Below, one piece after another: positions 1-64,000 of a stretch of 64,000 bases of DNA. The notes under the pieces are model-generated. The model was given only the letters and a program-made list of their open reading frames with translations, was not told the DNA's origin and did no database searches. The DNA is taken from NCBI GenBank assembly GCA_001542995.1, contig LFLA01000014.1, positions 62,001 to 126,000 on the forward strand, given 5' to 3'. The stretch is from Nitrospina sp. LS_NOB. Lineage in GTDB: Bacteria; Nitrospinota; Nitrospinia; Nitrospinales; VA-1. The translations under genes were made by a program, and so were the position numbers. How positions within the stretch are numbered: the stretch's first letter is position 1; every line of letters begins with the position of its first letter.

Positions 1-2736
1 GCAAAAGAAGCACTGGCCCCTCTCGAAAAGATCGATGTTGATCACCTTTTATTGAAAGCCGCATTCCCCCTCAACTCTCTGACACAGGTGGACGAATTAA
101 AAAAACAAATGGTCGGCGAAATTGAATTGAAAATCCGCAACGCCATTTTAAAAATGAAGGATCGTTTCACCATCGAATCGCTGGAGGGGAAAGCATCATG
201 GAACAATGGAGTGCTCGACCACAATTTTTCCGGCAGAGTGCTGGAAAGTGATTTCAGCATCAGCGGCAAACTGCCCTTTGCTGATCTGGAGAAAGATTCC
301 AACTCTCGAGTCGAATGGAAAAACCTGGATCTGAAAAAACTTCCTCTGGAAAAAGGAATGGCGTGGAAGCCCACCCAGGGCATTACTTCTGGCAGCATTT
401 TTCTCACCGGTCCCCTGCCCAAAGAAATTAAAACAGATAAATTGAATGGCACTTTCGATATTCAAGTACAGAATCTGGTTGTAAAACCAGCCAGTGCAAA
501 ACAGGGAAACCCCATTGAGTTGAGCCAACTGAAAGCCAGCGGCAGTTTGAAAGAGGGCTTACTGAATCATGACATCCAGATAACCCTTTGGGGCGGTGAG
601 TTTGGCATTAAAGGAAATGTGCGTCTGCCCCCGGCTAACCCCGTTCTTGATTCCAGCATAAGCTGGAAAAATCTGGATGTGGCGCAACTTCCCTTACCCA
701 AAGATACCGCCTGGCGCGCCACTGAGGGAATAGTGGCCGGTACGATCAATCTGGCAGGCCCGGTTCCTGAAAAAGGGGGGAGCTTCCCCGGCCAGCTCAA
801 AGGATCCCTGAAGTTTGACGCGCAAAACTTAAAACTCCAGGGCAAAGACGCCCCTCCCCTCGCCTTCAGCAAGCTGACAATAAACGGCGAATTGAAAAAA
901 GACCTACTGAATCATGACATCCAGGCAACCATTTGGGGCGGTGAGTTTCGCGTTAAAGGAAATGTACGTCTGCCCCTTGCTAAACCGGTTCTCGATTCAA
1001 ACATAAGCTGGAAAAATCTGGATGTGGCGCAACTTCCTTTACCCAAAGATACCGCCTGGCGCGCCACTGAGGGAGTGGTTTCAGGAACCCTCAAACTGAA
1101 AGGTCCTGTCCCTGGAGAGGGGAAGAGTTTTCCCGGTCAAATCAAAACATCACTAAAGTTTGATGCGCAAAACTTAAAACTTCAGGGAAAGGACTCCCCT
1201 GACATTTCGCTGGCCCGTTTGGAAGGAGATGGAAGTATTGCAAACAACAAGGTCAGCTACAAACTAAAAGCCGACGTATTCAACGGAACCATTAAATCGG
1301 ACGGTAAAGTCTCCCTTGGGTCCACCAAACCGGTTCTCAATAATAAAATTGAACTCACCAATATTGACTTGAGTCAACTCCCTCTACCAACGACCCCGGA
1401 AAAAGGAATAGTTTCAGGAACAATAAAACTGAAAGGTCCCTTGCCGGACCCCGAAAATCTATTAACCGGAAAACTGAATATCGACACCAGCTTTAAAGTG
1501 GAGGATCTGAATATTTCTGCTGGCACACTTCCTTTAAATATTCAGCGCTTTGAAGGAAAAGTGAACTTAAAACAAGGCAAGCTCACGCATAACTTGAACG
1601 GAACCTTGTTTGGCGGAACTATAAAGACAAAAGGCCATTTGACTTTTCAAAAAAATAAAGCGCAAACCCTGATTACCTCAGACTCGAACCTGTCGCTGGA
1701 CAAAGTCAGCCTCGACTGGGTCCCCCTGATCCAGAAAAGCGAATGGGCCCCTTCTTCCGGTACGCTGACGGGAGATCTGAATATAAAAGGACCGCTTCCT
1801 TCCGGCGGCGACGCCCCGCTAAAGTTGAAACTTGCAGGAACCCTTTTGGGCGAAAAACTGATATTGGGAAAACCCGAGAGAGCCATTGACACCATAAAAC
1901 TGAATTTCAAGGAAAGCCCCTCCGCCCTGTTCAAGGCAGAGGTCACTGCGGAAAAAATCCAGCTGGATACCAGGAGCTTTAAAAAAGCCCTGGCATTGAT
2001 AAATTTCAGCCCGGAGAAAATCGATCTCACCCGGGCTGAGATATGGCCCATGAACGGACGGATACAACTTGTCGGCAATTTCCAGCCCGAGTCCGGAAAC
2101 TATCGCATGAAGTTTAGAGGTAAAAAGTTAAGGGTAGAAGATCTTTCCCCTCCCCACATCAAGGGTCCTCTGGAATTCTCGGGGGCCATCGTAGGAAGGC
2201 TTCCAAAAAATACCGATGTGCCGGAGCTTCCCGATTACGCCCGGGAGCTTTCTGGCAATATGAAAATCAATCTTGTCGAAGGAACGATTCCAGAGCTTGG
2301 TGTGCTGGAAAACCTGCTCAATCTGCTCAACCTTAATATCGGTGGCGGTCAAAAAGCAGGGTTGGTCTATGACTATATACGAGGAGATTTTAAAATTAAG
2401 AAAGGGGTTGTTGACACCCAAAATTTGGCATTGAAGGGTCCGCAAATCACGATGACGGTTAAAGGCCAAGCTGATCTGGTGAAAGACTCCGTCAATGCAG
2501 AAGTTAAGGCCGTGCCACTGCAAGTGGCAGAAAAAATCATCAAAGCCATTCCCCTGTTGGGCCAGATTTTAGGAGGGGGAGAAAAAGGCGGCATTCTCGA
2601 AATTTACATCAAGGTGAGCGGCAAGCTTAGCGAACCAAGCTTCATCCCTTTACCACATAAATCCTTGACTGAAAAACCAGCCAGCATTCTGGAAGGAATC
2701 CTCAACCTGCCAAAAAACCTGAATAAAGGGAGATAA
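1..2736 (+). CDS. AsmA-like / TamB-like repeat protein, 3' part (5' end outside window)
   Basis: The frame is open from base 1, so the true start lies upstream and 911 residues are visible. The protein is built from about four imperfect units of roughly 116 residues, each with a W-K-N-L-D...LPLPK core (cores at nt 316, 664, 1009 and a diverged one at 1357). Two adjacent units are nearly identical in DNA over more than 200 bp at a 345-bp offset. The C-terminal 250 residues carry the amphipathic, glycine-rich pattern of AsmA C-terminal domains (G-x-M-K-I-N-L-x-E-G, then L-x-x-L-L-N-L). Family members are envelope proteins implicated in lipid movement or outer-membrane assembly; that role here is inferred from the family. 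An exact subfamily (AsmA, YhdP, DUF748) cannot be fixed without the N-terminus. Confidence 0.75.
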   Translation, partial: AKEALAPLEKIDVDHLLLKAAFPLNSLTQVDELKKQMVGEIELKIRNAILKMKDRFTIESLEGKASWNNGVLDHNFSGRVLESDFSISGKLPFADLEKDSNSRVEWKNLDLKKLPLEKGMAWKPTQGITSGSIFLTGPLPKEIKTDKLNGTFDIQVQNLVVKPASAKQGNPIELSQLKASGSLKEGLLNHDIQITLWGGEFGIKGNVRLPPANPVLDSSISWKNLDVAQLPLPKDTAWRATEGIVAGTINLAGPVPEKGGSFPGQLKGSLKFDAQNLKLQGKDAPPLAFSKLTINGELKKDLLNHDIQATIWGGEFRVKGNVRLPLAKPVLDSNISWKNLDVAQLPLPKDTAWRATEGVVSGTLKLKGPVPGEGKSFPGQIKTSLKFDAQNLKLQGKDSPDISLARLEGDGSIANNKVSYKLKADVFNGTIKSDGKVSLGSTKPVLNNKIELTNIDLSQLPLPTTPEKGIVSGTIKLKGPLPDPENLLTGKLNIDTSFKVEDLNISAGTLPLNIQRFEGKVNLKQGKLTHNLNGTLFGGTIKTKGHLTFQKNKAQTLITSDSNLSLDKVSLDWVPLIQKSEWAPSSGTLTGDLNIKGPLPSGGDAPLKLKLAGTLLGEKLILGKPERAIDTIKLNFKESPSALFKAEVTAEKIQLDTRSFKKALALINFSPEKIDLTRAEIWPMNGRIQLVGNFQPESGNYRMKFRGKKLRVEDLSPPHIKGPLEFSGAIVGRLPKNTDVPELPDYARELSGNMKINLVEGTIPELGVLENLLNLLNLNIGGGQKAGLVYDYIRGDFKIKKGVVDTQNLALKGPQITMTVKGQADLVKDSVNAEVKAVPLQVAEKIIKAIPLLGQILGGGEKGGILEIYIKVSGKLSEPSFIPLPHKSLTEKPASILEGILNLPKNLNKGR

Positions 2737-3170
2737 AGTAACGCAGTAGACCTAGACCTTCATAACATACAAGCAAGAATGGACTTACTTCCCCGAAGGC
2801 AGCAATCGGCCATTAGCGGACATTTACCCTTTTCAAAAAGCAGACCAAAGGGAGTGGTAGCCTCAAGGTGATTCTAACCCCTGTTTCCGGCGTGAAAAGC
2901 CGATGAACCATAACATTCAACTTTTCTGGCTATTGCCGATCCTTCTTTTAACCTCTTAGAAACAAATGAGCTAGAGCTGTTCTTTATGTGAAGTGAGTAT
3001 GCCTATTCTGCTTTTGAGTGTTTGGCAAAACTTTGGCAATTGATGAAGATTAAATTTAATTAACCCGAATTACATTGCTATATGGACCAATCAGAGTATC
3101 CTAATAGCAACCTCTCCTCTATTACCTATCGAGCTAAGGGGAAAAACACAACTTGGGATTTTTAAATTTT
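2737..3170. other. gene-less stretch upstream of the rpsU region
   Basis: There is no convincing ORF over about 430 bp. The sequence is A+T-rich, includes a short direct repeat (TTTGGCAAAACTTTGGCAA near 3030) and ends in a strong terminator. It could encode a small RNA or a long leader that ends at that terminator. I see no recognisable RNA family. Confidence 0.4.
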
Positions 3171-3202
3171 GCCACTCCCCCTTTTGGAGTGGCTTTTTTT
3201 TT
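3171..3202 (+). terminator. rho-independent terminator
   Basis: Perfect 8-bp stem GCCACTCC (3171-3178) / GGAGTGGC (3186-3193), 7-nt loop and an immediate run of nine T. It lies 44 bp before the next ORF, so it either ends a transcript from the gene-less stretch or acts as an attenuator for the small-ORF/rpsU unit. Confidence 0.85.
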
Positions 3203-3246
3203 GCCTTCAATACTTGAGGTGAAAAGCTATAAAAAGGGGTAACTAT

Positions 3247-3426
3247 ATGCATGAAGTTAAAGTGTACGACAGTTCTGGAAAATTAAAAAAGGTGATTTCA
3301 ACACAAACCTTAAACATACGCTCAAAACAGCAGTTGGAAACCCCATCAATGTTCCTTAGAAACAAAAGGGGCAGAAAACCATGGTCAAAATCTACTAAAA
3401 GCCAAACAGAAGCCGAAACATCATAA
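3247..3426 (+). CDS. small basic hypothetical protein, 59 aa
   Basis: ATG is preceded by a good ribosome binding site (AAGGGG, 7-nt spacer). The product is 59 residues, starts MHEVKVYDSSGKLKK and has a lysine/arginine-rich C-terminal half without cysteines or membrane segment. It ends at TAA 3424-3426. The next gene, rpsU, continues in exactly the same reading frame 21 nt later. The family is not recognised. It could be a leader peptide coupled to rpsU or an independent small protein. Confidence 0.5.
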   Translation: MHEVKVYDSSGKLKKVISTQTLNIRSKQQLETPSMFLRNKRGRKPWSKSTKSQTEAETS

Positions 3427-3447
3427 ATTTATTATCTCGAGGGACCT

Positions 3448-3654
3448 ATTTCTCAAGTCACCGTTTATCAGAATCAGGTCGAAAAAGCGTTAAAAGTTTT
3501 AAAACGCCAGCTCAATAAAGAGGGGTTCTTTAGAGAACTCAAGCGCCGACGATTTTACGAAAAGCCCTCCGCCCGGAAGAAACGCAAGATCAAGGAAGCC
3601 ATGAAAAAGCGAAAAGCGGCCAAGCGACGCTCAAGATCTTTATGGAGCCAATGA
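3448..3654 (+). CDS. rpsU: 30S ribosomal protein S21, probable ATT start
   Basis: The 68 codons give an S21-like protein: the core E-K-A-L-K-V-L-K-R-Q-L-N-K-E-G, then R-x-F-Y-E-K-P-S and a long Arg/Lys tail. S21 is a small, non-universal 30S protein near the anti-Shine-Dalgarno region. No ATG, GTG or TTG lies in frame between the upstream TAA (3424) and the conserved N-terminus. The best start by length and alignment is ATT at 3448, giving (M)SQVTVYQ..., with GAGGG at 3439-3443 as ribosome binding site. ATT starts are rare; the classic case is infC, where the start is part of autoregulation. A base error (ATG to ATT) is the alternative. Confidence 0.75.
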   Translation: MSQVTVYQNQVEKALKVLKRQLNKEGFFRELKRRRFYEKPSARKKRKIKEAMKKRKAAKRRSRSLWSQ

Positions 3655-3677
3655 TTGAATTGTCCAAGGAGAAACCA

Positions 3678-3992
3678 ATGATCATAGATCGCTATACAAA
3701 AGTATTAATGACCGTCTTTACCCTAGTCTTATTGCTGAACGGGTTAAACCCATGGATTAATCCTTCTCAAGTTGTGGCAATAGAAAACACCACAACGGAT
3801 GGAACGAAAAATGGTAATAATTGTTCCTCTCAAGATAAAAAAAATTCCCTTAAAATGCTGGAAGGGATGAACAACCTGGAAAGATTGCTGGGCTATATCG
3901 AATCTTCGGTCAATAACATTCAACTGACCGTCAAAGGAATCGACAGAAAAGTGAGCGAATATCCTTCGCGTAATACAACAGAGAAAAGGTAA
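3678..3992 (+). CDS. small membrane-anchored hypothetical protein
   Basis: The start chosen is ATG 3678, with AAGGAG seven bases upstream, in preference to the in-frame ATG at 3642, which overlaps the end of rpsU. The product is 104 residues: a short cytoplasmic lead, one hydrophobic segment (about residues 8-22), then a polar, probably periplasmic region that looks helical (L-E-G-M-N-N-L-E-R-L-L-G-Y-I-E-S) and contains one cysteine. No family is recognised. It sits 23 bp after rpsU and may be cotranscribed. Confidence 0.5.
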   Translation: MIIDRYTKVLMTVFTLVLLLNGLNPWINPSQVVAIENTTTDGTKNGNNCSSQDKKNSLKMLEGMNNLERLLGYIESSVNNIQLTVKGIDRKVSEYPSRNTTEKR

Positions 3993-4016
3993 CACCAAAC
4001 CAACCCAGGAAGGGGA

Positions 4017-4190
4017 ATGATGAAAGACCTTGCATTTTTCACACTGGTAGCTTCGATGATTGCTAATTTTATTGTGTTAGGGATTTCTCTAAATCGGCCA
4101 AATTCCTTTTTTCCAGTAAGCCTTTCTGCCATTTCGATTTCTCTGCAAGGATACGCTTTGCGGCTGATCGCCATCAATTCAATCAGCTGA
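4017..4190 (+). CDS. hydrophobic small hypothetical protein, 57 aa
   Basis: Two consecutive ATG codons follow a purine-rich AGGAAGGGGA. The 57-residue product is hydrophobic with a likely transmembrane segment at residues 5-24. Its neighbours are other small ORFs of the A+T-rich block. Support is only the ribosome binding site, the frame and the composition. Confidence 0.35.
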   Translation: MMKDLAFFTLVASMIANFIVLGISLNRPNSFFPVSLSAISISLQGYALRLIAINSIS

Positions 4191-4296
4191 TGAATTGGGT
4201 TCCCCAGTGCCCAAAGTGACGGATTCAATGATTGAAATATTGCTTAAGCCATATTCATTTCACAATTCTTAATCTTTATTTAGAGGATATTAAAAA

Positions 4297-4497
4297 ATGA
4301 CAGAATCAACCATGACAGCAAAGGAAGTATTGCAGGAATTAATTGATAACTTCAATAAATCCACTGAAGAGGCTGAAGGCCGCAGGAAAGCTGCATCAGC
4401 AAAAAATGAAAATTACAAAATAGAATATTCTGCGGGCGAAAAACATGCTTATGAGGATGGCGCGAAACAATTAAAAATTGCCTTGGGTAAAGTTTAA
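4297..4497 (+). CDS. small soluble helical hypothetical protein
   Basis: 66 residues, charged and probably fully helical (K-E-V-L-Q-E-L-I-D-N-F-N-K, later G-E-K-H-A-Y-E-D-G-A-K-Q-L-K). No membrane segment and no cysteine. A GAGG lies about 11 nt upstream of the ATG. It precedes the DUF1611 gene by 83 bp. Family not recognised. Confidence 0.45.
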   Translation: MTESTMTAKEVLQELIDNFNKSTEEAEGRRKAASAKNENYKIEYSAGEKHAYEDGAKQLKIALGKV

Positions 4498-4580
4498 GAT
4501 TCTTCACCCCTCCCAATCGATGCCAGAGTAGTGGTAAAAACCAGAGACCGCGATGCCAAAACTATCGCAGAAGGAATTTA

Positions 4581-5828
4581 GTGCAAATTCAACAAAGAAC
4601 AAAGAACCTAATCATAAATCAAGAACGGATTGCCCAGCAGGAATTTAGGTCAGAAAAAAATTGCAATACGGGTCAGAAAAAAACAGCCCTGGTTTATTGC
4701 GAAAATCAATTTGGACTGGTGGACGGAAAAACCGCAGCAGCGTTAGTCCGCCACTCTGAAATCTATACCATTGTTGGGGTTATTGATAGCTCATTAACGG
4801 GGAAAGATGCAGGAGAGGAGCTAGGAGAGGAGAAGAGTGGGATTCCAATTTTTGCTAATTTAGATGATGCTTTAGGTAAACTTGCCTACATTCCTGATTT
4901 CTATATTTACGGAAAAGCTCCCTTAGAGACCTACATCCCAAATAATGAGAGACTAATGATCTTGGAAGCTATGGAAAAAGGAATGGACATCATTAGCGGT
5001 CTACACCAGTTTTTCTCAGAAGACCCAGAGTTTGCTCAAGTAGCTGTCCTGAACGGCATCCAAATTAAGGACATTAGAAAACCCCCTCTTTTAAAAGATT
5101 TGCACCTTTTTACGGGTCAAATATCTGAAGTAACTGTTCCCGTAATAGCTGTATTGGGGACCGATTGTGCTTGCGGTAAAATGACCACGGCAGTGGAACT
5201 CAATAAAACGCTAAATAATCTCGGAATAAAATCAGTACTTGTCGCAACAGGACAAACCAGCTTGATGCAAGGAGCAAGATATGGAGTATCGACGGATGCC
5301 CTTATTTCCCAGTTCGTGGTAGGTGAAGTAGAAAACTCTGTTGTTCAGGCATTTAAAAACGAAAGTCCCGACATCATTTTAGTGGAGGGACAAAGTGCCA
5401 TCAGTCATCCCGCTTTCATGAGTTCTCTCGGTATCTTGAAAGGAAGCATGCCGGATGGAATTATCCTTCAACACCCTCCCGCTAGAAAGTTCCGGTGCGA
5501 TTTTCCTCGACTAGCAATGCCTTCTGCTGAAAGCGAAATCAAACTGATCGAAACGATCTCAAAAACCAAGGTGATAGCGATAACTTTAAGCCATGAAGAT
5601 ATGGATGACCATGGGATTCTGAAGGTAATAGAAGATTATGAAAAGAAGCTTCAATTGCCAACAACAGATGTTTTGAACTACGGGTGCCAAAAACTTGTTC
5701 AAGTGTTAAGCAAAAATTTTCCAAAGCTGGAACATAAAATCACGCGAGAAAACTATAAAATCCTCATAAATGGGAAAGTACAATCGGACAGGCATCTGAA
5801 AGATAAAAATGAAATCGTCCATGCCTAG
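4581..5828 (+). CDS. DUF1611 (DgcN-like) protein
   Basis: GTG start with AGAAGGA just upstream. The 415-residue protein has the two-part DUF1611 layout: an N-terminal Rossmann-like half and a C-terminal P-loop-like half beginning V-L-G-T-D-C-A-C-G-K-M-T-T-A, followed by V-A-T-G-Q-T, I-L-V-E-G-Q-S-A-I-S-H-P-A and I-L-Q-H-P-P-A-R. A characterised marine relative, DgcN, acts in D-glutamate breakdown, which gives a D-amino-acid context. The first about 30 residues are an unusual polar extension. It overlaps the next gene by 20 bp, so the two products are probably coupled. Function here is inferred; the substrate is unknown. Confidence 0.75.
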   Translation: MQIQQRTKNLIINQERIAQQEFRSEKNCNTGQKKTALVYCENQFGLVDGKTAAALVRHSEIYTIVGVIDSSLTGKDAGEELGEEKSGIPIFANLDDALGKLAYIPDFYIYGKAPLETYIPNNERLMILEAMEKGMDIISGLHQFFSEDPEFAQVAVLNGIQIKDIRKPPLLKDLHLFTGQISEVTVPVIAVLGTDCACGKMTTAVELNKTLNNLGIKSVLVATGQTSLMQGARYGVSTDALISQFVVGEVENSVVQAFKNESPDIILVEGQSAISHPAFMSSLGILKGSMPDGIILQHPPARKFRCDFPRLAMPSAESEIKLIETISKTKVIAITLSHEDMDDHGILKVIEDYEKKLQLPTTDVLNYGCQKLVQVLSKNFPKLEHKITRENYKILINGKVQSDRHLKDKNEIVHA

Positions 5829-6894
5829 AGTCGAAATTTCCCTGTCCCAAATACGAGAAAACACAAAAAAACTATCTGAGTTATATATGCAAAAGGGCAT
5901 TTCCTTAATGGGAGTGACTAAAGCGGTACTTGGAGAGCCTTCCATAGCCAAAGCAATGATTCAGGGTGGAGTCAAATTTATTGCGGACTCGCGTATTGAA
6001 AATATTCAAAAAATGAAAAGTGCAGGAATATTAAATCAATTTGTTCTTTTGCGCACACCCTTGAGCCAGGCTGAATCTATCGTCAAAAATGCGGACATTA
6101 GTTTAAATACTGAGATCGAGACTCTTAAAAACCTTTCCTATCATGCGAAAGATCAGAATAAAATTCATCAGGTAATCATTATGGTTGAGTTAGGCGATCT
6201 ACGTGAAGGGATACTTCCTTATGATCTACCTCAATTTATCAGGGAAACCCTTTCGATGCCCCATATAAAAATAATTGGCATTGGCTGCAATTTTGCTTGC
6301 TACGGGGGAATTAAACCTGATGATAAAAACATGCGAGAACTCTCCGAATTGGTTGATTTATTAGAAAAAGAGTTTCACATTGATCTGGAAATTATTTCAG
6401 GGGGAAATTCAGCAAATTTTGAGTGGTTCAAATCTTCTCAGGACGTTGGTAGGGTTAATAATCTCTGCTTGGGTGAATCAATTCTTTTAGGTTGCGAAAC
6501 TGTAGGTCGAAAAGTAATTCCGGGTTTGTATACGGGTGCATTTCAACTTATTGCTGAAGTTATCGAGTCTAAGAGAAAGGCGTCTGTTCCACTTGGAGAA
6601 ATTTGTCAAGATGCTTTTGGCAATGTTCCTAGCTTTCTGGATCGAGGTGATCATCAAAGAGTGATAATTGCTTTAGGCAGGCAGGACGTTCAAGTATCCA
6701 ACTTGAAATCTAATAATAACCTAAAAATAATAGGTTCTAGTAGTGATCATATTATTCTCGATGGAGAGAATCACAATCTGGAGGTCGGAGATGAAATAAG
6801 GTTTAGTTTGGATTATGGCGGTCTTCTCGCAACAATGACCTCTCCTTTTGTCATTAAGCAATTCACAGATAGCAATGCCCACGTGGCGGCCTAA
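5809..6894 (+). CDS. alanine/ornithine racemase family PLP enzyme
   Basis: 361 residues if the first ATG is used; ATG 5821 is an alternative start. The fold-type III PLP lysine is in G-V-T-K-A-V-L-G-E-P (K38). Further family signatures are G-D-L-R-E-G, G-I-G-C-N-F-A-C-Y-G-G, I-I-S-G-G-N-S-A-N and L-R-x-G-E-S-like N-L-C-L-G-E-S. These match the alanine/ornithine racemase group (ornithine racemase, YhfX-like) rather than canonical biosynthetic Alr. With the overlapping DUF1611 gene it suggests conversion or catabolism of a D-amino acid; that pathway is inference. Codon use is more A+T-rich than in the genes that follow, compatible with horizontal acquisition. Confidence 0.75.
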   Translation: MKSSMPRVEISLSQIRENTKKLSELYMQKGISLMGVTKAVLGEPSIAKAMIQGGVKFIADSRIENIQKMKSAGILNQFVLLRTPLSQAESIVKNADISLNTEIETLKNLSYHAKDQNKIHQVIIMVELGDLREGILPYDLPQFIRETLSMPHIKIIGIGCNFACYGGIKPDDKNMRELSELVDLLEKEFHIDLEIISGGNSANFEWFKSSQDVGRVNNLCLGESILLGCETVGRKVIPGLYTGAFQLIAEVIESKRKASVPLGEICQDAFGNVPSFLDRGDHQRVIIALGRQDVQVSNLKSNNNLKIIGSSSDHIILDGENHNLEVGDEIRFSLDYGGLLATMTSPFVIKQFTDSNAHVAA

Positions 6895-6948
6895 CAATAA
6901 TGAAGGGGACGTATATCCTTCGACAAGCTCAGGATGACAACATTGGCT

Positions 6949-6961
6949 CCACGCCTAGTGG
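6949..6961. repeat. CCACGCCTAGTGG half-site of dispersed repeat
   Basis: Thirteen bases identical to the terminal motif of the elements at 10885 and 23047, placed at the shared 3' end of two convergent genes. Its last base abuts the TAG stop (read on minus) of nfu. Just before it, CTTCGACAAGCTCAGGATGACA (6919-6940 region) resembles another common dispersed repeat. Confidence 0.7.
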
Positions 6962-7630
6962 CTAGACTGATTTGACGGTCAACTTGGGGTGCAACTGCTG
7001 GCGCAGTTGGGTCTGGATGTATTGCAGGGTTCCACTGGTCGAGGTCGGGCAACTGCCGCAGGCTCCCTGGTAATGGATGCTCACTTCATCACCTTCTATG
7101 CCTTTTAGCTCCACACCGCCGCCGTCCTGGGCAAGATTGGTGCGGATCGAACGGTTGAGCACCATTTCAATTCCCTGAAGTTTCTTCTCATTATCAAGGT
7201 TGGAAAAGTTGACGACATCCACCTCGCTCAACTGCACTTTCCCTTCAGCCTGATACACGGTCACCAATTCATCAATGGTTTTCCAAACCCGGTCTTTGAG
7301 TGGAACCCAACTTGTTTTTTCGTCCTTCGTCACAGTGACAAAGTTATCCATGACAAAGACGTTCAAAATACCGGGTTTTTCGAACAGGGCGGCAGCCAGT
7401 TTATCCCCTTCCGCTTCTTTCTTGCTGGTGAAGGAAATATTACCGTCATCAAGAATCACCGCATTGATGACAAACTGCAAGGCGTTGGGGTTTGGGGTTT
7501 CTTTCGTGCGCACCACTTTCAGGGCTTTTTTGAGATTGGGACGCGCCTTCGCCTTGGGCTTCGGCTTATTGGCAGTCGCACTTTTTTCATTTATTTTTTC
7601 CTGGATGGCCAGGACTTCGCTGATCTTCAC
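6962..7630 (-). CDS. Nfu-type Fe-S cluster carrier protein
   Basis: 222 residues, GTG start without a strong ribosome binding site. Three parts: a lysine/alanine-rich N-terminal linker (1-45); an Nfu N-terminal domain (T-P-N-P-N-A-L-Q-F ... G-I-L-N-V-F-V-M-D-N-F-V-T-V); and a C-terminal NifU domain with D-G-G-G-V-E-L and the C-G-S-C pair that binds a 4Fe-4S cluster. It would deliver clusters to apoproteins; several Fe-S enzymes are encoded in this window (NirA, glutamate synthase, radical SAM). It lies 77 bp downstream of cstA on the same strand. Confidence 0.88.
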   Translation of the reverse strand: MKISEVLAIQEKINEKSATANKPKPKAKARPNLKKALKVVRTKETPNPNALQFVINAVILDDGNISFTSKKEAEGDKLAAALFEKPGILNVFVMDNFVTVTKDEKTSWVPLKDRVWKTIDELVTVYQAEGKVQLSEVDVVNFSNLDNEKKLQGIEMVLNRSIRTNLAQDGGGVELKGIEGDEVSIHYQGACGSCPTSTSGTLQYIQTQLRQQLHPKLTVKSV

Positions 7631-7707
7631 AAGAATAGAACTTTCAAAGTTTAATGGATAGGCACCATATTAATATATTCAAACCCGGGAACCAAACATT
7701 ATCTGGA

Positions 7708-9426
7708 TCACTCAGCGCTGGACGGAACTTCTGCAACCGGGCTTGCGATCATTCTTCGTCCTTTAAGGGCCTGCATGGCCTCATATCCGACAAAAACAGC
7801 CAGTCCAATAAGCACCACTGCCACCACACCGAGAAACACATTCGGGTCCGGCGCGACAAAAAACTGATAGGCCTGCCAGGCCAACGCGCCAATCGTGGTC
7901 GCCGTCATGAACAGAGCGGGGTAAAGCACATAATGTGTCGGCCGCTTGACCGCCATCAACCACGTTGCCACCACAAACAGGGCCATCGCCGCAATGAGCT
8001 GGTTGGTCGCTCCAAAAATGGGCCAGATTTTCTGCCAGCCATCGGTCGCACCAATCAGGTAGGCCGCGAACACCACCGCAACCGTCACAACATATTTATT
8101 ACGAAAAACGGGTACATGGTTGCCTAGAGATTCTTGAATCAGGAACCGTGTGATACGCACGGCGGTATCGAGGGTGGTCAGCACAAATGTGTTCAACGCC
8201 AGCACGGCGATCATGGAAGCAATCGTAAAACTCAAAATCGGCAACATCTGGTGCACCACGTTGCCGAATCCGTTGCCAAACGCCAGGATCCATCCGCCGG
8301 ATTGCAGGGTCTCGCGGAATCCCAACCGGGCCATATCGACACCCCCACCTTCCGGGGCCACCCAATAAAGACCTCCACCCACCACCAGGACGGTGATGAC
8401 CGCGACCACCCCTTCGGTGAGCATGCCGCCATAAGCGATGGGTTTGCCCTGCATTTCATTAGCCAACTGTTTAGAAGTGGTGCCGCTCGCAACCAGAGAA
8501 TGAAAACCTGATATCGCACCACAGGCCACCAGCACAAACAGCATCGGCCAGACCGGCCCCTGCACATCAGACATCGCGCCTCTCCAGACCGGAGTGTTTA
8601 ATCCCGGCGCAACCCATAACAAGGCAACAATAGCCAGTGACATGGAACCAAACAGAATGTATGTAGAAAGATAATCACGCGGCTGCAAAAGCGTTTGCAC
8701 CGGCAGGATCGAAGCCACCCCGGCATAAATCATCAATACAACAAACCAGAATACTAGTGGAGAGAGCCCCATCACACCCTCTTCCGGCAAGGGCAGGGGC
8801 ATTTTGAATCCGATATAAATATTCACAATGATCGCAAGCACCGCAATGAAAGAGGCGATCTGAAGGTTGAAGTTTTTTTTGTAAATGCACCAGCCGAGGA
8901 CCATCGAAACGGGAATGATGGCAAACGTGGGGAACACCATTTCCGGTTGGGCGATGAGAGTTTTGGCCGCAACAACGCCAAAAACGGCGATCACCAGCAA
9001 CATGGCCAGAACGAGGAAAATAGCAAACACGGCTTTGGCCCGGTAGCCTATCGTCGATTCCGCGATGTCAGCGATGGAACTGCCGCGATTGCGCACCGAC
9101 ATCATCAGTGTCAGGTAATCGTGAACCGCACCGATGAACACATTGCCCAGCAAAATCCAAACTAACGTTATCGCCCAGCCAAAATGATGCATGGCAATGA
9201 TCGGGCCAATAACCGGACCGGCACCAGCAATGGATGCAAAATTATGCCCGAACAACACCAGCGGTTTGCTGGGCACATAATCCACACCATCATTTTGTTT
9301 TATGGCGGGAGTCTCCCGGGAAGCATCAGGACGAATCAATTCCCGGTCCAGCCGTTGGGCATAAGCCCGGTAGCCCACAAAATAAAAAAACAGGCAGGCT
9401 GAAACCAATATACCTATGGTCAACAT
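7708..9426 (-). CDS. cstA: CstA family carbon starvation / pyruvate transporter
   Basis: 572 residues with about 15 hydrophobic segments. It carries CstA signatures near the N-terminus: G-H-N-F-A-S-I-A-G-A-G-P-V-I-G-P, then W-I-L-L-G-N-V-F-I-G-A-V-H-D-Y, and T-S-K-Q-L-A-N-E in the middle. CstA proteins are inner-membrane peptide or pyruvate transporters. This is the short form, lacking the C-terminal extension of the long (about 700 aa) E. coli protein. ATG 9426 is preferred over GTG 9432 because AGGA is then well spaced. The next gene downstream is nfu. Confidence 0.9.
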   Translation of the reverse strand: MLTIGILVSACLFFYFVGYRAYAQRLDRELIRPDASRETPAIKQNDGVDYVPSKPLVLFGHNFASIAGAGPVIGPIIAMHHFGWAITLVWILLGNVFIGAVHDYLTLMMSVRNRGSSIADIAESTIGYRAKAVFAIFLVLAMLLVIAVFGVVAAKTLIAQPEMVFPTFAIIPVSMVLGWCIYKKNFNLQIASFIAVLAIIVNIYIGFKMPLPLPEEGVMGLSPLVFWFVVLMIYAGVASILPVQTLLQPRDYLSTYILFGSMSLAIVALLWVAPGLNTPVWRGAMSDVQGPVWPMLFVLVACGAISGFHSLVASGTTSKQLANEMQGKPIAYGGMLTEGVVAVITVLVVGGGLYWVAPEGGGVDMARLGFRETLQSGGWILAFGNGFGNVVHQMLPILSFTIASMIAVLALNTFVLTTLDTAVRITRFLIQESLGNHVPVFRNKYVVTVAVVFAAYLIGATDGWQKIWPIFGATNQLIAAMALFVVATWLMAVKRPTHYVLYPALFMTATTIGALAWQAYQFFVAPDPNVFLGVVAVVLIGLAVFVGYEAMQALKGRRMIASPVAEVPSSAE

Positions 9427-9514
9427 GGCCACATCCTAAAAGAGTCACTATTAGCTCTTCATTATACCAAAGACGGGCAGTGAGAAAGGAAAGTTTTGCC
9501 CCAAAGGGCGGGGG

Positions 9515-11000
<1,486 letters not shown>

Positions 11001-11007
<7 letters not shown>

Positions 11008-11411
11008 GTGAATTTTTTGAGGAAGGTTTTAATAGTTTCTAAAGGGATCATGGGGCCGATATCAATGCCGGGACAGAACCCGCCGACCAGCCTCCACATG
11101 GATTTGGAATCCATATTTTCCCGCCAGAAAGGATAGGACTGGCATTGTTTCGGTTTGCCCTCGTGGATGCCGCATCCCTGATCGGTCAAAAAAGTGCAAG
11201 GCTCGCCCTCTTCCCCGACTTCGAGAATCCACTCACCCTCATCGCGAGTGAGATAAGTTTTTCTGAATTTAAGTGGAGAGGTTTTCAAAAAATTAGCGGC
11301 TCTGCGGATATCTGCCCGATCAAAATGCACGATACCCGGTTTAATACAACACTTGAAGCAATCCGGTTGGCATTCAAAACGAATCGGTTCTTTTTCCCAC
11401 CATTTAGCCAT
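11001..11411 (-). CDS. YkgJ family cysteine-cluster protein
   Basis: 136 residues starting at ATG 11411, preceded by GGAGG with 8-nt spacing. Cysteine pattern C-x3-C-x2-C-C near residue 15 and C-G-I-H, C-x-S-Y-P-F-W further on match the YkgJ/UPF0153 family, thought to chelate zinc or iron; function is not established. The last residues (K-K-F-T-H, stop) fall inside a dispersed repeat. It is separated from proB by a second repeat-like stretch. Confidence 0.8.
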
Positions 11412-11421
11412 GTGGAGTGCC

Positions 11422-11490
11422 TCCACTGGCAACTAGCAATAACTGCTTCTGGCAAGCAAAAAGTATAGAGGGCTCAATGAGCCCTTGCCC
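11422..11490. repeat. repeat-like segment with GGGCTCA palindrome
   Basis: It contains GGCAACTAGCAATAACT, similar to motifs in the elements at 23047, 41210 and 52382, and a 7-bp-arm palindrome at 11470-11484 (GGGCTCA/TGAGCCC). It lies between YkgJ and proB. Boundaries are approximate. Confidence 0.45.
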
Positions 11491-11515
11491 TATTCTCTCC
11501 GGACATGGCCCGGGG

Positions 11516-12679
11516 TTAGAAGACCACCAAGTCGTCACGGTGAATCACCTCTTCATAATAGGATTCGCCCATCAAGTTGCGCACGGCGGAAGTTTTCATG
11601 CCCTTGATCTGTTCAAGGTCACGTGAATTATAGTTGACCAGTCCCCGGCCAATTTCTTTACCCGTTTCATCGAGGAGGATCAGGGCATTGCCAAACTCAA
11701 ATTTGCCTTTCACTTTTACCAGTCCTGCGGGGAGAAGGCTTTTACCTCTTTCCACCAGAGCTTTGCGAGCTCCTTCATCGATGATCAGCGTTCCCGCAGG
11801 TTTCAGGGTATGAGCAATCCAGTGCTTGCGATCGCGGATCTTGCCTTTCCCCGACCAGAACAATGTACCCACTTCTTTACCGGCAAAAATATTCTCGACG
11901 ACCTTTTTGTCCAATCCATTGACAACTAGCGCGGGAATACCAAAACTCATGGTTTTTTTTGCTGCCAGAACCTTGGTGAGCATTCCTCCCACCGTCAACC
12001 AATTCTTGCTTTTTCCTGCAATGCGCTCGATGTCTTCATTGACTTTGGAAATATGGGAAATCAGTTGTGCTTTTTCAGCGCCAGGCCTGTTTTTCAGAGA
12101 AGGGTCCCGGTCATACAATCCCTCAACATCGGAAAGAATGATTAATAATTGTGCGTCTACCAGACAGGCCACGGTTGCGGAAAGGCTATCGTTGTCACCG
12201 ATTTTGATCTCTTCAACCGTAACCGAATCGTTTTCGTTGATGATGGGAACGACACCTCTCTCCAGAAGCGCCTCGATGGTGTGCTTGGCATTCAGGTAAC
12301 GCGTACGGTTTCCCAGATCCTCATGACTCAAAAGAATCTGGGCAACCTTCAGTCCTTTTTTCTCAAAAGCTTTCTCATAGGTATGCATCAGGAAACTCTG
12401 GCCGATGGCAGCGCAGGCTTGCTTTTCAGGAATTGTTAAATCAGCGCGGCCAAATTCCAGGCGTTCCCGTCCCGCCATGATAGCACCGGATGAAACCAAC
12501 ACCACATCGTAGCCTTTTTCGCGGAGGGTCTTTATTTTACTGGCATAATGCCGCACCCAGTCCTTGCTCAACCCGCACTCTAGAGATCGCCGGCCTTTTT
12601 CCCTATTGGAAATAACACTGCTGCCAATCTTGATCACCACCGTTTTGATGTTTTTTAGAATGTCTTTACGAATCGTCAT
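11516..12679 (-). CDS. proB: glutamate 5-kinase
   Basis: 387 residues: an amino-acid-kinase domain (1-260) followed by a PUA domain (280-365). Visible motifs are V-V-I-K-I-G-S-S-V, L-V-S-S-G-A-I-M-A-G, I-I-N-E-N-D-S-V, D-N-D-S-L-S-A and L-S-D-V-E-G-L-Y-D-R-D-P. It phosphorylates glutamate in the first step of proline synthesis and is usually feedback-inhibited by proline. Its common partners proA and obgE are not adjacent. Confidence 0.96.
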   Translation of the reverse strand: MTIRKDILKNIKTVVIKIGSSVISNREKGRRSLECGLSKDWVRHYASKIKTLREKGYDVVLVSSGAIMAGRERLEFGRADLTIPEKQACAAIGQSFLMHTYEKAFEKKGLKVAQILLSHEDLGNRTRYLNAKHTIEALLERGVVPIINENDSVTVEEIKIGDNDSLSATVACLVDAQLLIILSDVEGLYDRDPSLKNRPGAEKAQLISHISKVNEDIERIAGKSKNWLTVGGMLTKVLAAKKTMSFGIPALVVNGLDKKVVENIFAGKEVGTLFWSGKGKIRDRKHWIAHTLKPAGTLIIDEGARKALVERGKSLLPAGLVKVKGKFEFGNALILLDETGKEIGRGLVNYNSRDLEQIKGMKTSAVRNLMGESYYEEVIHRDDLVVF

Positions 12680-12753
12680 ATTCTCGGGATGTTCAAAATC
12701 TCATTGAAGAAAAAAAACCGCAGAGGAAAATGTAACCTAAAATTCCACGAAGG

Positions 12754-13614
12754 TCATCCTCTATTGTTGGAGTTTTTCAGAGTTTCGGTGATAAACCGGT
12801 TCAGGGCCGCAAAATAGCGGGCTCCGCCCATGATATACGTGTCATTATGCCCGGCCCCTTCGATAGGGTAAAACGTTTTAGGGTCTCCAGCCTGCTCAAA
12901 TAATTTACGTCCAAGGTCATAAGGGACAATCTCATCGCGTGTACCATGTAGGAACAGTTTGGCAAGCTTCAGGTGAGGTACTTTTCCCAAAGCGTCCAAT
13001 TTAGATCGGATAGCCCAGCCCAGAGGAACAAGCGGGAAAACCTGTCTCGACATGTCGGCGGAGTTGGTGAACACCGATTCCAGAATCAACCCTCTAGCCG
13101 GGTGGTTCATGGCCGTTTCCACTGCGCAGATGCCACCCAAAGAGCGGCCAAAAAGAAATAGCGAATCGACGGACACGCCATCCAGCTCAAGAACCTTCTT
13201 GTAAGCCGCCCGGGAATCTCTGTAAATTCCCTGCTCATCGGGTTCGCCTTCGCTTCTTCCGTAACCGCGGTAATCAAAAATAAAAATATTCAGGTTGAGC
13301 GGCTTAAGACGTTGAATATTATCCAGTCGGTGGCTGAGATTACCAGCGTTGCCATGAAACCATAGCAGGGTCGCGACCGCATTGGGATTAGGAATAAACC
13401 AACCATGCAGTTTTATTCCATCTTCCGCTGTGAAATAAATGTCCTGCGCCGGAACACCAACAGATGCCGGATTCCAAAATCCTTCCGGATAGCGGGATGG
13501 ATGAAAAATGATTTTGTTTTCAAAAAGGAGCAGGAAGGCCACATAGGTCAATACAAAGAAAACCAGCAGGCCAGCAGACTGAGTCCACGTCACTTTATTA
13601 ACTCGAGTTTTCAA
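12754..13614 (-). CDS. membrane-anchored alpha/beta hydrolase (Bem46-like)
   Basis: 286 residues with an N-terminal membrane anchor (residues 12-30) then an alpha/beta-hydrolase domain. The oxyanion region is L-W-F-H-G-N-A-G-N, the nucleophile elbow G-R-S-L-G-G, the acid D-E-I-V-P and the histidine G-A-G-H-N-D. The family (PF12146-like/Bem46) has no agreed substrate. It overlaps the end of the NfeD gene by 17 bp, so the two are translated from one mRNA. Confidence 0.85.
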   Translation of the reverse strand: MKTRVNKVTWTQSAGLLVFFVLTYVAFLLLFENKIIFHPSRYPEGFWNPASVGVPAQDIYFTAEDGIKLHGWFIPNPNAVATLLWFHGNAGNLSHRLDNIQRLKPLNLNIFIFDYRGYGRSEGEPDEQGIYRDSRAAYKKVLELDGVSVDSLFLFGRSLGGICAVETAMNHPARGLILESVFTNSADMSRQVFPLVPLGWAIRSKLDALGKVPHLKLAKLFLHGTRDEIVPYDLGRKLFEQAGDPKTFYPIEGAGHNDTYIMGGARYFAALNRFITETLKNSNNRG

Positions 13615-14896
13615 CTTGAGAAACTTTAATTTTTAGGCCTTCCACCGAATCGACCCGAACCTTCTCCCCCTCGGCAACCTGAGTTTCTGCTTCCGCCTCC
13701 CACAATTCCCCGTGGACCATGACACGGCCTTTTGGATTCAGGGTTTCTTTCACCAGACCGGTTTCGCCAACCATTCCCTCCATCCCCCCCAGTTTTTTGA
13801 GGCTGCGGGTGCGGGCAGCGAGAACGACGATGCCTAGCGACAGAACAACTGTCAAACCCAGCGTCGGGTAAAGGATAGCCCGAGAAATCTGCATGGCAGG
13901 GTCGTCACTGTCTATCAGCATGGTGGACCCGAGAAAAAGCGATATCACCCCGGACACGGATAACAGGCCGTAGCTCATGACATTGATTTCAGCGATAAAC
14001 AGAATCACGCCAAATATGATCAGTAACAGTCCGGCGTAGTTGATTGGCAAAGCCTGCATGGCATAGAGTGCGAGAATGAGACTGATGGCACCAATCACAC
14101 CGGGCAGAACCAGCCCGGGATTGGACAACTCAAAATAAAGTCCCACTATCCCAAGCATCATGAGGATGTAGGCCACGTTGGGGCTGGAAATAATATCCAG
14201 CATTTTCTGCCGGGGGGTCATCTCGTGATAAACGATCTGGAGATTTGCGGTCTTGAGCGTGACAGAGCCGGAGGCGACTTGAACTTCCCTCCCATCAATA
14301 GCCAGCACCAGTGCAGTCACATCCCCCGCAATGAGATCAATGACATTGAGCTTCTTAGCCTCTTCCGCAGATATCGAAACGCTGTTGACCACCGCCAGTT
14401 CCGCCCAGTGAGCATTGCGTTTTCTAAGTTCCGCCAGAGAACGGATGTAAGCAGCGGCGTCGTTGGTCACTTTCTTTTTCATGGTTTTGGCTTGCTCGCC
14501 TTCGCCTCCCCCGCCCATCATATTCACCGGACTGGCAGCACCAATATTGGTGCCCGGGGCCATGGCGGCAATATGGGACGCGATGGTGATGAATGTCCCC
14601 GCCGAGGCGGCACGCGATCCACTCGGCGCAACAAACGAAGCCACTGGAACCTGGGAACTCTGGATTTTCTTGATAATCTGCCGCATGGAAGTATCCAGTC
14701 CGCCGGGAGTATCCATATGCAGCACAATCAACGCATCCTGCTCGGCGTTGGCCTGGCTAATTTCATGGGAAACATATTCGGCGACTGCGGGATTGATCGA
14801 CCCTGAAAGTTTAACGACAATCACACGGTCTTTGGAGTAAGCGGGAGGAACGACCAGAAACAAAATCAGTAACAGGAAACTAATTTGTTTGTTCAT
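13598..14896 (-). CDS. NfeD-type membrane serine protease (ClpP-like)
   Basis: 432 residues. Order: signal peptide (1-21), ClpP-like protease domain (23-215) with M-D-T-P-G-G-L and S-G-S-R-A-A-S-A-G-T-F-I holding the probable catalytic serine, four to five transmembrane helices (230-360), then an NfeD OB-fold domain (370-432; G-x-x-G-x-V). This is the long NfeD (1510-N-like) architecture, a periplasm-facing protease that commonly works with stomatin-like proteins. No stomatin gene is adjacent; the neighbour downstream is a hydrolase. Confidence 0.9.
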   Translation of the reverse strand: MNKQISFLLLILFLVVPPAYSKDRVIVVKLSGSINPAVAEYVSHEISQANAEQDALIVLHMDTPGGLDTSMRQIIKKIQSSQVPVASFVAPSGSRAASAGTFITIASHIAAMAPGTNIGAASPVNMMGGGGEGEQAKTMKKKVTNDAAAYIRSLAELRKRNAHWAELAVVNSVSISAEEAKKLNVIDLIAGDVTALVLAIDGREVQVASGSVTLKTANLQIVYHEMTPRQKMLDIISSPNVAYILMMLGIVGLYFELSNPGLVLPGVIGAISLILALYAMQALPINYAGLLLIIFGVILFIAEINVMSYGLLSVSGVISLFLGSTMLIDSDDPAMQISRAILYPTLGLTVVLSLGIVVLAARTRSLKKLGGMEGMVGETGLVKETLNPKGRVMVHGELWEAEAETQVAEGEKVRVDSVEGLKIKVSQVENSS

Positions 14897-15072
14897 CAGG
14901 ATGCCCTGAGAATAGGTATCGAAAGTTTTCCGTGCATGTGTTGCATTATTGTTCCACAGGGGGATGAATAAAGCAAACCCCGCGTCCGGGCCAAACCTGA
15001 TTTTACGTTACCGACGCTCCTTTTAATGGTAAACTTGGTTGATTGGCTATGATTTTAACTTAGGGAAATTTC

Positions 15073-15519
15073 ATGGATTATAAAACCATCTATATCGTTG
15101 ATCCAGTCAGGGGCGAGCGAATTAAAATGGCAAAATTTCTCAGTGAGGAAATTTTTACTGTCATGACGTTCGTTTCTCCCAACGATTGTTTCAAAAAATC
15201 CGAACTCATTAATTGTGACCTAATGGTGTTTGTACCGCGTAAGGAAAAAAACGAGATCAAACATCTGATGAATATAAAAAAGAGGTTCCGGAAAACTCCT
15301 GTGATTTTTCTTCTCACAGATGATTTTCCGGATATCAATCTTGCGGAAATAACAGCAAACGGGTTTCCCAGCGTGTTTAAGGCCAGCAATAACGAAAAGG
15401 TGCGCGAAATTATGTTGGGCCTTCTTGCCGAGGAAGGACTACCCCCCCGGACCGAAGTGCCCCACCCCGTCCCCATTTCCCAAGAAGTGCAGGACGCCCT
15501 TTCACCGAGACCGGAATGA
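15073..15519 (+). CDS. degenerate receiver-domain protein
   Basis: 148 residues with the alpha/beta rhythm of a response-regulator receiver (I-Y-I-V-D-P at the start, C-D-L-M-V-F-V-P for strand 3, P-V-I-F-L-L-T-D-D for strand 4). The strand-3 position that normally carries the phosphorylated Asp is V/P here, so phosphorylation is unlikely. A proline-rich tail follows. It overlaps kdsA by 4 bp (ATGA), so it is cotranscribed with lipopolysaccharide synthesis. Ribosome binding site AGGGAAA. The role is unknown. Confidence 0.65.
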
Positions 15520-16379
15520 GCAACACGCCTAAAACCACCCAAGCAATTTCTACAGGTGCCTTTAGCATAGGTGGGAAGAATCCTCTGGCGCTGATCGCGG
15601 GCCCCTGTGTGATTGAATCTGAAAAAATTACCCGGGACATCGCCGAAAAACTAAAACGTATTACCGGAGACCTGGGAGTGCCCTTTATTTTCAAAGCTTC
15701 CTACGATAAAGCCAACCGGTCTTCCATTCAATCGTTTCGCGGCCCGGGATTGAAAGAAGGATTAAAAATCCTGCAAAAGATCAAGACCGATCTGGAACTT
15801 CCCGTTTTGTCCGATGTCCACAAGGAAGAAGAAGTCGAACCCGCAGCGGAAGTACTCGATGTTTTACAGATCCCGGCATTTCTTTGCCGACAAACAGATC
15901 TTCTGGTGAAAGCTGCTGGCACCGGCAAACCGATCAATGTTAAAAAAGGGCAGTTCATGGCCCCATGGGATATGAAGAATGTCGTGAACAAACTTGAAGA
16001 GAGCGGCAATAAAAATATCCTGCTGACCGAACGGGGGGCAACCTTTGGCTACAACAATCTGGTGGTGGATATGCGTTCCCTTGTTTTGATGCGGGACTAC
16101 GGCTATCCGGTGATCTTCGATTCTACCCACAGCCTGCAACAACCCGGAGGCCAGGGGACGAAGAGTGGCGGACAAAGGGAGATGATCCCCGACCTCGCCC
16201 GTGGAGCGATAGGAGTGGGTTGTGATGCCCTATTTATGGAAACCCACCCGGACCCCGACCAGGCATTATCAGATGGACCCAATATGCTGAAACTCGACCT
16301 GCTCCCAGAACTTCTGGAACAATTGATCACTCTCGATCACATCGTTCGAGGCAAAGGACAAATGATTGAAAACCCTTGA
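15516..16379 (+). CDS. kdsA: 3-deoxy-8-phosphooctulonate synthase, metal-dependent type
   Basis: 287 residues covering the full KDO8P synthase barrel: [48 protein letters not shown] and F-D-S-T-H-S. Cysteine (C31) in the first motif, where E. coli has asparagine, marks the divalent-metal-dependent class known from Aquifex. It condenses arabinose 5-phosphate with phosphoenolpyruvate for Kdo of lipopolysaccharide. Coupled to the pseudo-receiver upstream. Confidence 0.96.
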
Positions 16380-16391
16380 AGGGGTAGAATC

Positions 16392-17343
16392 ATGAAACGG
16401 TTTTTCATCACTCTCCTTACAGGAATTTTGTTTTCCCCCCTTATCTCTACGGCCAACCCCGAAGGCACCTGGGTTGAGCTTTCTCCCACTCCCATTAAAA
16501 GAACAGAGTCTTCTTCCGCACTCGTCGGCGATAAAATTTATTTACTGGGAGGGTTCACTCCAAACGGAATTTCCAACAAGGTGGATGTGTGGGACCCGGA
16601 GTCCGGAACCTGGAGCCGAATCATTCCCCTTCCCCGCGGTCTGCACCACACAACAGCTTCTGTGGTGGACGGTAAACTTTATGTCATCGGCGGGTTTGAT
16701 TCCGGTACATGGAGATCCGTTGATGTGAACTACGAGTATGATCCTAAAATCCATCGCTGGACAGCCAAAGCTCCCATGCCCACAGCACGCGGAGCGCTCG
16801 CGGCTGGAGTGGTTGATGGCAAGATTCATCTGGTCGGAGGCGCGCACCGCAAATTTTTCAATCTGGTCAACACCCCCTGCCCATGAAGTTTATGATCCCA
16901 AAACAGATAGCTGGCAAACCCTTGCCCCCATGCCCACCGCGCGCGATCACCTTACCGTTTCCGTAACAGGCGGAAACCTGCACGCCATTGGCGGACGGGT
17001 GGACGTCAACTACAATAATAACCTGGATGCCCATGAATCTTACGATTCCAAAACCGGCAAGTGGAACCGCCACGCTCCTCTGCCTACAGCCCGTAGCGGT
17101 ATCACTTCTCAGGTGCTGAACGGGTTGATCCATGTCTTTGGCGGCGAATCAGGGGAAGGAACCTTCGTTGAAAATGAAGCCTATGATCCTTCAAACCATA
17201 AATGGAAAACCTTTAACCCAATGCCGTCAGGCAGACATGGGCTGGCATCAGTTTTGTGGAAAAACCAAATTCATCTTCTGACAGGTGGGCCCAATCCAGG
17301 TGGAGGTGGAAGCAATACTCATCTTGTATTCAAACTAAATTGA
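16392..17343 (+). pseudogene. secreted kelch-repeat protein, interrupted by a frameshift
   Basis: The first reading frame (16392-16886) has a signal peptide (1-21) and kelch blades (G-G-F...Y-D-P...W...P-M-P-T-A-R). It ends at a TGA just after a run of five C at 16873-16877. The remaining blades continue in the +1 frame to 17343. Removing one C gives N-T-P-A-H-E-V-Y-D-P, a seamless blade, so a single-base insertion explains the break. The restored product is about 317 residues, roughly six blades, a periplasmic beta-propeller. It lies 12 bp after kdsA. Sequencing error, decay and homopolymer phase variation are all possible. Confidence 0.8.
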
Positions 17344-17658
17344 TTGCAGAAATAAATATTGAAAGAGGGGGGGGAGGGCGGCTCCCTTGGTAGGGAGCCG
17401 GAGAGAAAAGCTTGTTAGCCATCGATTTTGCACTTACAACTTGAACTCAAGCTTTATAAAAAAACTGTTTTCTGTTTTTATCCTGGTGGTTTGCTGAGTC
17501 AAAATTCCCCTCCCTGAGTGCAAGTTTGCCCTGCCTGGCGTCAATTTTTTCCTATTTTTCTGTAATATAGTCCTTTCATTTTTATCAATAAAAACCCCAG
17601 TCAAAGAGGGCCTGTGGCAAAGTAGGTAGGATAGATAAGAGTTTTTGAGGAGAGCTTT
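17344..17658. other. gene-less stretch with an 8-bp hairpin
   Basis: Contains CGGCTCCC/GGGAGCCG (17379-17386 / 17393-17400, 6-nt loop) just after the kelch gene. No T run follows, so it may be an mRNA-stabilising hairpin or a rho-type end. A run of eight G precedes it. The rest is A+T-rich leader of the GGDEF regulator; I recognise no riboswitch. Confidence 0.5.
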
Positions 17659-18576
17659 ATGTTAAGTATGGAAAAATTGTTCCCACCGGATTCCATGACC
17701 ATAATGATTGTTGATGACACCGAGGCCAATATCCTTGTTCTGCAACGCGCTCTGGCAAGCATCGGATACAATATTTCAGTGGCCTTCGACGGAGAAATGG
17801 CCCTCAACCTGATCCCCAAACTGAAACCCGACCTGATATTACTGGATGTCATGATGCCGAAAATCGATGGCATTGAAGTATGCAGACGCCTGAAAGAAGA
17901 CGAGAAACTGATGGACATACCCGTTATCTTTATTACCGCAAAGGGAGATAATAAAGATGTCCTGGAAGGGTTTGACGTGGGAGCGGTGGATTACATCATG
18001 AAACCTTTCAACCTTAAAGAAGTCTGCGCCAGGGTCAAAACCCATCTGGTTTTGTCCGCCGCCATTAAAAAATTAATCCAGGATAGTGAAATAGACTCCC
18101 TGACCGGCCTGTTCAACCGGAGAACTTTCTTAAAAAAAATTGAGAATGAAGCCATGCGCACCAAACGCAACCAGAAACCTTTTTCTATCCTTTTTGGCGA
18201 TATCGATTTTTTTAAAAAAATCAACGACACCTATGGTCATGCAGCGGGCGATGATGTTTTGATAAAAATCAGCAAGCTCCTGAACACAGAAAAACGGGAG
18301 ATAGACCAGGTGGCAAGATGGGGAGGAGAAGAGTTTCTGATTTTACTTCCCGAAACAGATTTAAAAGGAGCTGTCCAGCTTGGCAATAAAATCCGGAAAC
18401 AGGTTTCCGCGAAACCCTTTATCTTTGAGGATCAGGAAATTCCCATAACCATGAGTTTCGGAGTCAGCAAGTATTCAGGGGATACCCCTATCGAAAAAAC
18501 CATCGACCAAGCCGACCAAAGGCTTTATCTCGCAAAAAATTCCGGCAGAAACAAAGTCGTGTCGGAAGACGCATGA
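17659..18576 (+). CDS. response regulator with GGDEF diguanylate cyclase domain
   Basis: 305 residues: receiver domain (14-130) with acidic pair D-D, phosphoacceptor D63 in L-I-L-L-D-V-M-M-P and the conserved K-P-F, then a GGDEF domain (140-300). The active-site motif is G-G-E-E-F, and an R-E-I-D sits five residues before it, the RxxD inhibitory site for cyclic-di-GMP. It should therefore be an active, feedback-inhibited, PleD-like cyclase. No sensor kinase is adjacent. A PilZ effector is encoded at 32903. Confidence 0.92.
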   Translation: MLSMEKLFPPDSMTIMIVDDTEANILVLQRALASIGYNISVAFDGEMALNLIPKLKPDLILLDVMMPKIDGIEVCRRLKEDEKLMDIPVIFITAKGDNKDVLEGFDVGAVDYIMKPFNLKEVCARVKTHLVLSAAIKKLIQDSEIDSLTGLFNRRTFLKKIENEAMRTKRNQKPFSILFGDIDFFKKINDTYGHAAGDDVLIKISKLLNTEKREIDQVARWGGEEFLILLPETDLKGAVQLGNKIRKQVSAKPFIFEDQEIPITMSFGVSKYSGDTPIEKTIDQADQRLYLAKNSGRNKVVSEDA

Positions 18577-18590
18577 ACCAAATGTTTAAT

Positions 18591-19325
18591 TTAACCTAAC
18601 AGGTCGGAAAGAAACTTTGTCAGCGCCTGAGTCGCAATTTGAGTTTGCGCGCGAAGTGACAAGGCGTTTTTGATAGAACCCGGGTGCGTCAACACATACC
18701 ATCCGGCTTTGAGGTTCGAGATTTCCCCATCACTTCCCAGAAACGAGGAGCTGTCCAGAAGTTCCTGATCGAGCCGGTCAGAAATCACCCGCACAGACAG
18801 TAAAGGCAAACCCTGTTCTTCAGCCACTCTGGCGATCGCCGAAGTTTCCATTTCCACCGCTTGAACGCTATATCTTTTCCCCAGTTCCCGCTTGGTCGCT
18901 GAGTCATGGATCACAGTATTGACGGTTAGCAGCCCACCTACAACTGTCTTGACTCCATCGGGACAAGGAATGTTCCTGGCACGGCCCAACCAATCGGGAT
19001 CGGAAAAATATTTCCCTTCTTCTTTTGCTTCCAGAATGGTATCGGCAATCACCAGATCACCGACATTCAGTTCCGGCTGAACCGCGCCGGCATAGCCGGT
19101 ACTGATCAGGGCCCTGGGTTGAAAACGGTCGATGACTTGAAGGGCGGCATCCTCGGCCCTTTGTTTGCCAACTCCGGATCTGACCAGGACAATATTCTGC
19201 TTCCCCCACTTGCCGGGCCAGGCAGAAGTTTTACCGAGACGCACATGATCTGAAATATTCATGGCACGTTTGATACCGGCAATTTCTTCTTTTACCGCTC
19301 CAAATATGGCAATGCAATCATTCAT
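18591..19325 (-). CDS. phosphorylase-superfamily nucleosidase (MTA/SAH nucleosidase-like)
   Basis: 244 residues from ATG 19325. Motifs of the PNP/UDP superfamily: I-S-T-G-Y-A-G-A-V for the nucleobase loop, A-V-E-M-E-T-S-A-I-A for ribose binding and S-V-R-V-I-S-D for the catalytic Asp. It may hydrolyse 5'-methylthioadenosine/S-adenosylhomocysteine, or belong to the hopanoid-associated HpnG type; I cannot separate these by eye. mtnA at 25946 makes the methylthioadenosine role attractive. Convergent with the GGDEF gene, gap 14 bp. Confidence 0.7.
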   Translation of the reverse strand: MNDCIAIFGAVKEEIAGIKRAMNISDHVRLGKTSAWPGKWGKQNIVLVRSGVGKQRAEDAALQVIDRFQPRALISTGYAGAVQPELNVGDLVIADTILEAKEEGKYFSDPDWLGRARNIPCPDGVKTVVGGLLTVNTVIHDSATKRELGKRYSVQAVEMETSAIARVAEEQGLPLLSVRVISDRLDQELLDSSSFLGSDGEISNLKAGWYVLTHPGSIKNALSLRAQTQIATQALTKFLSDLLG

Positions 19326-19544
19326 AGAACAGAAGTATACCACCCTCTTTCAACCCAGCATTTCAAATCCCACAAGTTGGTTTTATTCCCCGTGGCTTGC
19401 CACGTCCTATAAATAACACTTTATTAAGGTACCTCGTCCGCTTGCGGCGGAGTTGCTCATTTACCTCCCCCAGATTGATAAACAACATTATAATGAACTT
19501 GATTTGATATAATTTCCCCAGACTTGGGAAAAGGGAGAAAAACC

Positions 19545-20018
19545 ATGGAAAAAACGACAACAGATTCGGAAATGATAGAGTCCATGGCAAAATGGTTCAC
19601 CACGGGGGAATCTCTTCTGGCGATGATTTTTGCCCTGGCTGTATTGATTGTAACATTGCGCATCATTTACCGTCCCCGCCAAGATCCCCTGTCTGTCAGG
19701 CTTCTTGGCAGTCTCATGGTCATTTCTCTATCCTTTAGTGCCAATCACCCGGTTATATATGGATTAGGAATCTTCATCATTGCAACTCTCATCACGGAAT
19801 TGCACTTCATTGAAAAACTCGGAGTGCTTATCTGGCGCAGAAAAGAACATCAACAATACTTGTTGCAAAAAGCAACAGCCGAAGAAGTTGAAAGCAAACG
19901 CAAGAAAGAGTTAAAAATTGAGGCAGATGAAATGCGGGACGAAACTCAACCACTTGACGGTCAACTTGACCCCTGGGACATTTATAACAAACCCCCGGAG
20001 ACCCTAATCGCCTTTTAA
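19545..20018 (+). CDS. two-helix membrane protein with coiled coil
   Basis: 157 residues from ATG 19545 (GGGAG six bases upstream). Two transmembrane segments (about 22-41 and 56-82), then a charged coiled coil (E-E-V-E-S-K-R-K-K-E-L-K-I-E). No family recognised. Its TAA overlaps the next ATG as TAATG. A -1 slip on the TTTT before the stop would fuse it to the next ORF as a membrane-anchored nuclease-like protein. Confidence 0.55.
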   Translation: MEKTTTDSEMIESMAKWFTTGESLLAMIFALAVLIVTLRIIYRPRQDPLSVRLLGSLMVISLSFSANHPVIYGLGIFIIATLITELHFIEKLGVLIWRRKEHQQYLLQKATAEEVESKRKKELKIEADEMRDETQPLDGQLDPWDIYNKPPETLIAF

Positions 20019-20422
20019 TGGATGAGGCTCACAAGTTCCATGTGGCTGTTCACCGGGCCCTGCAATCAGGCAAAGGACCTTTCGGCAACCATGAGCTCAA
20101 AGAAGAAATTACGATCTCGGACAGGTTCAGCCAATTGACTCTGGACGCTATATCAATCAGTCCCTATCATCATTACGTCATAGAAATCCGTTATTTTCGG
20201 TTTCGAGACGATTTAAAACAAGCATTACCCGAGGTGGAACAAATGGCCCTTGCCTATCGTAATTATTTGATAGAACGCCATAACCGAAACAGTGTAACTC
20301 CTGTGCTCATCGTTCCACGTCACCTTAATGTACCTAATGTTTTTCTTGGTACGCTAGTTCTTCGATACGACCTGGAAGCCGATCAATTTCACAAACGAGG
20401 ACAGGGCAATAAAAATTCTTGA
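20018..20422 (+). CDS. possible PD-(D/E)XK-like domain protein
   Basis: 134 residues. The segment L-D-A-I-S-I ... Y-V-I-E-I-R-Y-F-R has the spacing of a PD-(D/E)XK core (Asp, then E-x-R/K on the following strand), followed by helices and a last strand P-V-L-I-V. This fold call is tentative. It may be the C-terminal half of the preceding gene: known proteins join transmembrane, coiled-coil and nuclease-like domains in this order. Confidence 0.4.
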   Translation: MDEAHKFHVAVHRALQSGKGPFGNHELKEEITISDRFSQLTLDAISISPYHHYVIEIRYFRFRDDLKQALPEVEQMALAYRNYLIERHNRNSVTPVLIVPRHLNVPNVFLGTLVLRYDLEADQFHKRGQGNKNS

Positions 20423-20530
20423 AGCTTGGCAGAAAGCTGAATAGAATGGCAGCCGCACTTCCCCTAATGGCACTTCTCTGCAAATTCAAGTGTTTTCAAT
20501 TTCCCATTACTCAGGAGAAATCTTTAACTC

Positions 20531-21913
20531 ATGGCAAAGCTGAAACTGAATATTCCTGTAAAAAGAGGGGACCGGCTTGAGCTAGATGTCGAAACGCTAG
20601 CCTCCAGCGGTGACGGCCTTTGCCGACACGAGGGGTACACCCTGTTCACACCGGGCGGACTGCCCGGCGACCGCGTCCTGGGGAAAATTATCAAAACCAC
20701 GCCACGTTTTGGCGTGGTCGATGTCTTGAAAAGAATTGAGCTATCGAAAGACCGTGTCGATCCGCCCTGCCCGGTTTTCTTCAAATGCGGCGGCTGCAAA
20801 TTTCAGGACCTGAACTACGAAAAACAACTGCAGTTTAAAGTTCAGGTGGTCAAGGACAGCCTGCAACGCATTGCTCATATCGAAATTCCAGAAAATATTG
20901 AAATCATCCCAGCCGACACCGGATACCAATATCGCAACAAAGGTAGTTTCGCGGTGCAGGGAAAAGGAGGAAAACCTCAGATCGGATTTTACGCAGAAGG
21001 CTCTCATGAGATTGCCGATTCGACCACCTGTGATATTCTCCTGCCCGCTATCAATGACACAAAGGAATGGCTGCGCCAGCTTTTGGAAAAACACGATATC
21101 TCTATTTACAACGAACGCCATTACCGGGGACTCCTGCGCGGATTGATCATTCGACATTCCGCATCTACGGGGGAAACCCTGGTCGGACTGGTCACCTACA
21201 AGGGCAGGTTCCCTAGAGGATTCCTCGCTGAACTGACGCAGGAGGATCATTTAAAAAAGCTGGGCATTGTCGGACTGATTCAAAACATCAATATGCAAAA
21301 CACCAATGTCATACTAGGTTCCGAAGAGCGGGTGTTGTGGGGCAAAAACCGATACAGGGAAAATCTTGGAGGGTTAAACTTTCATCTGTCCCTGGGCTCG
21401 TTTTTCCAAGTGCATTCCGAACAGGCGGAAAAACTCTATACCCTCATCAGCCAATGGACCGAGGAAAGCCAAACCGTAGTCGATGCCTATAGCGGGTCGG
21501 GAGGCATCGCCCTGTGGCTGGCAAAACAGGGTAGAGATGTTATCGGAATTGAAAAATTTGCACCCGCGATGGAAGATGCAAGACTGAGCGCCGAAAGTAA
21601 TGGACTGTCAAACTGCCGGTTCCTCACTGGAACGGTGGAAGAACATGCACCTGCTTTGGATGAAACCCCTCACACCTTCATCGTCGACCCTCCCCGCAAA
21701 GGTTGCTCCGAAACGGTCATTCAAACTATGATCGATACCCATCCCCAACAGATTATTTATGTTTCGTGTAATCCATCCACCCTGGCGCGGGATCTCGAAC
21801 GTCTCGATGGACATCGAATTCGGGATATCCAATTGATCGACATGTTTCCCCAGACCCAGCATGTAGAAATCGCTGTCCGCCTCACCCGAAAACGCCCTGA
21901 TAAAAAAGAGTAA
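20531..21913 (+). CDS. RlmD/RumA-type 23S rRNA uracil-5-methyltransferase
   Basis: 460 residues: TRAM domain (10-70); Fe-S cysteines (C-P-V-F-F-K-C-G-G-C-K-F and a later C-D); an SAM-binding domain with V-V-D-A-Y-S-G-S-G-G; V-D-P-P-R-K-G-C; the catalytic cysteine in Y-V-S-C-N-P-S-T-L-A-R-D-L; and D-M-F-P-Q-T-x-H-V-E near the end. The family methylates uridines of 23S rRNA or tRNA; which site (RlmC, RlmD, TrmA-like) cannot be told from sequence alone. Confidence 0.9.
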   Translation: MAKLKLNIPVKRGDRLELDVETLASSGDGLCRHEGYTLFTPGGLPGDRVLGKIIKTTPRFGVVDVLKRIELSKDRVDPPCPVFFKCGGCKFQDLNYEKQLQFKVQVVKDSLQRIAHIEIPENIEIIPADTGYQYRNKGSFAVQGKGGKPQIGFYAEGSHEIADSTTCDILLPAINDTKEWLRQLLEKHDISIYNERHYRGLLRGLIIRHSASTGETLVGLVTYKGRFPRGFLAELTQEDHLKKLGIVGLIQNINMQNTNVILGSEERVLWGKNRYRENLGGLNFHLSLGSFFQVHSEQAEKLYTLISQWTEESQTVVDAYSGSGGIALWLAKQGRDVIGIEKFAPAMEDARLSAESNGLSNCRFLTGTVEEHAPALDETPHTFIVDPPRKGCSETVIQTMIDTHPQQIIYVSCNPSTLARDLERLDGHRIRDIQLIDMFPQTQHVEIAVRLTRKRPDKKE

Positions 21914-21960
21914 CACCCAGCCAAGTTGCCTGACTGGGCGATTGATAGTATATCTATAAT

Positions 21961-23053
21961 ATGGAAAACAGCCTGAAAATCCGCTTGCTAAAGGGGACAG
22001 ACCTGCTCAGTTTTTTCGATGAGTCTACTCTGTCCAAGCTGGTTGAGCATTGCCGGGAAATTTCTCTCTCGCCGAAAGAAGTTCTTTTCCATGAAGATGA
22101 TCTTGAAAATGCCATGTACCTCATCCTCGAAGGGCAACTTGAGGTTTTCAAAGGTCCCAAGCAGATAGCGGTTTTGGGTCCTGGAGACTATGTCGGAGAA
22201 ATGTCGCTGATTGAGTCCAAAGCCCGTTCCGCTTCAGCCAGGGCAGAGCAGAACACCCTACTCATGGAAATCAATGAAGAACTTTTCCACACTTATCTAG
22301 CATCAGAACCTAAGGCACTTCTTTCCATCATGCGCACCTTGTCAGGCCGCGTCCGTAACGACCTCGAAACGATGATGAAAGACCTGCGCCAACTGAGTAT
22401 TTTTACCCACGATATCCGGAATTATCTGAGCACACTGGGACTCGCCGAATTGACCCTTGAAGACACCATTGAGTTGCTGAGCGGAACCGATCCCGACCAC
22501 AAAAAACGGGAAGGACTGGAAGACATGGAGAAATGTCAGCATGTGGTCGAAACAGTCCGAACCAACCTGATGGAAATGCTGGATTCCAGTTTGAATCATG
22601 TAAAAAAAATCAAAATACCCTATTTTGCCGGTTATAGAAGAATCTGTAGCAGGACTTTGCACACACCCGCAATTGCAGAACATAACCATCGAAATCCTTC
22701 CTCAAGGAGATTCCCTCGAGACGGTTTTTAATCCACTGGACATTCAGCGTGTCCTGCAAAACCTGATCATCAACGCCGGTTACGTCACCGAAAGCGGAGG
22801 CAAGATAGATATTGGGGTCATTCGAAAAGATGGAGCCATAATGGTCAGCGTGACGGATAAAGGTTGCGGTATTCCAGAAGAAGTTCAAGGATACCTTTTC
22901 AAGGATTCACTAACCACCAAAAGTGATGGGAACAGACTGGGCCTGCTCTCCTGCAAAGGCATTATCGAGGAAAATCACCAGGGCAAGCTCTGGTTTGAAA
23001 CTGAAGTTGGAAAAGGAACCACCTTCCACTTCACCCTCCCCGCCCACCACTAG
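21961..23053 (+). pseudogene. cNMP-binding domain histidine kinase, split by frameshift at A8
   Basis: The first frame (21961-22731) holds a cyclic-nucleotide-binding domain (G-D-Y-V-G-E-M-S-L-I-E ... R-S-A-S-A-R-A, the phosphate-binding cassette) and a dimerisation helix with H-D-I-R-N, a likely phosphoacceptor box. The ATPase half (N-L-I-I-N-A; D-K-G-C-G-I-P; G-x-G-T-T-F-H-F) lies in the +1 frame, 22625-23053. The frames join at eight A (22602-22609): removing one A gives H-V-K-K-S-K-Y-P-I-L-P-V-I-E-E-S. The stop codon TAG lies in the end motif of a dispersed repeat. An A8 run can be transcriptionally slippery, so a full-length kinase could still be made. Confidence 0.8.
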
Positions 23054-23207
23054 GCGTGGGGCCGACTGCAATAGCTATTTTTGGCTAGCAATAGTTGGCT
23101 CGGCTTAATAAACCTCTTTCCTTTGACAGGAGAAGATCGTTAAAGTATTGCGCTCAAGTATTCAGTCTGCTTTTCGGGTTATGCAGTGCTGGTCCCACGC
23201 CTAGTGG
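23047..23207. repeat. MITE-like element with perfect 14-bp inverted ends
   Basis: CCACTAGGCGTGGG at 23047-23060 and its exact reverse complement at 23194-23207 bound 161 bp. The interior has AGCAATAGTTGGCTCGGCTTAATAAA, similar to parts of the elements at 34707 and 52382. It fills the whole gap between two convergent genes: the left end contains the TAG of the kinase, and the right end touches the TAA of asnS. Confidence 0.8.
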
Positions 23208-24593
23208 TTAGAATTTGGCGTGTTTGGGGGTTCTGGGAAAGGGGATCACGTCGCGGATATTTTCCATGCCAGTAACGAACTGGACCAGCCGTTCGAATCC
23301 CAACCCGAATCCAGAGTGAGGCGCCGAGCCAAATTTCCTGAGATCGAGGTACCACCAGTATTCTTCCGGATCAAGGTCTTTGTCCCGCATCCGTTGTAAC
23401 AACAAATCATAGTTTTCTTCACGCTGGCTACCGCCGATAATTTCCCCAAGGTTGGGCAGAAGCACATCCATAGCCCGCACGGTTTCACCGCCCTCATTGA
23501 GTTTCATGTAAAAAGATTTAATCTGCTCCGGGTAGTTGAACACAATGATCGGTTTTTTGAAAACCTTCTCACTAAGATAGCGTTCATGTTCTGCTTGCAG
23601 GGCAAAACCCCACTCCACTGGATAGGTAAATGTCTCAGAGGATTTTTGCAGTTGGTGAATAGCGTCGGTATAGGTCAACCTCTCGAAACTACTGCCAGTG
23701 ATCTTTCTCAGGGTCTCAAGAATGGTGGTGTCAATGCGCTTATTAAAAAATTCCATGTCTTCCGCGCAATGTTCCATCACATCCGACAATAGGTATTTGA
23801 TAAATTCCTCCGCCAGGTCCATATCGTCATCCAGGTCATAAAAGGCCATTTCCGGTTCCACCATCCAGAATTCAGCGAGGTGCCGACTGGTGTTGGAGTT
23901 TTCGGCGCGAAAGGTAGGACCAAACGTATAAACCTCTGAAAGGGCCATAGCATAAATTTCACCTTCCAGTTGCCCGCTGACAGTGAGCGCGGTTTTCTCG
24001 CCAAAAAAATCCTGAGTATAGTCAATTTTGCCATCCACACTTGGAGGTTTGGACAGGTCCAGAGTCGTCACCTGAAACATTTCCCCAGCACCTTCGCAAT
24101 CACTGGTGGTTACAATAGGCGTGTTCAGGTAAAGAAAACCTTTTTCCTGAAAAAACTGGTGAATGGCAAAAGCCAGTCGGTTACGTACCCGCATGACCGC
24201 GCCAAAAGTATTGGTACGCGGGCGAAGGTGAGCGATCTCACGCAAAAACTCAAAGGAGTGCCGTTTCTTTTGCAAAGGATAAGTGTCGACCGGGGCTGGG
24301 CCGTAAACCTGAATTTCTGTAGCCTGAACTTCCTTGGACTGGCCCTTGCCCTGTGAAGTTACCAGGTTGCCGCGCACCGCCACGCAACTACCGGTGGTCA
24401 TCTGTTTCTCAATGGAGGAATAATCCGGAAGGCTGTGTTCAGCCACCACTTGAATATTAGCGAGACAGGAACCGTCATTGATTTCCAGAAAGGAAAAACC
24501 TCCCTTGGAATCGCGGCGGGTTCTCACCCAGCCTTTTACCAGCACTTCTCCCTCCTCACCCATGAGGAGGTCTTTAATTTTTGTCCGTTTCAT
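23208..24593 (-). CDS. asnS: asparaginyl-tRNA synthetase
   Basis: 461 residues: N-terminal OB-fold anticodon-binding domain (15-105) and class II catalytic core. Motif 2 is [21 protein letters not shown] and motif 3 is G-L-G-F-E-R-L-V-Q. The insert [15 protein letters not shown] is AsnRS-specific and separates it from AspRS. It charges tRNA-Asn directly, so the amidation route is not strictly needed. Length is normal. Confidence 0.96.
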
Positions 24594-24688
24594 AAACTCG
24601 ACTTACCCCTATTTAAGTACTCCCTGACAAGCGCTCTTCTCATTGACAATAAAGGAGTTTTCAGATATTTTAGGGAGAGCAGTTAGCA

Positions 24689-25045
24689 ATGATTTTTCTC
24701 AGCGTTCCAAAGAAATTAACCGGAAAAACCTACACCCCATATTTTGTGTTTATTCTAGGAAATTTACTGCAAGCGACCGCCCAGGTCCTGAACATTATTT
24801 TACAGCTCTATATGTGGATCATTATTATCCGCGCCCTATTATCCTGGGTGAATCCGGATCCGCATAATCCCATCGTCCAGTTTTTATACAGTATCACAGA
24901 ACCAGTTTTGCTTCGAGTACGGCAGTTAATCCCCATGTCCGGAATAGGAATCGATTTTTCGCCAATCATTGTTCTTCTGGCAATAATTTTCCTTCAAAGT
25001 TTTTTGGTCCAGTCGCTGGGAGCCTTGGCACTGAGACTACAATGA
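24689..25045 (+). CDS. yggT: YggT family membrane protein
   Basis: 118 residues with two hydrophobic regions and the family hallmark R-A-L-L-S-W-V-N-P-D-P-H-N-P-I-V-Q-F-L. ATG 24689 has GGGAG upstream; GTG 24746 would give the more usual length. YggT proteins are linked to osmotic stress and cell-division regions. The order yggT-divIVA-yggU here is a known conserved neighbourhood. Confidence 0.9.
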   Translation: MIFLSVPKKLTGKTYTPYFVFILGNLLQATAQVLNIILQLYMWIIIIRALLSWVNPDPHNPIVQFLYSITEPVLLRVRQLIPMSGIGIDFSPIIVLLAIIFLQSFLVQSLGALALRLQ

Positions 25046-25051
25046 TCTATC

Positions 25052-25642
25052 ATGCGCCTGACTTATCTTGACATTCTAGAGCAATGCTTCCACGACAAGT
25101 TTCGTGGCTATAACAAGCAGGAGGTCGACACCTTCCTCCACCTTGTGGCCGATGATTTTAAATCCATGGCCGAAGACCTCAAGGATAATGACCGGCAGAT
25201 CAACTTAAAAAACGAGGAAATTAAAGAACTCAAACAAAATCTAGACGAGCTTTCCCAACAAGAACCCGAAACCAGAACCTCTCCCGAGGTGGAAGAAGAG
25301 TTACGGACTCTTAGAAAAGAGTTGGGGGAAAAAGACCAACTGATTCAGGAAATGGAAAAAGCCAATGAAAGCCAGTCAAACGGCAGTGGCGCGTTTTCGC
25401 AGTTAACGCCGGAGATATTGAAAGAAAAAGCAAAAAAAATCATCAACACCGCAAAGCAACATGCTGAGCAACATAAAGCAAACGCCGCGAAAGAGCTGGA
25501 CTCCATACAGGAAGATATCCAGAAATTACAAAAACAGAAACAACAGTTGATGGATAATATCCGGGCCACTGCGGTAGAGCATTTAAATAAATTTAAAGCG
25601 GGAACCCAAAACGGCAATGCCGGAAACTCAGCTCAGGATTAA
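25052..25642 (+). CDS. divIVA: DivIVA-domain coiled-coil protein
   Basis: 196 residues. The N-terminal DivIVA membrane-binding motif is present (L-T-Y-L-D-I-L ... F-H-D-K-F-R-G-Y-N-K-Q-E-V-D-T-F-L). It is followed by coiled coils (30-90 and 130-185) with a low-complexity break. DivIVA proteins recognise curved membrane and organise division or growth sites. It is 6 bp after yggT and overlaps yggU by 26 bp. Confidence 0.88.
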   Translation: MRLTYLDILEQCFHDKFRGYNKQEVDTFLHLVADDFKSMAEDLKDNDRQINLKNEEIKELKQNLDELSQQEPETRTSPEVEEELRTLRKELGEKDQLIQEMEKANESQSNGSGAFSQLTPEILKEKAKKIINTAKQHAEQHKANAAKELDSIQEDIQKLQKQKQQLMDNIRATAVEHLNKFKAGTQNGNAGNSAQD

Positions 25643-25949
25643 TCCTTGCGAAAATGGAATCCGGTTCTCAGCCGTCATCCAGCCCAGGTCATCCCAGAAC
25701 GAAGTCTCGGGGATTCATAATAATTCCTTAAAAATTCGATTGACCTCACCACCGGTAGACGGAGCCGCCAACAAAACCTGCGTCAAGTTCCTGGCCAAGT
25801 GGCTGGGGGTGAGTCCCTCCAGGGTCTGTATCGTCGCGGGACTCAACAGTAAAAACAAAACCATCGAAATTAAAGGGATGAATGAATCTGATTTTCGAGA
25901 AAAACTGACCGCTAAAATTCCCAACCTTTTTAAAGAAAATAATTCATGA
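25617..25949 (+). CDS. yggU: YggU (DUF167) family protein
   Basis: 110 residues with the DUF167 core V-Q/I-Q-P-R-S-S-Q-N-E, L-K-I-R-L-T-S-P-P-V-D-G-A-A-N-K and V-x-I-V-A-G-x-x-S-K-x-K. A small conserved protein of unknown function. Start ATG 25617 overlaps divIVA; the stop TGA overlaps the mtnA start (ATGA), so translation is coupled through the operon. Confidence 0.9.
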   Translation: MPETQLRINPCENGIRFSAVIQPRSSQNEVSGIHNNSLKIRLTSPPVDGAANKTCVKFLAKWLGVSPSRVCIVAGLNSKNKTIEIKGMNESDFREKLTAKIPNLFKENNS

Positions 25950-26986
25950 TCAAAACCATCGAGTATGTAGACGGAGTGGTGAGGATGATCGATCAGACTC
26001 GTCTTCCAGCAGAAAAAGTTTTTGTTGACTGCAAAACCGTTGAAGAAGTTGGGCAGGCCATTAAATCCATGATTATCCGGGGAGCACCGGCCATCGGTGT
26101 CGCCGCAGCCATGGGGGTCAGCCTCGGAGCCGATGCGATTACCGCCTCCAACTTCGATGAATTTTACAGCGCGATGGAAAAGCAATGCGACCACCTCGGC
26201 AAGTCCCGGCCTACCGCTGTGAATCTCGCCTGGGCCATCAACCGGATGAAACAGCTTGCGAGGGATTCAAAAAACCTTTCTATCCCCGAACTGAAAGCCC
26301 GGTTGAAGGAAGAAGCACTCACCATCCTGACCGAAGATATCAGCATCAACAAAGCAATGGGACAACACGGGCAGACTCTGATTGAAAACGACAATGTGAT
26401 TTTGACCCACTGCAATGCTGGGGCTTTGGCGACAGCAGGTTTCGGCACCGCGCTGGGAGTGATTCGCGCATCCATCAACGCGGGGAAAAATATCCGAGTA
26501 TTGGCTAACGAGACACGACCTTTCCTGCAAGGGGCAAGGCTAACAGCGTGGGAACTCAAAGAAGACAATATTCCCGTCAAACTTATTACCGATAGTATGT
26601 GCGGTTTCTTTATGAAAAACAAGGAAGTCGATCTGGTCGTTGTCGGGGCCGACCGTATTGCGGGAAATGGCGATGTCGCCAACAAAATAGGCACCTATAT
26701 GGTTGCGGTGCTTGCCAAGGAAAACAATATTCCATTTTATGTCGCCGCGCCGGTGTCGACTCTAGACCTTTCCCTGGCGTCCGGCGATGAAATCCCCATA
26801 GAAGAACGCTCAGCGGAAGAAGTGGTGAACATCAACAAAAAAAGAATTGCACCCGAGGGCATCGAGGTGGCACACCCCGCGTTTGATATCACCCCCAATA
26901 AACTGGTCACCGCCATCATCACCGAAGAGGGTATTGCCCGTCCTCCTTTCACCGAGTCGCTCAAGGCGATGGCGCAAAAGAAATGA
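25946..26986 (+). CDS. mtnA: S-methyl-5-thioribose-1-phosphate isomerase
   Basis: 346 residues with the eIF2B-like fold: I-I-R-G-A-P-A-I-G-V-A-A-A, R-P-T-A-V-N-L-A-W-A, H-C-N-A-G-A-L-A-T-A-G-x-G-T-A-L-G-V-I, N-E-T-R-P-x-x-Q-G-A-R-L-T-A-W-E-L and V-V-G-A-D-R-I-A-x-N-G-D-V-A-N-K-I-G-T. It isomerises methylthioribose 1-phosphate in methionine salvage. It overlaps yggU by 4 bp and the next gene by 4 bp. Confidence 0.95.
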   Translation: MIKTIEYVDGVVRMIDQTRLPAEKVFVDCKTVEEVGQAIKSMIIRGAPAIGVAAAMGVSLGADAITASNFDEFYSAMEKQCDHLGKSRPTAVNLAWAINRMKQLARDSKNLSIPELKARLKEEALTILTEDISINKAMGQHGQTLIENDNVILTHCNAGALATAGFGTALGVIRASINAGKNIRVLANETRPFLQGARLTAWELKEDNIPVKLITDSMCGFFMKNKEVDLVVVGADRIAGNGDVANKIGTYMVAVLAKENNIPFYVAAPVSTLDLSLASGDEIPIEERSAEEVVNINKKRIAPEGIEVAHPAFDITPNKLVTAIITEEGIARPPFTESLKAMAQKK

Positions 26987-27972
26987 GAGCCATGATTCTG
27001 GCGGCAGGCTTCGGCACCCGCCTCAAGCCCCTCACACTGGGCCTTCCCAAACCCATGTTCCCGGTTTTAAACCGGCCCCTTCTGGAACACACACTGAACT
27101 TTTTAAGTTCCAATGGCATTCAGGACATCATCGTCAATGTGCATCACCTGCCCGAGAAAATTGTCGAGCATTTCGGCGATGGTACAGATTTCGGAGTGCA
27201 CCTGCAGTTTTCCAGGGAAGAAGAAATTCTCGGAACCGCTGGCGGACTCAAAAAGGCTCAGTCATTCCTTGAAAAAGAAACATTTTTGGTGATAAACAGC
27301 GACGTGCTCGCAGATATCGATCTGGATACAGTCCTCAGTTTTCATAAAGAAAAAAACTCCTGCCTGACACTGGTCCTGAGGAAGGACGCCGAGCCGGAAA
27401 AATATGCGCCTATTGAGATGGCCGATGACGGGCGCATCACGCGCTTTGTGAATGCGTCCATTAAAAATCCTCCCGCAACAACCCAACGGGTCATGTTCAC
27501 CGGAATACAGATCATGGAACCGGAAATATTTTCCCGCATACCGGCAGGCAAATTCTATGGCACGGCAGAAGACGTGTTCCCGACGATGATCGAAGAAGGG
27601 CTACCGGTTTATGGAACTCTGCATGAGAAATACTGGATCGACATGGGTACGCGGGAGACCTATATCCAGGCCCAGGCCGATGCCTTGGAAGGAAAGTTAG
27701 CGTTAAAAACCTCGCCATCGAGAAACCCCGAAGGCCTTCTGGTGGTGCCACCGGTTCATATCGGGAAAGACTGCGAAATCTCTAATAGCGCACAGGTAGG
27801 TCCTTATGCAGTGCTGGGCGATGGATGTCGTTTGGGATCAGGCGCTGTCGTGGAAAATTCCATACTCTGGGCGGGTGCTACTATCGGTTCCGGTGCCACC
27901 GTAAGAAATTCTATTGTCGGCAAAGGAGTCGCTGTAGAAAATAACGCGCAAGTGGTAGATGCATCAAGTTGA
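26983..27972 (+). CDS. sugar nucleotidyltransferase with left-handed beta-helix tail
   Basis: 329 residues: an NTP_transferase domain (A-A-G-F-G-T-R-L-K-P-L-T and L-G-x-P-K-P-M; L-G-T-A-G-G-L; I-N-S-D-V-L) and C-terminal hexapeptide repeats (250-325; I-G-K-D-C-E-I, V-G-P-Y-A-V-L-G). It resembles mannose-1-phosphate guanylyltransferase or MurNAc/GlcNAc-1-phosphate uridylyltransferases; the sugar is undetermined. Last gene of the five-gene operon, followed by a strong palindrome. Confidence 0.85.
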   Translation: MRAMILAAGFGTRLKPLTLGLPKPMFPVLNRPLLEHTLNFLSSNGIQDIIVNVHHLPEKIVEHFGDGTDFGVHLQFSREEEILGTAGGLKKAQSFLEKETFLVINSDVLADIDLDTVLSFHKEKNSCLTLVLRKDAEPEKYAPIEMADDGRITRFVNASIKNPPATTQRVMFTGIQIMEPEIFSRIPAGKFYGTAEDVFPTMIEEGLPVYGTLHEKYWIDMGTRETYIQAQADALEGKLALKTSPSRNPEGLLVVPPVHIGKDCEISNSAQVGPYAVLGDGCRLGSGAVVENSILWAGATIGSGATVRNSIVGKGVAVENNAQVVDASS

Positions 27973-28002
27973 CACGGATGAAAATTTCATCCGTGTCAAC
28001 TT
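27966..28002. terminator. 37-bp perfect palindrome, probable bidirectional terminator
   Basis: Arms of 18 bp (AAGTTGACACGGATGAAA and its exact complement) around a single central base, lying between convergent genes. It contains the TGA stop of the nucleotidyltransferase. T and A rich ends allow function in both directions. Confidence 0.8.
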
Positions 28003-28010
28003 AACCTTGT

Positions 28011-28688
28011 CTACAGAAGTTTGTGGTTACTCAGCGTCATGGTAGAAACTGAAATCGCGCCTTCTTCGCAGTTAATGATACGGCGCTGCTTAGGAAGGTC
28101 CGCCTCCCCCACTCTTGTATATTCATCCGTGTAACTTTCCACATCTTTCAAGCCTTTGGTTTCCGGATTGAAATAGAACACGGAGTATTTATGGGTCAGG
28201 TATTTGCCATCCTGGTTTTTCCGGCTCTCTTCAATATTGATGGAAAAAGAAAAGCGCGGTGTCTGCCGGTTGATCTGCTGGATTCTGCCGTCCTTGATGC
28301 GGTAGAACGAACTCATGCCGTCTCCGCCCATGACGAGTTTTCTTCCCAACGGGTGCGTGCCATCATCTCCGAAGCTAAGCTTGTATTTGCCATCTGACTC
28401 ATCAAAAGAACGCGGACCCCGGTGCATGGCAATCGAAGCCAGATTTTCCGTGAGAAAGCCCTTGGCTTTTTCTTCGCTGATATCGGTCTCGATTTCTTTG
28501 GGACCTTTAACCGTCACCGTACCCTTTTGTTCATCACCATTTATATTTGCCGTCACATCTGCGGTGAAGCCACCGAAACCGGCCGGCCATCGGGCGGTGT
28601 TGGAAAATACTTCCTGCATCGCTTTACGTGCCTCGGCATCATCTTCCAATGTGGTTTCGACATCTTTTTCCTTCGTGTAGGTTGCCAT
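28011..28688 (-). CDS. DUF3386-like protein
   Basis: 225 residues from ATG 28688, with AAGGAG at good spacing. It matches the pattern of DUF3386: a W-P-x-G-F-x-G-F-T-A-D-V opening, G-x-V-x-V-x-G segment, M-H-R-G-P-R-S-F-D-E, G-D-G-M-S-S-F-Y-R-I-K-D and Y-L-T-H-K-Y-x-V-F-Y-F-N-P-E-T. That family is best known from cyanobacteria and plants, with no firm function. It follows exbD on the same strand. Confidence 0.65.
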   Translation of the reverse strand: MATYTKEKDVETTLEDDAEARKAMQEVFSNTARWPAGFGGFTADVTANINGDEQKGTVTVKGPKEIETDISEEKAKGFLTENLASIAMHRGPRSFDESDGKYKLSFGDDGTHPLGRKLVMGGDGMSSFYRIKDGRIQQINRQTPRFSFSINIEESRKNQDGKYLTHKYSVFYFNPETKGLKDVESYTDEYTRVGEADLPKQRRIINCEEGAISVSTMTLSNHKLL

Positions 28689-28782
28689 GCAAAATCTCCT
28701 TAAAAACGAAAAGAGCCTGCCCAAACTCCGGGGCAAACTTATGAGTCATAAAAAATTTGTACGAGAATTAAACGATTATACC

Positions 28783-29181
28783 TTATTTTACCGCTACGCT
28801 GATATCAGGAATGCCTTTTTTTTGTAACAGGCCCATGACCTGAATCACATCACCATAAGGAAGGGATTTATCAGCTCGGATGATGGCGCTTGGCTTTTTG
28901 TCCTTGAATTGCATTTTTGCGAGGGTTGTTTCCAGCCCCAGAAGGGTTACCGGTTTGCCCTCGAGAAAGATTTTTTTGTCTTTCAACATCTCAATCTCCA
29001 GGGTTTTAGTGTTTTTATCAAGGACGGAGGATTTGGAAGTCGGTAAATTAATATCCATCTTTCGGCTGAAGTCCACAAACACTGTGGACACCATAAAGAA
29101 AATAATAAGCAGGAACACCACATCAATCATGGGGGTCATATCCAATGCGAAATTATCTTCTTCTTCTTTTCTGAACTGCAT
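28783..29181 (-). CDS. exbD: ExbD/TolR-type biopolymer transport protein
   Basis: 132 residues from ATG 29181. One N-terminal transmembrane helix contains the essential Asp in M-I-D-V-V-F-L-L-I-I-F-F. The periplasmic domain ends R-A-D-K-x-x-P-Y-G-D-V-I-Q-V-M. Together with ExbB it forms the proton-driven motor that powers TonB or Tol work across the envelope. No tonB is adjacent; TolR and ExbD cannot be fully separated by eye. Confidence 0.88.
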   Translation of the reverse strand: MQFRKEEEDNFALDMTPMIDVVFLLIIFFMVSTVFVDFSRKMDINLPTSKSSVLDKNTKTLEIEMLKDKKIFLEGKPVTLLGLETTLAKMQFKDKKPSAIIRADKSLPYGDVIQVMGLLQKKGIPDISVAVK

Positions 29182-29222
29182 GTGGTGAGACCCTTTAAAC
29201 AGAAAGACCAATGCGAAAACGG

Positions 29223-29990
29223 TCAGCCAACGCTTGACGTCTTTTTAGGTTTTTCCCTGGACGGTCCTGAGGTCGCAGGTTTGGCCTTTCGAATGCCATC
29301 GTAGGAAAGCTCTTCAATGAGTTCGAAGGAAATTTCTTCCATCTCGAAAACATAGCGGTCAATTTTTCCCCGGAAATAATGATAAAAGGCCAAAGCCGGG
29401 ATACCGACCACCATCCCCGCCGCGGTTGTGATCAACGCTTCGGATATGCCACTGGCCACAAGGCCGGGATTTCCGGTACCACTGAGAGAAATCACATCGA
29501 AGGCCTTGATCATTCCGAATACGGTTCCCAAAAGACCCATCATCGGAGTGATGTTCGCCACCGCACCCAGCACCCGGAGATTCGAATTCATCAGAGACGC
29601 CTCATGCTGGCCAGCGCCTTCAATCGCCCGTTCAATTTCATCAAGCTTGCCCCCCACCCGTAACAACCCCACCTTCAAAATCCGTGAAAGCGAATTGTCA
29701 TATGAGTTGCACAACTGCAGAGTTTTTTGTATGTCCTTCCAGTCCCACTGGTCACGAACATTTTGAAGGAAGTTAGAGTTGATGATATTTTTTCTTCTCA
29801 GGTTATAAGCACGCTCGATGGCAATCCCCAGCATGAGTACCGAGGCAAAAAGAATGGGATACATCATGAACCCACCTTTTTCAAAGATGGAAAGCAATTG
29901 CCACGAATCGGCGGAGGCCGGGTCTGCGGCAAAAACGAGCCCAGGAAACCCCAACAGGTTGAACAGTGCAATTTTAAAAATTCGTTTCAT
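29223..29990 (-). CDS. exbB: ExbB/TolQ/MotA-type proton channel protein
   Basis: 255 residues with a cleavable-looking signal segment (1-21), three further hydrophobic helices, and the family core A-N-I-T-P-M-M-G-L-L-G-T-V-F-G-M-I-K-A-F and I-S-E-A-L-I-T-T-A-A-G-M-V-V-G-I-P. A lysine/proline-rich cytoplasmic tail follows. Same operon as exbD, 41 bp apart. Divergent from bamD, with which it shares a 180-bp promoter region. Confidence 0.9.
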   Translation of the reverse strand: MKRIFKIALFNLLGFPGLVFAADPASADSWQLLSIFEKGGFMMYPILFASVLMLGIAIERAYNLRRKNIINSNFLQNVRDQWDWKDIQKTLQLCNSYDNSLSRILKVGLLRVGGKLDEIERAIEGAGQHEASLMNSNLRVLGAVANITPMMGLLGTVFGMIKAFDVISLSGTGNPGLVASGISEALITTAAGMVVGIPALAFYHYFRGKIDRYVFEMEEISFELIEELSYDGIRKAKPATSGPSREKPKKTSSVG

Positions 29991-30170
29991 ATATTATGGC
30001 TATTTTTTTAAGAAATTCCCCATCCAAAAAATAAGAATATCGTTGAAGTTATAGCACGAAGTTTTCTCGATAAGCAAGGAGCTTTAAAGCCCCGAAAAAT
30101 GATTAAGCTCTTTAAATATAAGGTTTTTTAGTATATATTCGGGAACAACCTGCAACCATTAAACACCGTA

Positions 30171-30935
30171 ATGTCACCATTTAACCTGTCCTCAAAATTT
30201 GTTTCTTATTTCACTTTGGTTTCCGTGTTGGCGCTTTTTTGGGGCTGCGCCACCACAAAAAAGGAAAAGAACTATTCCGCAGGCCAATTATTGCAACAAA
30301 GCAAGCGACTTGCCAAAAAGAAGGAAACCGAAGAGGCCAAAGCCAAAGTCCAGCAGTTGCTGGAAGATTATCCGGACAGCAAAGAGCGGGTAGCAGCCAC
30401 CATGTTGCTCGCAGACATTCATTTCAATGAGGAAGAATATGAAGAGGCGAAATTTCACTACCAGAAGTTTACCGAACTCTACCCTGCCCACCAGTTTGTC
30501 GACCGAGCACATTATTATAAAACCATGTCCAATTTCAAGCTGATCGATTTGGCTTCCCGGGACTTAACACCGGTTAATTCGGCACTGGAAGGCTTTCGGC
30601 GCTTTGCACAAGATTTCCCCAAAAGCTCTTACGCAAAAAAGGCGAAAATAAAAATCACCCAGTGTCTGGATGTCCTAGCGCAAAACATGTTCGAGATCGG
30701 CAAGTTTTATTTCCGCACTGGCTCCTATCAGTCGGCGATCCAAAGGCTCAAGCGCTTGAAGGTGGAATATCCCAAAAATTCCTATATTCTCGAAGCAGAA
30801 TTTTTGTTAGGCGAATCTTATTATAAGGAACAAAATTTTTCTGAAGCCCGCACTTATTATAAAACCGTTATTAAAAAATCTCCTCGAAGCGAGTTCGCGA
30901 AAGAGGCACGACTTCGCTTGAGAGCCCTGCGCTAA
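30171..30935 (+). CDS. bamD: outer membrane assembly lipoprotein BamD
   Basis: 254 residues. Signal peptide with lipobox L-F-W-G-C (C26), then five tetratricopeptide-like repeats (A-x-x-L-L-E-D-Y-P-D-S; Y-x-E-A-K-F-H-Y-Q-K-F; Y-P-K-N-S-Y-I). This is the length and layout of BamD/YfiO, the lipoprotein that works with BamA to insert outer-membrane proteins. It confirms a didermic cell. The adjacent sigma factor begins 12 bp later. Confidence 0.9.
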   Translation: MSPFNLSSKFVSYFTLVSVLALFWGCATTKKEKNYSAGQLLQQSKRLAKKKETEEAKAKVQQLLEDYPDSKERVAATMLLADIHFNEEEYEEAKFHYQKFTELYPAHQFVDRAHYYKTMSNFKLIDLASRDLTPVNSALEGFRRFAQDFPKSSYAKKAKIKITQCLDVLAQNMFEIGKFYFRTGSYQSAIQRLKRLKVEYPKNSYILEAEFLLGESYYKEQNFSEARTYYKTVIKKSPRSEFAKEARLRLRALR

Positions 30936-30947
30936 ACTCAAAAAACT

Positions 30948-31838
30948 ATGCCAAAGACCACCAAACGCAAATCGGCAAAAACAAAACGCGCTTCCACGGC
31001 GACGAACAAGGGGACCAACCATGACCCGCTCATCCAGTACATGGAAGAGATCAGCAAGATCAGGATTCTCACTCGGGAAGAAGAAATCAAACTGGCAAAA
31101 TCCATTAAATCCGGAGACCCTAAAGCTATTCAGGAAATGGTACGTAGAAATTTAAAATATGTCGTGACCGTGGCCAATAAATACCGGGGGCTGGGCATTT
31201 CTCTCCAGGACTTGATTGAAGAAGGAAATATCGGATTGATCCAGGCCGCCAAACGCTTTGACGTTGGCAGGAACGTCAAGTTCATCACCTATGCGGTATG
31301 GTGGATCAAACAGGCTATCATGCACTCCCTCGCCGAACAATCCGGCACGGTCAAGCTTCCCGTCAAGCAGGCCGGGAAAGTCCTCAAGATTAACAAAAGA
31401 AGCCAGCAGATGGTGCAGGACTTGGAGCGCGAACCGACCCAGTCTGAACTGGCAAAGAGCCTCGGATATGGGGATGAGGAAATCAACTCCATCATGCGCG
31501 CCTACCGGACCCACCTTTCTCTCGATTCTCCTTTAAAAGATAGTGAAGACACGCCCTATCTGGATCTTCTGGAAAGCCAGGACCTCATCCCCTACGATGA
31601 CCAACTCATGCAGGCATCGCTCAGCGAAAAGGTAGACCAATTACTGGAAGACCTCTCGGAAAGAGAAGCCAAAATTCTCAAAATGCGTTTCGGTTTTTTT
31701 GGCGAAGTAAAAACATTAGAGGAAATCGGAAAAGAGATCGGCCTTTCCCGCGAGCGGGTGCGGCAAATCGAAAAAAGGGCCAAATTAAAACTGAAATCCA
31801 AACTGCAAAGCGACTCCTGGGTCGACGAGGAAGAATGA
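30948..31838 (+). CDS. RpoD/RpoS-type sigma-70 factor (group 2, short)
   Basis: 296 residues: a basic N-terminal tail, region 1.2 (D-P-L-I-Q-Y-M-E-E-I), region 2 (D-L-I-E-E-G-N-I-G-L-I-Q-A-A-K-R-F-D; Y-A-V-W-W-I-K-Q-A-I), region 3, and region 4 (T-L-E-E-I-G-K-E-I-G-L-S-R-E-R-V-R-Q-I-E). Region 1.1 and the large non-conserved insert of the housekeeping sigma are missing, so this is an alternative, RpoS-like factor. Target genes are not inferable. Confidence 0.9.
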   Translation: MPKTTKRKSAKTKRASTATNKGTNHDPLIQYMEEISKIRILTREEEIKLAKSIKSGDPKAIQEMVRRNLKYVVTVANKYRGLGISLQDLIEEGNIGLIQAAKRFDVGRNVKFITYAVWWIKQAIMHSLAEQSGTVKLPVKQAGKVLKINKRSQQMVQDLEREPTQSELAKSLGYGDEEINSIMRAYRTHLSLDSPLKDSEDTPYLDLLESQDLIPYDDQLMQASLSEKVDQLLEDLSEREAKILKMRFGFFGEVKTLEEIGKEIGLSRERVRQIEKRAKLKLKSKLQSDSWVDEEE

Positions 31839-31847
31839 CCCTTTATT

Positions 31848-32438
31848 ATGCTGACTGAAATTTTACCTCTTTGCCTGGTCTCGTATTTGATCGGATCCAT
31901 TCCTTTCGGCGTCGTGCTGGCACGAGCCAGGAACATGGACATCCGTGAACACGGCAGCGGCAATATCGGCGCCACCAATGTGGCCCGGGTGATGGGTAAA
32001 AAAGCCGGACTGCTGACCCTGCTGGGAGACGTACTGAAAGGGCTCCTCGTTGTTTTTGGCGCCGGATCGCTGTACGAAAAACCAATGCTGATCGCCCTCG
32101 CCGGACTCATGGTTTTTCTCGGCCACCTCTACTCCATTTTCCTGAAGTTCAAGGGCGGCAAAGGGGTCGCAACCAGCCTCGGCCTGTTTTCATATATTAT
32201 GCCCTGGGCAGCACTGTGCGCGGCCGGGGTGTTTTCCGTCTGCCTGTGGATTTCAGGCTATGTTTCAATAGGGTCGATCATGGCGGCGATTTCCCTGCCT
32301 CTGTTTGCCATTTTTTTTGAGCTGCCACTTCCCTATATTTATCTTGCGGTTATTGTCGGTTTGTTCACCGTGCAAAGGCATTATGGCAACATTCTTCGCC
32401 TCATCGAGGGAACCGAATCGAAGTTTATTAGAAAATAG
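31848..32438 (+). CDS. plsY: acyl-phosphate glycerol-3-phosphate acyltransferase
   Basis: 196 residues, five to seven hydrophobic helices. The three PlsY motifs are clear: L-I-G-S-I-P-F-G, H-G-S-G-N-I-G-A-T-N-V-A-R and K-F-K-G-G-K-G-V-A-T. It makes lysophosphatidic acid from acyl phosphate, the first step of glycerophospholipid synthesis in the inner membrane. Nine bp after the sigma gene; two tRNA genes follow. Confidence 0.95.
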   Translation: MLTEILPLCLVSYLIGSIPFGVVLARARNMDIREHGSGNIGATNVARVMGKKAGLLTLLGDVLKGLLVVFGAGSLYEKPMLIALAGLMVFLGHLYSIFLKFKGGKGVATSLGLFSYIMPWAALCAAGVFSVCLWISGYVSIGSIMAAISLPLFAIFFELPLPYIYLAVIVGLFTVQRHYGNILRLIEGTESKFIRK

Positions 32439-32504
32439 AATTTGACAATCACGTTTGAGGAAATATAATTGGCTTTCGGGTGTTCTATCCAAGACAAATA
32501 AAAT

Positions 32505-32579
<75 letters not shown>

Positions 32580-32604
32580 TTTTTCCATCGTTATAACCAA
32601 GCAG

Positions 32605-32678
32605 GGCGCCGTCGCCAAGTGGTAAGGCAGAGGTCTGCAAAATCTCTATCGGCGGTTCGAGTCCGCCCGGCGCCTCCA
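32605..32678 (+). tRNA. tRNA-Cys (anticodon GCA)
   Basis: 74 nt with encoded CCA. Acceptor GGCGCC(G) pairs with (C)GGCGCC, discriminator T (U73) as required for cysteine identity, anticodon loop CTGCAAA, T arm GGCGGTTCGAGTCCGCC. It lies 25 bp after tRNA-Gly and is probably cotranscribed with it. Confidence 0.97.
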
Positions 32679-32902
32679 TTTTCTCCCTTCCCCCCCTTTA
32701 GAATCTTTAAAAAAATCAGCTTCGCAGAAATTCTGACTTACTAAGCCCCTCTTTTTCTCTCCCAATTTTCAAAAAGCTTCCACGTCTTTCTAATCAGATT
32801 CTTGTTTTTTGCAAAATCAGGGCTAAAGCTCTTTAGAACTATTGCCGAAACTTACTAAAACAAGTCTTTTGTGACCTCGCATTTGGCGAAAGGAAGGTTG
32901 TC

Positions 32903-33439
32903 ATGGTAAGCAAGTTTGGCCTAAGCATAAAGTCAAAATCGGTATACAAGCCTATTGAACGCTGGCTCAGGAAGATTTTTCGTTTGAAATCCAGGGAAAT
33001 TCCTGTCGACCCCAATGTGGACCGCAGGGACTTTTACCGGCTAATGGCAGATAATCAGGAGCCTCTAGACCTTTGCCTTACCCTGCAGGATGAGTGGGTG
33101 TTCTGTACAAGCATTCTAGACTTAAGCGCCAGCGGTTTTGGTTGCTATATCAAAGGGCTCACCCGGATTCACGCCGGACAACCTATTACGTCCGTATTTG
33201 TCCTGCCTCTGGAAGAACCTCGCATCATCAAATCGGAAGTTTTTCTGGTCTCGGTGCAAAAAGGGGATGATGAAGGTGAGATTTTTCGGTTTCGTTTTTA
33301 TGAAGAAATGAAAGACGAGGACCGCGACCTGATTCACCGGTATATCGTGCAAAAACAGTTTGAGACTCTGGAAAAAATAAACCAGGAAAACTCCGTGCAG
33401 TATTACGACGATTACCCGGAAGCCTCAACCGGGGATTAA
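32903..33439 (+). CDS. PilZ-domain cyclic-di-GMP-binding protein
   Basis: 178 residues. The ligand motif R-R-D-F-Y-R (41-46) and D-L-S-A-S-G (73-78) are the RxxxR and (D/N)xSxxG signatures of PilZ. The end (D-x-D-R-D-L-I-H-R-Y-I-V-Q-K-Q) resembles YcgR-type proteins. A basic N-terminal tail precedes the domain. It would sense cyclic-di-GMP, for example from the cyclase at 17659. Ribosome binding site GAAAGGAAGG. Convergent with ftsY, with a 15-bp overlap of coding ends. Confidence 0.85.
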   Translation: MVSKFGLSIKSKSVYKPIERWLRKIFRLKSREIPVDPNVDRRDFYRLMADNQEPLDLCLTLQDEWVFCTSILDLSASGFGCYIKGLTRIHAGQPITSVFVLPLEEPRIIKSEVFLVSVQKGDDEGEIFRFRFYEEMKDEDRDLIHRYIVQKQFETLEKINQENSVQYYDDYPEASTGD

Positions 33440-34369
33440 CGCCTCCACAAAATTTTCTGGAATAAATTCCTGCAAATCTTCCGGCTTCTCACCCACTCCC
33501 ACAAATCGAACCGGAAGTTTCAAATCACCCGTTATATTGAACAACACCCCACCCTTTGCCGTTCCATCCAACTTGGTCATCACCAACCCATCCACTTCCA
33601 GCGCTTCATTAAATAGCCGCGCCTGAGAAATGCTGTTTTGCCCAATGGTCGCGTCCAGAACCAGCAAGGTTTCATGAGGGGCTCCTGGCAAAACTTTTCC
33701 AATCACCCGTTTGACTTTTTTCAATTCTTCCATCAGGTTGGTATTGGTTTGCAACCGCCCTGCCGTGTCAATGATCACCAGATCCATCTCACGTGCCATT
33801 CCGGCCTGAACCGCATCGTAAGCGACGGCGGAAAGATCCGCGCCACTCTTCTGGCTGATGCAGGGGATGTTTGACCGCTCCGCCCAAACCTGCAACTGGT
33901 CAATAGCAGCAGCCCTGAACGTGTCTCCGGCCGCCAGCAAAACTTTTTTGCCCTGCTGCTTCCAATGCCGGGCCAGCTTTCCGATGGTGGTGGTTTTGCC
34001 CGAACCATTCACCCCCACAACCAGTATCACAAAGGGCTGGTGTTCTGAAAACGACAACGGCTTCTGGTTTTGCGACAGGACATGGACCATGCGTTGTTTT
34101 AATTGTTCCAGCACCTCCTTGTTTTCACGAATCCGGTTCTGGGAAACTTCGCGTTTTAAGTCCTCCAGAATGAAGGAGGTGGTCTGCATGCCCACATCGG
34201 CGATGAGGAGAGTTTCTTCAAGTTCTTCCAATAGCTCCGGCCCAACTTTCGCCCTGCCGTGAACAATATTGTCAAAGCCCCCTGCCAGATTCGAGCGGGT
34301 CTTTGCCAGTCCGGATTTCAGTCGGGCAAAAACCCCCGAGTCATTTTCTGCCGCTGATTCGTCAGCCAT
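33425..34369 (-). CDS. ftsY: signal recognition particle receptor FtsY
   Basis: 314 residues: a short acidic start, the N helical bundle, and the SRP GTPase G domain with G-V-N-G-S-G-K-T-T-T, D-T-F-R-A-A-A, D-T-A-G-R-L-Q, T-K-L-D-G-T-A-K-G-G and G-V-G-E-K-P-E-D-L-Q-E-F. It docks ribosome-SRP complexes at the membrane. The long acidic A domain of E. coli FtsY is absent, as in many bacteria. Confidence 0.96.
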   Translation of the reverse strand: MADESAAENDSGVFARLKSGLAKTRSNLAGGFDNIVHGRAKVGPELLEELEETLLIADVGMQTTSFILEDLKREVSQNRIRENKEVLEQLKQRMVHVLSQNQKPLSFSEHQPFVILVVGVNGSGKTTTIGKLARHWKQQGKKVLLAAGDTFRAAAIDQLQVWAERSNIPCISQKSGADLSAVAYDAVQAGMAREMDLVIIDTAGRLQTNTNLMEELKKVKRVIGKVLPGAPHETLLVLDATIGQNSISQARLFNEALEVDGLVMTKLDGTAKGGVLFNITGDLKLPVRFVGVGEKPEDLQEFIPENFVEALIPG

Positions 34370-34420
34370 TCCATTCTCCTTTGTCTTTATGCCCCTGTTA
34401 TGCCCTCTTCATTAGCTTTC

Positions 34421-34460
34421 ATGCCCCGAAGGGGTAGAAGAGGCAATAATGGGTCGGTAT
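34421..34460. repeat. ATGCCCCGAAGGGGTA repeat fragment
   Basis: A short palindromic core (CCCCGAAGGGG) followed by AGAAGAGGCAATAA. A near-identical core with the same flanks occurs at 52426-52441 inside the element between arsM and the TPR gene. Confidence 0.6.
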
Positions 34461-34706
34461 CTTCACAAGTCCACCAACCCTTGTCAAGACGAATCCCAAA
34501 AGGCAAAAAACGTTGCCCCGCTTCTCCCAGACCCATATAACCCTCAACAAATCAATCGAGCAGAATCCCACCAAAGCCTTTATTGTTAAAGTTTTAATTG
34601 ATTTCAGCCGTTATGAGCATTAGACTCTTTTCGTCAGGAGCACCCGTTTCCGGTTCCGGAAAAAGAGCGGAGAACCTCCGCAGGCGCGATGTTTTTCCTA
34701 ACCTTC

Positions 34707-34804
34707 GTGCCCAGAGGGGGTGCAACTGGCTATAGCTTTTTACTGCTAACGCCCGTTTTTCTCGGCTTAACGAGTCCTTGCTCATTGCTTCCCACGCGGG
34801 TGGG
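34707..34804. repeat. dispersed repeat copy with CTCGGCTTA motif
   Basis: It contains TTTCTCGGCTTAACGAG and ends CCCACGCGGGTGGG, related to the right ends of the elements at 10885 and 23047. The left limit is approximate. Confidence 0.55.
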
Positions 34805-34860
34805 CCTGTACACCCATTGAGCCTATAACAAAAATATTGCACGCCCAGTAGAGGAAAGCT

Positions 34861-36626
34861 ATGAAAGTAGCCGTTTGCAATTCTGTTGGAATTGACGCCG
34901 ACGGGTATGCCATGATCCACTCCCCCAGCCGTTGGACCAACAGCACCAAAGACCACAACATTTTTACGTATTATCCCTGGCAATTGGCTTGTTGTTCCTC
35001 GATCCTGAAGCGGGACACCGACCACGAAGTCAAATTTTTTGATGGCTGCCTGGAAAAATGGGATCACGATACGTTTGTTGAAAAAATCTCTGAATTCGGC
35101 CCGGATTATCTGGTCATGGACTGCGCCACACGCACCATCGACGCCGACAGCCGATTCGGCATAGAAGTTAAAAAACGGTTTGGGACAAAACTGATTTTCT
35201 GCGGACCCCATCCCACTACTTTCCCCGAAGAAGTGAGCGAATATGCCGACCCTGTCGTCCTTAGGGAATATGAAATGGTCGTGCTTGACATCCTCCAGGG
35301 CAAAGCTCTTGCGGATATCATGGGACTCTGGCCCAACACCAACATCAGGCCTCCGCTTGATGTGAACAATTTACCGCTTCCGGAAGATGATGACGTCTCC
35401 CGCCTGCATTACGGAATGCCGGGTGAGCCTTCCAGCGAATATCTGGAAATTCAGGCCTATGCCTCAAGAGGCTGTCCCTTGTCCTGCACCTTCTGCGTAT
35501 GCGGAAATATTTCCTACCAACGTCCTAACTGGCGGCCAAGAAATGTTGCCAGCGTTGTTGAAGAGATCCGCACCCTGCACGAAAAATATCCGGAAATGGA
35601 AGGCGTGTTCTTTGATGAAGAAGTCCACAACATTAAGAGAAGCTTCAATATCTCCCTGGCCAAAGCCATTCGCTCAGCCGGACTGGATCACCTCAAATAC
35701 CAAGCCATGTGCGAATACGCTTCCCTGGATGAAGAAGCTCTGGAAGAAATGCGCGCGGCCGGGTATTACAAAATCCGTTTCGGCATTGAAACCGGCAGTG
35801 ACAAAGTCGCTGAAAAAATGACTCCGGGCAAAAAACACGACCTGCAAAAACTTCGTGCCATGGTTAAATTTGGGAAAAGTCTGGGCATGCTGTTTTATGG
35901 AACCATCAGTATCGGCGGACTCGGCTCCAGCCAGGAAGAAGACCAGAAAACAGTGGATCTGGTTTATGAGATGGCTTCTAAAGGATGGCTCGATGAAATC
36001 CAGGTTTCTATCAACACGCCCCAGCCGGGAACAGATTTTTATAATTCCTGCATGGAGGAATCGCTACTGCCCGCCTCAACAAGCTGGGAAGGGTTCGATG
36101 GCAACGGCCAGGTTGTGTCCACTATCCGCATTATCCTGCTGAGGAAATCCAGGCCAACTTTAACAAAGCCCTGTCTGCTTTTGATCTGGGAAAAGAGCAG
36201 GTTCAATCGCAGACTTTTTCAAACAATGCCAAATCTTCTTTCAAAACAATTCCTGATGGAGCTCATATCCTAGTACTCAGAAATGTCAGAAACTGGATGA
36301 TCCGTCTGATCCTTGAGAATTTGAATGGGAGGGCACAGGTCGATCTACTGGGACAAGATGTTTCCGCCAAAGATATGGAGGATATGGACCGACTGAATCA
36401 AGTCTATTCTTACGGTACGGGATTCTTTTCAGCCGAATCAATTTCCGCCGACTTGATAGAAAAACTCAGGGGCGAACACTACAATTTCATTCTGGTCCCA
36501 GTTGCCAACAACCACCTGCAAGGCTATCAGAATGTTCTGGAAGTTGCGCAAATGATTCTGCCCGAAGAAATTTTATATATCTATCCCGAAGGCCACCTGC
36601 AACCTGTCTCGCCTGTAGCAATTTAA
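34861..36626 (+). pseudogene. B12-binding-type radical SAM protein, frameshifted near 36120
   Basis: The first frame (34861 to about 36120) has an N-terminal cobalamin-binding-like domain (1-140) and a radical SAM core with the cluster motif R-G-C-P-L-S-C-T-F-C. It runs off into a non-homologous tail. From about 36123 the third frame continues the protein (Y-P-H-Y-P-A-E-E-I-Q-A-N-F) down to the TAA at 36624. One missing base near 36118-36122 accounts for this. The restored length is about 588 residues. Substrate unknown; homologues act in cofactor, lipid or secondary metabolism. Sequencing error or real decay are equally possible. Confidence 0.75.
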
Positions 36627-36629
36627 CAT

Positions 36630-36646
36630 CCACTCGGCGTGGGGCC
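36630..36646. repeat. CCACTCGGCGTGGGGCC half-site
   Basis: Differs by one base from the left end of the element at 23047. It starts four bases after the radical SAM stop codon. No matching right end is found within 480 bp. Confidence 0.6.
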
Positions 36647-36716
36647 AGTGACCCGCCACCCCATCGGAATCACAGATTAATACCAACGCACAAAGATAAG
36701 GGCTCCTTCAAACACC

Positions 36717-36817
36717 CGTCATTGCGAGGAGCAAAGTGACGCGGCAATCCACAGGTCCTGATCCGCGCAAAACAAACACCTGGATCGCCGCGCTCCTTAC
36801 AGTCGCTCGCGAAGACG
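36717..36817. repeat. about 100-bp imperfect palindrome (CGTCATTGCGAGG type)
   Basis: The left arm CGTCATTGCGAGGAGC... and right arm ending CTCGCGAAGACG are inverted copies of about 35 bp with several mismatches. This is a dispersed repeat type found in many bacterial genomes; it can fold into a long hairpin and may terminate transcription in both directions. Confidence 0.6.
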
Positions 36818-36992
36818 AGTCGTGAGGTTTTTAATATTCAGGCGAGTGGAGTTTGCTCGGCTATTGCATGAGTAAATAAGCAGGGAATCGATTCCATCTA
36901 TATTGAGCCCCCCTCATCCTAACCTTCTCCCTCCCCAGGAGAGAAGGAACTTTTAGCTTCCTCTCCCTTGAAGGCTGAGCTTTGCATAACCC

Positions 36993-37072
36993 CGAGATTC
37001 TTCACTACGTTCAGAATGACAAGAAACGTCAGCTTGTCATCCTCGAGGAGCCGAAGGCGACGAAGGATCTCG
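36993..37072. repeat. about 80-bp imperfect palindrome (CGAGATTCTTC type)
   Basis: CGAGATTCTTC...GAATGACAAG is repeated in inverted form as CTTGTCATCC...GAAGGATCTCG. A second dispersed palindrome class, adjacent to the end of the FG-GAP gene. Confidence 0.6.
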
Positions 37073-37106
37073 CTTTATCCCTGCGGTTTTAGCAGACACC
37101 CCAATA

Positions 37107-38279
37107 TCAAGACGATTTGGATTCCGCCCGTGGAAGGTTGGGTTTGGGATTGATCATATCTTTCTTACTGAGAATGTCGATGAGGTTTTTGTCCCGGCAG
37201 GCGACGGCAATATCGAGCAATCCATCGCCATTAAAATCCGCCACCGCCATGCCCTGGGGATGCTCATCGACCCGATGGTAAATAGGGGGATAAGTGAAGG
37301 TTCCGTTTCCCTTGCCAAGAGAAACACTGATCATGTCATCGGTGGCATTGGAGACGGCTATATCCTCAAAACCATCACCGGTAAAATCGGCAGCCACGAC
37401 ATATTTCGGAAAATTCCCCGAAGCAAAATCCTTCAATGAATCGAAAGTCTTATCACCTTTGTTTATAAGCGTGGTCAGAGCATGCAGAGAGTTGCTGGAA
37501 GTCACAAATTCCTTCAACCCGTCATTGTTCACATCCAAGCTGACAATGGTGAGGGGCTGTTTCCCACCTTTAAAGACATCTGAGCTTTCGAATTTTCCAT
37601 CGCCCTTGCCCCAGAGAATTTGAACGCCGGTAAACCCATTACCCGCTAGAGCTACCGCGACATCTACCTTTCCATCCTGATTGTAATCGTCGACAACAAC
37701 CCCTGTTGGCTGCCCCTTGACAGGCATGGAATCCGGATCAGAAAAAAACCCATTGCCTTTCCCCAGCATCACAACCACATTCGAAAAGCGCATGGTGATC
37801 ACCAGGTCAATTTTCCCGTCAGAATTAAAATCGCCAGATGACATGTTGAGGGGAATTTTTCCTGGCTTAAGCACTTGGCTTGTTTTTTGGAAACTTCCCA
37901 ACCGCGTGTTCAAAAATATCTGGATGGTCTGGTCAGCATAATTGAGCACTGCAATATCTGTGTAACCGTCTTCATTGAAATCTCCCGAAACCAGACAAAT
38001 CGGGTCTCTGCCGGTTCTATAAACAAGCTGATCCCTAAAAGTTCCATCACCCATTCCCTTAAAAAATGAAAAAGAATCCCCGCCAGTATTGGTCACAACC
38101 AAATCCGGAACTTTGTCACGGTTAAAATCATCGGTAATGAGAAAAGAAGGTTCTTTTCCCGTATCCATGGAATAGCTCAAGGCAAAAATGCGGGGCATTT
38201 TTTTCCGGGCCTTGGGGGGCGGGCACCCCAGCAGGACAAAAACCATCAGGAACGCAATTATTGAATAATGTTTTTTCAT
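37107..38279 (-). CDS. FG-GAP/VCBS repeat lipoprotein (beta-propeller)
   Basis: 390 residues from ATG 38279 (GGAG four bases upstream). Signal peptide with lipobox V-L-L-G-C, then about seven repeats of F-N-x-D-G-x-x-D-I-A-V and D-x-N-N-D-G motifs, which bind calcium in integrin-like propellers (D-F-N-E-D-G-Y-T-D; D-Y-N-Q-D-G-K-V-D; D-F-N-G-D-G-L-L-D). Probably lipid-anchored on the outer membrane. A longer reading to 38411 would include implausible sequence before the signal peptide. Confidence 0.85.
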   Translation of the reverse strand: MKKHYSIIAFLMVFVLLGCPPPKARKKMPRIFALSYSMDTGKEPSFLITDDFNRDKVPDLVVTNTGGDSFSFFKGMGDGTFRDQLVYRTGRDPICLVSGDFNEDGYTDIAVLNYADQTIQIFLNTRLGSFQKTSQVLKPGKIPLNMSSGDFNSDGKIDLVITMRFSNVVVMLGKGNGFFSDPDSMPVKGQPTGVVVDDYNQDGKVDVAVALAGNGFTGVQILWGKGDGKFESSDVFKGGKQPLTIVSLDVNNDGLKEFVTSSNSLHALTTLINKGDKTFDSLKDFASGNFPKYVVAADFTGDGFEDIAVSNATDDMISVSLGKGNGTFTYPPIYHRVDEHPQGMAVADFNGDGLLDIAVACRDKNLIDILSKKDMINPKPNLPRAESKSS

Positions 38280-38331
38280 GAAGCTCCGTTGAAAAAAAGG
38301 AGAGTACCACAGGAACCTTGGGGAAACAATG

Positions 38332-39618
38332 TTACACAGCCGGGCTGGCACTTTTTGCGGGGAGATGAGCCTGTTGACGCAATACAAAATGCCCCAGAAT
38401 CTTTTGCGCAAAGGTAAAAGCCAACGACAGGCCCGCCGTTTCCATTATGATTTTTTTATACGGGTCGTGTCCGGAAACACTGCTGAACATGGCTTTCATA
38501 AAGTCGGATCTTTCTGCGGCCACTGCAATCATATGATCCATGAACTTGAATCGTGTCGCCAGATTGGTCAAAACCCGTACGGCGCGCCCATAGGGGAGGT
38601 CTGCGGTCAGTTCATGGCAGTCCTGGTAAAAGTTTTCAGCGAAGGCATTTTTGGAGACTCCATGCCTCATGATGGAACGAGCTGCATAAATGCCGGTAAT
38701 GATGGCTGAGTTAATGCCCTTGCCCTTGAAAGGCCGCATGAGTCCTGCCGAGTCACCTATCGTGACGTAACGGTCGCCGAATAAATTTTGGGCCGGAGCA
38801 ATGGGAAACCTGCCTTTAAAATAGTTGAGCGGCTTTTCGCGCCTTTGATGGGGAGGAAGAAAACGTTGCACCGGAGCCGAACGCAGAAACTCCATCATGA
38901 TATTTGATGAAACCTTGCGACCCGCAATATTAATGGAAATATGGTCCCCCTTCGGGGTGACCGCTCCAAATTCCAGGCCAGGATGGGAAAGCAGAAAAGC
39001 ATGGATCGTGAGACCCATGCTTTGCATGAACTCCTCTCCAGGATAAAGACGCGTGATCACCGTATTTAAAAAGTCCGGTTGCCGGTATGGGGTGCCCTGC
39101 TCAAAGATCCCGCAACTTCCATCATCAAGGCCAAAAGCCCCTACCACAACCGCGCTCTTGATGTTTTCGCCCTCACTGTAAATAAGCACTCCGTCAGGGT
39201 TGACTTCGATCGCCGTTACGCGGTTATGAACCACTTGGGCGCCAGCCTTCTGAGCCTCTTCGAGCATGAAGGCATCAAATTTGGAACGATTGACAGAAGC
39301 CGATCGGCCATGCTCTTCTCCAACCAAATCCAGGCTCAACAAATCAGAATGCAGGCGATAACCCGCAATTTCATTGAGCACCAGACTTTCCGGTAAAGTC
39401 AGATCCAATTCATTTTTAAGGATTTCCTCGAAAGGCGGAGAGAGCACGCCAATACACTGATTATAGTGACGCTGTTCTGCGAATTTTTTATGCTCAAGCA
39501 ACACCACATTTATCTTCCTGCCCAACCGTTTGGCTTCTCTTAAGAGAGTCATAGCACAGGCTGATCCGCCGGGGCCTCCTCCAACAATACAAACTGTATC
39601 GCCATCATTAATGAGCAT
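38332..39618 (-). CDS. geranylgeranyl-reductase-family flavoprotein
   Basis: 428 residues from ATG 39618. FAD-binding V-C-I-V-G-G-G-P-G-G-S-A-C-A at the N-terminus and a second FAD motif G-D-S-A-G-L-M-R-P-F-K-G-K-G-I-N-S-A. This is the GG-reductase/FixC-type family, which reduces isoprenoid chains or acts on electron carriers; the substrate is unknown here. It starts 18 bp after the stop of the SDR fusion gene, so the two are in one operon. Confidence 0.82.
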   Translation of the reverse strand: MLINDGDTVCIVGGGPGGSACAMTLLREAKRLGRKINVVLLEHKKFAEQRHYNQCIGVLSPPFEEILKNELDLTLPESLVLNEIAGYRLHSDLLSLDLVGEEHGRSASVNRSKFDAFMLEEAQKAGAQVVHNRVTAIEVNPDGVLIYSEGENIKSAVVVGAFGLDDGSCGIFEQGTPYRQPDFLNTVITRLYPGEEFMQSMGLTIHAFLLSHPGLEFGAVTPKGDHISINIAGRKVSSNIMMEFLRSAPVQRFLPPHQRREKPLNYFKGRFPIAPAQNLFGDRYVTIGDSAGLMRPFKGKGINSAIITGIYAARSIMRHGVSKNAFAENFYQDCHELTADLPYGRAVRVLTNLATRFKFMDHMIAVAAERSDFMKAMFSSVSGHDPYKKIIMETAGLSLAFTFAQKILGHFVLRQQAHLPAKSASPAV

Positions 39619-39635
39619 TTGGTCTTTATCCTGTT

Positions 39636-41168
39636 TTAATTCGCGGGCGTTTGCAGACTTTTTTTTCTGAAAAACTCCAGCATTCCCTTGAAAATATAGG
39701 AGTGGAAGGTTGACATAGCCACCCAGTAAAGTTTTCCCCAAAAAGGTTTGGGAATAAAATGCGCCTTCAAAGTCAAACGAGTTCCCCCGTTCTGATCCGG
39801 ATTGAGCTGGAACTCGAGCCAGGACAGGCCTGGAGTGATCATTTCTGCTCTCAGCAGCAGTTCGCGGTTGGGTTCCAGCTTTTCCACCCTCCAGAAATCT
39901 ACCGAATCCCCAACGCGAAGATTGGCCGGATCGCGTCGGCCTCGTTGCAATCCCACTCCCCCCATGAGTCGGTCAATGAGACCGCGAATTTCCCAAAGGA
40001 TGTTGGCGTGGTTCCAGCCATGCTTGCCCCCGATCTGGCAGATCACCGGGAATACCTGCTCCGGCGTCGCCGGAATATCTATTCCATGTTCGTCAATGAC
40101 GAACTCGGAAGCCTCAAACTGGCACAGAGGCAAAAGGTCACTCATATTTTCGGGGGGAACATCACTCCAATGCGAAAATACCCTCGAGCTTTTTTCTTTC
40201 TCCTGAGCCCATTTTACGGCTGTTACAAAGTCCAGCGGTTCGAAGGGAAGAATTTTTGAGATTTCGTTATCCACACACACCACGTCAGTTTTAAGGCTGC
40301 TCAGTAAAAGCGAAGTAATATTTACCGGAATGGAAATAAAACAATGAAGCCAGTAAGCATAAAGTCGGCACATCCAGTCAACAGGAATGGGCACCCATGA
40401 AACATCAATGAAACGGATCCGGCGATTCAAGATTTTGGCAAAGCCTAAAATCATTTCCTTATAGGGCAATACATCCTTGCCGCCGATCTGGAAAACACGA
40501 GACTCCAGGCCCGGAGTTTCCATAATACCGACCAGGTATTTGACGACATCCCGGATCGCGACAGGCTGGCAGATGGAATTGAACTCCGGTAAAAAAGGAA
40601 TGAAACGGTTGTTCAAAGTCAGCGATTTCATCAATTCATAAGACGCGCTTCCAGCACCAACGATAATGGCTGCCCGAACCTGGATGGTTGGAACACTGCC
40701 CTGTGACAATATATTCCCGACCTCCATTCTGCTTCTAAGGTGCGGCGACATACGATCATCTTTTTCTCCAAGCCCGCCCAGGTAGATGACCCGTTTCACG
40801 CCATGGTGTTCAGCCGATTCCCGGAAGTTTTTTGCAGCCTTCTGGTCGTTTATTATAAACTCTTCCTTTTTCAACCTCATGCTGTGAATTAAATAATAAG
40901 CGTAGTCAACATCCTTCAAGGCGGGGAGCAACTCTTCCCTGTTCAGGCAATCGGCATAAACATGTTCGACGCGAGGATGCGTCAATAGTGCCGGGCAACT
41001 GATATTCCTATACATACACCGGACAATATAGCCCCTTGATACCAATTCGGGAATTAACCTGTGTGCCACATACCCGGTTGCACCAGTGATAAGAATCCGT
41101 GTTCCTTCCGGCCAGGGGCAGGTGTTAAGATCATCGCAATAGTGGTAATTGACTTTTTCAGGATCCAT
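39636..41168 (-). CDS. SDR (NAD(P)-binding) protein with C-terminal DUF2867 domain
   Basis: 510 residues from ATG 41168. N-terminal atypical SDR domain (I-L-I-T-G-A-T-G-Y-V-A-H-R-L; Y-A-Y-Y-L-I-H-S-M; V-I-Y-L-G-G-L-G) followed from about residue 350 by a START/SRPBCC-like DUF2867 domain (G-G-x-H-G-W; L-R-V-G-D-S-V-D-F-W-R-V). The fusion is known in many bacteria without firm function. Pairing with a GG-reductase-like flavoprotein hints at isoprenoid or quinone chemistry, which is inference. Confidence 0.82.
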   Translation of the reverse strand: MDPEKVNYHYCDDLNTCPWPEGTRILITGATGYVAHRLIPELVSRGYIVRCMYRNISCPALLTHPRVEHVYADCLNREELLPALKDVDYAYYLIHSMRLKKEEFIINDQKAAKNFRESAEHHGVKRVIYLGGLGEKDDRMSPHLRSRMEVGNILSQGSVPTIQVRAAIIVGAGSASYELMKSLTLNNRFIPFLPEFNSICQPVAIRDVVKYLVGIMETPGLESRVFQIGGKDVLPYKEMILGFAKILNRRIRFIDVSWVPIPVDWMCRLYAYWLHCFISIPVNITSLLLSSLKTDVVCVDNEISKILPFEPLDFVTAVKWAQEKEKSSRVFSHWSDVPPENMSDLLPLCQFEASEFVIDEHGIDIPATPEQVFPVICQIGGKHGWNHANILWEIRGLIDRLMGGVGLQRGRRDPANLRVGDSVDFWRVEKLEPNRELLLRAEMITPGLSWLEFQLNPDQNGGTRLTLKAHFIPKPFWGKLYWVAMSTFHSYIFKGMLEFFRKKSLQTPAN

Positions 41169-41209
41169 ACCTGAAATATACCCCCAACCCCCCAATCCGC
41201 AAGCCCCGA

Positions 41210-41302
41210 CCAGCGGCCGGTAGCAAATAGCAATGTCTTTATTTTGCCACCAATCGGTCTCTAGGCTTTATGGGCTATTGCTCATTGCCACCGGCCGCTT
41301 GG
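41210..41302. repeat. 93-bp element with about 24-bp inverted ends
   Basis: The left end CCAGCGGCCGGTAGCAAATA (41210 on) matches the right end read in reverse (CCAAGCGGCCGGTGGCAATG) with few differences. It lies between the SDR gene start and the MBL gene end. The last eight codons and TAG stop of the MBL gene are inside it. Confidence 0.7.
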
Positions 41303-42129
41303 CCGGAGAAAAAGGGGTTGTGGCGTTTTTCTTCGCCAACGGTGGTCGCAGGGCCATGTCCGGGGAAAAGGCGCGTGTGGTCTGGCAGGGTCAAAAGTCT
41401 TTGGGTGATGGAATCGTAGAGCCCAGACCAGGAGGAATTGGCACGTCCCATGGAACCGGCGAAGATGGCATCACCGGAGAAAACCGTGTCATGGATTTTA
41501 TAAGACACTCCGCCGGAGGTGTGACCGGGCGTGAAAAGAACCTCTATATTTAAATTTCCTAGTTTTATTATTGCCCCGTCCTTCAAAAACTTAAAGTCAC
41601 GGCTGCCTGAGGGGCGGGGCTCTTTTGTATCGATCCAGGTGGGACAGTTATAGGTTGTATCCAGGAGTTCCAGTCCCCCGGCGTGATCAAAGTGGGCATG
41701 AGTTAAAAGGATTTTTTCCGGTTGAAGTTTCAACTCTTTGGCTTTCTTAATGATCGCCTCCGGATTTCCTCCTGTATCAATCACCGCAGAGGTTTGTGTA
41801 GCCTTGCAAATTACCAGATAACATTTAACGGGATAGGTTCCGACAAACACATCCAGGCAGACCGTATCGAAAGGAGCGGGATCCGGCTCAATAGGTTTGG
41901 GAGCCCAGGTCGCATTCGCGACCGCGATCAACGATGGAGCATGAAGGTCCAGAACTTCAGCAAGATTTTTTAAGACACTCTCATCCGGAACAAACTCATA
42001 GCGTTCCATCCGGGAAATATCACCCACACTGATTCCCGAAGCATGAGCCAAGTCAGACTGGCGCCAGCTTTTGCCATCTCTGGCCTTTTCCAGTACATCT
42101 CCCAATTCATCTTCCAAAGGTCCTGACAT
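41275..42129 (-). CDS. HTH-XRE domain fused to metallo-beta-lactamase-fold hydrolase
   Basis: 284 residues. Residues 8-70 form an XRE-type helix-turn-helix (S-W-R-Q-S-D-L-A-H-A-S-G-I-S-V-G-D-I-S-R-M-E). Residues 85-270 are an MBL domain with all metal ligands: H-A-H-F-D-H-A-G-G, G-H-T-S-G-G, S-G-D-A-I-F and F-P-G-H-G-P. The catalytic half resembles glyoxalase II-type hydrolases. DNA-binding plus enzyme in one chain suggests a regulator responding to a thioester or similar substrate; this is inference. The C-terminus lies in a repeat. Confidence 0.85.
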   Translation of the reverse strand: MSGPLEDELGDVLEKARDGKSWRQSDLAHASGISVGDISRMERYEFVPDESVLKNLAEVLDLHAPSLIAVANATWAPKPIEPDPAPFDTVCLDVFVGTYPVKCYLVICKATQTSAVIDTGGNPEAIIKKAKELKLQPEKILLTHAHFDHAGGLELLDTTYNCPTWIDTKEPRPSGSRDFKFLKDGAIIKLGNLNIEVLFTPGHTSGGVSYKIHDTVFSGDAIFAGSMGRANSSWSGLYDSITQRLLTLPDHTRLFPGHGPATTVGEEKRHNPFFSGQAAGGNEQ

Positions 42130-42185
42130 AAAACCTCCTATTGGGAAATTATACTAGAAATTTTGCCAAATCAAACAAGCTTCCA

Positions 42186-43016
42186 TCAACCTTCTTTCTG
42201 TTCAGCTGGCTTCAGTTCTTCCCACTGGGTATCCTCACTTGAGGAAGTTGGCCCGGCAGAGGAAAATACATAAACCATCCCCACCATGACTCCCCCACCC
42301 ACCATATTTCCGAGTGTCACAAACACCTGATTGTGAAAGAAACCTGCAAGTGATACTTCCGCTCCATGCGGCAGCAACAATGCCAAGCTCATCAGCGACT
42401 GGTTGGCGATACTGTGTTCGTATCCACTACCAATAAAAGCAAACAGGCACCAGAATATCATGATCAGTTTGGCAGTCTCGTCCCCGTTTCGGTTGGCGAT
42501 CCAGACCGCCAGACACACCAGCCAGTTACACAAAATACCCCTGAAAAAAGCTTCTTGCGCACCGAGGGCCATTTTCGCTCCTGCTACTTTGACAATCAGG
42601 GCCTGAGCTTCGGCAGACAGGCTTCCCCCCTGCACCACCAGCCACGCAAAAAATACAGAACCAAGAAGGTTACCGATAAAACATAGCGCGAACAATTTGA
42701 ACATGACGCCGAAGCCCACCCGGTTTTTCAGTTTGCCCACGGCAAAAACCATGTTATTGCCAGTGAATAGTTCCGAACCGGAAAAGACAACCAGGCTCAA
42801 AGCAATACCAAAACTGGCCCCCATGATCAGTTTCATGAAGGGTGCAAACTGTGTTCCCGCCAAGGGAGCACCTACCGAGAAAATCAAAACAATGCCAAAA
42901 CCCAGATAAGCCCCAGCCAGGGCAGATAGAGCCAGATATCCTAGAGGGAAACGGTTCATGGCCTTGATTTTCTTTTCTGCAGCAAAGGCCAGTTTTCCTA
43001 AATCATTTTCGAACAT
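42186..43016 (-). CDS. formate/nitrite transporter family channel
   Basis: 276 residues with six transmembrane helices and FNT motifs: G-A-Y-L-G-F-G, F-S-G-S-E-L-F-T-G-N-N, G-N-L-L-G-S and C-N-W-L-V-C-L-A-V-W near the pore, and the E-H-S-I-A-N centre histidine motif. FNT channels carry formate or nitrite. The neighbour 28 bp upstream on the same strand is NirA, so nitrite import is the likely role. Confidence 0.9.
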   Translation of the reverse strand: MFENDLGKLAFAAEKKIKAMNRFPLGYLALSALAGAYLGFGIVLIFSVGAPLAGTQFAPFMKLIMGASFGIALSLVVFSGSELFTGNNMVFAVGKLKNRVGFGVMFKLFALCFIGNLLGSVFFAWLVVQGGSLSAEAQALIVKVAGAKMALGAQEAFFRGILCNWLVCLAVWIANRNGDETAKLIMIFWCLFAFIGSGYEHSIANQSLMSLALLLPHGAEVSLAGFFHNQVFVTLGNMVGGGVMVGMVYVFSSAGPTSSSEDTQWEELKPAEQKEG

Positions 43017-43044
43017 TTCAAGCTTCCTTTCTTTCAGTTAATTC

Positions 43045-44637
43045 CTAATGCGTGGTTTCTATTTCTTCCAACACCATAGTTTCTGTTTGCTTTTGCGGTT
43101 TCGTTAGCAAAGGCGTGTCACGTCTTCTGGCATATTTTTTCCCCTTGATCGGGTACATTTTTTCGCGAGTGTGGTAGGGAATCACGAATTCCAGAACCTG
43201 TGCCAACTGATCACAGGGAACATCTTCCATGACCTTTACGGCCAGCTTGGGATCGATTCCCGTTCGGCCGCCCATAAAAATATCCACCCCCTCAATCACT
43301 TCATTGCCACGGCGCATCTTTTTACCGAGCAGTCCAATATCCGCCACCAGATGGTTGCCGCATCCCGCCGGGCATCCCGACCAATGCATATTGATCGGCG
43401 CGGTACCCGGGAGCTTGCCTTCTAACTGCGCGGCAACCTTCAAAGCCATCGACTTGGTTTCAATCGCCGCCAGGTTGCAATAATCGCTTCCCACACAACT
43501 CACCAATCCCTTAAGAATACTGGAAGGGTGATAAGTGAACTCTTTGACCAACGCCTCTTCAAGTATGTCCCCCAATTTCTGATCAGAAATATTGGGAATG
43601 ATCAGGGAATTGGAATGGGAAAATCGTATTTCTCCGTTTCCATATTTTTCCGCAAGTCGGGCCAGCCCCTGCAACTTGTCAGCCTGAATACGCCCGACGG
43701 GAACCTTCAGCCCAACATAGTTCATCAATGTTTGCTTCTGCCGGTAGGCACCGATATGGTCCGATTTTTCGTTGCCTCTCAAATCCACGCCAGCGGAGGT
43801 CAGCGGCCTTCCCAGTCTCTCTTCCAACGCCAAACGGAATTTCTCCTCCCCCCAGTCTTCTATCAGAAAGGCCAGACGGTTTTTACTTCTCACATCCCGA
43901 CTGCCGTGGTCGCGGTACAAAAGGATCAGCGCCGAACACACTTCGACCACTTCTTCGGGACGGAGGAAAACATCTAAAGGAGTGGCAATGCGATAGCCCC
44001 CCGACCCCAACTTTCCACCCACCAGAACATTGAAACCATAAACCGGGCCGTTTTCCTCAACGGCTGGTACCAGCGCCAGGTCCTGGGTTTCTGCATGCAC
44101 ACAGTCATCCGGGCAACCACTCAATGTTATATTGAACTTTCTTGGCAGATTGGAAAACTCCGAGTTGCCAACGATATGGTCGTTCAATGCCTTGACCAGC
44201 GAATAGGCATCGACCTTCTCTTTCGGATTCAAACCGGCTACCGGACATCCCATGATGTTGCGGACATTGTCCATTCCGGTTTGGGACGAGGTCAGTCCTA
44301 CCTCTTCTAGCAAGTCGAAAACCTTGGGAATACTTTCAATTTTTAAATGCCGTAATTGCACCTGCTGGCGAGTGGTGATGTCGATCACCCCATTGCCGAA
44401 GGTGGCGGCTATAAACGAAAGAGCTCTAACCTGATGAGAAAAAGAAAGCCCATTAGGAATCCTCACCCGCAACATAAAAAATCCTGGAGTGGGATTGCGC
44501 AAAAACAGTCCATACCATTTGAGACGCTGGATGTCCTCTTCGCTGATAGACTCCCAGCCTTCTTTCGCAAAACGATGGAGTTCGCTTTTGATTTTCAAAC
44601 CGTCTCTTTCAGATTTTATCAGTTCTATTTTGTTCAT
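43045..44637 (-). CDS. nirA: ferredoxin-dependent assimilatory nitrite reductase (siroheme)
   Basis: 530 residues with two ferrodoxin-like/siroheme repeats. The 4Fe-4S/siroheme cysteines are S-C-V-G-S-D-Y-C-N and H-W-S-G-C-P-A-G-C-G-N-H; siroheme-contacting T-T-R-Q-Q-V-Q-L-R is present in the first half. Sulfite reductases share this fold; the adjacent FNT channel and lack of a flavin subunit favour nitrite reduction to ammonium. Cofactor supply may come from the CbiX gene at 59877. Confidence 0.9.
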   Translation of the reverse strand: MNKIELIKSERDGLKIKSELHRFAKEGWESISEEDIQRLKWYGLFLRNPTPGFFMLRVRIPNGLSFSHQVRALSFIAATFGNGVIDITTRQQVQLRHLKIESIPKVFDLLEEVGLTSSQTGMDNVRNIMGCPVAGLNPKEKVDAYSLVKALNDHIVGNSEFSNLPRKFNITLSGCPDDCVHAETQDLALVPAVEENGPVYGFNVLVGGKLGSGGYRIATPLDVFLRPEEVVEVCSALILLYRDHGSRDVRSKNRLAFLIEDWGEEKFRLALEERLGRPLTSAGVDLRGNEKSDHIGAYRQKQTLMNYVGLKVPVGRIQADKLQGLARLAEKYGNGEIRFSHSNSLIIPNISDQKLGDILEEALVKEFTYHPSSILKGLVSCVGSDYCNLAAIETKSMALKVAAQLEGKLPGTAPINMHWSGCPAGCGNHLVADIGLLGKKMRRGNEVIEGVDIFMGGRTGIDPKLAVKVMEDVPCDQLAQVLEFVIPYHTREKMYPIKGKKYARRRDTPLLTKPQKQTETMVLEEIETTH

Positions 44638-44963
44638 AGTTCCTCAAACCGGCGGGCCGCCGGTGGCAGTGAACAATAACCTTATTTGACCAGCAAAGAG
44701 TTATTTCACTGGATAGGCCATCATCGCTGTTTAGGTTATGCAAAGGTCTCAAAATTAAGAAGAGCTAGACCTTTCACACTAAAGAGAGGGGAGATCGCAA
44801 GTAACGTGCCATTTAGCAAAAAGTATCGTTATGGCTTTATTAGTAAAGGGTTATGTCGAGGGAGACAGTAATTTGTGATAAGATAAATTGCTCAAAAAAT
44901 AATCAAAGCAATTTTCTCCTGCCATATAATGCGTCATCTGCGAAGGCTTGAAAATGCCGTTTA
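44638..44963. other. gene-less stretch
   Basis: 326 bp between nirA and the LMF gene. The first 80 bp are a dispersed repeat copy; the rest is A+T-rich and holds no supported ORF. A promoter for nirA is expected here, but I cannot assign boxes. Confidence 0.5.
44648..44725. repeat. dispersed repeat copy (CCGGCGGGCCGCCGGTGGC type)
   Basis: Begins with a palindromic GC core shared with the elements at 10885 and 52382, then AACAATAACC and AAAGAGTTATTTC. The limits are approximate. Confidence 0.55.
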
Positions 44964-46784
44964 TTACGGCAATTGCAGAATGGGGGTGTAGGGGCGCAGA
45001 AGTTTTCGAGTCCACCAGGAACCGTCCCGGTTCCGGGTCTCAAAATCTGAAAACCTGTAATCGTAGACCACCGCCTGCATATATTTTGGGGGACTATCGG
45101 GAAACGGGTTTTTCTCCAGCAAGCCAATCACGACAGGTGAGCCTTGCAAAAGGCGGATCATGAACTGGGTCAACCAGGGATTTCTTTCATAATTGCTGAG
45201 CGCGGCGAACCACATTTGCCAATCCAGTCGGGGCTGGTGCGGGGCGACAAATTCCGGTTTTTTTGCCACATCACCCGGCTTCCATTTGAATTCATAAGGA
45301 AACCAGTTCTCGCGGTCATCACTTCCCAGAATAATAATTTCCGGCCTCGATGTAGTCATCACTGCAAACAGGCCGTAGGAGTTGAACAGGTGAAGAGGAC
45401 GAATCGCATTGGCGATGGAAATATAAATGGCAGGGTAATTGCCGGAAGTAACGAGTAAGGGAACTGTATAAAGCATGATGGAGATCGCCAGCGCTGCTGC
45501 TCCCGCCCCTGCAAAAAATCTTTTCTTCCACACAGAAACCGACATCGTGTCTTTCGACTTCGAAGATTTCATCGGGAGCCATCTTGAGAGAATCGTATCA
45601 TCCAGCAGAAGCAGGCACATGGCCAGAGTCAATAAGTTAAAGAAACAATAATTGCCGGTCAGGAAAATCAATATCTGATGAAAAACCAGTACGGCACAAC
45701 CTGTGTAGCGAATGCGTCGGGGACCAAAAATCAAAAATACTGCCCCAAGCTGAATGATGAAAGTGCTGACGACCGAAAACTCCTGGAACCCATGAGGCAA
45801 CTGATGCACATACCAACCGATCCAGGTTGGAAGCGGTTGGGTTTCATAATGGTAATAGAGTGCGGTGAAATCTCTCCAGGTGGGATCCTGACTAATTATT
45901 TTGACCAACCCGGAAGAAAAAACAACGCGAAACAACAGAAACCGAAAGAGAAAAAGAACTATCGCGGAGGGCGGGGATGCCCCTCTAACCCAAGGAACCA
46001 GGAAGAGTGCCAGAAATCCCATTTCAAGAAGCAGAGTGTCCCATTGGAATCCTAAAAAGGGTTGCGCTACATGGAAAAGGGAAAGATAAAATCCCCACGC
46101 CGCCAGTAAGGCCCGGCCCATTTGGCGGTTGGCCATGATCAACATGGAGGCTCCCACGCCGAACAAACAGACCGCCTGCAAAAATCCATCGCCAGCATGA
46201 AACCAGAACAAGGTGGGCACTTTCCAAAAACGTTCCGGCCCCCAATGTGCTGCTGCATCTTTTAAATGCGTCTCAACCGGATGAATGCCTTCGTGTCCAA
46301 TCAGTCCTTCAACTTGAGTCCAAAGAGATAAAAAGGCCAGCAAATAAACCAGGCCGAGAAGAAAGAGAAACACCCGCCGGGCCAGAAACCAGGTGGGAGC
46401 TTCCGTGGAGCCTCCCCAAATCCAGCGAGTGAGAGCGCTGAAGAAACTTCGATTTTCGGCAACCTGTCTGTAACCCCACTCTGAAACCGGGGCAAATCCC
46501 GGAATACTTTCATAAGCCCTGAGAAGCCACTTCCCGTTAGGGGCATAAGCCAGGGTCTTGAAAACCGCCTTCGCTCCTGAGCAAAAACTTCCATCAGGAT
46601 CGACGAAATAGACAGAGAATGCAAAATGCTCGGGAGAAATCTGCGGGTAAGATTCGCCAGCCTCCTGAGAAGAACGGTAAACCACCGCGCCTTTCGTAAG
46701 AGGGCTCCAGCGCGCTACCCATAAACGACAAAATCCGCAATCGCCGTCATAGATCAAAACCGGTTTATCGTTTGTACTTTCCAT
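44964..46784 (-). CDS. DCC1-like thiol-disulfide domain fused to lipase maturation factor membrane protein
   Basis: 606 residues. Residues 8-115 are a DCC (DUF393) thioredoxin-like domain with Y-D-G-D-C-G-F-C (12-19). Residues 135-420 span about ten hydrophobic helices, and the C-terminal soluble part has the LMF pattern (R-P-E-I-I-I-L-G-S-D-D-R-E-N-W; F-V-A-P-H-Q-P-R-L-D-W-Q-M-W-F-A-A-L). LMF proteins help fold lipases in vertebrates; bacterial relatives are little studied. The fused redox domain suggests work on disulfides of secreted proteins, which is inference. Confidence 0.82.
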   Translation of the reverse strand: MESTNDKPVLIYDGDCGFCRLWVARWSPLTKGAVVYRSSQEAGESYPQISPEHFAFSVYFVDPDGSFCSGAKAVFKTLAYAPNGKWLLRAYESIPGFAPVSEWGYRQVAENRSFFSALTRWIWGGSTEAPTWFLARRVFLFLLGLVYLLAFLSLWTQVEGLIGHEGIHPVETHLKDAAAHWGPERFWKVPTLFWFHAGDGFLQAVCLFGVGASMLIMANRQMGRALLAAWGFYLSLFHVAQPFLGFQWDTLLLEMGFLALFLVPWVRGASPPSAIVLFLFRFLLFRVVFSSGLVKIISQDPTWRDFTALYYHYETQPLPTWIGWYVHQLPHGFQEFSVVSTFIIQLGAVFLIFGPRRIRYTGCAVLVFHQILIFLTGNYCFFNLLTLAMCLLLLDDTILSRWLPMKSSKSKDTMSVSVWKKRFFAGAGAAALAISIMLYTVPLLVTSGNYPAIYISIANAIRPLHLFNSYGLFAVMTTSRPEIIILGSDDRENWFPYEFKWKPGDVAKKPEFVAPHQPRLDWQMWFAALSNYERNPWLTQFMIRLLQGSPVVIGLLEKNPFPDSPPKYMQAVVYDYRFSDFETRNRDGSWWTRKLLRPYTPILQLP

Positions 46785-47078
46785 AAGTGCTTCCAGAAAC
46801 GAGCCCTGCTTTCGGACTGGCGACTCCTAAAATTTTTCATTGTCAAAGAGTCTCCTTAATATTATAGCCTTTATCCCAAGCCCATTTTCTCTACAAAACA
46901 GTCCATGAACCCGGCAGCCCCCTATTTCTCTGAAAGAATTTTCACAAATAGGCGGTTCTGGCTTGCGTTCCGGGCCAAGCTGAGATAGCTTCTCTACTTT
47001 ACCCATTGCTAAAATGTAAGATATCGAATTATTAGAGGCACCCTTTAAAGCATCTTTGATCGTTTCAGGAAGGATTCA

Positions 47079-48632
47079 ATGGCTGATTTCACACGCGAAG
47101 AAGTTGAAGAGAAGTTGGAAGAATACTCCGAACTGCTTGCATCCCGAGAAGAGGAAGACGAGTTCATAGATGATGAACCCGATGAAGAAAATGAAGAAGC
47201 TGTTAGTGAGGAAGAGGAAGGTTCTGACCAAGAGGAAGGTTCTGACCAAGAGGAAGGTTCTGACCAAGAGGAAGATCCCGACTCAGATGATAATCAGGAA
47301 GATGAAGTCATCAAGGAAGAAGAACCAGGTTTGGAAACTATTTTTGAGGAAAAGGACCTGTCCGGACTGGATCTCTCGGGACTTAATTTCCTCGGCATCA
47401 GTCTGAAAAAAGCCAATTTAAAAAATACCAATTTATCCGAATGTACGCTCGCAGAATCGAATTTGGACCAGGCTAATCTGGATCAGGCCAACCTCAGCGA
47501 CGCAGATTTGGAAAATATAAGTTGCCTGGAAGGCGTGATGACCCGTGCCAATATGGAAGCTGCAAACTTTCAAGGCGCCAAACTTCTGGGAACCGATTTT
47601 ACCAAATCCAATCTGGAAAGGGCAAATTTCAGAAGGTCCAAATCCATGGAAACCAAGCTGGTCCAATGCAATCTTCATGATACCGATTTCAGCAACTCTG
47701 ATTTCTCGCGGGCAAACCTGAAGGAAGCTAAAATAACAGATAGCGACCTGAGCCGGGCCCGGTTCAATGGTGCTGACTTTGAGGGAACCGATTTCACCGA
47801 TTCCAGGCTGAGTATGGGAGTCTTTTTTGAGGCAAACTTTAAAACCGCAAACCTCAATCGAGCCTTGATAAAAGGAGCGAAACTCGCGGGAGGAAATTTT
47901 TTCGGTGCCCAACTCACCCGCGCGGATATCACCGGAGCAGATCTCACCGGTGCCAGCTTTCACAACGCAGATTTGAGCCGCGCTAAACTAAATGGTGCCA
48001 TACTAAGAAGAACGGACCTTAAAGATTCGGATTTATCCGAAGCGGATTTAAATATCGCAGACCTGACAGGCGCTAACCTGGTTGGGACAAAATTGTCCGG
48101 TGCCAATTTAGACCGCATTAAATTGAACCAAGCCAAATTAAATGGCGCGCAATTGAGTGGAGCACGGATGACCAAGGCCAAATTAACGCAAGTTGATTTG
48201 ACCGGGGCAGATTTGAGTGGGGCCAACTTGACCGGGGCAGAATTAAATGAAGGTGTTCTGGAGGGGGCTGATCTCAGCAGGGCAAACCTGACGGAAGCGA
48301 TTTTGATAAATGCCAACTTGAAAAATGCTTTCCTGACCGGAGCTAATCTTCAAAAAGCAAATCTGGAAGGAGTCAATCTGGAAGGCGCAGACATGGCTGG
48401 AACTAAATTGAGAAAAGCCAATTTACAGAACGCAAACTTGAAGCAGGTAGATTTACGGCGGGCTGATTTGGAATTCGCCGACTTCTCCAAAGCAAAGCTA
48501 AACTCGGCAAATTTTACAGGGGCTAAAATGAGCGAAGGCCTGTTCATAGGAGCCGACCTGACAGGAACTAAAATGGACTCTGCCGATACCACGGACACCC
48601 AGTTTCAGGGAGCGATCGGATTAAAAATTTAA
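47079..48632 (+). CDS. large pentapeptide-repeat protein with acidic N-terminus
   Basis: 517 residues. An acidic region (1-85; long Glu/Asp runs and three perfect G-S-D-Q-E-E units) is followed by about 80 tandem A-(D/N)-L-x-x pentapeptides from residue 90 to the end, forming a right-handed beta-helix. The acidic head is unusual: pentapeptide proteins often mimic DNA, and acidic surface charge would strengthen that. No gyrase or resistance context is present, so function is open. Ribosome binding site CAGGAAGGA. Confidence 0.9.
   Translation: MADFTREEVEEKLEEYSELLASREEEDEFIDDEPDEENEEAVSEEEEGSDQEEGSDQEEGSDQEEDPDSDDNQEDEVIKEEEPGLETIFEEKDLSGLDLSGLNFLGISLKKANLKNTNLSECTLAESNLDQANLDQANLSDADLENISCLEGVMTRANMEAANFQGAKLLGTDFTKSNLERANFRRSKSMETKLVQCNLHDTDFSNSDFSRANLKEAKITDSDLSRARFNGADFEGTDFTDSRLSMGVFFEANFKTANLNRALIKGAKLAGGNFFGAQLTRADITGADLTGASFHNADLSRAKLNGAILRRTDLKDSDLSEADLNIADLTGANLVGTKLSGANLDRIKLNQAKLNGAQLSGARMTKAKLTQVDLTGADLSGANLTGAELNEGVLEGADLSRANLTEAILINANLKNAFLTGANLQKANLEGVNLEGADMAGTKLRKANLQNANLKQVDLRRADLEFADFSKAKLNSANFTGAKMSEGLFIGADLTGTKMDSADTTDTQFQGAIGLKI
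47214..47267 (+). repeat. three perfect 18-bp tandem repeats inside the pentapeptide gene
   Basis: GAGGAAGGTTCTGACCAA three times in a row, coding E-E-G-S-D-Q; a partial fourth unit follows. In-frame, so copy number could vary without breaking the gene. Confidence 0.9.
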
Positions 48633-48836
48633 CCCCCGACCCCAAAATATTCCCACCCTTATCGGTTATCCTAAATAAATAATCCTGCAGCGCAAATATT
48701 TCACTCAAAAATAATTCCAGAATTTTGTCAAAAATTTATATCTGAAATTAGCACAATTAGCTTTGACTCTTGGTCGAAAATCGTTTATTTCTAGGCTGTA
48801 CCTTTCGTTAGTTTTAAACAAACCCTACAAAAAGAT

Positions 48837-49223
48837 ATGTTCAAATCCATCCTGTTAGCCAGTTTATTCCTCTCAATGTCTCTAAGTTTTGCTTCTGCAA
48901 ATTCCCTGGAAAGATCCATGATTGAGGGAGTGGAATTTCTGGATGATGTCCCTGAAGTAGAATGGTACCGGGTGGATGGAAGGACCTTGATTATAGGGTG
49001 GAAAGGCATCCCTCACCTTTTTCCGCACACAAACCGGAAAGCTGCGGGACGAGCGGCCATAGCTACCGGAAAGGAAATCCATGTCTGGGCCGTCCGTCAT
49101 AATCAGAAAAAATGGACGGTGGGCAGCGGAAAATCTCATATCTGCTCTGTTTTAGCGAAAAATGGGCGGGTGAAAACCGATACCTGCCCTTTTTCACAAA
49201 AAACCCCCTCCTCTTCCAATTAA
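48837..49223 (+). CDS. small secreted hypothetical protein
   Basis: 128 residues with a clear signal peptide (cleavage near A-S-A, residue 21). The mature part has two cysteines (H-I-C-S-V ... D-T-C-P-F) that could form a disulfide. It includes W-Y-R-V-D-G-R-T-L-I-I-G-W-K-G and A-G-R-A-A-I-A-T-G-K. No family recognised. Ribosome binding site weak (AAAAAGAT). Confidence 0.6.
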   Translation: MFKSILLASLFLSMSLSFASANSLERSMIEGVEFLDDVPEVEWYRVDGRTLIIGWKGIPHLFPHTNRKAAGRAAIATGKEIHVWAVRHNQKKWTVGSGKSHICSVLAKNGRVKTDTCPFSQKTPSSSN

Positions 49224-49333
49224 CCTCCTTAATTTTTTATAATTATTTTATTATTCTTCCCTGATTTTTTAAGACTTCGGGAGATATTTTGCATCTAAAA
49301 TAGGGTATCTATAAATAATGGATCACAAAAAAA

Positions 49334-49501
49334 ATGAAAACCCACTCCTTTTACCATGATGGACGTTCCAGAATGAGAGCCCGGCCCCTCACTCTTAAAG
49401 AGGTGCTCCGTTTAAGAGACGGAATAGAAATCCCCAGAACCCTGCCCTACCAGATACTAAAAACTGCCAACAATGAAAAAATTCTACTCGCCTTAAACTA
49501 A
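49334..49501 (+). CDS. small basic hypothetical ORF, 55 aa
   Basis: ATG followed by 55 codons (R-S-R-M-R-A-R-P-L-T-L-K-E-V-L-R-L-R-D-G). No clear ribosome binding site. Composition is basic and the central segment looks structured. The evidence is only an uninterrupted frame in an otherwise empty stretch. Confidence 0.3.
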   Translation: MKTHSFYHDGRSRMRARPLTLKEVLRLRDGIEIPRTLPYQILKTANNEKILLALN

Positions 49502-49562
49502 AGCTCTATTCCCTTGAATACCCACAAACCAAATGCTCACTGACATCTGAAAACCCCGACCC

Positions 49563-49769
49563 ATGGAAAAACTGGAAGCTGTGCAGAAAGTGTTGCGATT
49601 CAGCAATTCCATAAGGGAATGGTGTGAAGGTGACCATGCCGTCTATTTTGATGATTTTGACGAACAAAACGTAGACGACTATGACCCGGGAGGATATGGG
49701 GATATCGCCGATGAAATTATAGAACGTGGAATCGCAGAAAACCTTCTAGAAGAAGATGAGGTGGATTGA
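49563..49769 (+). CDS. small acidic hypothetical protein
   Basis: 68 residues, very acidic (F-D-D-F-D-E-Q-N-V-D-D-Y-D) with a likely N-terminal helix and a C-terminal E-E-D-E-V-D. No ribosome binding site consensus. No family recognised. Confidence 0.4.
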   Translation: MEKLEAVQKVLRFSNSIREWCEGDHAVYFDDFDEQNVDDYDPGGYGDIADEIIERGIAENLLEEDEVD

Positions 49770-49975
49770 CCGCCGGCGGATAAGTGCGCACTTCTTTTTT
49801 CTGCATTTCCGGCACAGCAGAATTTAATGCCCGCAAATCGAAGACCGGAAAAGCCCGCATTGGCTTTTTCCGCCTACCCAAAAATCTTCAGCCATTAAAA
49901 AAATTTTCCGCAAAAATTATCTCTCCATCCTACGCAAAACTTAACAGAATTGTAACAGTTGAAGTGGAATAACGA

Positions 49976-51022
49976 ATGACCTTTAATCCATCTTCGACTA
50001 CAATTATTAGCATGAATGTATCTTTTCAAAGCAAGAAAGCATTGGTTGTTGATAACTCGTCAATCATCACCAAGATCATCAAAAATTTCCCGACCCAGTC
50101 TGGTTTTGAAAAGAGCAATATTTTTGTCGCCCATGACAGGAATCAGGCCCTGATGATGTTCAAACTGGAGAAGTTTGACCTGATCACTTCAGGCATACAC
50201 CTCAAAGGCTCCACCGGAATTGACCTGCTCAAGGAAATTCGCGAAAAAAATAATGCCACGCAAAAGAGAATTCCTTTTTTAATTATCAGTTCCGAAAAAC
50301 AGGAAACATATCAGGAAAAAATGGACGAGCACCAGGCCACTGATTATTTAAGAAAACCTTTCAACCAGGACCAGTTCGAACAAGCGGTTCTCAGCATTTT
50401 GAACTTAACCGGTCAACCAGAACCTGCGACCACTGGGTCTTCAGAGCCGCCCCCAACTCAAAACTCTCAATGGGAAGAGTCCCCTGTTGAAATTCCCTCA
50501 TCAATTATTGAAGCATTTACCACCAGCACGATTGAAGCCATGGAACAGTATATGGCTGAAGCGACTCCAGATAGTTCAATAAGCCCTGTTGAGTTAAAAG
50601 GGTATTTCAGTGCATAGGTGGATCTTGTGGATTCTGAAAAACGAATCAAAATAACTATGATTCTGAATTTCCCCAAAAAGGCAGCTTGCGATATTTATGA
50701 AGGAATATTTGGGGAAGTTGATATAGAACAAGTTTGTGGCGTGGTTCAAGAATTAGCAAACATTATTGGCGGCATAGTCAAACCCGAAATTTCGCCATTT
50801 TCCAGGGAAATCGCGCAGTTAATCCCTGAGGCAAAAGATCTACCGGGAGAAATCAATCTGACATGGGATCTTGGTCTTCCAGAATCCAAGATGGGGGAAG
50901 ACCATTCTATAGATATAGAAGTCAATGGAATGCCTAAGTTTCACGTTCCATTTCAAATCAAGGACGAAACCTTTCATCTGGTTGTATTGATACAAATGGT
51001 TGTATTGATACAAAAGTTTTGA
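49976..51022 (+). pseudogene. receiver-CheX fusion interrupted by in-frame TAG
   Basis: The first part (49976 or ATG 50012 to 50617) is a receiver-like domain: A-L-V-V-D-N at the acidic site, but strand 3 reads L-I-T-S-G-I-H, so the phosphoacceptor Asp is absent; K-P-F is kept. It then starts a CheX/CheC-type phosphatase domain. A TAG at 50615-50617 interrupts this domain. The same frame continues at once with V-D-L-V-D-S-E-K-R through to 51022, including Q-E-L-A-N-I-I-G-G, the CheX E-x-x-N active motif. It may be decay, error or readthrough. The C-terminus carries an 18-bp tandem duplication. Confidence 0.75.
50979..51014 (+). repeat. 18-bp tandem duplication at the end of the CheX gene
   Basis: TGGTTGTATTGATACAAA occurs twice back to back. 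Each unit holds the palindrome TTGTATTGATACAA. It adds six residues before the stop. Confidence 0.9.
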
Positions 51023-51322
51023 TGCTGCTTGTGGCAAAATATAAGGCCCGAGTAGCTTTGGCAAGCTTCGCACATCCATGCTCCCATTTAAAAATCCGCT
51101 GCAATGGGCATTCAGAACAAGTTATCAAGCAAAATCTTTTATATCAATGTGTTATGCAACCATCTCTCTTAAAAAAGCCCGAATCTGTGTAAGGGTTTTC
51201 CATGAAATCCGAAAAAAATTTTAATATATAAAAGATTTTATATAGAATAGTTCAACAAAGATGGATTCAAAATAGCATGCCCCGGCAAGGACTGCTGCAT
51301 AGTAATTCTCAGGAGATAGATA
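51023..51322. other. gene-less stretch upstream of arsM
   Basis: 300 bp, A+T-rich, no ORF. It includes a 20-bp palindrome (listed separately), ending with AGGAGATAGATA, the ribosome binding site of arsM. Confidence 0.6.
51225..51244. promoter_or_regulatory. TATATAAAA-GA-TTTTATATA palindrome, possible operator
   Basis: Perfect 9-bp arms with a 2-bp centre, ending 79 bp before the arsM start. The position and dyad suit a repressor site, but pure A/T palindromes also occur by chance in A+T-rich DNA. No arsR gene is seen in the window. Confidence 0.35.
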
Positions 51323-52381
51323 GTGAATAACCGCTCCAAAATTCTTCAAGACGTTCAAAACTATTACGGAAAAATTCTTAAAACCAAAAATGACCTTCAG
51401 ACCAGCGCCTGTTGTGCGGCAGACACAATGCCTGCCTACCTGCGTCCTTACTTGAAAAATATACATGAGGAAGTGCAATCCAGATTTTATGGTTGCGCTT
51501 CCACGTTCCCTTTAAGCCTTCGTGGAAAAACCGTAGTAGATCTCGGTTGCGGTTCCGGACGCGATTGCTACCTGCTGGCTCAGTTAGTAGGCCCTGATGG
51601 CATGGTCATCGGCATCGACATGACCGATGAACAACTGGCGGTTGCAAGAAAACATATTGATTTTCATACGCAAAACTTTAACATGGAAAAACCTAACGTC
51701 GATTTTCGCAAAGGCTGGATTGAAGACCTCACTTCGGCAAACTTGGAGGACAATTCCGTAGATGTAATTATCTCCAACTGCGTGATCAACCTGTCTCCCG
51801 ATAAGGAAAGTGTATTTCGTGAAATTTTCCGGGTTCTCAAACCCGGCGGAGAGCTGTATCTTTCAGACATTTTTTCCGGACGACGGGTGCCGGAACCCTT
51901 GACCACGGACCCGATTTTACTCGGCGAATGCCTGGGCGGTGCCCTATACATGGAAGACTTCAGGCGTATGTTGAGAAACGCAGGTTCTCTCGATTACCGG
52001 GTGGTTTCCAAAAATCCGCTCACTCTCAACAACGAGGACATCCAGCGCAAGGTCGGCATGATCGATTTTTTTTCCATGACCGTGCGTAGCTTTAAATGCG
52101 AGTTCGAAGACATTTGCGAAAACTTCGGCCATGTCGCCTACTATAAAGGCAGCATTCCCGAATTCCCGCACGGGTTCACCCTTGATGACCATCATTATTT
52201 TCAGACCGGAATTCCCGTACCGGTTTGCGGCAATACCAGCAAGATGCTGAGTGAAACCCGGTTCGGCGAGCATTTTAATGTCGTTGGAGATTTCTCCACC
52301 CACTACGGACCTTTTGACTGCAATACACCCCAGCCTCAAGAAGGCATCTCCTCCGCCAACGGCAACGGTGCCTGCTGCTAA
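51323..52381 (+). CDS. arsM: arsenite S-adenosylmethionine methyltransferase
   Basis: 352 residues, GTG start with AGGAG seven bases upstream. SAM-binding V-V-D-L-G-C-G-S-G-R-D. The three As(III)-binding cysteine positions known in ArsM are visible: T-S-A-C-C (C30/31), I-S-N-C-V-I-N-L and L-G-E-C-L-G-G-A-L. The C-terminus ends in G-A-C-C. The enzyme methylates arsenite to volatile or less toxic forms. It is a stand-alone gene, not in an ars operon, as often found for arsM. Confidence 0.93.
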   Translation: MNNRSKILQDVQNYYGKILKTKNDLQTSACCAADTMPAYLRPYLKNIHEEVQSRFYGCASTFPLSLRGKTVVDLGCGSGRDCYLLAQLVGPDGMVIGIDMTDEQLAVARKHIDFHTQNFNMEKPNVDFRKGWIEDLTSANLEDNSVDVIISNCVINLSPDKESVFREIFRVLKPGGELYLSDIFSGRRVPEPLTTDPILLGECLGGALYMEDFRRMLRNAGSLDYRVVSKNPLTLNNEDIQRKVGMIDFFSMTVRSFKCEFEDICENFGHVAYYKGSIPEFPHGFTLDDHHYFQTGIPVPVCGNTSKMLSETRFGEHFNVVGDFSTHYGPFDCNTPQPQEGISSANGNGACC

Positions 52382-52495
52382 CCCGGCGAGCCGCCGGTGG
52401 CTGTAATAATTCCATCATCGACTTCATGCCCCGTAGGGGTAAAATAGCAATAACTCTCTCTGGCTGATAAAAAATTTTCTCGGCTTATTAAAGAG
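52382..52495. repeat. composite dispersed repeat filling a convergent gap
   Basis: 114 bp between arsM (stop 52379-52381) and the TPR gene (stop 52496-52498). In order: CCGGCGAGCCGCCGGTGGC, ATGCCCCGTAGGGGTA (as at 34421), TAGCAATAACTC and TCTCGGCTTATTAAAGAG (as at 23047 and 34707). It links several repeat motifs into one module. Confidence 0.7.
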
Positions 52496-52771
52496 TTATC
52501 GGGGTATGTCACATTCCTGCGGATTTAAGTCGTAGTTTTTATAAAGCTCACGCAAGCGCTTGCGAACCGTGATGCTGTTTTCAGAATCCTTTTTCTCCTC
52601 CCAAATCTGTTGCGCCTTGCGGGCCGCCAGAATCGCCTTGCGCCCTTCATTCAAACCGTCAAAAGCCTTGCTCATATTGAAATAGGCGTTGGCATCCTGC
52701 GGATTTTTTTTCACCGCTTTCTTATATTCCACCAGGCCTTTCTCATAGATCGCTTTCACCACAACCCCCAA
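52496..52771 (-). CDS. small tetratricopeptide-repeat protein
   Basis: 91 residues, one to two TPR-like motifs (Y-K-K-A-V-K-K-N-P-Q-D-A-N-A-Y-F-N-M-S-K-A). Start GTG or TTG; not fixed by a clear ribosome binding site. Probably a protein-interaction helper. Its stop codon abuts a dispersed repeat. Confidence 0.55.
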   Translation of the reverse strand: MGVVVKAIYEKGLVEYKKAVKKNPQDANAYFNMSKAFDGLNEGRKAILAARKAQQIWEEKKDSENSITVRKRLRELYKNYDLNPQECDIPR

Positions 52772-52920
52772 ACAGACGATTAATCTCCACTACAAAATAA
52801 AACTCCCCATCTTTCCTGTCAACCCCGGCAGAGAGGTGAAAATTTCATCAGGCTTTACGTCAACATATCGCGCATGTATCCTGGTTTATATTTTTCTAAG
52901 AAATTAAAGAGGATGGGGAA

Positions 52921-53187
52921 ATGGCAAGCCAGATCATCGATATTCTATGCGGTCAGTGCGGGACTTTTATGCTTCGATACCAGAAAAAAGGATCGGGACA
53001 GTTGATAAAAATTTATATCGACCGGATCGTCGAACCGGATTCTCTTGCGCGGTTAAAATCCATCACCAGCAAATCAAATCTCCCTCCATTAGCCTGCATA
53101 GAATGTGGCAACCGGATAGGACTGGCCCAGGAAGGAGGAACTTACCGAATGATAAAAGGATCGTTCAGAAGAAAAGGCGTGAAATAA
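52921..53187 (+). CDS. small zinc-ribbon-like protein
   Basis: 88 residues with C-G-Q-C (10-13) and C-I-E-C-G (near 60), a two-knuckle pattern typical of zinc ribbons, and a basic tail. Strong ribosome binding site AGAGGATGGGGA. Convergent with the CDP-alcohol transferase gene, 25 bp apart. No family recognised. Confidence 0.6.
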   Translation: MASQIIDILCGQCGTFMLRYQKKGSGQLIKIYIDRIVEPDSLARLKSITSKSNLPPLACIECGNRIGLAQEGGTYRMIKGSFRRKGVK

Positions 53188-53212
53188 ACGGGCAACCTGC
53201 ACTTTTTAAAAT

Positions 53213-54058
53213 TCAAATTCTTCGGACAAAATAATGGTGCGCCATTAAAGTTAAAAAATATTGAACAGCCATAACCCAGGCAAAAGAGACCAAACTGGTT
53301 GAAAGGATTCCAAGAACAGCGAACAGGGCAAGCAGAAAAAGTGGGAGGTCAAGCCCATTCCAACGCCAAAGCAGCAGCAGGATTTTTATTTTCTCGTAGC
53401 AGGCTTGGCGTTGCTCAAAGGTCAAGTCCAGTTGCAGGTCTTGATCCCGAGCTTCCACAAGACGCAAAAAACTCCATTGGCCCCGAAAAAATAATTGCTG
53501 CGCCTGCATATAATAAAAATAAAGCACCAGCACCCCCGACATTTTAGTCCGAAGCTTTTGGCGGGTATTTTGAATTTCTCGTTCCATACCATCATAGCCA
53601 TGTAATAGTAAAGTGACCAGACTCTGCTTGCAATAATCGTAAGAAATGGCCCGCACAATAATCAGTCCCGCAATGATTTTCAGGACTTGTCCGTGTTCTG
53701 GAAAACCTTTGATGAGCCCAACCATCACCGCAAGGTAGGCAAAATAACCGGCGATGCCATCAATCAACCTGCCCCATTCGCTGGCCATGCCCTTGGCCCT
53801 GGCCAACTGCCCGTCTACGCAATCCAGCACCAAAGTGACTTCCAGTAAAATTCCTCCCAGAATCATGGATGCCGGACTGGCAAAGCTGAATGCGTAACCG
53901 GAAGCAAACCCCACCAGAACAGAAAAATAAGTCACCTGATTTGGGGTCACTGGAGTGTCCTTCAAAAAAGCCACAATCTGCTTCGCAATCGGATCTTGAA
54001 TATAACGATTGACCGGCTCCACCAGATCTATGGGTGCGCGGCCCGATGTATCACTCAT
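53213..54058 (-). CDS. CDP-alcohol phosphatidyltransferase family protein
   Basis: 281 residues, about six transmembrane helices. The family signature reads D-C-V-D-G-Q-L-A-R ... G-R-L-I-D-G-I-A-G. Three of the four metal/base aspartates are present; the last position, normally Asp (D-x-x-x-D), is Gly here. Family members move a phospho-alcohol from CDP-diacylglycerol or a CDP-alcohol onto an acceptor. As the last gene of the sphingolipid-like operon it might add a phospho head group to ceramide (inference). The missing aspartate lowers confidence in standard activity. It starts 3 bp after the SDR stop. Confidence 0.8.
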   Translation of the reverse strand: MSDTSGRAPIDLVEPVNRYIQDPIAKQIVAFLKDTPVTPNQVTYFSVLVGFASGYAFSFASPASMILGGILLEVTLVLDCVDGQLARAKGMASEWGRLIDGIAGYFAYLAVMVGLIKGFPEHGQVLKIIAGLIIVRAISYDYCKQSLVTLLLHGYDGMEREIQNTRQKLRTKMSGVLVLYFYYMQAQQLFFRGQWSFLRLVEARDQDLQLDLTFEQRQACYEKIKILLLLWRWNGLDLPLFLLALFAVLGILSTSLVSFAWVMAVQYFLTLMAHHYFVRRI

Positions 54059-54061
54059 ATC

Positions 54062-55069
54062 CTATAACCATTTTTCCTGTTGATACCAGTTGATCGTCTC
54101 GGTCAGTCCTCGGTTCAATTCATACTGAGGTTCAAAGTCAAACGCTTTAAAAAACTTTGCCGGTGACGCAGACCATGAACTTTGCCGGATATCAATCATC
54201 CTCTGCCGATCAAACAACGCGGGCTTGGAACTGAAGCAAGCCAAAACCTCAAAGAACAAAGCTACCGGAATCAACATCCCTTCAGGAACTTTCAGGATTT
54301 TCATCCTAACATTCATTATACGTGCACACTCTTTTGCGACCTGCTCCCAGGCGTGAACATGGCCGTCTGTAACAAAATAGCTACGGCCTTCCTGTTTGGA
54401 GGGGTGGCAAGCTTGGAGCATTGCCTGAACCAGATCGGCAACATAAATCAGAGAAAGTTCTTTGCCCGCCCGGCCAATCTGCAGCCCCCATCCTTTCTGG
54501 ATCAATTTGATGAAAGTAAAAAAGTTTTCTTCCCGGGGACCATACACCACCGGAGGGCGTATAACGGTAACAGGCAGTGACCCCGAGTACTGCAAAGCAA
54601 TTTCTTCCCCCGCAAGTTTTGATTGCCCGTAAAAAGTCACAGGCTTGCAAGGGGTGGTTTCATCAACGAGATTGCCCTGGGGGCTGGGGCCGGTTGCCGC
54701 CAGACTGCTAAGATGAATAATGCTTTTGATCCGGCCTCCACGCTTCTGGCATTGCTCATACAAGTTTGAGCAGGCAGTGGCATTAACTTGAAAATAGCCG
54801 GAACGGGATTTTGCCTTGGTCAGTCCTGCACAGTGGAAAATGTAGTCCAACTCCTCCAAAGGGGGGATTACAAAATCCGGTCGCGCCAGATCCACCCTGT
54901 GAAGATGAACCCTCGAAGCATCCAGCCATTTGAGGTCAGAGGATTCCCTCACCAGTCCATGAACCGTGCAACCAGAGGCCAAAAGCTGGTCTACCAGATG
55001 ACTGCCGATGAAACCATTCGCGCCCGTAACCAGAGCCGTGGCCCCTTTAAGATGTGATGAGGCGTTCAT
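54062..55069 (-). CDS. extended SDR (NAD-dependent epimerase/dehydratase), CerR-like candidate
   Basis: 335 residues. NAD(P) motif T-G-A-N-G-F-I-G-S-H; active-site Y-G-Q-S-K (Y-x-x-x-K); H-L-S-S-L-A-A-T-G with the catalytic serine/threonine region; R-P-P-V-V-Y-G-P-R. In bacterial ceramide synthesis the third enzyme, CerR, is an SDR of this type, reducing the 3-keto group. The position between GNAT and head-group gene supports that role by analogy. It overlaps the GNAT gene by 23 bp, so they are translationally coupled. Confidence 0.8.
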   Translation of the reverse strand: MNASSHLKGATALVTGANGFIGSHLVDQLLASGCTVHGLVRESSDLKWLDASRVHLHRVDLARPDFVIPPLEELDYIFHCAGLTKAKSRSGYFQVNATACSNLYEQCQKRGGRIKSIIHLSSLAATGPSPQGNLVDETTPCKPVTFYGQSKLAGEEIALQYSGSLPVTVIRPPVVYGPREENFFTFIKLIQKGWGLQIGRAGKELSLIYVADLVQAMLQACHPSKQEGRSYFVTDGHVHAWEQVAKECARIMNVRMKILKVPEGMLIPVALFFEVLACFSSKPALFDRQRMIDIRQSSWSASPAKFFKAFDFEPQYELNRGLTETINWYQQEKWL

Positions 55070-56168
55070 AGATGCGATGTCTTTTATAAATAGTTCCCCC
55101 TATCCGGTACATCGGTTCGAGAATGCCTTTGTTATCCTCCAGCAACCAGGATATCTCACACCATTTAATCTTTTTTTCCAGAGACAACCTGTAGATTTCG
55201 TAATAAAGCCAAGCATCAATTCCCAGCCTGCGGTATTTTTTCTTCACACCCAGCGTCAGCACCCGAAAAACATCAATTTTATTTTTCTTCCATAAGAACC
55301 AAGCCCAGCCAAAGGGAAACAGGCTTCCATCCATTCCCTTAAGCACTTGATTGACATCGGGAAGGGCCAGGGAAAAACCCGCCGGTTCGCCCTTTACTTC
55401 GGCAATCAAGCAAAATTCAGGATGTATGAAGGATTTCATTTCCCTTGCAGAAAATTCAAATTCTTTTTGAGTCATAGGAACGAATCCCCAATTCAGACCC
55501 CACGCCGAGTTGTAGATATCCCAAAGAATGGAAATTTCTTTATCAAATCGGCTGAGATCCAAACATCTGACGGTGAAGCGATTCCTTTGTTTCAACTTTT
55601 TCGCGGCGCGCTCCAGATAATCCGGAACCTTAACAAAGTCCAGCCGTAACGCTAAAAGATCTTTGGCCTTTTGCAAACCCCACGCCTCAAAATGTTTCCC
55701 ATAATATTCTGGGTTATAGGGGATGCCAAACATGGTGGGAGAGTCAAACCCCTCTATCAGCAAGCCGCACTCATGGTTCGTCGACAAGTTCATCGGCCCC
55801 ATAAGACGGGCATGTCCTCTTTCCTGACACCATTGATAAGCCTTGTCCAGTAAAAGCCGGGAGAGACTCGGGTCATCCCCCGACTCAAACATGCCAAACA
55901 TGCCGACAGACTCTGAGTGAAGATCCTGATAGTTCCGATCATGAACCAGAGCGATCCTCCCTACCGGTGACCGGTTGTCATCCACCGCCAGAAAAAGATC
56001 GGCTTCCGCATGTTCAAAAAACGGGTTGATGTCGGGATTCAGGAATGTTTTACGTTCCCGGATAAGAGGAGGAGTCCAGCATGGCTGGTCTTTATAAATT
56101 TTCCAGGGAAGGCGGACGAACCGATCCAAGTCCTGTCGGGTTTCAACCTTTACGAGTTTAAAACCCAT
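55047..56168 (-). CDS. GNAT-fold acyltransferase, bacterial ceramide synthase candidate
   Basis: 373 residues, a YghO-like protein. The opening W-K-I-Y-K-D-Q-P-C-W-T-P-P-L and the C-terminal GNAT motif K-K-K-Y-R-R-L-G-I-D-A-W-L-Y are typical. Proteins of this family next to spt genes were shown in Caulobacter to be the bacterial ceramide synthase (bCerS), which N-acylates the long-chain base. The spt gene ends 2 bp upstream of this start. The role here is inferred from family and context. Confidence 0.78.
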   Translation of the reverse strand: MGFKLVKVETRQDLDRFVRLPWKIYKDQPCWTPPLIRERKTFLNPDINPFFEHAEADLFLAVDDNRSPVGRIALVHDRNYQDLHSESVGMFGMFESGDDPSLSRLLLDKAYQWCQERGHARLMGPMNLSTNHECGLLIEGFDSPTMFGIPYNPEYYGKHFEAWGLQKAKDLLALRLDFVKVPDYLERAAKKLKQRNRFTVRCLDLSRFDKEISILWDIYNSAWGLNWGFVPMTQKEFEFSAREMKSFIHPEFCLIAEVKGEPAGFSLALPDVNQVLKGMDGSLFPFGWAWFLWKKNKIDVFRVLTLGVKKKYRRLGIDAWLYYEIYRLSLEKKIKWCEISWLLEDNKGILEPMYRIGGTIYKRHRIYERLITS

Positions 56169-56170
56169 TA

Positions 56171-57502
56171 TTACCTGGGGATGATGCCGAGCTTTGTCCC
56201 CAGTTTCCTGAATGAACCAAGGACTTTGTCAAGATCCGTTTGGTCATGGGCAGAGGTATAGCTGGTCCGGATCATGGCATTGAGGGGTGGCACGACCGGC
56301 GACACCGCGACTCCGGCAAAAACACCGTCATCAAAAAGGAGCCTGTTCAAATAAAGTGTGAGGGCCTCTTCTCCTATTTTTATGGGGACTATAGGAATAG
56401 AATTGTTATTCACCTGAAAACCCATATCAAAAAAACCTCTTTTTATATAAGCGGTATTTTTCTGCAACTTTTCGATGCGTTCCGGCTCATTGATCATGAT
56501 ATCCAGACCCACAATGACCCCAGCAACCGATGCAGGCGGCAGGGCCGCAGTAAAAATAAACGCCGAGGCTTTATGGCGAATGAACTCGGTGATCTTGGAC
56601 TTTGCGGAAATAAATCCACCGATGGACCCCAGGCTTTTGGAAAACGTTCCCATATAAATATCTATTTCGTCTTCCAGATTGTAGTAGTTGGCGACACCCC
56701 TGCCACTTTCACCCATGACACCCAGGCCGTGAGCTTCATCAACCATGACGTTGGCCCCGTAGTCTTTTGCGAGTTTCACAATAGCTGGAAGGTTGGCAAT
56801 ATCACCGCTCATACTGAATATACTGTCGGTAATAATTATCTTGCCTTCAACATCCGAATATTTTTTTAAATAATATTCCAGATGATCCATATCATTATGC
56901 TGATAGCGGACTGTCTTTCCCGGTGCCACCCCACACCCTTCATAGATACTGGCATGGTTTTCCCGATCCGAAAAAGCTACATCCTTTCTCCCCAGGAGAC
57001 AAGCAATAGTTCCCTGATTTGCCTGGAATCCCGTGGACATGACAATGGTATCTTCTCGGCTCAAGAAAGAGGAAAGCTTCTTTTCCAGGGTCTTATGCAG
57101 ATTGAAAGTACCATTGAGAAAACGGCTACCAGTACAACCGATGCCAAATTTTTCCAATGCCTCCCGAGCCGCTGAAATCACGCGAGGTTCCTGGGCCAGC
57201 CCGAGATAATTATTGGTAGAAACGGAAATGACTTGCTTCCCGTCAATGACAACATGGCATCCATCAATTTCCTGGATTTCCCTGAAATACGGATAAATCC
57301 CCAGCTCCTTGGCCTGCTCCGGGGCAAAGTAGCCAAAGCATTTTGCCAGAATCCCTTTTTCTTTACTGTTGGGAGGGCGCAGGTGGGAATTTTTAAAATC
57401 AAACTTCTTTTTCAATAAAGAGGTGATTTTACTCTTCTTTAAATGAGCAGGTTCTTCGTCGTCACTTTCAAGTTCATTGAGCAGGGTAAAAGGTTTTGTC
57501 AT
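56171..57502 (-). CDS. spt: serine palmitoyltransferase-like alpha-oxoamine synthase
   Basis: 443 residues, PLP-dependent. Visible: L-G-I-Y-P-Y-F-R-E-I before the domain, S-T-N-N-Y-L-G-L, C-T-G-S-R-F-L-N-G-T-F-N-L-H, N-H-A-S-I-Y-E-G, D-E-A-H-G-L-G-V and the PLP lysine in G-T-F-S-K-S-L-G-S-I-G-G-F. The N-G-T-F-x-x-H and I-F-T-A-A-L-P-P segments are like bacterial serine palmitoyltransferases rather than Kbl or BioF. It condenses serine with an acyl thioester to a 3-keto long-chain base. There is a charged extension of about 50 residues at the N-terminus. Kbl-like function cannot be excluded, but no tdh is nearby. Confidence 0.85.
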   Translation of the reverse strand: MTKPFTLLNELESDDEEPAHLKKSKITSLLKKKFDFKNSHLRPPNSKEKGILAKCFGYFAPEQAKELGIYPYFREIQEIDGCHVVIDGKQVISVSTNNYLGLAQEPRVISAAREALEKFGIGCTGSRFLNGTFNLHKTLEKKLSSFLSREDTIVMSTGFQANQGTIACLLGRKDVAFSDRENHASIYEGCGVAPGKTVRYQHNDMDHLEYYLKKYSDVEGKIIITDSIFSMSGDIANLPAIVKLAKDYGANVMVDEAHGLGVMGESGRGVANYYNLEDEIDIYMGTFSKSLGSIGGFISAKSKITEFIRHKASAFIFTAALPPASVAGVIVGLDIMINEPERIEKLQKNTAYIKRGFFDMGFQVNNNSIPIVPIKIGEEALTLYLNRLLFDDGVFAGVAVSPVVPPLNAMIRTSYTSAHDQTDLDKVLGSFRKLGTKLGIIPR

Positions 57503-57552
57503 AAGTTTCTCACCCGAAATTTATAAAAAAATTCAAACCATGATCTATAGTT

Positions 57553-58608
57553 TCAGCAGGCGGCATGCTTCCACAACTGATTCAGTGCAGGAAGTAATCC
57601 CGAGCAAACGGTTTGACCATATAAGGAGTTCTCTCCCTGATCCCGAATCAGTCGGCGATGCGCCTCTCCTAATGCGTGATAAGGCAGGTCGGGAAACAGG
57701 TGATGCGTCGCATGAAAGCGAAGACCCACCGGCGCCCATAAAGGAGTCATCCATCTATTCCCGGGGATATTGACCGAGTCCAGCATTTGGCTTGGGTAGC
57801 TCATCGCATTTTCCTTGGGGTTTTGATAGCGGTGAGCCCCCAGGGTTCTAATGGAATTAACCATAAAAATCAATGCTCCAACACAGTACCACAGGAACAG
57901 GGATATCGCGGGAATAATTTTCAGGAGGACGGCCCCCAGAAATGCCCAGGCAAAAAGGCATGCCAAAAACTCCTGAATTTTCCAATCTTCAATATTCTTC
58001 CAGGAAGACTCCGGTCTTTGATAATCTAGATCAATGATCAGCGCCGACATCCTGGCCATCATGAATGATCTCAACTTTTTATTGACCAGAGATAATGGAG
58101 TTAATACTGAAAAGCGCGCTAAAAATATAATCGGAACCAGAAAAGAAAAAAGAACATGAATGACAATCCACTTCCTCCCCTTTAAAGCGAAGGGGAAATA
58201 TTCCCCATCTTTTTCGGTTCCATAAAAATTCTGTTTATGGTGATCTAGATGAACGAACTGATAAAGAAAAACGGGAACCATAAGAGGGAAACCACAAAGT
58301 ATATTCCAGACCCAACGGAACACCTTGAAGGCGCCCTTTTTGAAATGGACAATTTCATGGATGAATAAAACTGCCCGATACAAAGCCATGCAGGAGAGAG
58401 TCACAAAAAGGATTTGCCGGGAAGAAAGAACCGGAGACATGAGGGCAAGAACAAAAGCACCCCACCCGAGAATGGCGCTAAATAAAAAATCCAACCAGTA
58501 AATAATGGGATTAGGCCGAAAGAGATCTTTCACCAGTTCTCTTGCCCTGCCCATCGGAAAACTTTCTCGCTCCTTCTGTAAATTTTCATGGGCCTGTTGA
58601 GTCAACAC
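57553..58608 (-). CDS. fatty acid desaturase-family membrane enzyme
   Basis: 351 residues, GTG start with AGGA. Three histidine boxes of the di-iron desaturase/hydroxylase family: H-E-I-V-H, H-L-D-H-H and H-A-T-H-H-L-F-P (with a late Y-H). Four transmembrane helices in two pairs. It is the first gene before spt in the cluster, 50 bp away. It might desaturate or hydroxylate the long-chain base or acyl chain; this is a context-based inference. An ordinary fatty-acid desaturase is the alternative. Confidence 0.85.
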   Translation of the reverse strand: MLTQQAHENLQKERESFPMGRARELVKDLFRPNPIIYWLDFLFSAILGWGAFVLALMSPVLSSRQILFVTLSCMALYRAVLFIHEIVHFKKGAFKVFRWVWNILCGFPLMVPVFLYQFVHLDHHKQNFYGTEKDGEYFPFALKGRKWIVIHVLFSFLVPIIFLARFSVLTPLSLVNKKLRSFMMARMSALIIDLDYQRPESSWKNIEDWKIQEFLACLFAWAFLGAVLLKIIPAISLFLWYCVGALIFMVNSIRTLGAHRYQNPKENAMSYPSQMLDSVNIPGNRWMTPLWAPVGLRFHATHHLFPDLPYHALGEAHRRLIRDQGENSLYGQTVCSGLLPALNQLWKHAAC

Positions 58609-58635
58609 AGTGATCCTGTTCGTAATGACGGGTTG

Positions 58636-58974
58636 CTAATTTTTTTCCGCGCAGGATACGCACAGAACATTTTCCGGCATGAGCATAATGCGGCCTTCTG
58701 GAATCGGGTTGGCGCAACGGGCGCAGATTCCAAAATCCGGCAAGTCCACCTTGCTCAAGGCTTTTTCAAGCTTAAGCAGTTTAGCCTTTGACGAGTTCAA
58801 CGAAGCCTCGCTTATACCCTGACTGCCGAGCGCCTCCATTCGAGTGAGACGGCCTATAGCGTTGTCCGGAGCAACTGGCTTGGAGGTTATGGTGAAAGTT
58901 TCTATCAGGTGCTTTTGCACCTCGATCTCTTCAACGATTTTCTTTTTAAGTTCCGCTCTACCTTCATCATCCAT
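58636..58974 (-). CDS. DksA/TraR-type zinc-finger protein
   Basis: 112 residues from ATG 58974. C-terminal zinc finger C-A-R-C-A-N-P-I-P-E-G-R ... C-V-S-C, preceded by a helical hairpin. The D-x-x-D-A coiled-coil tip of true DksA is not obvious. It may modulate RNA polymerase with ppGpp or act as an operon-specific factor. It lies 28 bp before the desaturase, same strand. Confidence 0.8.
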   Translation of the reverse strand: MDDEGRAELKKKIVEEIEVQKHLIETFTITSKPVAPDNAIGRLTRMEALGSQGISEASLNSSKAKLLKLEKALSKVDLPDFGICARCANPIPEGRIMLMPENVLCVSCAEKN

Positions 58975-59007
58975 ACACGATCCTACCATTAATGCGTAAA
59001 ATTCGGG

Positions 59008-59796
59008 CTATTTTGAGGCAGGAACAAATCCGGACATCGCGCATCTCTGAGCCAACAGTGGAGTGAAACGGTCAGTATCCTGGGAGAGTTCTTCCATAAA
59101 CTCATTGGCCAGATTCTGGTCTTCAAAGCATTCGTAAATATCATCCAGAAATCCGCCGCGCAAAAGCGGATGCTCAAGGAAATCACGCCCCGAGCGGGTA
59201 AAAATTTCCAGCGGCCATTCGGTCACCTCGACCTGCTCCAGACCCAGTTCCTCCAGCCATTGTTTTGCCTGGTTGGCGGAAGGACGTTCCTCTATATACT
59301 CGGCCAAGGCCTTTCGTTCCTTGACCAGGTTTCTCTGTTTCATCTCCTCGTCCACGAGGTTCCATAAAGAGTCAAACGTTCCCAGCGAGGGAAACGTCAG
59401 CACAATTTGCCCACCCGGTTTTAAGAATCGGACCAGATTGCTGAGCGCCTCAAAACGATTCGGGCGAAAAAACATGAAAGAGAGGTTGCCGGTGATGCGG
59501 TTAAAACTGGGAAGTGTCGGGGGCAAAAAACGCATGTCCCCCACCTCAAACTGCAACCAAGGCAAATGCTGGCCCTGAATTGACCGGGAACGAAGCACCT
59601 GAGACTGGTGGATGTCAATAGCCAGAACGCTTCCTTGAGGTCCTACCTGTTCCGCCAAATGAAACGCCGGGATCCCTCCCCCGGCGGCGATGTCCAGCAC
59701 CGAGTCGCCCGGTTGCAGCTGTAGTTTATGCATCAACAGTTTTGCAAAAGGGGTGGACCAAGGGTCGTTTTCAGGCAAAGGCCAGGATGGGGTCAT
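59008..59796 (-). CDS. class I SAM-dependent methyltransferase
   Basis: 262 residues. Motif I V-L-D-I-A-A-G-G-G-I-P, then V-L-A-I-D-I-H, F-E-V-G-D-M-R-F and L-K-P-G-G-Q-I-V-L-T-F. UbiE-like in layout. No substrate can be assigned. First gene of the seven-gene minus-strand run, 33 bp before the DksA-like gene; divergent from the CbiX gene. Confidence 0.85.
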   Translation of the reverse strand: MTPSWPLPENDPWSTPFAKLLMHKLQLQPGDSVLDIAAGGGIPAFHLAEQVGPQGSVLAIDIHQSQVLRSRSIQGQHLPWLQFEVGDMRFLPPTLPSFNRITGNLSFMFFRPNRFEALSNLVRFLKPGGQIVLTFPSLGTFDSLWNLVDEEMKQRNLVKERKALAEYIEERPSANQAKQWLEELGLEQVEVTEWPLEIFTRSGRDFLEHPLLRGGFLDDIYECFEDQNLANEFMEELSQDTDRFTPLLAQRCAMSGFVPASK

Positions 59797-59876
59797 AACT
59801 TTCCTTTAACTTTTTATTAATTGACCAATACGGTTATTATAAAGAGACCATCATTCTACCGGATATTAAATCTAAC

Positions 59877-60668
59877 ATGGATATTTTCACGGATGACAGA
59901 CTCCCCGACTCATACGCCCTCTGCCTTCTTGGCCACGGGAGTCGGGATCCCGAAGGCAATGAGGAATTCATGGTCCTGTGGCAAAAATTACGCGAAAGAA
60001 ACTTTTGTCAGATCACCGAAGCCGGATTTCTGGAGTTTGCCAAGCCTACTGTCGCCGAAGCTTTATCCACATGCCAGAGTAACGGCATTAAAAATATTAT
60101 TATATTGCCGAGTATTTTATTCTCCGGCGAACACACGCAAAGGGATATCCCGGATACAATCCGCGAAGTATTCCGAGACCACCCTGAAATCAATCTAATT
60201 TTTTCAGAGCCACTGGGCACACAACCTGAGATTATGGAAGTCTGCCAGGCACGCATCAAGGAAGGCGAAAAACTTTCCCAAAAATCCATTCTCCGGTCAG
60301 AAACATTGCTCATGATCGTGGGCCATGGAAGCCGCGACACAGATTTTAACTCTCAAGTCGACAAAAACCTGTTCCAGTTGGGGAAAAAACTGGGCTTCGG
60401 CAAAACCATTATCTGCTTTGCAGGAACCTCTCAACATTCTCTGGAAGACATGCAAGAAAAATTTGACCCGCAAGGATTTCACCGTGTCATTCTATTGCCC
60501 TTTTTTTTGTTCACTGGCGTCTGGGTCAAACGCGTACATGGCCTTGCCGACACTTTTCAGAAAAAATACCCGGATATCGAATTTCTCAAAGCCCCCTGCC
60601 TCAAGCATCATGATATAATTGTAAATACATTGATTCAACGTGCAAGGAAAAGTGTTTTTAACAAGTAA
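59877..60668 (+). CDS. two-domain CbiX-type sirohydrochlorin chelatase
   Basis: 263 residues, two tandem CbiX domains. Each opens with the metal-binding histidine in L-G-H-G-S-R-D (19-25 and about 143-149), and each has a second histidine. This is the long CbiX form, a homologue of CbiK/CbiX/SirB that inserts Co(II) or Fe(II) into sirohydrochlorin. With NirA needing siroheme, iron insertion is a reasonable expectation; cobalt for B12 is the alternative. It is followed within 20-30 bp by an MBL gene. Confidence 0.9.
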   Translation: MDIFTDDRLPDSYALCLLGHGSRDPEGNEEFMVLWQKLRERNFCQITEAGFLEFAKPTVAEALSTCQSNGIKNIIILPSILFSGEHTQRDIPDTIREVFRDHPEINLIFSEPLGTQPEIMEVCQARIKEGEKLSQKSILRSETLLMIVGHGSRDTDFNSQVDKNLFQLGKKLGFGKTIICFAGTSQHSLEDMQEKFDPQGFHRVILLPFFLFTGVWVKRVHGLADTFQKKYPDIEFLKAPCLKHHDIIVNTLIQRARKSVFNK

Positions 60669-60694
60669 GTCTGAATTGAAAGGTAATGTTTTTT

Positions 60695-61309
60695 ATGATC
60701 AAAGAAATCCTACCTAATTTATATAACTGGAGCGAATACTCCGAAGAAAAAAAACTGGACTTTAATGGTTACCTGATAATTGGAAAGGACGAGTCCGTTA
60801 TTATAGATCCTCCTGATTTAGGAAAGGATGATAAGGAAGAATTAGACAACCTTATAAATAGTCATTCATCCTGCCCGTTAAGGGGAATATTGTTGACCAA
60901 TGTTCACCATGAAAGAGCCAGCAGTTTATTAAAAAATCGATTTTCTGTCCCGGTTTGGGTGAATGCGCTGGACAAGGAAGCGTTGGAAGTGCCCACCGAT
61001 AAAACCTTTAAGGGAGGAGACAATTTGTTTTGCGGTATCCAGGCGATTCAATTGGGCCATCAAAAGTCACCGGGTGAAACGGCTTTTTATATGACGGACC
61101 AAAATATCATGCTAGTGGGAGATGCTTTGATCGGCAAAGTTCCTGGTCAGGTAAATATGTTACCCTCAGACAAATACCAAGACCCTGTAAAAGCCAAGGC
61201 TGGTTTGAATCGACTGATGGATTTTGAATTTGAAACATTATTAGTTGGAGATGGGGTGTCAATATTAAAGGCTGCTAAAGAAGCTGTGAAGACTTTTCTT
61301 GCTAACTGA
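60695..61309 (+). CDS. metallo-beta-lactamase-fold protein, degenerate metal site
   Basis: 204 residues from ATG 60695. MBL fold by pattern (D-F-N-G-Y-L-I-I-G; S-V-I-I-D-P-P; G-I-L-L-T-N-V-H-H-E-R-A; L-V-G-D-A-L-I-G). The normal H-x-H-x-D-H is reduced to N-V-H-H-E-R-A, and the later D-G-H-T-like motif is L-G-H-Q-K-S-P-G-E. Catalysis may be lost or altered. Same operon as the chelatase. Confidence 0.65.
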   Translation: MIKEILPNLYNWSEYSEEKKLDFNGYLIIGKDESVIIDPPDLGKDDKEELDNLINSHSSCPLRGILLTNVHHERASSLLKNRFSVPVWVNALDKEALEVPTDKTFKGGDNLFCGIQAIQLGHQKSPGETAFYMTDQNIMLVGDALIGKVPGQVNMLPSDKYQDPVKAKAGLNRLMDFEFETLLVGDGVSILKAAKEAVKTFLAN

Positions 61310-61427
61310 CTTATAAAGCCAATATCAGTTTAGTTTTTTTTGGGCTAACAGGAAATGCGGGTCGTCAGGTTTAGGAAGAAACATTATGATCTGGGTTTTG
61401 TCGCAAAATCATATCTTGGAAAATTGC

Positions 61428-62151
61428 ATGGGCGGGTTAGCCGTTTTATTCTTCCTTGCCGTTTCGCCCCCGGCTCAATCGCAAACCTCAATATTCCCAG
61501 ACATGGTACGGATCGAAGCAGACTGTTTCATCATGGGAAGCGAGGAGTTCATCGTCGAGGAACCGGAGCACAAGGTTTGCCTCAATGCCTATTACCTTGA
61601 AGTTCACGAAGTCACCCAGAAAAAATTTGAGAGCGTCCTGGGCTACAACCCGTCCCATTTCAAAGGGCCGGACCTGCCGGTGGAAAACATTTCATGGCCT
61701 GAAGCCGACAATTATTGCCGAACCTTCGCGGGTCGGCTCCCGACCGAAGCAGAGTGGGAATATGCTGCGCGGGCAGGCTCTACTGCCGCTTTTTCCTGGG
61801 GATGGGACATGGACGACGCCTCCGCCTGGCATCGGGGCAATTCGCAAAACGGCACACACCCGATAGGACAAAAAAAGGCTAATCCCTTAGGCTTTCACGA
61901 TATGAACGGCAATGTCTGGGAATGGGTCGGCGACTGGTACCGCGAAGATTATTATGAGGTGAGCGCCCTGTCGGAACCGGCGGACAATCCACTGGGATCC
62001 ACCACCGGACAGTTTGTCATCCTTCGCGGCGGTTCGTTTGAGGATGAAGCTTATTTTCTAAGATCGGCCTCACTGGTATCCACCCACTCTGAAACACCAC
62101 AACCTGGGGTTTAGATGCGCCCTCAATCCGCCACAGGAGAATCCACAATGA
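61428..62151 (+). CDS. secreted formylglycine-generating-enzyme-like (SUMF1) protein, C-terminal frameshift
   Basis: A signal peptide starts at ATG 61428 (M-G-G-L-A-V-L-F-F-L). The FGE-sulfatase domain has M-V-R-I-E-A-D-C-F-I-M-G, V-H-E-V-T-Q, R-L-P-T-E-A-E-W-E-Y-A-A-R and G-N-V-W-E-W-V-G-D-W-Y. The frame as written ends at 62114. Skipping one base near 62070-62073 (GCCTCAC-TGG) restores the family ending W-Y-P-P ... H-N-L-G-F-R-C-A and a TGA at 62149-62151 that overlaps the next ATG (ATGA). Catalytic Cys pair of true FGE is not evident, so it may be a non-catalytic or EgtB-like relative. Confidence 0.75.
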
Positions 62152-62523
62152 GAAAGATTGTTCCTCACCAGCATTCTTTTATCCCTTCTTCTCAGCCCAC
62201 AGGAAGGCTGGGCGGAAACGGTGGAGGTAGAAATCATCAAATCGGTGTTCATTCCCACAGTCATTAAAGTCAAGAAAGGCGATACGATTCGGTGGGTCAA
62301 TACGGAAGAGCTTTTGCACACAGTAACGAGCGGAAAGGCACCCCAGTCTGACGGCAAATTCAACGCCGCCTACGTTAAAAAAGAGTTTGAGGTCACCCTC
62401 GATAATGCAGGGTTCTTCGATTATTACTGCGAACTGCACCCGGCCATCATGCGTGGGGTGGTTATCGTCGACCAGGCATCGCCCGGTGGAAATGAGAAAC
62501 CCACTAGCGGTGGCAGCAGATAA
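62148..62523 (+). CDS. secreted plastocyanin-like cupredoxin (start region frameshifted)
   Basis: ATG 62148 has GGAG at 62137 and overlaps the corrected FGE stop. Read directly it leaves the frame after four codons; skipping G62160 joins M-R-K-I to F-L-T-S-I-L-L-S-L-L-L-S, a good signal peptide. The body is a cupredoxin of about 100 residues with type-1 copper ligands: L-L-H-T-V-T, then Y-Y-C-E-L-H-P-A-I-M. It may carry electrons or bind copper in the periplasm. TTG 62158 is the only direct start in the working frame and lacks a spaced ribosome binding site. Confidence 0.75.
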
Positions 62524-62536
62524 CACCGTTGCACAT

Positions 62537-64000
62537 TCAGGTATTGCTCACACCTCCATAAGAAATTCCCGACAGGTTCGCCATATTCTGGTCCCAAGTT
62601 GTCAAGTCATTGAGTTGGAATTCATTGACATGTCTGTGACCACAAGCTCTTGCCATTACGTTTATCAACTCAACGGATGCCTGAAAAAAGTTTTTGAGAC
62701 GGTTGGCAGATTCTTCAACGATCAACCTTTGCCTCAGGTGATCTTTCTGAGTAGCAATGCCAACGGGACAATTGTTGGTGTGGCAGGCTCGCATTCCTAT
62801 ACAACCGATGGCCTGTATGGCCGAGTTGGAAAGGGCAATCGCATCCGCCCCTAAAGCAAGAGCCTTGGCAAAGTCGGCGGGGATTCTTAATCCGCCCGTG
62901 ATGATTAACGTCACATCTTTTTTCCACAGATTGTCTAGGTGGCGCCTTGCTCTGGCTAGAGCCGGAATGGTGGGAACAGAAATGTTGTCGCGAAAAAGAA
63001 GCGGTGCCGCTCCCGTTCCACCACCACGTCCATCAAGGATAATGTAATCGACGCCAACTTCTATAGCAGCATCAATATCCTTTTCAATATGCTGTGCCGA
63101 GAGCTTATATCCAATAGGAATACCTCCGGTTGCCTCTCGAACTTGGGCCGCAAACTCCTTGATCGGTTTGATATCTGTCCAATCAGGAAAACGCGGTGGA
63201 GAAATTGCGGCCTCCCCTTCTTTTAATCCTCGCACCTCAGCGATTTTCCCCGTAACTTTATGTCCAGGCAAGTGACCACCAGTGCCGGTCTTAGCGCCCT
63301 GCCCCCCTTTAAAATGAAACGCCTGACATTGTTTAACTTTATCCATCGAATACCCGAATCGGCCGGAGGCAAGTTCGTAGAAATATCTGCTGTTGGCACC
63401 CTGCTCTTCAGGAAGCATTCCGCCCTCCCCGCTACAGATACCGGTCCCTGCCATTTCCGCACCCATCGCCAATGCGATTTTGGCTTCTTCAGAGAGCGCT
63501 CCGAAACTCATATCAGAAACAAATAAAGGAATGTCCAACTTAAGGGGTTTACGCGCTCTGGGACCTATAACAACTTCTGTGCCGACCGGCTCATCATCCA
63601 ACAAAGGCATGGTCGCTAATTGCGCCGTGACAAATTGGATATCTTCCCATTTTGGAAGCTCCTGCCGAGGCACACCCATCGCCGCAACGCGACCATGGTG
63701 CCCCAGTTTGGATAAACCATCTTTGGCCAGTTTCTGAATAAAACCCGTATGCGGTTCTGCATCTGTCCCGTGAATGTCCGCATAGAGCCCCAGGTATTCG
63801 TCTCGATTGTAAGGCTGTGGATTTTCTTTCTCCCATTCGAATATTTCTGTTTCATCCACCAGAACATGGCCATCCTCGACCCAGGCAGAGAATTTTTGCA
63901 ATCTTTCGTCATTGTCATATTCGCTGATGCCGGTTTCATATTTAAAATCCCATTGATGAACGCCGCAAATGAGATTTTGGCCTTGGATATGTCCATCCGC
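62537..64000 (-). CDS. Rieske domain fused to FMN-binding glutamate synthase domain (5' end outside window)
   Basis: The frame is open to the window edge on the minus strand, so the true start lies beyond 64000; 487 residues are visible. The N-terminal visible part is the second half of a Rieske [2Fe-2S] domain (G-H-I-Q-G-Q-N-L-I-C-G-V-H-Q-W-D-F with C-x-x-H). It is followed by a GltS/FMN barrel (D-M-S-F-G-A-L-S; G-I-C-S-G-E-G-G; F-K-G-G-Q-G-A-K-T-G-T-G-G; D-G-R-G-G-G-T-G-A-A-P) with 3Fe-4S cysteines C-I-G-M-R-A-C-H-T-N-N-C. No glutaminase domain is visible. Probably an NH3-handling or ferredoxin-like glutamate synthase variant. Confidence 0.88.
   Translation of the reverse strand, partial: ADGHIQGQNLICGVHQWDFKYETGISEYDNDERLQKFSAWVEDGHVLVDETEIFEWEKENPQPYNRDEYLGLYADIHGTDAEPHTGFIQKLAKDGLSKLGHHGRVAAMGVPRQELPKWEDIQFVTAQLATMPLLDDEPVGTEVVIGPRARKPLKLDIPLFVSDMSFGALSEEAKIALAMGAEMAGTGICSGEGGMLPEEQGANSRYFYELASGRFGYSMDKVKQCQAFHFKGGQGAKTGTGGHLPGHKVTGKIAEVRGLKEGEAAISPPRFPDWTDIKPIKEFAAQVREATGGIPIGYKLSAQHIEKDIDAAIEVGVDYIILDGRGGGTGAAPLLFRDNISVPTIPALARARRHLDNLWKKDVTLIITGGLRIPADFAKALALGADAIALSNSAIQAIGCIGMRACHTNNCPVGIATQKDHLRQRLIVEESANRLKNFFQASVELINVMARACGHRHVNEFQLNDLTTWDQNMANLSGISYGGVSNT

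Follow-up and report, generated by a model that had tools for sequence, protein, structure and literature searches.

Introduction

Genes for ceramide and ceramide phosphoglycerate have been described in Caulobacter crescentus (spt, bcerS, cerR, acpR, aasR, CC_1152-1161 and CC_0202; PMC11324152), and they share with the locus described here a serine palmitoyltransferase (SPT), a YghO-type acyltransferase and a CerR-type SDR, the last of which is reported to be periplasmic and to reduce 3-keto-ceramide. Two further proteins of the Caulobacter pathway are CC_1159, from the CDP-alcohol transferase family, and a hydroxylase of the DesA family (PMC11324152). On a wider scale, according to the main text of a Black Sea study, SPT-like proteins are encoded in MAGs from 38 phyla, often with homologues of bCerS and CerR close by (PMC11334938).

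In the marine water column, Nitrospinota outnumber all other known nitrite oxidizers (PMC10839748). Their family Nitrospinaceae, to which the genome studied here belongs, comprises the main nitrite oxidizers of the ocean. The original prediction held that a sphingolipid operon had not been described for the inferred lineage, and the searched literature agrees with it: we found nothing relevant on sphingolipids or the lipidome of Nitrospina or Nitrospinota, two Nitrospinota genome papers do not mention sphingolipids, and the main text of the Black Sea study does not name the phylum (PMC11334938).

Organization of the locus

The window that we analyzed, a stretch of 64,000 nucleotides from Nitrospina sp. 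LS_NOB (contig LFLA01000014.1), belongs to a genome of 2.65 Mb that is 98.8% complete, and carries seven closely packed, intact open reading frames on the minus strand, running from 59796 to 53213. The run starts with a SAM methyltransferase of the Methyltransf_25 type (59008..59796) and a DksA/TraR zinc-finger protein (58636..58989), both assigned with Pfam and NCBIfam, and continues with a membrane protein of the fatty-acid desaturase/hydroxylase family (57553..58608), an SPT-type alpha-oxoamine synthase (AOS; 56171..57502), a YghO-type tandem GNAT that is a putative bacterial ceramide synthase (N-acyltransferase; 55047..56168), an extended SDR that is a putative ceramide reductase of the CerR type (54062..55069), and a membrane protein of the CDP-alcohol phosphotransferase family, a putative head-group transferase (53213..54058). 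A gap of 50 bp separates the desaturase gene from the SPT gene; from there on, SPT and GNAT lie 2 bp apart, GNAT and SDR overlap by 23 bp, and SDR and transferase are spaced by 3 bp. For the five genes named in the original prediction, from the desaturase to the transferase, the intact frames, matching coordinates and agreeing Pfam and NCBIfam families bear out both identities and spacings, and the methyltransferase and DksA-like genes that it placed ahead of the desaturase are likewise present, intact and on the same strand.

Both flanking genes point in the opposite direction, the upstream one being of the CbiX/sirohydrochlorin type by the look of its sequence and the downstream one ArsM-like. 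Scans for promoters and terminators gave site numbers that were not above those of shuffles. Elsewhere in the window, positions 47079-48632 encode a protein of 517 residues; its N-terminus is acidic and rich in repeats, and numerous pentapeptide-like repeats come after it.

Identity of the core enzymes

The best NCBIfam match of the AOS protein is the CFB-type SPT model NF047600, with 457 bits against a cut-off of 640, which places it in the SPT clade yet does not assign it to that CFB equivalog, and the best solved structures in a PDB search were those of the Sphingobacterium SPT (7e-110). In a maximum-likelihood tree of 70 proteins, the Nitrospinota AOS proteins join the characterized SPTs of Sphingobacterium, Bacteroides and Sphingomonas together with all YghO-linked homologues, and the branch that shuts out Kbl and BioF from this group has support of 100/99. 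Within it, the Nitrospinota proteins form a clade of their own (100/100) on a long stem, with support of only 56/84 for its placement among the SPTs. The aligned equivalents of Sphingobacterium SPT residues N52, S81, H138, D210, H213, T241, K244 and R367 are all kept, and the SPT-characteristic motif GTFSKS is present, where Escherichia coli Kbl has GTLGKA and, at the S81 position, a valine. Tree and motif together rule out a Kbl or BioF identity for the AOS protein, and the original prediction of an SPT-like enzyme thus held. The sulfonolipid (cysteate) enzyme was also considered and rejected, with 217 bits in the PDB search versus 371 for SPT. Among other AOS genes in the genome there is a single clear one, which is BioF-like, and a third match is marginal. 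About 50 residues at the N-terminus of the Nitrospinota SPTs (window 56171-57502) form a conserved extension, with the consensus KRxKIxSxLKxKFDFxNxHLR, that is not found in the Sphingobacterium enzyme.

The GNAT protein is 37% identical to E. coli YghO-type proteins, over 99% of their length, and the YghO neighbors in E. coli and Pseudomonas loci are genes for SPT, ACP, an acyl-AMP ligase and a CerR-type SDR. Its structure model (pLDDT 92.6) matches tandem GNAT structures at 1e-14, and a search of the PDB for sequence relatives returned none. The SDR carries the motifs GxxGxxG and YxxxK, and with a profile built solely from SPT-linked SDRs of other phyla it scored 349 bits, whereas none of 18 other SDRs in this genome exceeded 164. 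The likeness of the two proteins to Caulobacter bCerS and CerR is drawn through the YghO-SPT-CerR-type loci of E. coli and Pseudomonas and not from the Caulobacter sequences. Membership of the GNAT in the YghO family, which adjoins SPT and CerR-type genes in many phyla, and the match of the SDR to specifically the SPT-linked kind agree with the SPT tree, and all three lines sustain the ceramide core that had been proposed for this locus.

Conservation of the gene order

We found SPT and GNAT genes adjacent, often along with the SDR gene, in Myxococcus, Rubrobacter, Streptomyces, Nitrospirota, Zixibacteria, Binatia and others. The triads of Myxococcus, Rubrobacter, Streptomyces, Nitrospirota and other phyla are homologous to that of Nitrospinota and often adjacent, with SPTs that are approximately 40-50% identical to the Nitrospinota ones, and in Myxococcus and two plasmids the order SPT-GNAT-SDR is the same as in Nitrospinaceae. 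Given its occurrence in so many phyla and in the Black Sea clusters, the triad is already known. Triads of other phyla lack a CDP-alcohol transferase of the Nitrospinota type, however, and a desaturase relative occurs in only a few of them.

Within Nitrospinota, the order SPT-GNAT-SDR-CDP-alcohol transferase is kept in 25 of 28 related loci, which argues against a chance arrangement of the gene row. The exceptions are two genomes with SPT-SDR only (G019 and G022) and one locus cut by its contig; these two genomes are without the operon-type GNAT, the transferase and the RND protein described below, and carry a different YghO paralogue elsewhere. A scan of named genomes with an alignment of the GNAT found its closest loci (GNAT 57-86%) in uncultured Nitrospina sp. 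and in Nitrospinaceae MAGs, the full seven-gene order was found in loci L061 to L064, and in genera g1 and g6 the methyltransferase and DksA-like genes accompany the operon. In G018, the GNAT gene (L023:7683-8805) is broken into two overlapping frames. In G019 (L197:5984-8330) and G027 (L199:5408-8090), a second YghO paralogue stands next to, and diverges from, the gene of a CDP-alcohol transferase resembling phosphatidylinositol-phosphate synthase and that of a PAP2 phosphatase, possibly marking another YghO lipid locus.

CDP-alcohol transferase

The last gene of the row matches PF01066 with 46.9 bits (gathering cut-off 22), and its family motif, DxxDGxxAR(x8)GxxxDxxxD, is incomplete in that the fourth aspartate (D4) is replaced by glycine. 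This residue is regarded as the catalytic base of CDP-alcohol transferases, so its absence makes the protein a member of the fold family but not a standard active enzyme. The glycine is found in all Nitrospinota copies examined except those of genus g14, which have aspartate, and D4 is kept in five other CDP-alcohol transferase-family proteins of the same genome, those for which the full motif was read. The nearest solved structures by profile, AF2299 (71 bits) and IPCT-DIPPS (44 bits), are also the nearest by fold; in comparison with them, most operon transferases lack D4, and they have a different C-terminal half and no nucleotidyltransferase domain. The structure model of the transferase, built from six sequences, is only moderate (pLDDT 69) and does not show what stands in for D4. 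The gene stays in the operon across three families.

With an inositol-1-phosphate synthase and a protein like IPCT/DIPPS (292 bits against a cut-off of 580) encoded in the same genome, CDP-inositol is a possible donor, a suggestion drawn from gene content. In one cluster (L206:6641-10516, G000:C24), what look like genes for inositol-1-phosphate synthase and a bifunctional protein of the IPCT/DIPPS kind are joined by apparent genes for an HD-type protein and one more CDP-alcohol transferase-like protein. C16 has a second homologue of inositol-1-phosphate synthase, whose gene is broken into two frames.

Desaturase-family enzyme

The desaturase-family protein matches PF00487 with 101 bits and has the conserved histidine boxes, and a search of the PDB gave no sequence relatives. 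Its gene lies within the operon in genera g1 and g6 and is absent from most other genera, and none of 41 genomes has it without the operon GNAT. In G021 (L221:4040-7502) it shares an overlap with the RND gene, both being on a contig that has no SPT gene, which ties these two accessory genes together. In other phyla, one 'Proteobacteria' MAG and two Binatia genomes have relatives with 38-39% identity near SDR-SPT-GNAT genes. A relative on a Sphingomonas parapaucimobilis plasmid directly adjoins a YghO-like gene, with SPT near, and another, on a Diaphorobacter plasmid, is separated by about 8 kb from a gene of the YghO family. The linkage is not universal, as no sphingolipid genes lie within 10 kb of a relative carried by a Sphingomonas panacis plasmid. 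Caulobacter CC_0202, of the DesA family, is reported to hydroxylate sphingolipids on their amide-linked acyl chain (PMC11324152), a comparison that we make by the published description and not by sequence. From the linkage and this precedent, the best guess is that the Nitrospinaceae enzyme modifies the acyl chain or the long-chain base.

HpnN-like RND protein

In 13 relatives from other genera, a gene for an MMPL/RND protein of about 800 residues directly follows the transferase gene, while in the genus of the window it is unlinked to the operon. The nearest NCBIfam models are HpnN and BstA, and HpnN, the hopanoid RND transporter of the same MMPL/RND family, is matched with 225 bits against a cut-off of 752. 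Of 41 genomes, 27 have both the RND orthologue and the operon GNAT, 12 have neither, and one each has just the first or just the second (Fisher p ~2e-8, with genomes treated as independent despite their kinship). Hopene cyclase, by comparison, is present in 37 of the 41, about ten of which are without the RND protein, so that the linked protein tracks the sphingolipid operon rather than the cyclase. The copy in the window genome (L196:5870-8262, G000:C17, minus strand) is split by a frame change, either real or an assembly error, and relatives have intact copies. In-frame stops that had been suspected in some RND genes are in fact upstream of the start codon.

Discussion

The ceramide-core reading is supported by homology, phylogeny, catalytic residues, gene order and co-occurrence, and judging by these sequence data the Nitrospinaceae row very probably makes ceramide-type sphingolipids. 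As an explanation of the row as a whole, we consider a sphingolipid operon likely. The following route, with its substrates, head group, lipid modification and transport and with acylation placed ahead of reduction, is what we infer. A 3-keto long-chain base would arise as the SPT-type enzyme condenses a long-chain acyl thioester with an amino acid, serine being the most probable; the YghO-type GNAT would N-acylate this base, and the SDR would reduce the 3-keto group to give a dihydroceramide. The CDP-alcohol transferase, as the presumed head-group enzyme, would put a phospho-alcohol on the 1-OH, with CDP-inositol as one possible donor; the desaturase-family enzyme would alter the acyl chain or the base, as reported for CC_0202; and the HpnN-like RND protein, elsewhere in the window genome and right behind the operon in relatives, would probably move the lipid.

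Compared with Caulobacter, where the acyltransferase gene is in a separate operon from spt, genes for an ACP and an acyl-AMP ligase accompany spt, and the transport genes are Lpt-like, the Nitrospinaceae genes form one compact operon with neither an ACP nor a ligase gene, and Nitrospinota relatives have the RND protein beside it. The Black Sea clusters are alike in having an SPT-like gene near homologues of bCerS and CerR, whereas head-group, desaturase and RND genes are not discussed in the main text of that study (PMC11334938). What is new here is the presence of putative head-group, tailoring and perhaps export genes beside a known triad, in Nitrospinaceae.

Other readings concern the base, the accessory genes and the transporter. 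The SPT-like enzyme could use alanine, glycine or another amino acid, and the product would then be a related N-acyl amino lipid such as a 1-deoxyceramide or a lipid with some other base. The long stem of the Nitrospinota clade and its unsettled placement among the SPTs (56/84) leave room for such a shift, and in the main text of the Black Sea work 1-deoxyceramides are reported to be numerous and SPT-like enzymes are proposed to accept other amino acids (PMC11334938). We regard it as unlikely, however, given that every position matching the serine-binding site of the Sphingobacterium SPT is conserved, that a linked CDP-alcohol transferase is sensible with a free 1-OH, and that the cysteate enzyme is much less similar (217 versus 371 bits). 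The accessory genes, for their part, might merely share a promoter with the core, the transferase being an altered or inactive relative and the desaturase acting on bulk fatty acids or phospholipids, with neither a sphingolipid enzyme. Such a view would fit the glycine at D4 in most transferases, the absence of the desaturase from most other genera and the lone desaturase relative on the S. panacis plasmid, but not so well the retention of the transferase in the operon in three families, a desaturase never seen without the operon GNAT in 41 genomes, and its relatives beside SPT and YghO genes in other phyla, and we judge it rather improbable.

For the RND protein, a role in hopanoid transport with incidental linkage to the operon is suggested by HpnN and BstA as best NCBIfam matches, though far under cut-off, and by the hopanoid genes of Nitrospinae (PMC8026999). 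We rejected this assignment as very unlikely, as hopene cyclase occurs in about ten genomes without the RND protein, which follows the operon GNAT nearly one to one and is adjacent to the operon in 13 loci. Returning to the sphingolipid operon, a more specific proposal, which we put forward tentatively and consider less likely than not, is that a transferase working without D4 builds a phosphosphingolipid of Nitrospinaceae, possibly ceramide phosphoinositol, by direct transfer from a CDP-alcohol, and that an HpnN-like RND pump is dedicated to moving this lipid. If true, this would be a route of head-group attachment and export unlike the kinase and Lpt-like route of Caulobacter.

The linked extra genes hint at a head-group enzyme and a lipid transporter that have not yet been assigned to sphingolipids. 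If the operon works as proposed, part of the marine sphingolipid pool could stem from nitrite oxidizers, and the long-chain bases of Nitrospinota could serve as biomarkers.
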